24,993 bases of DNA from a virus: IMG/VR virus record IMGVR_UViG_3300025418_000073, positions 1 to 24,993 of that record, one strand, 5' to 3'. The notes beneath the pieces were generated by a model, which saw only the letters and a list, made by a program, of their open reading frames with translations, had not been told where the DNA came from and did no database searches. Below, one piece after another: positions 1 to 24,993 of the stretch. How positions within the stretch are numbered: position 1 is the first letter of the stretch; every line of letters begins with the position of its first letter. The position numbers and the translations under genes are program-made.

Positions 1-80
1 CAGTCGTTGCAGAACAACCAGCACCCGCAGAGCCAGCACCTGCTGCTCCAGCGGAACAAGCCACAGTAGCCGCGAGTTAA
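1..80 (+). CDS. C-terminal end of a Pro/Ala-rich virion protein (partial)
   Basis: Only the last 25 residues are inside the window; the reading frame enters at base 3 and stops at TAA 78-80. The visible tail is almost entirely Ala, Pro, Glu and Gln (for example QPAPAEPAPAAPAEQ), a flexible acidic tail. In phages with the downstream gene order seen here, the gene at this place is often a capsid, scaffold or portal gene, so a head protein is likely, but nothing catalytic or diagnostic is visible. The next gene starts two bases after the stop. Confidence 0.6.
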   Translation, partial: VVAEQPAPAEPAPAAPAEQATVAAS

Positions 81-82
81 TC

Positions 83-256
83 ATGGCTGATAAGTGGATA
101 CAGGGTGCAATTCAAAAAGCAGGTGCTTTACGGGAAGCATTGCATGTCAAAGCAGGACATAACATTCCTGCTGCGAAACTTGAGAAAGCATCTCATGCTC
201 CGGGTAAACTAGGACAACGCGCTCGACTAGCGAAGACCCTTAAAGGGATGAAATGA
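83..256 (+). CDS. Small basic phage protein, 57 aa, function unknown
   Basis: Translates as a 57-residue Lys/Arg-rich protein starting MADKWIQGAIQKAGALREAL and ending in KTLKGMK. The pattern of W-I-Q near the start, then GALR, a second basic stretch KLEKA and the ending APGKLGQRARLAKTLK is one I recognise as a recurrent short protein in the head region of environmental tailed phages; no function is established for it. The high charge would suit binding DNA or an acidic capsid tail, which is inference. It starts two bases after the upstream stop, with TC before the ATG, and its TGA overlaps the next ATG (ATGA at 253-256). Confidence 0.75.
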   Translation: MADKWIQGAIQKAGALREALHVKAGHNIPAAKLEKASHAPGKLGQRARLAKTLKGMK

Positions 257-1167
257 CCACCAGTGGATCAGCAGTATTCAATCTTCCGTTCAATGAAATA
301 GCTGAAGAAGCATATGAACGGTGCGGTGTCGAGATGCGTACAGGCTATCAGCTTCGTACCGCTCGACGTAGCATGAATTTGCTGACGATAGAATGGGCAA
401 ATCGCGGGATTAATCTCTGGACGATCCAGCAAGGCGAAATACCTTTAGTCACGGGGCAAGTTTCATATCCCTTGCCGGATGACACCATTGACCTGCTCGA
501 TCATGTGATTCGTACCTATGAAGGTACAAACAATCAGCAAGACATTAACATTACACGTATATCGGAAACGATGTACTCAACGATCCCCAATAAGTTAGCG
601 CAGGGACGTCCTATTCAAGTCTGGATCAATCGTCAGACTGCACAAACTAATCCCACAACCATTCAGTTATCAAGTGCGATTACCGCTACCGCGACATCGA
701 TTGCGGTGACAAGTTCGGTGGGATTAGCGTCAGCGGGGATGGTCATCATCAACGGCGAACAGATTTACTACAACAATATCGAGAATAACGTCCTCAACCT
801 TTGTGCGCGTGGTCAGAATGGCACTACCGCCGCAGCACAGGCCGCAGGATCGTTTATTTCGGTCTACAACAATAACAGCATCAACGTATGGCCTACGCCC
901 GATGGCGGAACTCAATATACGTTTGTGTACTGGCGTTTACGCAGAATCCAAGATACGACTAGCGGTGCGCCCAATGAAGATATTCCTTTTCGCGCATTAC
1001 CTGCATTGATTTCAGGACTGACGTTCTACTTGTCTGGGAAAGTACCGGAAGCGTTTGCGCGGAGTGCAGAACTCAAAGCACAGTATGAAGAACAGTTCAA
1101 CATGATGGCGGGTGAGGATAGAGAAAAGGCGTCCTTGCGATTAGCCCCTAGACAGATGTTCTGGTAA
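253..1167 (+). CDS. Head-tail connector / adaptor-like virion protein with inserted beta domain
   Basis: 304 aa. Residues 10-60 form a helical N-terminus with the pattern RTARRSMNLLTIEWANRGIN, typical of gp4-like or gp11-like connector proteins of short-tailed phages. Residues about 206-304 resume the core (INVWPTPD, then DIPFRALPALISGL and a basic C-terminal helix). Between them, residues about 135-205 look like an independently inserted small beta domain with alternating Thr/Ser/Val strands and the pattern INGEQIYY followed by ARGQNGTTAAA, a module seen in many phage structural proteins. The role would be to join portal and tail. The start overlaps the previous stop and the stop overlaps the next start (TAATG), so it belongs to one long translationally coupled unit. 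The exact connector family is uncertain. Confidence 0.65.
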   Translation: MTTSGSAVFNLPFNEIAEEAYERCGVEMRTGYQLRTARRSMNLLTIEWANRGINLWTIQQGEIPLVTGQVSYPLPDDTIDLLDHVIRTYEGTNNQQDINITRISETMYSTIPNKLAQGRPIQVWINRQTAQTNPTTIQLSSAITATATSIAVTSSVGLASAGMVIINGEQIYYNNIENNVLNLCARGQNGTTAAAQAAGSFISVYNNNSINVWPTPDGGTQYTFVYWRLRRIQDTTSGAPNEDIPFRALPALISGLTFYLSGKVPEAFARSAELKAQYEEQFNMMAGEDREKASLRLAPRQMFW

Positions 1168-1598
1168 TGGCAACACAGTACGCCAGTGGTAAGTATTCGA
1201 TTGCAGAGTGTGACCGTTGTGGACAACGGTACATGCTCAAAGAGCTTAAGAAAGAGATTATCAAGACTAAGCTGTATCAGATTAAGGTCTGTCCTGAATG
1301 TTGGGACCCGGATCAGCCACAGTTATCATTGGGTATGTACCCTGTGTATGACCCACAAGCAGTACGTGAGCCGCGTCCTGATGTCAGTTATTATGCATCC
1401 GGTCAAAGTGGTTTAATGACTAACACCGCAACGACAGGTAATGCAGTGACGCAGCAAGGTTATCCCGAAGAGGGAAGCCGGGTTATACAGTGGGGATGGA
1501 ATCCCATCGGTGGATCGGAAGCAAACGATGCAGGGTTAACGCCCAATTATTTGACGATCCAGTTTGCTATTGGAACATGTACCATATCATCTACGTGA
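1167..1598 (+). CDS. Zinc-ribbon-like small phage protein
   Basis: 143 aa. The N-terminal 50 residues carry two CxxC pairs, C15/C18 and C42/C45, separated by a Lys-rich helical stretch, which is the layout of a treble-clef or zinc-ribbon fold. The rest (residues 55-143) is Gly/Thr/Ser/Asn-rich with no recognisable motif and could be a beta-structured virion part. Similar zinc-ribbon proteins sit beside connector genes in environmental phages, but their role is not known to me. The ATG overlaps the upstream TAA at 1165-1167. Zinc binding is inferred from the cysteine spacing only. Confidence 0.6.
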   Translation: MATQYASGKYSIAECDRCGQRYMLKELKKEIIKTKLYQIKVCPECWDPDQPQLSLGMYPVYDPQAVREPRPDVSYYASGQSGLMTNTATTGNAVTQQGYPEEGSRVIQWGWNPIGGSEANDAGLTPNYLTIQFAIGTCTISST

Positions 1599-1600
1599 GG
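1597..1600 (+). promoter_or_regulatory. Ribosome binding site GAGG deciding the start at 1606
   Basis: GAGG lies five bases before ATG 1606. An in-frame upstream ATG at 1564 lies inside the preceding gene and lacks a good site, so 1606 is the better start. Confidence 0.6.
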
Positions 1601-1605
1601 ACAGA

Positions 1606-1776
1606 ATGGAAAAGAAAACCGTAAAGAAGATCGCTGATCAAGAAATTCACAAGCATGAAAGCCATATGCATAAAGGTAGCAAGCCTACCAAGTTTGCAAA
1701 AGGCGGCGTGACAAGCATGGGCGAAAAGGCTGTAGGTCGTAACATGGCTCGTGTAAACAATCAGAGAGGCCGATAA
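1606..1776 (+). CDS. Small Lys/Gly-rich phage protein, 56 aa
   Basis: 56 residues, very basic, with a His-rich N-terminal half (IHKHESHMHKG) and a C-terminal half with the pattern KFAKGGVTSMGEKAVGRNMA. The KGG followed by GRNMARV ending is one I recognise from recurrent small proteins next to connector genes in uncultured phages; the function is unknown. I chose ATG 1606 because a GAGG lies five bases upstream and because the longer reading (from 1564) would overlap the previous gene by 35 bases. The stop overlaps the next ATG (TAATG at 1774-1778). Confidence 0.7.
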   Translation: MEKKTVKKIADQEIHKHESHMHKGSKPTKFAKGGVTSMGEKAVGRNMARVNNQRGR

Positions 1777-2081
1777 TGAAAGAAATTAACCCGACAAAAG
1801 CAGATAGTCCTGCTATCCACATTGATCGAAAAAAAAATAACGAGCCTGCTGAGTTTTATGCCAAACCTCATACGATGGATGGCAGAACGATTGACGGAAA
1901 TGAAGTCATGGAGCAGGGCGAATATTCCACCAATAAGTCCGCCAGAGAAGCTGGCATACGCGATCCTATTCCTAACGGGGTTAGCTTTGGCGCTTGTAAA
2001 GAGCCTAAGTCTTCTGGCATAGAGATGCGTGGCTTTGGTGCGGCAACAAAAGGTAAGATGTCCAGAGGACCGATGGCCTAA
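1776..2081 (+). CDS. Small accessory phage protein, 101 aa
   Basis: 101 residues, polar, without membrane segments. The C-terminus has the pattern SGIEMRGFGAATKGKMSRGP, which I recognise as a signature of a recurrent small protein in environmental phage genomes, always near connector genes; function unknown. A run of nine A residues lies in the coding sequence at 1829-1837 (Arg-Lys-Lys-Asn), the longest homopolymer I noticed in the window. It overlaps both neighbours by one base, so expression is coupled to the connector genes. Confidence 0.7.
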   Translation: MKEINPTKADSPAIHIDRKKNNEPAEFYAKPHTMDGRTIDGNEVMEQGEYSTNKSAREAGIRDPIPNGVSFGACKEPKSSGIEMRGFGAATKGKMSRGPMA

Positions 2082-3172
2082 TGTATTACGTTGACCTTGT
2101 TTCGGCGATCAACAATTACGCGGAAAACAACTTTCCGACGGCGGTTGTTAATCGTTTTATCGAGCAGTCTGAGCAGCGTATTTACAATGCTGTTCAGATT
2201 CCATCGTTACGCAAGAACGTAACAGGTCAAGTTAGCCCTGCTAATCCGTACTTATCATTACCATCAGATTGGCTTTCAACGTTTTCGTTGGCAGCTTATA
2301 CCTATGCGACCGGTACGGTTACGACTGTATCGGGAAGTAATACCATTACCTTTACAGGAATTACCGCTCAAGTCGGTCAGCAAGTGACGGGAACAGGTAT
2401 TCCTGCGGGAACGATTGTCCTCACAGGTGGAACGACCTCAGCGGTTTTGTCGGCTGACGCGACAGCCAATGGATCAGTCACGGCAGTATTCCAAGGTCCC
2501 TATGCATATCTCCTAAATAAAGACGTCAGCTTTATTCGGGAAGGATTTTCATATCCAACGACTACTGGATTGCCTTTGTATTACTCCCTGTTTGGGCCTC
2601 AAACAACCAATCAATTCAGCATGTCGTTCCTACTTGGTCCAACCCCGGATCAGGTGTACAACATGGAGTTGCACTACAACTACTATCCTACGTCTATCAT
2701 TCAGGCGCAGATCAATTCCTTGGGTAACCCCACTACTTCGGGAACGTTCACTAACGGTTCGTACTACAACACAGCATTGACGGGCGGTACGGGATCGGGA
2801 GCGATAGCAAACGTATTTGTATCCGGCGGTGTAGTTTCTTCTGTGACCTTGCTCGAAGCGGGAACAGGCTATGCCGTAGGCGATGTACTTACAGCGACAT
2901 TACCTTATACAACCGGTACGCCATCATGGAGTGTGTCGGTGACGGTGATTAATAATCCCACCGGAGAAACATGGTTGGGTGATTATTTTGATACTGCCTT
3001 GCTGAACTACTGCATGATGGAGGCAATTACATACACCAAGGGTGAGCAGGACTTGGTTGTGTTGTATCAGAAACGTGCAGATGATGCGTTAGAACTTCTC
3101 AAACAGTTGGGCGATGCGAAAGAGAAGGGTGATTCTTATCGTGATGGAAACCCAAAGTATAAAGTCAGATGA
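2081..3172 (+). CDS. SU10-type adaptor / head-tail connector protein with two inserted beta modules
   Basis: 363 aa. The helical N-terminus (residues 1-60, YVDLVSAINNYAE, then FIEQSEQRIYNAVQIPSLRK) and helical C-terminus (residues 296-350, ETWLGDYFDTALLNYCMMEA, then a long amphipathic helix) match the adaptor proteins that ring the portal in podoviruses. The core is interrupted twice: residues about 77-138 (VSGSNTITFTG, then GTGIPAGTIV) and about 219-290 (GTGSGAIANVFVSGG, then AGTGYAVGDVLTA) look like separate small beta domains common in phage structural proteins. The inserted modules probably point outward and decorate the neck. It overlaps the next gene by ATGA. The adaptor call rests on pattern memory rather than an alignment. 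Confidence 0.65.
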   Translation: MYYVDLVSAINNYAENNFPTAVVNRFIEQSEQRIYNAVQIPSLRKNVTGQVSPANPYLSLPSDWLSTFSLAAYTYATGTVTTVSGSNTITFTGITAQVGQQVTGTGIPAGTIVLTGGTTSAVLSADATANGSVTAVFQGPYAYLLNKDVSFIREGFSYPTTTGLPLYYSLFGPQTTNQFSMSFLLGPTPDQVYNMELHYNYYPTSIIQAQINSLGNPTTSGTFTNGSYYNTALTGGTGSGAIANVFVSGGVVSSVTLLEAGTGYAVGDVLTATLPYTTGTPSWSVSVTVINNPTGETWLGDYFDTALLNYCMMEAITYTKGEQDLVVLYQKRADDALELLKQLGDAKEKGDSYRDGNPKYKVR

Positions 3173-3585
3173 TAGTCCAAACGATCACCAACTCATTTAA
3201 GTCGGACATCCTGCAAGCAGCGCAAAATCTTGCAACGGATTCGTTGTATCTGGCTTTGTTTACCGCGTCAGCGAATTTAAACGCCAATACGGTTGCGTAT
3301 TCCAGCGCCAACGAAGTCACGAGCACAAACTATACAGCGGGCGGAAAATTAGTTACTGGCGTTACGATTACGACAGACACACAAAACAACATTGTGTACC
3401 TTAACTTTAATAACGTGACATGGACGAATGTTTCATTTGTTTGCCGTGGCGCTCTGCTTTACAATCAAACCCGAAGCAATCGTTCTATTGCGGTGTTGAA
3501 TTGGGGATCAGACAAAAACGCAGGACCTAACTTTGTCGTTACCCTACCCGCAAACACATCAACGACAGCCCTAATTAGGCTATAG
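3169..3585 (+). CDS. Small virion protein, paralogue of the gene at 3796
   Basis: 138 aa, starting at an ATGA overlap with the adaptor gene. A helical start (ITNSFKSDILQAAQNLA) is followed by a beta-rich body with many Thr, Asn and Ser. It shares with the protein encoded at 3796-4275 the block SSANEVTSTNYTAGG, a central LYNQTRSN-type segment and the ending NTSTTALIRL, so the two arose by duplication. Proteins of this kind sit beside tail-fibre genes in environmental phages; a minor tail or fibre-base role is inferred. No catalytic motif is visible. Confidence 0.65.
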   Translation: MIVQTITNSFKSDILQAAQNLATDSLYLALFTASANLNANTVAYSSANEVTSTNYTAGGKLVTGVTITTDTQNNIVYLNFNNVTWTNVSFVCRGALLYNQTRSNRSIAVLNWGSDKNAGPNFVVTLPANTSTTALIRL

Positions 3586-3597
3586 ACAAGGACTAAC

Positions 3598-3792
3598 ATG
3601 GCTCTTATCACGACCACAAAAGGCGACATGGACGACTCCCTGTTAGAACACAAAACAGGACAGATTGATAACGATATTGAGTTTACCACTTGGGACGAAT
3701 ACTACTTGGACGGCGAACTGGTACACCGTTCGGCTCATGTGATTTTAAAACAGTCGCCGTTTACGGCTCTTGAAGCCGCAACATTAGGATAA
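3598..3792 (+). CDS. Small acidic phage protein, 64 aa
   Basis: 64 residues with an acidic centre (QIDNDIEFTTWDEYYLDGEL) and a C-terminal amphipathic stretch. An AAGGA site lies a few bases after the upstream stop and before ATG 3598. Proteins of this size and pattern recur between fibre-associated genes in related phages, but no function is known to me. It lies between two paralogues, which makes a structural or chaperone role plausible; that is inference. Confidence 0.6.
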   Translation: MALITTTKGDMDDSLLEHKTGQIDNDIEFTTWDEYYLDGELVHRSAHVILKQSPFTALEAATLG

Positions 3793-3795
3793 ATC

Positions 3796-4275
3796 ATGGC
3801 AAATACCCAATCAATGTGTACTTCCTTTTTAGGACAGTTATTGTCTGCGGGGCATAACTTCGCAAGCAATAACGTGGCTCGTACCATTAACACAGCCGAT
3901 ACCTTTAAGGCGGCTTTGTATGTCACTACCGCAACGTTAAACGCGAGTACCACAACGTATTCATCGACTAACGAAGTAACCGGTACGAACTATACCGCAG
4001 GTGGCGTGACGGTAACGAACGCAACTAACCCGACCTCTACCAATACTTCAACTACCGCAGGGGTAGGATACTGGACGCCATCGGCAAGTATTGTATTTAG
4101 CAACGTGACGCTATCGACTGCGTTTGACACTATGTTGTTGTACAACTCATCTCAGTCTAACGCTGCGGTCGCTGTGTACACCTTTGGTTCGCAAACGATC
4201 ACTGCGGGTAACTTCACGCTGACCATGCCTTCCAATACTTCCACAACTGCTTTAGTTAGACTCCAGACCACCTAA
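3796..4275 (+). CDS. Small virion protein, paralogue of the gene at 3169
   Basis: 159 aa. It shares with the 138-residue protein upstream the block SSTNEVTGTNYTAGG, the segment LYNSSQSN and the ending NTSTTALVRL. It is about 20 residues longer, mostly through a Thr/Asn/Ser stretch after the shared block (NATNPTSTNTSTTAG). It is beta-rich with no signal peptide or catalytic motif. Its start has the TCATG context that recurs in this genome, and its stop overlaps a strong AAGGAG site for the following repeat protein. A tail or fibre-associated structural role is likely from context. Confidence 0.65.
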   Translation: MANTQSMCTSFLGQLLSAGHNFASNNVARTINTADTFKAALYVTTATLNASTTTYSSTNEVTGTNYTAGGVTVTNATNPTSTNTSTTAGVGYWTPSASIVFSNVTLSTAFDTMLLYNSSQSNAAVAVYTFGSQTITAGNFTLTMPSNTSTTALVRLQTT

Positions 4276-4285
4276 GGAGTAAGTC

Positions 4286-6445
4286 ATGTCGCTCGGCTGG
4301 GGTAACAACGGCTGGGGCGTTGATCCGTGGGGCGGCACAGTAATACCAACTGGCGTATCGGCTAGTGGTGTTACGGGGACAGCAGTTAGTAATATCTCTG
4401 TTGCGCTGACAGGAGTCAGTGCAGCAGGGAATACTGGCTCAGAGTTGCCCAATGTCACCGTAGCGTTAAGCGGGGTGGTAGCGGGAGGCTTTACCGGAAC
4501 AGTCACCCCTAATGCATCTGTAGCGGTCTCAGGATCGTCTGCAAGCGGCTTAACGGGTACGGTAACCGCAACGCCTACCTTTGCTCTATCGGGCGTCTTT
4601 GCAAGCGGGTTGACCGGAACGGTTAGCCCATCCTCTGCGGTATCAATCAGCGGTGTCTATGCCGCAGGATTGACGGGAAGCGTTACGCCAAACATTAGCG
4701 TAGCGACTTCAGGCGTATTCGCAACAGGCAGTCAGGGTTCAGAAAGCCCGAACATCACAGTTGCCCTTTCTGGCGTATACGCAAGCGGTTTAACAGGAAC
4801 TGTTACTCCAGTATTCAACATTGCGTTAAGCGGTGTAAGTGCATCTGGATTTACGGGTTCGGTTAGCGCAAACAACACAGTCTCTGTATCTGGCGTTGTC
4901 GCTAATGGTTTAACCGGCACAGCTACGGCTACGCCGACATTCAGTTTAAACGGCGTATCAGCAAGTGGCTTTACGGGTTCTGTATCGCCTAGCAGCAGTA
5001 TTACTGCATCGGGCGTCTTTGCCTCTGGTAATACGGGATCAGAATTACCCAACGTAACGGTAGCGCTTTCTGGCGTCTTTGGAAGCGCCTTTGTGGGTAC
5101 GGTTACTGCTTCGCCAAGTATTGCGATCAGTGGTGTTTCGGCGGCAGGGCTTACGGGTTCTGTTTCGCCAAGTTCGAGTATTGCCCTATCAGGCGTCAGC
5201 GCAAATGGCCTAACTGGAACAATTACTCCTGTTCAATCCATCGCAATCAGCGGCGTATCAGCGAGTGGATTTACTGGAAACGTCACTGCAAGTCCTTCTA
5301 TTGCGGTATCAGGTGTTAGCGCAAGCGGGTTTACCGGAACAGTTTCACCAAGTATAGATAAAGCGGTTAGCGGAGCTTCTGCGAATGGGCTGACCGGAAC
5401 CGTCACGGCTACACCGACCTTTGCATTAAGCGGAGTATTCGCAAGCGTATTGACAGGATCGGTATCGCCAAGTAGTTCCATTGGTATATCGGGCGTATTC
5501 GCGCAGGGCAATACAGGATCAGAGCTACCCAACGTCACCGTAGCCTTGTCAGGCGTCTTTGCGAGTGGATTCACAGGCACAGTCACACCTAACTTTAATA
5601 TCGCGACGAGCGGAGTATCAGCAGCAGGTCTAACGGGTTCCGTTACCCAAAGTAAAAATGTTGCGCTTTCTGGTGTTGCCGCCAATGGATTGACCGGGGC
5701 AGCTACAGCCACACCTCAAATTGCGGTAAGCGGCGTATATGGCAGTGGTTTTGTGGGTTCTGTCACCGCCGTTCCCACAATAGGTTTAAACGGCGTTGTC
5801 GCGGCAGGACTGACAGGCTTAGTATCGACAGGTAAAGATGCTGCGCTGTCTGGTGTTTACGCTACAGGAAACGCGGGATCAGAACTTCCGAACGTCACGG
5901 TTGCCTTATCAGGCGTACTGGCAAGCGGTTATGTCACTGCGCCGTTCCCTATCACGAGCAAGGCAATTAGCGGAGTAGCAGCATCAGGTTTAGTAGGTTC
6001 AGTTACTAACTCTAGCGCTATTGGTTTAAACGGCGTGGTCGCAGCAGGGCTGACAGGTACAATAACCACAACTTATACACAGGCATTAACAGGCGTCAGC
6101 GCGGCGGGTGTTGTTGGAACAGCTACACCTACGTATAGTCGCAGTATATCGGGAGTAACGGCAAGCGGGTCTGTTGGAAGCGTAGGAACGCCTAGAACGC
6201 TTGGACTTACGGGTGCAAAAGCGGATGGTATTTTAGGGGTCATTGGGTACTTTTATTGGAATCCAATAATAGACACGCAAATCCCTAATTGGATTGGTAT
6301 TATAGATACAGAATCGCCAAGCTGGGCGCAGATAAATGCTGATCAAAACCCAAGCTGGAATGGTATTATAGACACGGAAACTGCCAACTGGACGTCAGTC
6401 GATAACCATGATGATGTAATTTGGGAAACAATAACCACAGTATAG
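4286..6445 (+). CDS. Giant repeat protein of 20-residue units, fibre-like
   Basis: 719 aa. Residues 4-17 form a Gly/Trp motif (GWGNNGWGVDPWGG). Residues about 22-652 are tandem 20-residue units with the consensus ALSGVxAxGxTGxVTPxxxx, where the hydrophobic, Gly and Ser/Thr positions are kept. The final 65 residues switch to short Trp repeats (IIDTQIPNW, IIDTESPSW, ADQNPSW, IIDTETANW). A strong AAGGAG lies six bases before the ATG. The regular short repeat suggests a beta-solenoid or extended fibre shaft; location just before another fibre gene supports a host-contact or tail-appendage role. Similar GV-A-G-GT repeats occur in proteins of environmental phages, with no experimentally known role that I can name. 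Confidence 0.7.
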   Translation: MSLGWGNNGWGVDPWGGTVIPTGVSASGVTGTAVSNISVALTGVSAAGNTGSELPNVTVALSGVVAGGFTGTVTPNASVAVSGSSASGLTGTVTATPTFALSGVFASGLTGTVSPSSAVSISGVYAAGLTGSVTPNISVATSGVFATGSQGSESPNITVALSGVYASGLTGTVTPVFNIALSGVSASGFTGSVSANNTVSVSGVVANGLTGTATATPTFSLNGVSASGFTGSVSPSSSITASGVFASGNTGSELPNVTVALSGVFGSAFVGTVTASPSIAISGVSAAGLTGSVSPSSSIALSGVSANGLTGTITPVQSIAISGVSASGFTGNVTASPSIAVSGVSASGFTGTVSPSIDKAVSGASANGLTGTVTATPTFALSGVFASVLTGSVSPSSSIGISGVFAQGNTGSELPNVTVALSGVFASGFTGTVTPNFNIATSGVSAAGLTGSVTQSKNVALSGVAANGLTGAATATPQIAVSGVYGSGFVGSVTAVPTIGLNGVVAAGLTGLVSTGKDAALSGVYATGNAGSELPNVTVALSGVLASGYVTAPFPITSKAISGVAASGLVGSVTNSSAIGLNGVVAAGLTGTITTTYTQALTGVSAAGVVGTATPTYSRSISGVTASGSVGSVGTPRTLGLTGAKADGILGVIGYFYWNPIIDTQIPNWIGIIDTESPSWAQINADQNPSWNGIIDTETANWTSVDNHDDVIWETITTV
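4349..6240 (+). repeat. Tandem 60-bp coding repeat, 31 complete units
   Basis: From 4381 to 6240 the sequence reads as 31 consecutive units of exactly 60 bases, plus a partial unit from about 4349. I see no insertion or deletion between units: the Gly-Val and Gly-x-Thr-Gly codons fall at the same place in every 60-base line. Units differ mostly at third codon positions. A distinct unit type encoding GSELPNVTVALSGV recurs at about 4441, 4741 (variant ESPNI), 5041, 5521 and 5881; a second type encoding TATPTF recurs at about 4561, 4921, 5401 and 5701 (variant TATPQI). Confidence 0.9.
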
Positions 6446-6452
6446 GAAAATC

Positions 6453-9400
6453 ATGTCAACTTGGACGAGTAACCTTTATATACAGTTAATTGGGACCGGG
6501 GAACAGTCTGGTACATGGGGAACCACCACCAACGGCAACTTCCAGTACGTGTTTGAAGAAGCGATTGTAGGACGTACAACCGTTTCATTTTCCGATGCGA
6601 ACGTCACCCTAAGCGCGACACAGGCCACTACCGATCAAGCCTTTAGAAACGTATACCTAAACTGTACCGGTACAAACACGGCGCAGCGTAACTTGATCGT
6701 ACCTACGATCAACAAGAACTATATTGTTGAGAACAATACCACCGGCGGCTTTGGTATTCAGGTCATTACTGCGGCGGGAACAGGCATTGTCGTTCCTAAC
6801 GGATACAAAGCAGCGTTGTACGTAGATGGAACGAACGTTGTTACTGCGTTTAACTACCTGACCGCACTGGCCTCTCCATCTTTCACCAATACTTCTTTGA
6901 CCTCTGGGCGGGTGGTGTATTCCACCACAGGTGGACTACAGACCGACTCTGCTAACCTGACGTTCAACGGTACAACCTTAACGGCGAATACCTTAAACCT
7001 CACAAACGCCTTGGTTACGACCTATGGCGGCACGGGGTTAAGTTCCTACACAGCAGGTGATCTGCCTTATTACGCATCTGGAACCGCGCTGTCTAAGCTA
7101 GGGATTGGTACGTCCGGCTACATCCTGACCTCCAGTGGAACTGCCCCGCAGTGGAGCAACAGCATCAGCATTGGCTCAATCACTGCTACATCTATCACAG
7201 ACTCTGGCAACCTGACCTTTACAGGCACAGGAAGCCGTGTATTAGCCGACTTTACCAACGCGACTGTTACTAACCGTCTAGCGTTTCAGACCAGCACCAC
7301 AAACGGTACTACGGGTATTTACGCCCTGCCGAACGGTACGAGCACGGCGGCTTCATGGCAAGCGACTAACGCGGCTGATCCTACCAACGCCTCTAAGATT
7401 CTGATTGCGACTAACGGCTCTACAGACGTACAGCTTGTATCAGGGATTAACGGTACAGGTACATATCTGCCATTGAGTTTCTATACCAATGGTTCTCAGC
7501 AAATGCGCTTGGATACGTCTGGCAACCTAGGACTAGGTGTTACGCCGAGTGCTTGGGGGAGCGGTAAAGCAATTGATATATCTGTATTTACTGGTTTGTG
7601 GAGTCTTTCAACTCAAACTCATTTAATAAGTAATGGATATTGGAACGGCACAAACTATATTTATAAAACAACAAATGCAGCCGCTGATTATGCACAAATT
7701 GATAACACGCATCGTTGGTATATAGCCCCCTCCGGCACAGCAGGTAACACTATCACTTTCACTCAGGCGATGACGCTGGATGCTAGCGGTCGCCTCCTAA
7801 TCGGCACTACCTCTGCTAGTGGTTCTAACTATCTGCAAGTGAATAGTGATGCGCGTATTAACGGTATGACGGTGGGATTGGGTGGTGGTAGTGTTGTCTA
7901 TAACACGGCGGTAGGCGCAAGTGCTTTATCTTCTAATACAACAGGTGGATATAATGTTTCAGTTGGCTATGGAACACTTGGTTCTAATACGACCGCCAAT
8001 TACAACACTGCCATTGGTTATCAATCTCTCAACGCCAGCACAACAGCCAGTAGTATTACCGCAATTGGGTATCAAGCCGGATATACTGGAACTATTGGAA
8101 ACAGTGGTGATGTTTTTGTTGGATTTAAAGCGGGATATACAAAAAATACCGCATCCGATATATTTGCAACCACATTAGTTGGTGATGTAGCCGGAACTCT
8201 AATTACTACAGGTACCGATAATACAGGGTTTGGCGGATATTCTTTAAGTAGCACCACATCAGGTAGTCAAAACGTTGCTGTCGGCGGTGGTGCTTTGCGT
8301 TACAACACCACCGCCTCTTACAACACTGCCGTAGGTTATCAAGCTGGGTATAGTAATACGACTGGTGGAAATGGAGTATATGTTGGTGTTGGTGCTGGTT
8401 ATTCAAATACTACGGCAAATGACAATACATTTGTAGGTTGGAGCGCTGGTTATTTCAACACTACAGGAGCAAACAATACTTCTAGTGGCAGAAGTTCTCT
8501 TTATGCAAACACAACAGGAGGAGAGAATTCTGCTTACGGATGGGGTGCTTTAAATCAAAACACAATTGGTAATTATAATACTGCACATGGTTCTAGGTCA
8601 TTATTCTCAAACACCACCGCCTCTTCCAACACCGCTGTAGGTTTTCAGGCTGCCTATAGCAACACGACAGGAAATGTCAACGCCTTTGGTTATCAAGCTC
8701 TATATGCCAACACCACTGGAACTGAAAATGCTGCTTTTGGAAATGCTGCACTTGCAACAGTAACAACTGGAATCCAAAATGCTGCGTTTGGCGCTAGATC
8801 ATTACAATACAATACCGCAAATCAAAACTCAGGATTTGGTATTGCTGCTTTAGGTACAAACACAAGTGGTGGATCAAACGCTGCTTTAGGTTTTGCTGCT
8901 CTTTATTCAAATACCACAGGTAGCACAAATACCGCCGTAGGAAGTCAGTCTCTTTATTCAAACACCACCGCCTCTAACAATACTGCTGTTGGGTATCAGG
9001 CTGGATATACAAATACTACAGGCACTTCATTAACTGCTGTTGGTTACTATGCGTTAACCTTAAATACCACTGGTAACGGAAATACCGCTGTAGGTTTAAA
9101 TGCGGCTGTAAATAACACAAGCGGAAGTTCAAACAGTGCTTTCGGTCAACAGTCGCTTAATGCTAATACTACTGGTGGAAATAATACTGCGATTGGTTAT
9201 CAATCCCTACTTTCAAATACTACTTCAAATGGCAACACCGCTGTAGGTTTCCAAGCTGGGTATAGTACTACTGGTACTTATTTAACTGCGGTCGGCTACC
9301 AAGCTGGGTATAGCAACACTACAGGCGGTTCCACATTTATTGGTAATAAAGCTGCGTATTCAACAACTACAGGTGGAGATAATACTGTTGTAGGTGATTC

Positions 9401-10919
9401 TGCTTTATATACAAACACCACAGGTAACGTCAATGTGGCGATGGGAGTATCTGCTTTATATTTCAATACTACAGGTGCATCAAATGTGGCTATTGGAGTA
9501 TCAGCTTTAAGAGGAAACACCACCGCATCTAACAACACAGCAGTAGGGTATCAGGCGGCTTATTCAAATAGTACGGGTACGGGTATTGTTGCTGTTGGTT
9601 ATACAGCGTTGAAAGCAAATACCGCATCAAATAATACAGCCGTTGGAAATGGCGCAATGGCGTTAAATACAAGCGGAACATTTAATACCGCAGTAGGTGG
9701 TATTGAAGCTAGTGGTTATCCTGCGCTTTATTCTAATTTAACTGGTAATTACCATGTTGCTATTGGTGCTGGTGCTTTAGGTAAAACTGATGGCGCACAA
9801 TATAATGTGGCCGTAGGATATCAATCTTTATTCAGCAACACCACCGCTTCTTACAACACAGCAGTAGGTTATCAGTCTGGGTATAGTAGTACAGGACAAC
9901 AAGGAACTTTTATTGGATATTTTTCAGGGTATTACAATACATCTGGCGTAAGGAACACAGCGGTAGGATATGGTGCTTTTGCTACAGGCGGTTCGGTTGG
10001 AACGGGTTCAAACAACACTGCTATTGGTTCGTTAGCAAATCAAGCTAATACGTCTGGAAATTACAACGTTTCTGTTGGTGATTCTGCCCTTTACTCCAAC
10101 ACCACAGCTTCTAACAACACCGCAGTAGGTTATCAGGCTGGATATAGTAATACTACAGGAACAGGATTAACTGCTATTGGTTATCAAGCAGCATATTCAA
10201 ACTCAACAGGAGCTTCTTATACAACTGCTGTTGGTTGGCAAGCGTTATATGCAAACACAACTGGCTTATATAATACTGCCGTTGGTCAATCTTCTTTAAG
10301 TTCAAACACAACAGGTGGTAATAATTCTTCACTAGGATTGGCTTCTTTATCATCAAATACTACAGGCTCTAATAATGTTGCGATTGGTTCAAACGCTCTT
10401 TATTATAATTCCACAGCCGCTAACAACACCGCTGTAGGTTTTCAATCGGGTCAAAATATTACAACCGGTTCTAAAAATACCATCCTTGGTAGCTATTCAG
10501 GAAACTCAGGCGGCCTAGACATCCGCACAGCATCTAACTACTTAGTAATGTCTGATGGTGACGGCAACGTCCTCCAAGTAATAGATTCTGGTAAAGCTAC
10601 ATGGCAGCCATTAAGCCTTACGTCTAAATCTGCTGCTGCAACTTTAACACTAGCAATCTTGCAAACCGGAATGATCCAATATACCGGTTCTGCTGCGGCT
10701 CTGACGTTTGATACAGGTTCAAATATAGATGCAGCAGGTTCTATTGCGACTAATACCGCACTTCAATTTACCGTAGTCAATACTGGTTCTGGTACGGCTA
10801 CAGTAACCGCAGCAACAGGCGTTACAATCGTAGGTGTTGCAACTGTAGCGGCAACATCCTCTGGCACATTTAAGTTCCTCAAAACCGCAGCAAATACGTT
10901 TGTTGCTTATCGTATGTAA
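6453..10919 (+). CDS. Giant tail-fibre / adhesin-like protein with YadA-head-like repeats
   Basis: 1488 aa. Residues 1-135 form an N-terminal domain with the pattern GTGEQSGTWGTTTNGN and later VPNGYKAALYVDGTN, seen at the start of many environmental phage fibres and probably the virion-binding part. Residues about 136-483 are beta-rich Thr/Ser/Gly linkers (GGTGLSSYTAGDLPYYASG; LTFNGTTLTANTL). Residues about 484-1350 are roughly fifty 17-residue units around NTAVGYQAGYSNTTG, resembling the left-handed coil of trimeric adhesin heads. A capping segment (LDIRTASNYLVMSDGDGN) leads into a C-terminal beta domain of about 95 residues. No S74-type intramolecular chaperone is visible. Probable role: trimeric fibre for host recognition. 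Confidence 0.75.
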   Translation: MSTWTSNLYIQLIGTGEQSGTWGTTTNGNFQYVFEEAIVGRTTVSFSDANVTLSATQATTDQAFRNVYLNCTGTNTAQRNLIVPTINKNYIVENNTTGGFGIQVITAAGTGIVVPNGYKAALYVDGTNVVTAFNYLTALASPSFTNTSLTSGRVVYSTTGGLQTDSANLTFNGTTLTANTLNLTNALVTTYGGTGLSSYTAGDLPYYASGTALSKLGIGTSGYILTSSGTAPQWSNSISIGSITATSITDSGNLTFTGTGSRVLADFTNATVTNRLAFQTSTTNGTTGIYALPNGTSTAASWQATNAADPTNASKILIATNGSTDVQLVSGINGTGTYLPLSFYTNGSQQMRLDTSGNLGLGVTPSAWGSGKAIDISVFTGLWSLSTQTHLISNGYWNGTNYIYKTTNAAADYAQIDNTHRWYIAPSGTAGNTITFTQAMTLDASGRLLIGTTSASGSNYLQVNSDARINGMTVGLGGGSVVYNTAVGASALSSNTTGGYNVSVGYGTLGSNTTANYNTAIGYQSLNASTTASSITAIGYQAGYTGTIGNSGDVFVGFKAGYTKNTASDIFATTLVGDVAGTLITTGTDNTGFGGYSLSSTTSGSQNVAVGGGALRYNTTASYNTAVGYQAGYSNTTGGNGVYVGVGAGYSNTTANDNTFVGWSAGYFNTTGANNTSSGRSSLYANTTGGENSAYGWGALNQNTIGNYNTAHGSRSLFSNTTASSNTAVGFQAAYSNTTGNVNAFGYQALYANTTGTENAAFGNAALATVTTGIQNAAFGARSLQYNTANQNSGFGIAALGTNTSGGSNAALGFAALYSNTTGSTNTAVGSQSLYSNTTASNNTAVGYQAGYTNTTGTSLTAVGYYALTLNTTGNGNTAVGLNAAVNNTSGSSNSAFGQQSLNANTTGGNNTAIGYQSLLSNTTSNGNTAVGFQAGYSTTGTYLTAVGYQAGYSNTTGGSTFIGNKAAYSTTTGGDNTVVGDSALYTNTTGNVNVAMGVSALYFNTTGASNVAIGVSALRGNTTASNNTAVGYQAAYSNSTGTGIVAVGYTALKANTASNNTAVGNGAMALNTSGTFNTAVGGIEASGYPALYSNLTGNYHVAIGAGALGKTDGAQYNVAVGYQSLFSNTTASYNTAVGYQSGYSSTGQQGTFIGYFSGYYNTSGVRNTAVGYGAFATGGSVGTGSNNTAIGSLANQANTSGNYNVSVGDSALYSNTTASNNTAVGYQAGYSNTTGTGLTAIGYQAAYSNSTGASYTTAVGWQALYANTTGLYNTAVGQSSLSSNTTGGNNSSLGLASLSSNTTGSNNVAIGSNALYYNSTAANNTAVGFQSGQNITTGSKNTILGSYSGNSGGLDIRTASNYLVMSDGDGNVLQVIDSGKATWQPLSLTSKSAAATLTLAILQTGMIQYTGSAAALTFDTGSNIDAAGSIATNTALQFTVVNTGSGTATVTAATGVTIVGVATVAATSSGTFKFLKTAANTFVAYRM
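7902..10510 (+). repeat. Array of about fifty 51-bp (17-residue) coding repeats
   Basis: Imperfect tandem units encoding variants of NTAVGYQALYSNTTGxx. Most are 17 residues, some are one to several residues longer or shorter (for example at about 8090-8220, 9690-9790 and 9880-10020). A sub-type with a better-conserved DNA core (ACACCACCGCCTCT followed by an AAC-rich stretch) recurs near 8303, 8609, 8960, 9514, 9837 and 10098, about every five to seven units. Unlike the preceding gene, this array does have length variation. Confidence 0.85.
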
Positions 10920-10928
10920 GGAGAAATC

Positions 10929-11258
10929 ATGAGTATTACCTATACCACTACTATTACTTCGATGTACTGCGTACAGTCACCCCAACCCGATTACGTTGTG
11001 AATGTCCTTTTCACCGTGTCTGGTACTGATGGTACACATACTGCTTCTATTGATGGCAACGTACAATTAGCTGTAGAAGCAAGCGATCCTAACTTTGTGC
11101 CTTACGCACAACTTACTCAGACGATTGTGTTGGGTTGGATTAACGCACAAACTGACAATCAAGCGAATTACTACGCTAATATAGATGGTCAGATTCAGTC
11201 GCAAATTACGCCGCCTGTATCACCTCAGAACACGCCCTTACCTTGGACAACTAAATAA
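10929..11258 (+). CDS. Small beta-rich phage protein, 109 aa (DUF7936-like)
   Basis: 109 residues starting MSITYTTTITSMYCVQSPQP with the central motif YAQLTQTIVLGWINAQ and ending in LPWTTK. The start MSITYTxxI, the conserved LGWI and the terminal PW resemble a widespread short phage protein that often follows fibre genes, annotated in databases as DUF7936 as far as I recall. The function is unknown; a minor tail protein or fibre-assembly factor is plausible. A strong AAGGAG overlapping the fibre-gene stop (10918-10923) serves this gene. After it comes a 43-base gap with only a weak inverted repeat. Confidence 0.65.
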   Translation: MSITYTTTITSMYCVQSPQPDYVVNVLFTVSGTDGTHTASIDGNVQLAVEASDPNFVPYAQLTQTIVLGWINAQTDNQANYYANIDGQIQSQITPPVSPQNTPLPWTTK

Positions 11259-11301
11259 AGGGTAACCGGGTTCCCTATCTAACCCGAACTTGGAGTCTCA
11301 A

Positions 11302-11466
11302 ATGGAAAAGCTGTCTTTATCTTTAAACGTTGTAAACGGAATCATGCAGTACCTGAACACTAAACCACACGGAGAAGTCCGTGCGCTGATTGATGCGATT
11401 GAAGCAGAAGCAAAAGATCAGTTACCTGCTCAAGTGCAACAAGAGCCTGAGCAAGCTGCTGCTTAA
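11302..11466 (+). CDS. Small phage protein, 54 aa, function unknown
   Basis: 54 residues: MEKLSLSLNVVNGIMQYLNT, then HGEVRALIDAIEAEA and an Ala/Gln/Glu-rich tail. The pattern L-S-L-x-x-x-V-V-N-x-I-x-x-Y-L followed by a short second helix is one I recognise as a very common tiny phage protein found near fibre and lysis genes; no role is established. GGAG lies six bases upstream of the ATG. The gene is followed at once by a probable terminator, so it may end the tail-fibre transcription block. Confidence 0.7.
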   Translation: MEKLSLSLNVVNGIMQYLNTKPHGEVRALIDAIEAEAKDQLPAQVQQEPEQAAA

Positions 11467-11474
11467 TAAAGACC

Positions 11475-11494
11475 GGGGCGGCATCTGCTGCCCC
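11475..11494 (+). terminator. Probable intrinsic terminator hairpin
   Basis: A nine-pair GC-rich stem (GGGGCGGCA with TGCTGCCCC, including one G-T pair if the loop closes tightly) begins nine bases after the stop of the small gene ending at 11466. It is followed by ATTT and then A residues, so the T tract is poor. It stands in one of the few non-coding gaps (11467-11512), between the fibre and lysis blocks. Partial read-through would be expected because no promoter is evident just downstream. Confidence 0.5.
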
Positions 11495-11512
11495 ATTTAA
11501 ACGGGTTAAATA

Positions 11513-11659
11513 ATGGACTCACTCGATCTGCTGTCAAAGCTATGGCCTGTCTTAGTAGGATTTGTTGTGATTGTTTTAACGTTCGGTGAAGTCCGTTCCC
11601 GCATCAGCGTTTTAGAAGACAAAGTACGTACCCTCTTTGATCTCTGGAACAAAAAATGA
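11513..11659 (+). CDS. Small single-span membrane protein of the lysis module
   Basis: 48 aa. Residues about 8-25 (KLWPVLVGFVVIVLTFG) form one membrane span; residues 26-48 are a charged helix with heptad-like hydrophobics (VRSRISVLEDKVRTLFDLW), a likely short coiled coil. It overlaps the next membrane protein by ATGA and lies two genes before the holin. The size and layout fit small holin, antiholin or spanin-like accessory proteins, but no family can be assigned by eye. There is no Cys for a lipobox, so it is not an outer-membrane spanin lipoprotein. Confidence 0.65.
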   Translation: MDSLDLLSKLWPVLVGFVVIVLTFGEVRSRISVLEDKVRTLFDLWNKK

Positions 11660-11835
11660 ATCATGAAACGATCTTGATATGGCTCCTTGTCTACGTGGTA
11701 GGCATATCAGGAACGGTAGGCGCAGTATGTAATTTTGACGTTATACCGTGTGAACAGACGGGTGACACAACACAATGGACGCTACAACTGATAGCGGTCG
11801 TTGTTTCATTATTAGCCGGGAGGAAAGATGGCTGA
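11656..11835 (+). CDS. Small two-span membrane protein of the lysis module
   Basis: 59 aa. Two hydrophobic stretches, residues about 6-24 and 42-55, are joined by a short polar loop with two cysteines (C25 and C32) that could form a disulfide in the periplasm. The C-terminus ends in RKDG, a positive cap likely on the cytoplasmic side, and the N-terminus is short and polar. It starts at an ATGA overlap and runs eight bases into the holin gene, so the three are co-translated. Two-span topology is typical of class II holins or antiholins; this is inference from topology and context. Confidence 0.6.
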   Translation: MNHETILIWLLVYVVGISGTVGAVCNFDVIPCEQTGDTTQWTLQLIAVVVSLLAGRKDG

Positions 11836-12337
11836 TTGGTTAGATACTTTAGAGAAGTTAGCACCCACTGTTGCGTCAGCCCTTGGTAGTCCTGTAGCGG
11901 GTATGGCTGTCGGTGCTCTTGAGTCTGCTTTGGGTATGTCTGGTGATGACGTACAAAAGACGATTGAAACTGGCAAGTTAACAGGCGATCAAGTCGCTGC
12001 TATTCAGCAAGCTGAACTTGCGTTGAAAGCCAAAGCGCAAGAACTAGGACTGGACTTTGCCAAGCTAGGAAACGAAGATCGTGCTTCTGCTAGACAGATG
12101 CAGCAGAACGTTAAGTCATGGGTGCCTCCTTTTCTCGCGATTGCGGTCACTCTGGGATTCTTCGGAATACTGGTAGGTCTCATGTTAGGCAAGATCAATC
12201 AAGCGACCGAAGTAGACATTATGTTGGGAAGTCTTGGAACCGCATGGACAGGAATCGTATCTTTTTTCTTTGGTTCAAGCGCATCTAGCCAAAGCAAAGA
12301 TCATATGTTGTATAACTCTCAACCATTAAATAAATGA
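11828..12337 (+). CDS. Holin, GTA/3TM holin-like
   Basis: 169 aa. Residues 12-36 form a hydrophobic or amphipathic helix (APTVASALGSPVAGMAVGAL). Residues about 50-95 are a soluble helical segment with the family-like pattern GNEDRASARQM. Two strong spans follow at about 98-120 and 128-149 (ending VSFFFGSS). This order matches the 3TM holin family named for gene transfer agent release, whose members make the inner-membrane lesion that lets the endolysin out. A GGGAGG site lies just before the ATG. It is followed by an HNH gene overlapping the stop, then the M15 peptidase that is its likely lysis partner. Confidence 0.8.
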   Translation: MADWLDTLEKLAPTVASALGSPVAGMAVGALESALGMSGDDVQKTIETGKLTGDQVAAIQQAELALKAKAQELGLDFAKLGNEDRASARQMQQNVKSWVPPFLAIAVTLGFFGILVGLMLGKINQATEVDIMLGSLGTAWTGIVSFFFGSSASSQSKDHMLYNSQPLNK

Positions 12338-12765
12338 CGTATAAAGCGCGGGTTTGTAGGTCATGTTCTTTGGTTTTTCAGCCAAATACTTCTCGCGAGG
12401 CGTGGTGCAGCAATGATTGTCGCTTTAAGTCTCATATAAACCCTAAGTGGGATGTAAATGAATGTTGGGAATGGGATGGTGCTATATTTAAAAAAACAGG
12501 ATATGGTCAATTTGGCTCAGGAAAAAGCGGGGTTTATACCGCCCATAAGTATTCATATCAGTTGTTTAAAGGACAAGTTCCTGAGGGGTTATTTGTTTGT
12601 CACTCTTGCGATAACAGAAAGTGCTTTAACCCAAATCATTTGTGGGTTGGGACGCATGCAGATAACATGAACGACATGATACAAAAAGGCAGATCGACCC
12701 TTGGTAACAAATACCCGCAATGTTCGGGTGATAACCATTGGCGAAAGCGTAAGGAACAAAAATGA
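12334..12765 (+). CDS. Free-standing HNH homing endonuclease
   Basis: 143 aa. The N-terminus has a possible zinc knuckle (C8, C11, C25, C29). The HNH core follows the HNH_3 layout: CWEWDGAIFKKTGYGQF at 44-60, AHKYSYQLFKG at 70-80, then H90, CDNRKCFNPNHL at 92-103 and GTHADNMNDMIQKGR at 106-120. H90, N99 and H102 are the likely metal and catalytic residues. Such enzymes nick or cut phage DNA at a specific site and spread by repair into uninfected copies. It is more AT-rich than its neighbours and splits the holin-peptidase pair, both signs of a mobile gene. No intron boundary is apparent. Confidence 0.9.
   Translation: MTYKARVCRSCSLVFQPNTSREAWCSNDCRFKSHINPKWDVNECWEWDGAIFKKTGYGQFGSGKSGVYTAHKYSYQLFKGQVPEGLFVCHSCDNRKCFNPNHLWVGTHADNMNDMIQKGRSTLGNKYPQCSGDNHWRKRKEQK
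12751..12755 (+). promoter_or_regulatory. AAGGA ribosome binding site for the M15 peptidase inside the HNH gene
   Basis: AAGGA lies six bases before ATG 12762, within the last codons of the homing endonuclease gene. The holin end has no comparable site, so the inserted gene supplies translation initiation for the downstream peptidase. Confidence 0.6.
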
Positions 12766-13205
12766 CACAACTCTCACCTCATTTTAGTTTAGAAGAACTG
12801 ACTCATTCAGACGTAGCCGTGCGTAACGGTTATGACAATACGCCTGATGAAGCGACTATTCTTAATCTGACGCGCCTTGCGGAGTTCCTAGAAAAAGTTA
12901 AACGGCTTTTGAACGACAAGCCCGTGATGATTTCCTCGGCTTACCGCAGCAAGCAAGTAAATGATGCAGTGGGTTCAAAGGATACAAGCCAGCATAGGCT
13001 TGGTTGTGCCGCAGACATTCGAGTGCCGGGAATGACGCCAGATGAGGTCACGCAGGCAATTAAAAATTCAGATTTGCCCTTTGATCAGGTTATAAGAGAA
13101 TTTGATGCTTGGACCCATCTGTCTGTGCCTAATCGCGAGGGAGAGCAACCAAGAGGTCAGGCGCTTATTATTGACAAGCAGGGTACACGCATTTACACGG
13201 CTTAA
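12762..13205 (+). CDS. Endolysin, M15-family zinc D,D- or L,D-peptidase
   Basis: 147 aa. The start (SPHFSLEELTHSDVAVRNG) is typical of M15 phage and cell-wall peptidases of the M15_3 type. Y61-R62 in SSAYRSKQVNDAVG, the zinc motif SQHRLGCAADI (H78 and D85) and the second metal site WTHLSV (H119) are all present, so the active site looks complete. The enzyme would cut peptide crosslinks in peptidoglycan. It has no signal peptide or membrane anchor, so it depends on the holin for access to the wall. It overlaps the HNH gene by ATGA and has its AAGGA site inside that gene. Confidence 0.9.
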   Translation: MTQLSPHFSLEELTHSDVAVRNGYDNTPDEATILNLTRLAEFLEKVKRLLNDKPVMISSAYRSKQVNDAVGSKDTSQHRLGCAADIRVPGMTPDEVTQAIKNSDLPFDQVIREFDAWTHLSVPNREGEQPRGQALIIDKQGTRIYTA

Positions 13206-13207
13206 TC

Positions 13208-15367
13208 ATGCCCCAGAAAAAGATAACGTTTAAACCGGGGGTTAACCAAGAGAATACTCGGTACGTTACTGAGGGCGGTTGGTACGACTGCGATAAGGTT
13301 AGATTCCGTCAAGGATTTCCGGAAAAGATTGGCGGTTGGGCGCAGCTATCTGGAAATACATTCTTAGGCGTTTGCCGATCTTTGTGGAATTGGGTCACGC
13401 TAGGCGGTTTAAACCTGCTTGGTGTAGGGACCAATCTAAAGTTTTACATCGAGGACGGCGGTGCGTATTACGACATTACGCCTCTGCGTTATTTAACAGG
13501 AACTGTAGCACTTTCTAATGCTTTTACCACAGCAAACGCATCGAACATCGTACAGGTTACGTCCACGGGGATTAATCTCTTCACTGGCGATACTGTTAAC
13601 ATTTATAACGTACAAACTGCTGTTAATGGTATTCCGGCGGCAGATTTCAACAAGCAGTTCACGGTTACCCGTGTAAACGCCAACAACTTTAATATCACCA
13701 CCGCAGACGCGGCGACTAGCCCCGGAACGGGCGGCGGTACGTTTAACGTCACTTACTTCACCTATTACTTCCCAATCCAAAGCATCGCTACCGTAAGCGG
13801 TTCTAGTACGGTGACGGTAAACGCGACAGGGAACGGCTGCGTAACAGGTGACTTCGTTTACTTCCCGACTTTGATCAGCTACAACGGCGTATCCATTCAA
13901 GGTTGGTATCAGATTACGTTAGCCCTTTCTGCGTCCTATACCATCACTGCTGGAACGAACGCATCAAGCTCTGGAACGGACGTCCTTTCTTCCTATTATG
14001 TCCAGTACCAAATCAACACTGGTACCTCCATAGCCGTTCCACAAACCGGATGGGGCGCAGGTGGATGGGGATTAGGAGCTTGGGGTTTAGGGGTTCAAGC
14101 GGTTCAGCAATTAGCATTGTGGTCACAAGCTAACTTTGGCGAGAACCTTGTGTTTGGACCGCGTGGTGGCGGTATGTATTATTGGGTCGCAACAAGCGGT
14201 GTAAATACGATTGGATACAACCTAGCACAGTCTTACAACGCTTCTGACGTGCCGACCATCCAGAACAATATCGTGATCTCAGATGCCTCTCGTTTTGTGT
14301 TGGCGTTGGGATGTAATGACTATGCATCCGATAGTCTTAATCCGATGTTGATTCGCTGGTCGGATCAGGAATCCACAATCAACTGGACACCTGCTGTAAA
14401 CAATCAGGCGGGAAGTCTGACCTTATCGCATGGATCAACGATTGTAGGGTTCATTCAAGCCCGTCAAGAGATCGTGGTCTTTACGGACTCTTCAGTATAT
14501 AGCCTTCAGTATCTTGGTCCTCCCGCCGTGTGGGGATCAACCCTCGTAGGTGAGAATACCTCTATCCTCAGTCCAAACGCGATGTCATTGGCATCTGGTA
14601 TTGTGTACTGGATGGGACGCGGGAAGTTCTATACCTACAACGGTACAGTCCAAACATTGAATTGCGACTTGCGTGAATTCATCTTCAGCAACATCAACCT
14701 ACAGCAGAACTTCCAAGTGTACTCAGGAACGAACGAGGCGTTTAACGAAGTCTGGTGGTTCTACTGCTCCGCAAACTCAACAGTCAACGATACCTATGTG
14801 ATCTACAACTACGTGGATCAGGCATGGTATTTTGGCTATCTTGGACGTACTGCATGGATTGATACAGGGCTACGCTCTTATCCGATTAGTGCTACGTACA
14901 ACAACAATCTGGTGTATCAAGAGTACGGCGTGGATGACAACACCACCGGAACGGCGGTACCGATTGATTCGTACATTCAGTCCTCTGAGTTTGATATTGA
15001 GGATGGAGATCGTTTCAGCTTCATCTGGCAGCTTCTGCCGGACGTTCGTTTCAACGGCTCTACCTCTAATTCTCCTGCGGTAACGATGACGCTCACGGGC
15101 TTACAAAACTCTGGATCGGGCATCAACAACGTCAGCATCAGCGCGGCAGGAACGAATATCGCATCTGTACAGCAGTATCAAAAGCCTATTCCCGCGAATG
15201 GAAGCACTAGCTCTGTAGTCATCGAGAAGTTCACCGGAACCGCTCCCGTGCGGGTACGTGGGCGTCAGCTTATCTTTAGAATCGAAGGCAATCAGCTAGG
15301 CTTACAGTGGCAGCTAGGCGCACCTAGAATTAACATCCGTCCTGACGGAAGAAGGGGAGACACATGA
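13208..15367 (+). CDS. Large tail protein, probable beta-propeller nozzle/hub
   Basis: 719 aa. The N-terminus (FKPGVNQENTRYVTEGGWYD, then FRQGFPEKIGGW and LGVGTNLKFYI) and the later blade-like segments (FVLALGCNDY, IVVFTDSSVYSLQYLG, MGRGKFYTYNG, EVWWFYC, WYFGYLGRTAWID) suggest a beta-propeller tail protein of the kind forming the nozzle of podoviruses (T7 gp12 / P22 gp10 functional class). Residues about 100-260 hold inserted beta modules resembling FCCH-like domains (TGDTVNIYNV, NNFNITTADAA). Residues 281-295 have the loop GWGAGGWGLGAWGLG. The C-terminus is beta-rich and ends with a basic, Arg-rich tail. The role is inferred from fold pattern and gene order. Confidence 0.65.
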   Translation: MPQKKITFKPGVNQENTRYVTEGGWYDCDKVRFRQGFPEKIGGWAQLSGNTFLGVCRSLWNWVTLGGLNLLGVGTNLKFYIEDGGAYYDITPLRYLTGTVALSNAFTTANASNIVQVTSTGINLFTGDTVNIYNVQTAVNGIPAADFNKQFTVTRVNANNFNITTADAATSPGTGGGTFNVTYFTYYFPIQSIATVSGSSTVTVNATGNGCVTGDFVYFPTLISYNGVSIQGWYQITLALSASYTITAGTNASSSGTDVLSSYYVQYQINTGTSIAVPQTGWGAGGWGLGAWGLGVQAVQQLALWSQANFGENLVFGPRGGGMYYWVATSGVNTIGYNLAQSYNASDVPTIQNNIVISDASRFVLALGCNDYASDSLNPMLIRWSDQESTINWTPAVNNQAGSLTLSHGSTIVGFIQARQEIVVFTDSSVYSLQYLGPPAVWGSTLVGENTSILSPNAMSLASGIVYWMGRGKFYTYNGTVQTLNCDLREFIFSNINLQQNFQVYSGTNEAFNEVWWFYCSANSTVNDTYVIYNYVDQAWYFGYLGRTAWIDTGLRSYPISATYNNNLVYQEYGVDDNTTGTAVPIDSYIQSSEFDIEDGDRFSFIWQLLPDVRFNGSTSNSPAVTMTLTGLQNSGSGINNVSISAAGTNIASVQQYQKPIPANGSTSSVVIEKFTGTAPVRVRGRQLIFRIEGNQLGLQWQLGAPRINIRPDGRRGDT

Positions 15368-15546
15368 GTAATACCAACGTACCTGCCGTACCGAACCTCC
15401 CGCTTCCTGAACAAGAGTTTAGCCAACAGTATTTAAACGTCCTAACGAACGTCTTGCGCCTGTACTTTACCCAGCTTAACGGGGCGGTACAGACTAACGC
15501 CAACGATATTTCCTCCCTGACAACGCTTGCTTGGTTGGATATGTAA
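15364..15546 (+). CDS. Small phage protein, 60 aa
   Basis: 60 residues beginning MSNTNVPAVPNLPLPEQEFS, then a helix with YLNVLTNVLRLYFTQLNGAV. The Pro-rich lead followed by an RLYF-x-QL helix recurs in small proteins just after the nozzle gene of environmental phages; the function is unknown. A GGGGAG site precedes the ATG, which overlaps the nozzle stop. The stop overlaps the next ATG (TAATG), so it is translated with the following tail protein. It might be a minor virion component or assembly factor. Confidence 0.65.
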   Translation: MSNTNVPAVPNLPLPEQEFSQQYLNVLTNVLRLYFTQLNGAVQTNANDISSLTTLAWLDM

Positions 15547-15881
15547 TGCGTTATCAGAACGTTACTCCAGTACAATTAGGCCAAGCTGCGTTAACAACTA
15601 GCGTAGCAACGTTGTATACCGTTCCGAGCAGCACAAGAACCTACGTAAAAGGCATAGATATATGCAATACGTCTGGATCAACTATTACGGTGAATGTTTA
15701 TCTTGTTCCTTCGGGTGGTAGCGCTGGAACAGGTAATGCGCTGTTTTATGGTTTAAGCGTATCGGCTAACACAACCTATCATTGGGTGGGGACACAGATA
15801 TTGAACCCTGCTCAAACACTACAAGCATCCGCAAGCACAACAGGCTGTACGTTAATTGCAAGCGGCGGTGAGGCGACTTAA
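15546..15881 (+). CDS. Small beta-sandwich virion protein, 111 aa
   Basis: 111 residues, beta-rich: LYTVPSSTRTYVKGIDICNT, then ITVNVYLVPSGGSAG, WVGTQILNPAQTLQASAS and an ending LIASGGEAT. The strand pattern (TxVATLYTVP, then ICNTSG and VYLVPxGGSAG) is common in short tail or fibre-associated phage proteins. I chose ATG 15546 because it overlaps the upstream stop as TAATG, while an in-frame ATG at 15531 falls inside the previous gene. The stop overlaps the start of the acyl carrier-like gene, tying that gene to the virion transcript. A minor tail or decoration role is inferred. Confidence 0.65.
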   Translation: MRYQNVTPVQLGQAALTTSVATLYTVPSSTRTYVKGIDICNTSGSTITVNVYLVPSGGSAGTGNALFYGLSVSANTTYHWVGTQILNPAQTLQASASTTGCTLIASGGEAT

Positions 15882-16162
15882 TGGATTATTTGAAACTCTT
15901 TATCGAAGTTGCGCAAGTTTCACGCCCAACTTATAGAGACAAAATCAAGTTAACTGATTTAAACACTCCGCTGACAGCAACAGAACTGGATAGCCTTGAT
16001 TGCCTGATGATCGGTATGTATCTCTGCGAGATATACGGCATAGACGAAGAAGTGTCCAAAACTATGCAGCCTTCTACCCCGCAAGGGTATTTTGATTTCT
16101 GTAACGAACATAAAACACGCGAACCAAGTTCAGCGGAAGAAGCTTTGTCATGGATCGTATGA
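15881..16162 (+). CDS. Acyl carrier protein-like protein
   Basis: 93 aa. The centre reads ELDSLDCLMIGMYLCEIYGI, which fits helix II of acyl carrier proteins: S38 in D37-S38-L39-D40 would be the attachment serine for 4'-phosphopantetheine. The following stretch ends with STPQGYFDFCNEHK, placed like the last helix of ACP (TTVQAAIDYINGHQ in E. coli AcpP). The N-terminal 35 residues are helical but diverged. The size is close to the usual 75-90 residues, with a C-terminal extension of about 15. The GxDSL glycine is replaced (L36), so the host's transferase may or may not load it. It starts at a TAATG overlap and runs 13 bases into the ketosynthase gene, which strongly supports a working pair. Confidence 0.75.
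   Translation: MDYLKLFIEVAQVSRPTYRDKIKLTDLNTPLTATELDSLDCLMIGMYLCEIYGIDEEVSKTMQPSTPQGYFDFCNEHKTREPSSAEEALSWIV
16135..16139 (+). promoter_or_regulatory. GGAAG ribosome binding site for the ketosynthase
   Basis: GGAAG lies ten bases before ATG 16150. A second in-frame ATG at 16159 overlaps the upstream stop as ATGA but would be 19 bases from this site. The TC before ATG 16150 also matches the start context used by several other genes here, so 16150 is slightly favoured. Confidence 0.45.
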
Positions 16163-17277
16163 TTTACCTGACTGAAAAACGTATCGCTTATACCGAAGAA
16201 ACAACAAGCCTTCTGGACGTGATGTATCCCCAGAACGTGCATCTGTTCCCTGATACCTACGCCAAGACCAATACAGGCATGGTGTATCCCCCGCATAAAC
16301 TTGCGGATAAAGTCATTGATCCTGAAATCATGGAGCGTAGTCGAGATAATCCTATCCGTACCGCCTTTATTCTTGCCGCAGGAAACGCTCACTTTGCGGG
16401 TTTAAACCCAAAGGATAAAGAGCCTAACTGCCTAAGCTATGACTACAAGCCCTTGCCTATGACGTTAACGCAGGTCTATGCGGGGCGTATAGCGGCTGCA
16501 TTTGGTGCGACAGATTTAGTCGTCACGGATGCATCAGCTTGCGCATCAAGTTTAAAGGTCATGATGGATGTACAGACCTACATACGCAACTATGCGTTTG
16601 ATCGCGTGATTGTGTTGGGCGTAGAAGATGCTGTGAGTAATACGGTATTGAACTTCTTTGGTCAATCTGGCGCATCCTTAACCTTAGAGAAAGAAAAACA
16701 AGGCGAAATACGCAGTGCGTTTGATCCGGTAAACGGTGGATTCTATGTCGGTCAAGGTGCCGTTTTTGCTATGTTTGAGACCGAAAGAAGCATCAGATAC
16801 AGCGGAAATACTCCTTGTGCGGAGCTTATTAGCGCCTATTCAGCCAGCGAGCATAGTACCAATGCCATCGGTCAGCGCGAGGACGGACAGGGGTTTAAAC
16901 GGGCGATACAGGGCGTGGTTTACGGCGGGAATGTAGATTTAAACAAGATACGGCTGGTGAAAACGCATGGCACAGGAACGAAGTCGAATGACTTAGCAGA
17001 ACGAACGGCTTTGACAGCTACGCTCAAAGAGTTTCAAGCAACATCGTTTAAACAGAGAATTGGTCATACGATGGGCGCAAGCGGCTTGCTCGAGACTATA
17101 CTCTTGTTAGATAATGTAAAAAACGGTTTAGTACCTGCCATTCCTAACCGTACAGACGAAGATAGTATCTTTTTAAGCAAACCTGTCCCCGCAGAGAGGG
17201 GAGGATTGATTTTAAGTCTTGCGGCTGGAATGGGTAATATCTATTCAGCGGCAATCTTTAAGGACTTGCAATGCTGA
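16150..17277 (+). CDS. Beta-ketoacyl-ACP synthase (thiolase-fold ketosynthase)
   Basis: 375 aa. It carries the full active-site set of KAS I/II enzymes: nucleophile C131 in DASACASSLKVM, H273 in KTHGTGTKSNDLAE, and K301 with H306 in KQRIGHTMGASG. The Lys-to-His gap of five equals that of E. coli FabF (K335/H340), and the Cys-to-His gap (142) is close to FabF's 140. Other family blocks are VYAGRIAAAFGA, GGFYVGQGAVFAMFE and a short C-terminal Gly loop (AAGMGN) where FabF has GFGGTN. The N-terminal 100 residues are diverged, and the protein is about 35 residues shorter than FabF. It would condense an acyl chain with malonyl-ACP. Numbering uses ATG 16150; the alternative is 16159. The downstream gene overlaps its stop. 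Confidence 0.85.
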   Translation: MDRMIYLTEKRIAYTEETTSLLDVMYPQNVHLFPDTYAKTNTGMVYPPHKLADKVIDPEIMERSRDNPIRTAFILAAGNAHFAGLNPKDKEPNCLSYDYKPLPMTLTQVYAGRIAAAFGATDLVVTDASACASSLKVMMDVQTYIRNYAFDRVIVLGVEDAVSNTVLNFFGQSGASLTLEKEKQGEIRSAFDPVNGGFYVGQGAVFAMFETERSIRYSGNTPCAELISAYSASEHSTNAIGQREDGQGFKRAIQGVVYGGNVDLNKIRLVKTHGTGTKSNDLAERTALTATLKEFQATSFKQRIGHTMGASGLLETILLLDNVKNGLVPAIPNRTDEDSIFLSKPVPAERGGLILSLAAGMGNIYSAAIFKDLQC

Positions 17278-17717
17278 TCGATAGCCATCAAAGAAAACTT
17301 AGCCCTACTCAAATTATTGAGCAAGCGGCACAAAACATCCCAAACAATAAGTATTCGGCTGATCAAATGCTTGCGTCCGTCATTACAGAAACGCGGATGC
17401 CAAATTGTTTTGCAATTCAAGAAGGCAACACTTTATTTATCGTTCATGCAGGTGACAAACGAGTTGCTATGTTTCGCGCTTTAAACGCTGATACTGGAAA
17501 GAATTACCTTGAAAACTCTTTAATCTTTACCAAGGCCATGTATATGGCGGGTTTTGATTCTATGGTGAGTCAGTTTGACGATCCTGCAATCATTAAAGTA
17601 TTTCAATACGTAGCGCGTCATCCATTTCAGCGTGATATGGGCATGGAAGTACGTAGACAAGAAGATGGGGGATACCTTGGTATTGTCCAGCTTGGACCGC
17701 AGCGGGGAGAAAAATAA
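17271..17717 (+). CDS. Small protein of uncertain fold, possibly acyltransferase-like
   Basis: 148 aa. Two short helices (residues 9-21 and 29-40) precede a strand pair NCFAIQEGNTLFIVHAGD and KRVAMFRALNAD, a helix NYLENSLIFTKAMYMAGFD, then FDDPAIIKVFQYVARHP and MGMEVRRQEDGGYLGIVQL. The alternation of strand, helix, strand and the late 'helix then G-x-x-V' look like a small GNAT-type acyltransferase, but no acetyl-CoA loop (Q/RxxGxG/A) is evident. I also recall similar proteins sitting just before ejection-protein genes in other phages, which would make it virion-related. AAGGA lies eight bases before the ATG, which overlaps the ketosynthase stop. Function unknown; acyl transfer is only a hypothesis. 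Confidence 0.6.
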   Translation: MLIDSHQRKLSPTQIIEQAAQNIPNNKYSADQMLASVITETRMPNCFAIQEGNTLFIVHAGDKRVAMFRALNADTGKNYLENSLIFTKAMYMAGFDSMVSQFDDPAIIKVFQYVARHPFQRDMGMEVRRQEDGGYLGIVQLGPQRGEK

Positions 17718-20140
17718 TGGGCGGCGTTGTTAAAGCGGTATCAAACGTTGTATCGAGTGTTACCCATGCAGCAACAAGTGTTGTTGCATCTGCGGGTAAC
17801 CTTGTATCAAACGTAGCGAAAACAGCAGTTAACGTTGTTCAAGATGTAGGTAAAGTTGCATCAACCGCTGTTCAAGCGGCGGTAAATGATCCGATAGGAA
17901 CGATAGCCAAAGTTGCTGCTGTTGCGACAGGAAATGCAGAACTATTACCAATAATTAGTGCGGCAGATACTGTAGCGCATGGTGGTGATCTTGGGAAAGC
18001 TGCAACGAGCGCTGCACTTGCCTATGCTGTTCCAGCAGCAGGGCAAGAAGCCACCGCAGCATTACAAGGAACTACAGCAGGTAATTTATTGGCGTCAGCC
18101 AATCAAGGAATTGCCAGTACCTTGGGAGAAAACGCTGCTGCTACACCATTAACAAGCGCAGGTGTTGCTGCTGCCGCGTCTGCTTTACAAGGTGGTAATC
18201 CCATAAAAGCAGCGGAAAATTCATTAATTGGCGGCGCAATTAATAACGCCATCAACAATGTCACCGCACCTACACCTAATACCGGTGTTGCCTCTATAGC
18301 ACCTACTCCTACGCCGGCACCGGCACCTATTGCAGAAAATACTCCCGCTCCTGTACAGGTAGCCGATAATACATCTGGTATTTCATCTGTTCTTCCGGTC
18401 GCACCTGCACCAGTAACACCTGCTCCGGTCGCACCAGCGCCAGTAACACCGGCTCCCGTAGCGCCTGTAGTTGAACCTCCTGCACCTGCGCCAACGGGAA
18501 TTGCATCTGTTCCCGGTTTTAACGCTTTGTCTAACATGACAGCCTCCAATAATATTGGTACACCCAAAACGGATGTACCTGTGTTTGAAGCCCCTGCTAA
18601 TGTAAACGCAGCACAAAGCACAGGTGGAACACAGCAAGAAACACAATCAGCATTGATGGCTGCTCCCGCTTATGCGCAACCGGTTGAAACCAATCCAAAT
18701 GCAAATGGCGTAACATCGTTTGCTGCCTCCGGCATGCAGCCCTACCAGACTACACTCAATCCAGATGGCTCAACGACCTATACCGATTTAAACGGCGCAC
18801 AGACCACGTTCAATGCGGATGGTACTGTAAAGTCGCCTACTCAAACATCGATGGACCCCTATGGCACAACGTTCGGTCAGTCCATGCCTGTTGATCCTAC
18901 AACGGGTCTAGCAGAGGGTATTACCACAGCTACCAATCCTACTGGATACCAAGACGCAAACGGCAATATGACAACTGCTGCTGGTCTACCTGTTTACTAT
19001 GATACCTACGGTAATCTAGTGAATGCGAACGGTCAAGTTATTCAAACTGACAACGCAGCAGCAGCAAGTGACACTGCTACAAAATCTTCTACCGATTCAA
19101 GTACGTTAGGCAAAATCGCCAGTACCTTATTAGGTGGATCAAGTGGTTCTGGATCATTACTACCACTTGCAGCAGGAATAGGCGCAGGAGCCTTATTAAG
19201 TGGATTGGGTAAAGGGTCGAGCGTTACCCCCGTAGATTATGGGTATGATACGTTCGATTGGAACGCAAGTCCTGTAAATGCAGCTATTGATGGCGTTGCG
19301 TATGGTCAATCCATATTGAACCCAACGTTCACTACTCATAAAAACGCTAAAGAAGGCGGTCAGGTTAGCCATTTAGCACAGGGTGGTTCAGCAGGTAAGA
19401 ACGTGCCGTTAGTCTTTGCGGATGGCGGTCATATCCATCGTGCCATATTGCAAAAATTGCATCATGCAGGTCACCCGATCAATCAACAAACGATTGAAGA
19501 AGTTGCACATCTTGTACGTCAAGGCGCACCAGAGCATCACATTATTGGGTTCATGCATTACCGCAAGAAGATGGCAAGCGGCGGTACAACAAGCCCACAA
19601 ATGGGTGCGACAGATGAAGAAAGTAAAGCGGCATTCAACGCGGCCTATCCAAGTCAAATGTATACCACTCCACAAACAAATCAATATCCACAATGGCTGA
19701 TAGATGCATTAGGCGCACAGCCTAATCAAAAACAAAGTGGACTGACTGCACTCATGCGCTACTTGCATGTTCTGCCTCAGAACGCTGTTGCAGAAGGAAC
19801 GGTCGGTATTCCAACCTCTGATCAGCAAACAGCGGCGGTATATGGACATGCGGCAGGAGGGCCATTAGGCGCCTATTCCGATGGCGGTCACTTCCTTAAA
19901 GGTCCCGGAGATGGTATGTCCGATGACATTCCTGCGCGGATAGGACAGCATCAAGAAGCCAGATTAGCTAATGAAGAGTTTGTGATTCCTGCGGATGTTG
20001 TATCCCATTTAGGGAATGGTTCGTCTGAATCTGGCGCTAAAGTCCTATACGACATGATGGATAAAGTACGCAAAGCAAGAACAGGAACGACCAAGCAGGG
20101 CAAACAGATCAACCCACGTAAGTTCATGCCAAAAGGTTAA
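17717..20140 (+). CDS. Large internal virion / ejection-type protein
   Basis: 807 aa. Residues 1-150 are Ala/Val/Ser-rich helices with a repeated V-x-x-V pattern, suited to membrane insertion. Residues about 195-265 are Pro/Ala-rich (VAPAPVTPAPVAP). Residues about 335-450 carry Gly/Asn/Asp turns (LNPDGSTTYTDLNGAQTTF; YYDTYGNLVNANGQ). A Gly-rich hydrophobic stretch lies near 475-500. Residues about 549-626 are His-rich. The C-terminal 95 residues (HFLKGPGDGMSDDIPARIG, NEEFVIPADVVSHLGNGS, then a basic end NPRKFMPKG) are a domain I recognise from internal proteins of environmental podoviruses. It probably enters the cell with the DNA. It overlaps the upstream gene by TAATG with GGGGAG before it. 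Confidence 0.65.
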   Translation: MGGVVKAVSNVVSSVTHAATSVVASAGNLVSNVAKTAVNVVQDVGKVASTAVQAAVNDPIGTIAKVAAVATGNAELLPIISAADTVAHGGDLGKAATSAALAYAVPAAGQEATAALQGTTAGNLLASANQGIASTLGENAAATPLTSAGVAAAASALQGGNPIKAAENSLIGGAINNAINNVTAPTPNTGVASIAPTPTPAPAPIAENTPAPVQVADNTSGISSVLPVAPAPVTPAPVAPAPVTPAPVAPVVEPPAPAPTGIASVPGFNALSNMTASNNIGTPKTDVPVFEAPANVNAAQSTGGTQQETQSALMAAPAYAQPVETNPNANGVTSFAASGMQPYQTTLNPDGSTTYTDLNGAQTTFNADGTVKSPTQTSMDPYGTTFGQSMPVDPTTGLAEGITTATNPTGYQDANGNMTTAAGLPVYYDTYGNLVNANGQVIQTDNAAAASDTATKSSTDSSTLGKIASTLLGGSSGSGSLLPLAAGIGAGALLSGLGKGSSVTPVDYGYDTFDWNASPVNAAIDGVAYGQSILNPTFTTHKNAKEGGQVSHLAQGGSAGKNVPLVFADGGHIHRAILQKLHHAGHPINQQTIEEVAHLVRQGAPEHHIIGFMHYRKKMASGGTTSPQMGATDEESKAAFNAAYPSQMYTTPQTNQYPQWLIDALGAQPNQKQSGLTALMRYLHVLPQNAVAEGTVGIPTSDQQTAAVYGHAAGGPLGAYSDGGHFLKGPGDGMSDDIPARIGQHQEARLANEEFVIPADVVSHLGNGSSESGAKVLYDMMDKVRKARTGTTKQGKQINPRKFMPKG

Positions 20141-20142
20141 TC

Positions 20143-21804
20143 ATGGCTACCTCTTCTTCAACGAATACAACTAGCACAACTTCCGGTATTGGCGGGTTAC
20201 CCTTAAGTGGTCCATTAAGTTCAACGCCTTCAACACAATCCGTTGTGGCACCCAACGCTGTTGCGGCTCCTTTAGAGACATCGCTTGCCAATCAAGCAAA
20301 TGCGTTACTTCAAGCCCCTTATCAAGCGTATACGGGTCAGTTAACCTCTGGTCCATCTACTATACAGAATCAAGCATGGCAAGGATTGTCAAGCTCAGGT
20401 GTGCCTTCACAGTTGACCTCTGCTGCAAGTCAGCTAGGCGATACTGCTGCACAGATGGGCAACATATCCTCCACATTTAATCCGGAGACCTTCACCAATA
20501 CCTACACCTCACCCGGTGCGTATAACGAAATTAACGCAACGAATCAGTATGCATCACCGCAGAATTTATCCTCAAATGTAAACTTCACGAATCAGTTTAC
20601 TAATCCCGGTGCATACAACGGCATTCAAGCTTCAACACAAGCGTTTACACCGCAAGCTGCACAGCAGTTGATGAATCCGTATTTGCAAGCTTCACTAGCG
20701 CCACAATTGCAACTCTTACAGCAGCAACTAGGCACTCAAAACGCTGCAAGTAATGCACAGTTAGCTCAGGCGGGAGCGTATGGAGGTGGACGCCAAGCGG
20801 TTGTGAATGCACAAAACGCTTTAAATAGTAACCTTGCAGCAAATCAGTTGATCAGTTCTGGATATAACACTGCTTACAATAATGCGATGAACCAGTTCAA
20901 TGCGGATCAAGCGCGTTCTTTACAAGCACAACAAGCAAATATTGGACAACAACAGTTTGGTGCAAATCTTGGCATGACTGCGGCAGAACAGGCCGCTACG
21001 TATGGTCAGCAAGCTTTAAATGCTAATGCACAGCAGCAGCAGTTTAACGTCCAACAAGCACTCGCGAATGCACAGAACGTAGCGAACTATGGAAACCAAG
21101 CGCAAGCTGCAAATATTCAACAGCAGCAGTTCAAGACCTCCACAGGATTGACGGAGGCTCAGCAAGCTGCTCAAGCATTGCAAGCGCAACAAGCAGCACA
21201 AGAAGCCCAAAAACAATATCAATCTAACCTTGCTTATCAGGGCTTACAGGGTCAAACATCTGCTCTGCAAGCGCAAGCTAATGCAGGCACAAACATTTCT
21301 GCGTCCAACTTAGCCAATTTAAACGCCTTGGCAAATGCAGGCGCTACCCAACAGCAACTAAACCAAGCTGCTTTAAACGCGCAGTACAATCAATATCTGG
21401 CGCAGCAGCAATACCCACAGACCATGCTGAAGCTTGGTTCTTCTGTACTCACGGGTCTACCCGGTCAGACGACCAGTACGTATGGTGCAACACCTTCTAC
21501 ATTACAAAGTATTCTTGGTACCGCTGGTGGGGTCACTACACTAATGAACAACTTGTTGGGCGAAGGTTATACCAAAACTGCTGCACAGAACTTTATTCAA
21601 AGGATTACCACGGGCGGTACTGGCGTGGTTCAAACACCTACAGGAATTACGTCTGATCCTGCAACGGGCGCTTTCTTTGATGCGGCAACTGGCCTACCAT
21701 TAAGCTCAAAAACTGATTCAAGCGGAACAACCATCTATACAAATTCGAGCGGTCAACAATATTACGATGACGGAATGGGTAACCTACAACCGTATGAAGG
21801 GTAA
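20143..21804 (+). CDS. Gln/Ala-rich internal virion protein
   Basis: 553 aa. The N-terminal 80 residues are Ser/Thr-rich; residues about 170-215 have NPYLQASLAPQLQLLQQQLG followed by AQAGAYGGGRQAVV, a pattern I recognise from internal virion or ejection proteins of short-tailed phages. Residues about 220-430 are long Gln/Ala helices (QQQQFNVQQALANAQNVANY; AAQALQAQQAAQEAQKQYQ), likely coiled coils. The C-terminal 70 residues are polar with YD-type turns (SDPATGAFFDAATGLPL; SSGQQYYDDGMGN). No enzyme motif is visible. It starts two bases after the upstream stop with AAAGG nearby. A role in the ejected channel or inner core is inferred from composition and order. Confidence 0.65.
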   Translation: MATSSSTNTTSTTSGIGGLPLSGPLSSTPSTQSVVAPNAVAAPLETSLANQANALLQAPYQAYTGQLTSGPSTIQNQAWQGLSSSGVPSQLTSAASQLGDTAAQMGNISSTFNPETFTNTYTSPGAYNEINATNQYASPQNLSSNVNFTNQFTNPGAYNGIQASTQAFTPQAAQQLMNPYLQASLAPQLQLLQQQLGTQNAASNAQLAQAGAYGGGRQAVVNAQNALNSNLAANQLISSGYNTAYNNAMNQFNADQARSLQAQQANIGQQQFGANLGMTAAEQAATYGQQALNANAQQQQFNVQQALANAQNVANYGNQAQAANIQQQQFKTSTGLTEAQQAAQALQAQQAAQEAQKQYQSNLAYQGLQGQTSALQAQANAGTNISASNLANLNALANAGATQQQLNQAALNAQYNQYLAQQQYPQTMLKLGSSVLTGLPGQTTSTYGATPSTLQSILGTAGGVTTLMNNLLGEGYTKTAAQNFIQRITTGGTGVVQTPTGITSDPATGAFFDAATGLPLSSKTDSSGTTIYTNSSGQQYYDDGMGNLQPYEG

Positions 21805-21816
21805 TAGGCAAATAAT

Positions 21817-23748
21817 ATGAGTATTGCGCAACCCAATTTAATTCAGATTCAACAAGCCCTGCAAGTGATGCCTTTGCAGGCGGTGATGAAGTATGCAAAC
21901 AGCGAAGGCGCGGGGAGCGCTGAAGTGCCTCAGTACATGGCTTTGGCTGAATTGAATCGGCGTAGCCAAGCACAGCAAGCGCAGTTGCAAGGTCAGAACG
22001 CAGTTACTCAGACCGTTAAGCAGACGCTTGAGAATCAACTAACCAAACCCAATCAAACGGCTGTCAATCCCGGTATTGCGTCTATCGCGCCCACAAATCC
22101 TGCTGCGCCCGCTCCACAAGTCAACCCGACTATTGCGCCAACTGCTGTTAATCCTGCGGCTGCTCCCGCCGAAACAAACCCCGAAGCCACGCCTACTGCA
22201 CCCACGATGCTTGCTGCGCGTGGTGGATTGATGTCTTTACCCATTCACGCAAGACGATACGCACATGGCGGTATCGCAAGCTTTGCCGAAGGTGATCAGG
22301 TACAAGACCCCGCGACAGTGACATCACCACCTCCTGCTGCTACGTATGAGGATTTACCAAGTCAAAACGATACAAGCGATGACGAGTTTAAACAGAACGA
22401 TGACGCAATCAATGCGCTCGTTCAGCAACGTATTGACAGCAGAGCAGATAAAACAAACTTTGAGAAAGCGCAAGCGATGGAGGCTCAGGGGTATGGTGGG
22501 AGAACACGATTAGATGCACCTATTGTCTCAGAACCCGTAGCGCCATCAGGTGCAAACGTGGCAAGCAAAACGCCTAATCGTCCGATAAATGTTGCTCCGT
22601 CTTCGTTGCCCCCGCGTATGACATATGAAGACTTACCTCAACCAGAAGATACCGTAGCACCAAGTGTTCCGGGTGGTTTTTCAGCTACATCAGAACCCAA
22701 TCAACAAGGGATTGCAGCAACCCTAAAACAAAACCAAAAACAACCCTCTGGCGCTGCTGCAAAAGAACCTGCATCGGGTATACCGTCTTCGGATGAATTT
22801 ACATCTAAAGTTAAAGGAATGGTTGATGATCTACAAAACAACCTTCAGACGCAACTTAACAATACAGCAAAAAAATTTCAAACAGAAGATTTAACCCCTG
22901 AACAAGCATTTCAACAACAAGAAAAGATGCGCAAAGATCATGGTATATCTGACGATCCCCTTGCGCCTTTGAAACAAAGATATGCAAATATAGAACAAAA
23001 ACAACAGGAAGCTGCACAGAACGATTCGTTCGATCGTGTTATTGCAATGATGACTTCATTCGCTCAAGCCGATCCAACGAAAGGCTTTGGGTTTGCTGCT
23101 GCAAAAGCCGCTGACGCAAGTCAAGCTTTGAAGAAAGATCAAAGAGCTTTACATGAAGCCCAAGAAATGAAAATGGCTGAGATTCAAGGAAGTCTCGCAA
23201 CCGCAGACGATGCACGGAAACGTGGGGATGTTGCAGCAGCGGAAAAGGCTTCAGCAGATGCTCGAGACGCCAAGTTAAAGTTAAATGATCTTGTTTTGAA
23301 AGAACAACAAGTTCAAGTAGCGATGGCTCAAACAGGTTTACAAGGCATTAGTTCCATCACTAACATGATGTCTGAAGGTCCAAAACTTGCTCTTGAAAGC
23401 GAAAAGTTAAAAATTGAAAGAGCCAGAGCATTGAAAGCCCCCGACAATGTTGCTTATGCACAAGCATATGCTTTATCGGCGCACGTACCTTTTGATGTAG
23501 CAGTCGATAGATTGATAGAAAATAAAAATCAAAACACTTTAATTTCTGCGTATGAATCTGAGTGGAAAGCCAATGGTATAGATTTAGAAACAGGAAAACA
23601 GTTACAGAGCAGATATAAGTCGTTTGATGAATTCTTGAAATCTAAAGGAATTCGTTCACCACAAAGCGGTCCCGCTGAAGGCGAAACACGAACAGACAAA
23701 AAAGGTAATAGAATAATGTTTGTAAACGGTCAATGGGTTTATCCGTAG
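21817..23748 (+). CDS. Internal virion protein with linker and coiled-coil regions
   Basis: 643 aa. The start (IQQALQVMPLQAVMKYANS, then EVPQYMALAELNRRSQ) matches a recurrent N-terminus of ejection-type proteins in environmental phages. Residues about 85-130 are a Pro/Ala linker with GIASIAP. GGLMSLPIHARRYAHGGIAS follows, then an acidic linker with TYEDLPSQNDTSDD that recurs as TYEDLPQPEDT about 95 residues later. Residues about 350-520 are charged coiled-coil helices (QKQQEAAQND; AAAKAADASQALKKDQRAL; KRGDVAAAEKASADARDAK). The C-terminus ends KGNRIMFVNGQWVYP, a small beta motif. It is probably packed in the capsid and released into the host with DNA. The next gene starts directly after its TAG. 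Confidence 0.65.
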   Translation: MSIAQPNLIQIQQALQVMPLQAVMKYANSEGAGSAEVPQYMALAELNRRSQAQQAQLQGQNAVTQTVKQTLENQLTKPNQTAVNPGIASIAPTNPAAPAPQVNPTIAPTAVNPAAAPAETNPEATPTAPTMLAARGGLMSLPIHARRYAHGGIASFAEGDQVQDPATVTSPPPAATYEDLPSQNDTSDDEFKQNDDAINALVQQRIDSRADKTNFEKAQAMEAQGYGGRTRLDAPIVSEPVAPSGANVASKTPNRPINVAPSSLPPRMTYEDLPQPEDTVAPSVPGGFSATSEPNQQGIAATLKQNQKQPSGAAAKEPASGIPSSDEFTSKVKGMVDDLQNNLQTQLNNTAKKFQTEDLTPEQAFQQQEKMRKDHGISDDPLAPLKQRYANIEQKQQEAAQNDSFDRVIAMMTSFAQADPTKGFGFAAAKAADASQALKKDQRALHEAQEMKMAEIQGSLATADDARKRGDVAAAEKASADARDAKLKLNDLVLKEQQVQVAMAQTGLQGISSITNMMSEGPKLALESEKLKIERARALKAPDNVAYAQAYALSAHVPFDVAVDRLIENKNQNTLISAYESEWKANGIDLETGKQLQSRYKSFDEFLKSKGIRSPQSGPAEGETRTDKKGNRIMFVNGQWVYP

Positions 23749-24993
23749 ATGCCAACTCCTGTCCCAGACGAACTTATACCTGATAGGTTAAAGCGTAGAC
23801 TTGTACCTAACGATCTTTTGCCTGATGATTTATCAGGTAAACAGCCGGAACAGCCCGCCCCCAGTTCGGAGCAACCTAAAACCACAGCGTTAGGTGCTGC
23901 CTCACGGTTTGGCATAAACAGTCTCATACCAAGTGCAGCGGGTTTGGCTGCGGCTGATATAGCGACCCCAACAGGTGCTGAATTAGGAACGATGCTAGGT
24001 ACATTAGCAGCACCGTTTCTTGGTCCAGAAACGATACCGATTGGTACAGGTTTGGGAGCATTAGTCTCGGGATTGGGCGCTGCTTATCTTGGGTCAACCG
24101 CAGCGGAAAAAGCGCAAGGTGCAGCATTAAAAACAGTACCTGAGTTTGCAAAAAGCATTGGTCAGTCAGAAGAGCAGCTTGCAGAAGCCCAAAGAGAGCA
24201 TCCATATGCATCTTTGCTAGGTGGATTAGCGGGAGGCTTGCCTACTTTACATCCTGATCTTAAAGTCTTAAGCAAACCAAGTGCCTTTTTTACCCCTGCT
24301 ACAGAAGAGTTGGGTGGTTCCGCAGCAGAAAGGATTCTCAGTACCCCTGCCGCGCAAGCCGCATTGGGAGCCACAATCTCTGGCGCTCAAGAAGCGTATA
24401 ACGAAGAAGAATTCGATCCGTTAAAAATAGGCCTATCCACGATAGGCGGTGGATTAATGACCAAAAAAGGGTTCATTGGCGAACCCATTGGTCGTGCTTC
24501 TTCTGCATTGGGTCAAGCGGTTGCTTCGCCTTTAGCGGAAAGAAACGCAAACAATAAATTACAAGCTTTGCGCGATGCGTTTAAACAATCCCAGCAGAGA
24601 GAAGAACCCGGTATTGAACAACAAATTACCTCTGAAGATACTGGGGTAAAAATTGCCGGATTGCTTCCTGCCCCGCCAAAAATATTTAGCGAGGAAACCG
24701 TACCCAAAGACCCGTTTATGAACCCGATAGGGAACTTTACCAAGCAAGAGCTTGGCGGGGACCTTTTCAAGAACTTAAATAATCAGCGCATAGATGACGG
24801 AAAACAACCGCTTAAAACTTTCTCTGTAGAAGACGTCAAAGAGGCGGGAGTAGATAACAACGTATTAGATAGTCTGTTGGCGAATAAAAATGGTTTTGAT
24901 CCTAAAATGGACATCAAGCCAGATAACGTCATCAACATGGCAGTCGATAAAAACATTGATCCAAGTACAAATGGATTCAATGAGTTTTTGTAT
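23749..24993 (+). CDS. Large internal virion or polyvalent protein, N-terminal part (partial)
   Basis: The frame is open from ATG 23749, immediately after the upstream TAG, to the last base of the window: 415 residues, no stop. The start is Pro-rich and charged (PVPDELIPDRLKRRLVPNDL). Residues about 45-125 are Gly/Ala-rich and hydrophobic (GAASRFGINSLIPSAAGLAA; LGALVSGLGAAYLGSTAAEK), resembling membrane-active segments of ejection proteins. Later parts are polar helices with an NPIGNFTKQELGGDLFKNL stretch and repeated Asp/Asn-Lys patterns (DNNVLDSLLANKNGFD). In related phages the last big gene of this block is often a multidomain internal protein with a peptidoglycan enzyme or polyvalent domains; none is visible in this part. 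Confidence 0.6.
   Translation, partial: MPTPVPDELIPDRLKRRLVPNDLLPDDLSGKQPEQPAPSSEQPKTTALGAASRFGINSLIPSAAGLAAADIATPTGAELGTMLGTLAAPFLGPETIPIGTGLGALVSGLGAAYLGSTAAEKAQGAALKTVPEFAKSIGQSEEQLAEAQREHPYASLLGGLAGGLPTLHPDLKVLSKPSAFFTPATEELGGSAAERILSTPAAQAALGATISGAQEAYNEEEFDPLKIGLSTIGGGLMTKKGFIGEPIGRASSALGQAVASPLAERNANNKLQALRDAFKQSQQREEPGIEQQITSEDTGVKIAGLLPAPPKIFSEETVPKDPFMNPIGNFTKQELGGDLFKNLNNQRIDDGKQPLKTFSVEDVKEAGVDNNVLDSLLANKNGFDPKMDIKPDNVINMAVDKNIDPSTNGFNEFLY

Follow-up and report, generated by a model that had tools for sequence, protein, structure and literature searches.

An old, in-register array of 20-residue units in a putative tail-appendage protein of an uncultured phage

The window, a stretch of 24,993 nucleotides of viral DNA that is the IMG/VR record IMGVR_UViG_3300025418_000073 from position 1 to 24,993, contains a gene for a protein with 32 consecutive units of 20 residues each. 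The array is real and old. There is about an even chance that it forms a beta-solenoid-like shaft of a tail appendage and that the protein is a structural tail protein; we infer its location in the virion, its role as a shaft, the fold, the orientation and the binding by its ends. The strict unit length is a habit of the protein family and not a proven molecular ruler. Judged by its tail genes, the source appears to be an uncultured phage related to the phages DSL-LC04 and HTVC023P. The array gene is composed of the following parts:

4286–6445, plus strand: array gene (open reading frame) for 719 amino acids, with N-terminal cap, 32 units of 20 residues and C-terminal Trp repeat
4286–4348, plus strand: N-terminal Trp/Gly cap MSLGWGNNGWGVDPWGGTVIP, from the sequence and the comparison of the family
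4349–6268, plus strand: 32 units, all exactly 20 residues long, with a degenerate final unit, from a unit chain search
6269–6442, plus strand: C-terminal domain with a Trp every 11 residues, from the sequence

The ATG is preceded by a ribosome-binding site, AAGGAG, at a distance of 7 bases, and the Trp/Gly cap comprises 21 residues. When the DNA was arranged in rows of 60 bases starting from position 4349, nearly every row encoded (S/T/N)G(V/A/S)xAxGx(T/V)Gx..., with few exceptions, and the unit consensus of the window was SGVxASGxTGxVTPxxTVAL. The original prediction of an indel-free 60-bp array in perfect register was borne out: the chain search gave 32 unit starts, and all 31 spacings between them were 20 residues. 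Its count of 31 units was a fair one, since unit 32 (6209–6268) is degenerate and grades into the C-terminal domain. The amino acid identity at a lag of 20 residues was 0.461, compared to 0.117 ± 0.012 in shuffled sequences with a maximum of 0.158 among 2,000 shuffles. Some unit sub-types recur, GSELPNVTVAL in units 2, 12, 20, and 26 with GSESPNITVAL in unit 7, and TATPTF in units 4, 10, and 18, and this recurrence suggests that blocks of units were duplicated long ago. An assembly collapse as the origin of the array was rejected, because no pair of units exceeds 75% DNA identity and a second, identical contig of 4,987 bp (L001, metagenome 3300006121) has this array too. The C-terminal domain, IDTQIPNW-IGIIDTESPSW-AQINADQNPSW-NGIIDTETANW-TSVDNHDDVIW, is a second repeat of fixed length in the same protein, with several copies.

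The units are diverged at the DNA level, and mostly at silent positions, as had been claimed: the mean pairwise identity was 0.495 with a maximum of 0.75, and only 0.29 of the third codon positions were identical. Due to this divergence, Tandem Repeats Finder did not report the array, even at a score of 30. At residues shared between units, the codons matched with a frequency of 0.304, compared to 0.270 ± 0.007 after shuffling of codons within each amino acid, so that the silent sites are close to saturation but retain a small signal. Units 4 and 18, for instance, agree in 18 of 20 residues but in only 4 of these 18 codons, and codon usage was near random in unit pairs with 85 to 95% protein identity. 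The same near-random silent sites were found between the units in the arrays of the relatives. As a control, the orthologous genes for the neighboring PHROG 644 protein were compared in 91 phages. At 85 to 90% protein identity, the codon match was 0.45 with 0.36 expected, and it was 0.42 with 0.37 expected for the pair formed by the window and the relative L003 (89% identity). The silent divergence of the array needs no special cause, because the orthologs of a neighboring gene are also close to silent saturation. Nearly saturated silent sites together with a conserved protein are thus usual in the phage group of the window, and the saturation is a sign of the age of the array and not of codon engineering. 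This agrees with the old divergence that had been proposed, with a conserved register. The codon match of adjacent units was slightly below expectation (0.262 versus 0.283). Selection for codon diversity as a protection against recombination was considered and rejected, because the PHROG 644 orthologs are equally near saturation at this level of protein identity and because the overall codon match was slightly above, not below, that of the shuffled sequences.

The array gene is located in the following genomic context:

253–1167, plus strand: SU10-type tail adaptor protein (PF24175), related to the adaptors of DSL-LC04, HTVC023P, and CRP-901
2081–3172, plus strand: SU10-type tail adaptor protein (Pfam PF24175, E 1e-10)
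3169–3585, plus strand: second PHROG 644 paralog (PHROG)
3796–4275, plus strand: PHROG 644 protein, directly upstream of the array gene (PHROG)
6453–10919, plus strand: tail fiber gene for 1,488 amino acids, directly downstream of the array gene (PHROG virion and tail spike families)
13208–15367, plus strand: PHROG 3287 virion protein, named “stabilization” or “needle head” protein in relatives (PHROG)

A PHROG 644 gene was directly upstream of the array gene in 105 of 110 plus-strand relatives, and the N-terminal domain of the fiber of the window was also encoded directly downstream in 67 of 110, the others having no recognized fiber or reaching the end of the contig. This position between the adaptor/PHROG 644 region and the fiber was counted in favor of a tail-appendage shaft. 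In phage DSL-LC04, the gene order around the array homolog is the same as in the window.

Other features of this region were also noted. Both SU10-type adaptors contain an extra internal segment that matches fiber and baseplate PHROGs, and the fiber itself carries many NTTGxxNTAVGYQ-type repeats resembling YadA-head repeats. A gene for a FabF-like beta-ketoacyl-ACP synthase (16150–17277, plus strand; Pfam PF00109/PF02801, E 3e-30) is located within the structural module, with intact Cys (DASACASS) and His (THGTGT and GHTMGASG) motifs, and phage MW202545 possesses a gene 58% identical to it. The small protein encoded directly 5' of the synthase (15881–16162, plus strand) contains an LDSLDCL motif like the DSL site of acyl carrier proteins and had no match in Pfam or NCBIfam. 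An HNH endonuclease gene (12334–12765, plus strand) is situated between a holin-like gene and a gene for an M15 endolysin.

The relatives were picked by similarity, with up to 80 loci per search and with fragments being common. With the window protein as query, only the identical contig was recovered and no annotated phage; a tblastn search of the full-length protein against phage records gave no match, probably because the repeats were masked as low complexity. The neighboring PHROG 644 gene as query yielded at least 80 loci, most of them with an adjoining array gene, and the family profile yielded at least 80 loci and at least 569 confirmed candidate stretches in IMG/VR. The pooled set contained 111 distinct proteins, that of the window and 110 homologs, of which 99 were complete, in 64 clusters at 70% identity. 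Almost all relatives came from uncultured phages, apparently of freshwater origin to judge from the lake origin of DSL-LC04; one was on a contig binned as Armatimonadetes, which is likely a viral contig. The sole confident annotated homolog was WJZ48131.1, a hypothetical protein of DSL-LC04 (OR003939, Dishui Lake), and weak matches were seen in MW202675 and CRP-345. WJZ48131.1 shares with the window protein the GWG-rich N-terminal part, GVQGTGQVGTVTV repeats, the C-terminal Trp repeat with a period of 11 and the place before the fiber gene, but its units are 22 residues long and broken by Trp/Gly segments, and it is about half as long.

The family unit has the consensus TGVxASGxVGTVxxxxxxAL. 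The window protein shares the traits of the family, which are a unit of 20 to 22 residues with G2, A5, G7, and G10, an N-terminal cap either of the Trp/Gly type, as in the window, or of the type MFG..PF..PF (MFG-PF), the C-terminal Trp repeat with period 11, and the location between PHROG 644 upstream and a fiber gene downstream. The distance between successive C-terminal Trp residues was 11 in 196 of 200 cases in the family, and this repeat matched no Pfam family. Searches of the window protein against Pfam, PHROG, and NCBIfam gave insignificant matches only (Phage_tube, E 0.38; glycogen synthase, E 0.04), and Pfam revealed no enzyme signature in it; searches of 32 members against Pfam and PHROG gave nothing useful, and PDB sequence searches with a single protein, the family profile, or a three-unit profile identified no relative. 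Searches of the literature for tail proteins of this type, by repeat number or by beta-solenoid, found nothing relevant. The window protein is a member of a family that is common but had not been described and that probably consists of tail-appendage proteins.

The number of units, the comparison of which had been suggested for related phages, varied from 4 to 32 with a mode of 11, the window array being the longest. The 64 clusters were distributed to arrays of 4 (2 clusters), 6, 8, 9 (4), 10, 11 (21), 12 (5), 13 (9), 14 (7), 16 (3), 17, 19, 20 (5), 26, 28, and 32 units, with one cluster each where no number is given. Taken by themselves, the neighbor-anchored set (13 of 38) and the profile-found set (8 of 25) each had a mode of 11. 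Closely related pairs differed by whole units, by 41 residues in L124/L144, 62 in L009/L011, and 41 in L107/L129, and some alignments of close relatives end in the middle of the array, as mosaic recombination would give. Recent duplications were rare; unit blocks of about 75 to 88% DNA identity occurred in only a few arrays, among them L099, L026, and L126.

The spacing of the units in the relatives was 20 residues in 80% and mainly 21, 16, 18, or 22 in the remainder, and only 13 of the 64 clusters, including that of the window, had arrays exclusively of 20-residue units. The deviations were positional, with an array ending of 16, 20, and 21 recurring in one large subgroup, and the change occurred after residue 12, within residues 13 to 18, leaving residues 1 to 12 with TGVxAxGxVGT intact. 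Freely varying unit length in related phages had been named as an observation that would speak against the original prediction; this applies in part, since variation was found, albeit discrete and confined to this part of the unit. The proposed strong selection on the rise of each unit is upheld in part, by the whole-unit changes and the protected core, whereas strict selection on unit length is not supported, because about 20% of the junctions deviate and so few clusters are all-20.

Across 872 distinct 20-mers, G2, A5, G7, and G10 were conserved to 88 to 97%, positions 4, 8, 14, and 16 varied freely, and V3, V9, V12, I/V18, and L20 were the hydrophobic positions. This column pattern fits a coil with a thin core and alternation of core and surface positions. 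A TxT ladder as in ice-binding proteins was rejected, because Ser and Thr replace each other and none of the columns is strict. AlphaFold gave a mean pLDDT of 48.6 and a pTM of 0.36 for the window protein with a 32-row alignment, and 45.9 and 0.38 for the 266-residue homolog of L003. About three short strands per unit were predicted at low confidence, at the same places in most units, with the best confidence at residues 280 to 340 of the window model (pLDDT up to 76). Using this low-confidence model, Foldseek retrieved beta-helix lyases and tailspikes from the PDB with a best E value of 0.01 and none reaching 0.001, and a predicted right-handed beta-helix protein as the first match among viral models (E 3e-5, TM 0.11). 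VIA-align of residues 71 to 421 placed the tailspikes of Phi92, CBA120, Sf6, and Pam1 first (Z 15 to 17); beta-helix matches had Z scores of 12 to 17, leucine-rich repeats 13 to 14, and Qnr 12.9. The low pLDDT and pTM values, the weak PDB matches and the good scores of leucine-rich repeats and Qnr make the fold a putative one. The structural matches of the model suggest “solenoid-like,” nothing finer. The beta-solenoid named in the original prediction is accordingly kept as the best structural guess, backed by the predicted strands and the beta-helix and solenoid matches at a low confidence (pLDDT 49).

Known systems resemble the array in part. Right-handed parallel beta-helix tailspikes (P22, Sf6, Phi92 gp150, and cyanophage Pam1) share the tail-appendage context and the idea of one coil per repeat and are the top matches of the low-confidence model; no sequence similarity to them was found in the PDB searches. 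The coils of tailspikes are irregular, without a sequence repeat and with catalytic grooves. Pentapeptide-repeat proteins (Qnr/MfpA) also have 20 residues per coil, but the array has no A(D/N)LXX pentads and no Pfam pentapeptide match.

In a beta-solenoid-like shaft, each 20-residue unit would be one coil of about three short beta strands with Gly-containing turns, and the coils would form a narrow beta-solenoid or a shaft of stacked beta strands similar to one. Attachment may be through the Trp/Gly cap at the N-terminus and the 11-residue Trp repeat at the C-terminus, with one of these ends probably joined to the adaptor/PHROG 644 region and the other to the fiber or the host surface. An indel within a unit would disturb the stack unless it occurred in the loop of residues 13 to 18, and gain or loss of a whole unit would alter only the length of the shaft, while point changes would pile up until the silent sites are random. 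If one unit is one coil, arrays should drift in unit number (4 to 32, usually 11) and rarely in unit length. The intact residues 1 to 12 in the length variants and the whole-unit differences were counted in favor of this coil-per-unit shaft, and the spacings other than 20 in some members, including 22 throughout the DSL-LC04 repeats, against it.

The main rival to a single-chain solenoid is a homotrimeric fiber in which three chains share the core, as in a triple beta-spiral or an intertwined beta-helix; this is possible, albeit on the doubtful side. Most phage tail fibers are trimers, the positions likely to point inward are occupied by very small residues (A5, G7, T/V9), in keeping with a core that is shared or very thin, and a low confidence of the monomer model is often seen with obligate trimers. 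Nevertheless, the strands of the monomer model recur at regular positions from unit to unit. Moreover, the triple beta-spiral has a period of 15 residues and the T4 gp5 helix one of 8, neither being 20; the VxGxxxxx octapeptide repeat of the gp5-type triple-stranded beta-helix does not occur in the array, and the autocorrelation of the protein peaks at 20 and its multiples, with other listed lags weak (35, 45, 65, 85, and 105) and none from a period of 8. That the array is a flexible low-complexity linker or a decoy surface without a defined fold, such as a Ser/Thr/Gly-rich tether, would agree with the small polar composition and the mean pLDDT below 50, but is improbable in view of the near-invariant G2/A5/G7/G10 and the alternating hydrophobic residues over hundreds of diverged units, and of the strict register, whereas linkers freely tolerate changes in length.

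A molecular ruler, in which the unit number sets a functional length held by selection, had also been proposed and is now quite unlikely. The sharp peak at 11 units across different caps speaks for it, but this mode may result from shared ancestry, the range of 4 to 32 units and the differences between close relatives argue against it, and unit number showed no correlation with downstream fiber length (rho 0.14, p 0.37, 43 genes). In addition, when 11-unit arrays of different phages were compared, units of equal index were only slightly more alike than units of unequal index (0.45 versus 0.40), the first and last units being exceptions. Type VIII secretion genes containing curli repeats are present in HTVC023P-type phages (pelagiphages; PMC9599517). 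Like the repeats of CsgA and CsgB, the units of the array are short, contain Gly, are near 20 residues in length and come from a related phage lineage. A phage-encoded curli-like amyloid fiber is very improbable, however, because the Pfam curlin repeat was found in none of 32 members, a Gln/Asn ladder is lacking, and the gene is part of a tail module with no csgF or csgG seen adjoining. The CsgA unit has 22 to 23 residues.

For the preferred beta-solenoid-like shaft, dimensions can be estimated. Known beta-solenoids rise by 4.8 Å per coil; with this rise, 11 units would be about 5 nm and 32 units about 15 nm long. The family may, with a chance somewhat below even, represent a widespread unnamed class of tail-appendage repeats, a new beta-solenoid with a 20-residue Gly/Ala-cored coil, Trp/Gly caps and an 11-residue Trp repeat, which evolves as whole coils are gained or lost in register and as phages recombine with one another, the standard length being 11 coils. 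With a profile of the 20-residue unit, a tail protein could be annotated in many phage genomes, and the naturally occurring arrays of 4 to 32 units, all on one architecture, offer a ready test of repeat number against appendage length and host contact.

What the first reader, a model, noticed from the sequence alone, without database searches (positions are those of the whole stretch)
12332..12766. Clean junction of the homing endonuclease between holin and endolysin
AAATGAC occurs at 12332-12338, where the holin stops and the HNH gene starts, and again at 12760-12766, where the peptidase starts. Removing one copy plus the intervening 428 bases would join holin and peptidase as a standard ATGA overlap. 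The inserted gene carries an AAGGA six bases before the peptidase ATG, so it replaces the lost coupling. A seven-base match could arise by chance because ATGA overlaps are common here.
Basis: partly seen in the sequence, partly recalled or inferred. Interest (0 to 1): 0.5.

Follow-up and report, generated by a model that had tools for sequence, protein, structure and literature searches.

The report
Mobile nuclease gene in phage lysis cassette
A small gene for a probable DNA-cutting enzyme sits exactly, start-to-stop, between two genes that this phage probably uses to burst its host, and its close relatives occupy the same slot in quite different phages, so it looks like a mobile gene with one favourite address.

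Summary
The HNH gene (12334-12765) overlaps the holin stop and the peptidase start by ATGA, with AAATGAC at both ends. HNH-free relatives (holin 87-89%, peptidase 69-86% identical) join holin to peptidase by the same overlap, and two further carrier/empty pairs agree, so the gene is an exact, optional insert. The seven-base repeat means little: 29 of 144 uninterrupted junctions carry AAATGAC, and other members share 4-9 bases or none. Coupling is kept, not lost.

New here: all 10 lineages found of this HNH clade start on a holin stop, although holins differ and endolysins are M15_3, VanY or GH108. In 100 related contigs the other 16 HNH_3 matches lie elsewhere. In one pair a 420-bp stretch holding the HNH gene (86% identity) is the only DNA match between the two contigs as held. 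Two further nuclease clades (EndoVII-like; SNase) also sit between holin and endolysin. Best reading: a free-standing, homing-endonuclease-like gene that plugs into a start/stop overlap. Cleavage and homing are untested. Precedents exist (Hafnia phage Ca; T4 mobE; a GIY-YIG gene between spanin genes).

The parts
11828..12337 (+). holin-like gene (169 aa), upstream flank of the insert
   Evidence: phrog_1544 (function unknown) E 2e-15; a GenBank stretch similar to part of it is annotated 'holin'; the equivalent genes of L085, L117 and L033 match Pfam GTA_holin_3TM, the window's own does not. Holin function is not shown.
12334..12337 (+). ATGA: HNH start overlapping the holin stop
   Evidence: the same 4-base overlap (ATGA, GTGA in L086) in 10 of 10 clade lineages
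12334..12765 (+). inserted HNH endonuclease gene (143 aa): N-terminal C8-C11-C25-C29 motif, HNH_3 core
   Evidence: PF13392 E 5e-10; zf-His_Me_endon 6e-4, below its cut-off; phrog_1872 4e-22; C8, C11, C25, C29, H71, H90, N99, H102 invariant in 10 of 10
12751..12755 (+). AAGGA, ribosome-binding-like site for the peptidase carried by the 3' end of the HNH gene
   Evidence: anti-SD duplex -6.1 kcal/mol against a mean of -3.5 at 144 uninterrupted endolysin starts
12762..12765 (+). ATGA: peptidase start overlapping the HNH stop
12762..13205 (+). endolysin-type peptidase (M15_3, 147 aa), downstream flank
   Evidence: PF08291 E 2e-20; phrog_894 endolysin 3e-37

Best explanation
The 428 bases are a free-standing, mobile HNH nuclease gene of the homing-endonuclease type. 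It entered the holin-endolysin start/stop overlap of a lysis cassette without damaging either gene. It works as a plug-in: its first bases (ATGA) supply the holin's stop codon, and the endolysin's first bases (ATGA) supply its own stop, so both reading frames and the overlap survive. The HNH start has no ribosome-binding site of its own in the window, so it is probably made at low level by ribosomes finishing the holin; its 3' end gives the peptidase an AAGGA. Shown by sequence: exact optional insertion; the same position in 10 lineages with different holins and endolysins; near-gene-exact sharing without the flanks in one pair; purifying selection in that pair. Inferred: DNA cleavage, copying into HNH-free phages during co-infection, translational coupling.
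For: HNH_3 domain with invariant motif residues. HNH-free relatives joined by ATGA: L001 (holin 87%, peptidase 86%), L089 (89%, 69%), L027 against HNH+ L033 (95%, 75%), L149 against HNH+ L117 (87%, 81%). Ten of ten clade lineages found begin on the holin stop, with M15_3, VanY and GH108 endolysins downstream. L033 and L120: HNH 89% aa / 87% nt but holin 45% and endolysin 37% aa; blastn of the whole L033 contig (8.3 kb) against 13.8 of 23.2 kb of the L120 contig gives one match, 420 bp at 85.7%, from 5 bases before the HNH start to 18 (L033) or 28 (L120) bases past its stop. dN/dS of HNH in that pair 0.07. 16 of 18 HNH_3 matches in 100 related contigs are not at this junction; the two that are belong to the clade. 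No Rfam match in the window.
Against: No cleavage or homing assay. The flanks of different members share little DNA, so ordinary homing, which needs flank homology, cannot by itself explain spread between cassette types. The HNH tree partly follows holin type (L085 with L140, 91/96), so part of the pattern may be inheritance with the holin plus endolysin exchange. An SNase clade, not a homing class known to me, shares the interval. For the window's own copy no flank-free transfer was seen: its nearest HNH relatives L083 and L084 match it in DNA into the holin as well. Structure prediction failed (pLDDT 42) and no PDB sequence relative was found.
Confidence: 0.7

Rival explanations
1. Lysis-timed accessory nuclease: the gene is kept in the lysis operon because a nuclease made with holin and endolysin helps at lysis, for example by cutting host DNA so that progeny disperse. 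Different phages recruited different nucleases for the same job.
For: Three nuclease clades of different families sit between holin and endolysin, the last two with either GH108 or M15_3 endolysins: this HNH clade (10 of 10 lineages on the holin stop), an EndoVII-like clade (9 of 9 loci at 59% identity or more, about 4 lineages; 5 of 5 at 44% or less have no holin or endolysin match within 1.5 kb) and an SNase clade (6 of 6 loci at 85% or more, about 4 lineages; the other 74 loci kept have no such match within 1.5 kb). The SNase begins with a hydrophobic, signal-peptide-like stretch (by eye). HNH dN/dS 0.07.
Against: Rare: 7 of 143 junction clusters by my sorting. Close relatives do without it. 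HNH and EndoVII types are usual homing classes. In L333 the EndoVII-like gene is broken early while the holin is 99% identical to that of L332, where it is open.
Confidence: 0.17
2. Neutral recombination hot spot: the ATGA overlap at a junction where endolysins are swapped tolerates any passing gene; the nuclease has no special link to the site.
For: Non-nuclease genes also occur there: a subtilase (L010) and small or unknown genes (L036, L166, L176, L192, L198, L201, L209, L210). Endolysin classes alternate downstream of similar holins. Of 18 HNH_3 matches in 100 contigs only 2 are at the junction.
Against: It does not explain why the close members of three nuclease clades were found there and not elsewhere.
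Confidence: 0.1
3. Ancestral gene order: the HNH gene is an old resident and the HNH-free phages lost it.
For: HNH partly tracks holin type; loss would give the same empty junctions.
Against: L033 and L120 share the HNH gene at 86% DNA identity while nothing else in the 8.3 and 13.8 kb compared matches; 2 of 182 junctions in the sample carry it.
Confidence: 0.03

Closest known systems
HNH homing endonuclease gene of Hafnia phage Ca (PMC8861465; passages read)
   Same: HNH gene of 143 aa in a 397-bp fragment whose GTG start overlaps the TGA stop of a lysis gene and whose end overlaps the next gene; present or absent in one phage population
   Different: Lies between a lysis protein and the large terminase gene of an Autographiviridae phage; its sequence was not compared here; single case
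Free-standing mob/seg endonucleases of phage T4, e.g. mobE on the nrdA stop (PMC2988022; passages read)
   Same: Intron-less nuclease gene whose start overlaps the upstream stop, with translational coupling proposed
   Different: Other insertion sites; mobility shown for seg enzymes, which cut far from their gene
GIY-YIG homing endonuclease gene separating the two spanin genes in phages Shivani and phiR201 but not T5 (PMC6139136; passages read)
   Same: Homing-type gene between lysis genes that overlap in a relative
   Different: Other nuclease family and other lysis genes
Skunavirus HNH endonucleases (PMC12724721; passages read)
   Same: Free-standing HNH genes at recurring insertion locations in a phage group
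   Different: 126 of 179 in the early region; a word-start search for 'holin' and 'lysin' in its text gave 0

Membership tests
free-standing HNH homing endonuclease | HNH catalytic domain | tested here: met
   PF13392 above cut-off; motif residues invariant in 10 of 10
free-standing HNH homing endonuclease | independent ORF, not in an intron or intein | tested here: met
   insert is the ORF itself between two intact genes; no Rfam match at gathering score in the window
free-standing HNH homing endonuclease | sporadic presence; close relatives carry the uninterrupted site | tested here: met
   three carrier/empty lineages (window, L033, L117)
free-standing HNH homing endonuclease | mobility of the gene apart from its flanks | tested here: met
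   one pair, L033 against L120; for the window's own copy not seen
free-standing HNH homing endonuclease | sequence-specific cut in genomes lacking the gene | not testable with these tools
   needs protein and DNA; no cut site identified
free-standing HNH homing endonuclease | preferential inheritance in mixed infection | not testable with these tools
   needs phage crosses
packaging-associated HNH proteins (Kala et al. 2014; recalled, and seen cited) | gene near the terminase or cos site | tested here: not met
   neighbours are holin and endolysin; absent from the close relatives
transposon-like insert with target-site duplication | direct repeat of constant length at both ends | tested here: not met
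   shared sequence across the two ends varies from none to 9 bases in the 9 lineages with both ends (read by eye)
accessory lysis gene | effect on lysis | not testable with these tools
   position only

The most novel reading that the evidence does not exclude
The holin|endolysin start/stop overlap is a shared docking site. At least three nuclease clades of different families (HNH_3, EndoVII-like and an SNase with a secretion-type start) became tied to it and occur in otherwise dissimilar lysis cassettes, either because the overlap, conserved for translation rather than for protein sequence, is itself the recognised or recombining sequence, or because a nuclease made at lysis is useful.
Probability: 0.3. 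Interest if true: 0.75.

Novelty: new variant of a known kind. Interest (0 to 1): 0.5.

Why it matters
Homing-type genes are usually held to survive by targeting strongly conserved sequence (recalled), yet this clade keeps one address among readily exchanged phage genes, holin and endolysin. If the start/stop overlap is what is recognised, it would explain how such genes cross between dissimilar cassettes and would tie them to lysis-gene exchange. If the nuclease serves lysis, it adds a part to the lysis module. Natural carrier and empty pairs make both directly testable.

Tried and rejected
AAATGAC as a footprint: rejected. A general nuclease hot spot is only partly borne out. Of 18 PF13392 matches at E 0.001 or better in 100 contigs (16 over the cut-off) 2 are at the junction; of 3 PF02945 matches in the same 100, 1 (L019); PF00565 was run on 50 contigs only, 1 match, at the junction (L113); PF01844 on the other 50 only, 3 matches, none at the junction. 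The family searches missed the weak HNH of L038 and the EndoVII-like gene of L195 and L196, so counts are lower bounds. Structure prediction gave pLDDT 42 and was not used; the PDB sequence search found nothing. A scan of bacterial genomes found one distant relative (40%, L131), with no holin-endolysin pair that I could see in the ORF list. L143 matched the DNA pattern by chance. In the tree the clade is apart from other HNH_3 at 99/99, but inner branches are weak and outgroup branches very long. Literature: nine searches listed no title or abstract start on an HNH clade tied to the holin-endolysin junction; most hits were seen only as listings. Passages of PMC6356687, PMC11797047, PMC6105707 and PMC5601072 showed no such case; two of them place HNH genes at terminase or cos. 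This is not proof of absence.

Full report
What is in the window. The window is a virus record of 24,993 bases. Three genes read in one direction: a holin-like gene 11828-12337, an HNH gene 12334-12765 and an M15_3 peptidase 12762-13205. The peptidase matches an endolysin family (phrog_894). The first gene belongs to phrog_1544, of unknown function, and is called holin because a similar GenBank stretch is so annotated and because equivalent genes of related loci match GTA_holin_3TM. Each neighbour pair overlaps by ATGA.

The seven-base repeat. The census took 186 loci from three searches with the peptidase, the window's holin and a holin alignment; 2 had no holin hit and 2 ended at the holin, leaving 182 junctions. 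Of these 144 run directly into an M15_3 or GH108 endolysin; 125 of the 144 have ATGA, 114 AAATGA and 29 AAATGAC. In the clade the shared sequence at the two ends is AAATGAC (window), AAATGATT (L083), GAAATGAAA (L117), AAATGA (L119, L120) or ATGA (L084, L140); L085 and L033 lack it because their endolysin overlap is 14 bases, and L086 is cut by the contig end (read by eye). It is not a duplication made on insertion.

The empty site exists. The closest relatives have no HNH gene and join holin to endolysin by the predicted overlap: L001 (holin 87%, peptidase 86%), L002 and L003 (78%, 86%), L089 (89%, 69%) and others. L006 and L007 read ATGATGA, so either of two starts overlaps the stop. The window's joined flanks align through the junction with 12 chosen relatives, with small gaps near it; DNA identity is only 51-74%. 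Two other HNH carriers have their own empty partners: L033 with L027 (holin 95%, endolysin 75%) and L117 with L149 (87%, 81%). More distant relatives of the window have other inserts (L010, L036, L038).

The clade and its address. Searches with the HNH protein, with alignment A1 and with a DNA pattern, plus L033 from the peptidase search, give 10 lineages at 60% identity or more to the window: window (L082 encodes the same protein), L083, L084, L085, L086, L033, L117, L119, L120 (L122 and L124 near-identical) and L140. All 10 begin with ATGA (GTGA in L086) on the stop of a holin-type gene. Downstream there is an endolysin in 8: M15_3 type in window, L033, L085, L119 and L120, VanY type in L083, GH108 in L084 and L117 (Pfam: for the window, for L083, L084, L117, L119, L120; L033 and L085 by similarity to the window's peptidase). 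In L140 a 76-aa gene follows. More distant HNH relatives (L087, L126-L131; 32-57%) show no such neighbours in the ORF lists, judged by eye. As a control, 100 contigs of the census were searched whole: 18 HNH_3 matches, 2 at the junction (both clade) and 16 elsewhere (places compared with holin coordinates by hand; G043 and G044 are near-copies). Of the 15 elsewhere copies fetched, those that matched the clade did so at 44% identity or less. Bias to note: L186, one of the two clade cases in census and control, is the L120 contig, and the holin alignment used was built largely from holins of HNH carriers, L120 among them. Only L033 entered through a query free of that bias.

Movement. L033 and L120 share the HNH gene at 89% aa and 87% nt, but holins are 45% and endolysins 37% identical. 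Between the whole 8.3-kb L033 contig and the 13.8 kb held of the L120 contig (23.2 kb) blastn finds a single match of 420 bp, 85.7%, from 5 bases before the HNH start to 18 (L033) or 28 (L120) bases past its stop, that is, into the first codons of the endolysin. dN/dS in this pair is 0.07. Against this, the HNH tree partly follows holin type (L085 with L140, 91/96), and the window's DNA match with L083 and L084 runs on into the holin, so inheritance with the holin and exchange of the endolysin also contribute; L083 and L084 have HNH 79% but VanY and GH108 endolysins.

Expression. The HNH start has no usable Shine-Dalgarno in the window, L083 and L084, but several others have one. The start after the HNH gene has an anti-SD duplex of -3.1 kcal/mol or stronger in 8 of 9 lineages (L083 is the exception); the 144 uninterrupted endolysin starts average -3.5. 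In 10 of the 12 chosen HNH-free relatives of the window it is weaker than -1, but L001 equals the window (-6.1) and L006 has -9.0. So the insert keeps the overlap and carries its own site for the peptidase. Coupling itself is inferred.

Not the only nuclease there. In the census the junction also holds a weak PF01844 HNH (L038), an SNase (L109, L111, L113), an EndoVII-like gene (L195, L196; phrog_1035 E 7e-25, Pfam HNH PF01844) and a PF02945 gene (L019). By my sorting these and the clade make 7 of 143 clusters. Searches with two of them repeated the pattern. For the L195 protein, 9 of 9 loci at 59% identity or more lie after a holin and before GH108 (L325-L329) or M15_3 (L330-L333), about 4 lineages, two of the loci being the L195 and L196 contigs themselves; 5 of 5 at 44% or less have no such neighbours within 1.5 kb. 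For the L113 SNase, 6 of 6 loci at 85% or more lie between a holin and GH108 (L245-L248) or M15_3 (L249, L250), again about 4 lineages including the L111 and L113 contigs, with about 200 bases or a small gene between holin and SNase in L247, L249 and L250; the other 74 of the 80 loci kept (248 confirmed) showed no holin or endolysin match to my query set within 1.5 kb. In L333 the EndoVII-like gene is broken early while the holin is 99% identical to that of L332, as expected of an expendable gene, unless it is a sequencing error.

Reading. HNH and EndoVII-like enzymes are homing classes (the EndoVII class from the abstract start of PMC6083498 in a listing), which favours mobile, self-serving genes. 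The SNase does not fit that and keeps the lysis-helper reading open. Published precedents cover the main elements: Hafnia phage Ca, T4 mobE and the GIY-YIG gene between spanins; of all I read passages only. What I did not find described is whole clades tied to this junction across different holins and endolysins (searches named under Tried and rejected).

Limits. Nearly all relatives are uncultured virus contigs; lineages are not independent samples; the searches find members by sequence patterns and keep at most 80 loci, so divergent members elsewhere could be missed; no enzymatic test was possible.

Noticed in passing
window 16150-17277: Beta-ketoacyl-synthase-like protein (PF02801 4e-16, PF00109 1e-11) downstream of virion genes; also phrog_35856, function unknown.
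   Followed up: no
window 6453-10919: 1488-aa protein of many near-repeats (NTAVGYQAGYSNTTG type) matching virion structural and tail-spike families.
   Followed up: no
window 4286-6445: 719-aa protein built of short SGV.A.G.TG repeats with no PHROG match at E 0.001.
   Followed up: no
L333 1489-1981: EndoVII-like gene at the holin-endolysin junction broken early; the holin is 99% identical to that of L332, where the gene is open. Described only.
   Followed up: partly
L010 2067-2897: Subtilase-like gene (PF00082 2e-5) starting on the holin stop, about 90 bases upstream of the endolysin.
   Followed up: no
L245-L250: SNase clade with a hydrophobic N-terminus found only in holin-endolysin cassettes, with either GH108 or M15_3 endolysin.
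   Followed up: partly
L098-L102, L104: Close holin relatives (80-81%) with no gene directly after the holin; the endolysin is not next to it.
   Followed up: no
L147, L148, L191, L199, L211, L106, L107: A further endolysin class directly on the holin stop: GH19 (Pfam shown for L147 only; the others by look of the sequence).
   Followed up: no
L228 (contig of L033, bases 1-1400): A second, different HNH_3 gene elsewhere on the contig that carries a clade member.
   Followed up: no
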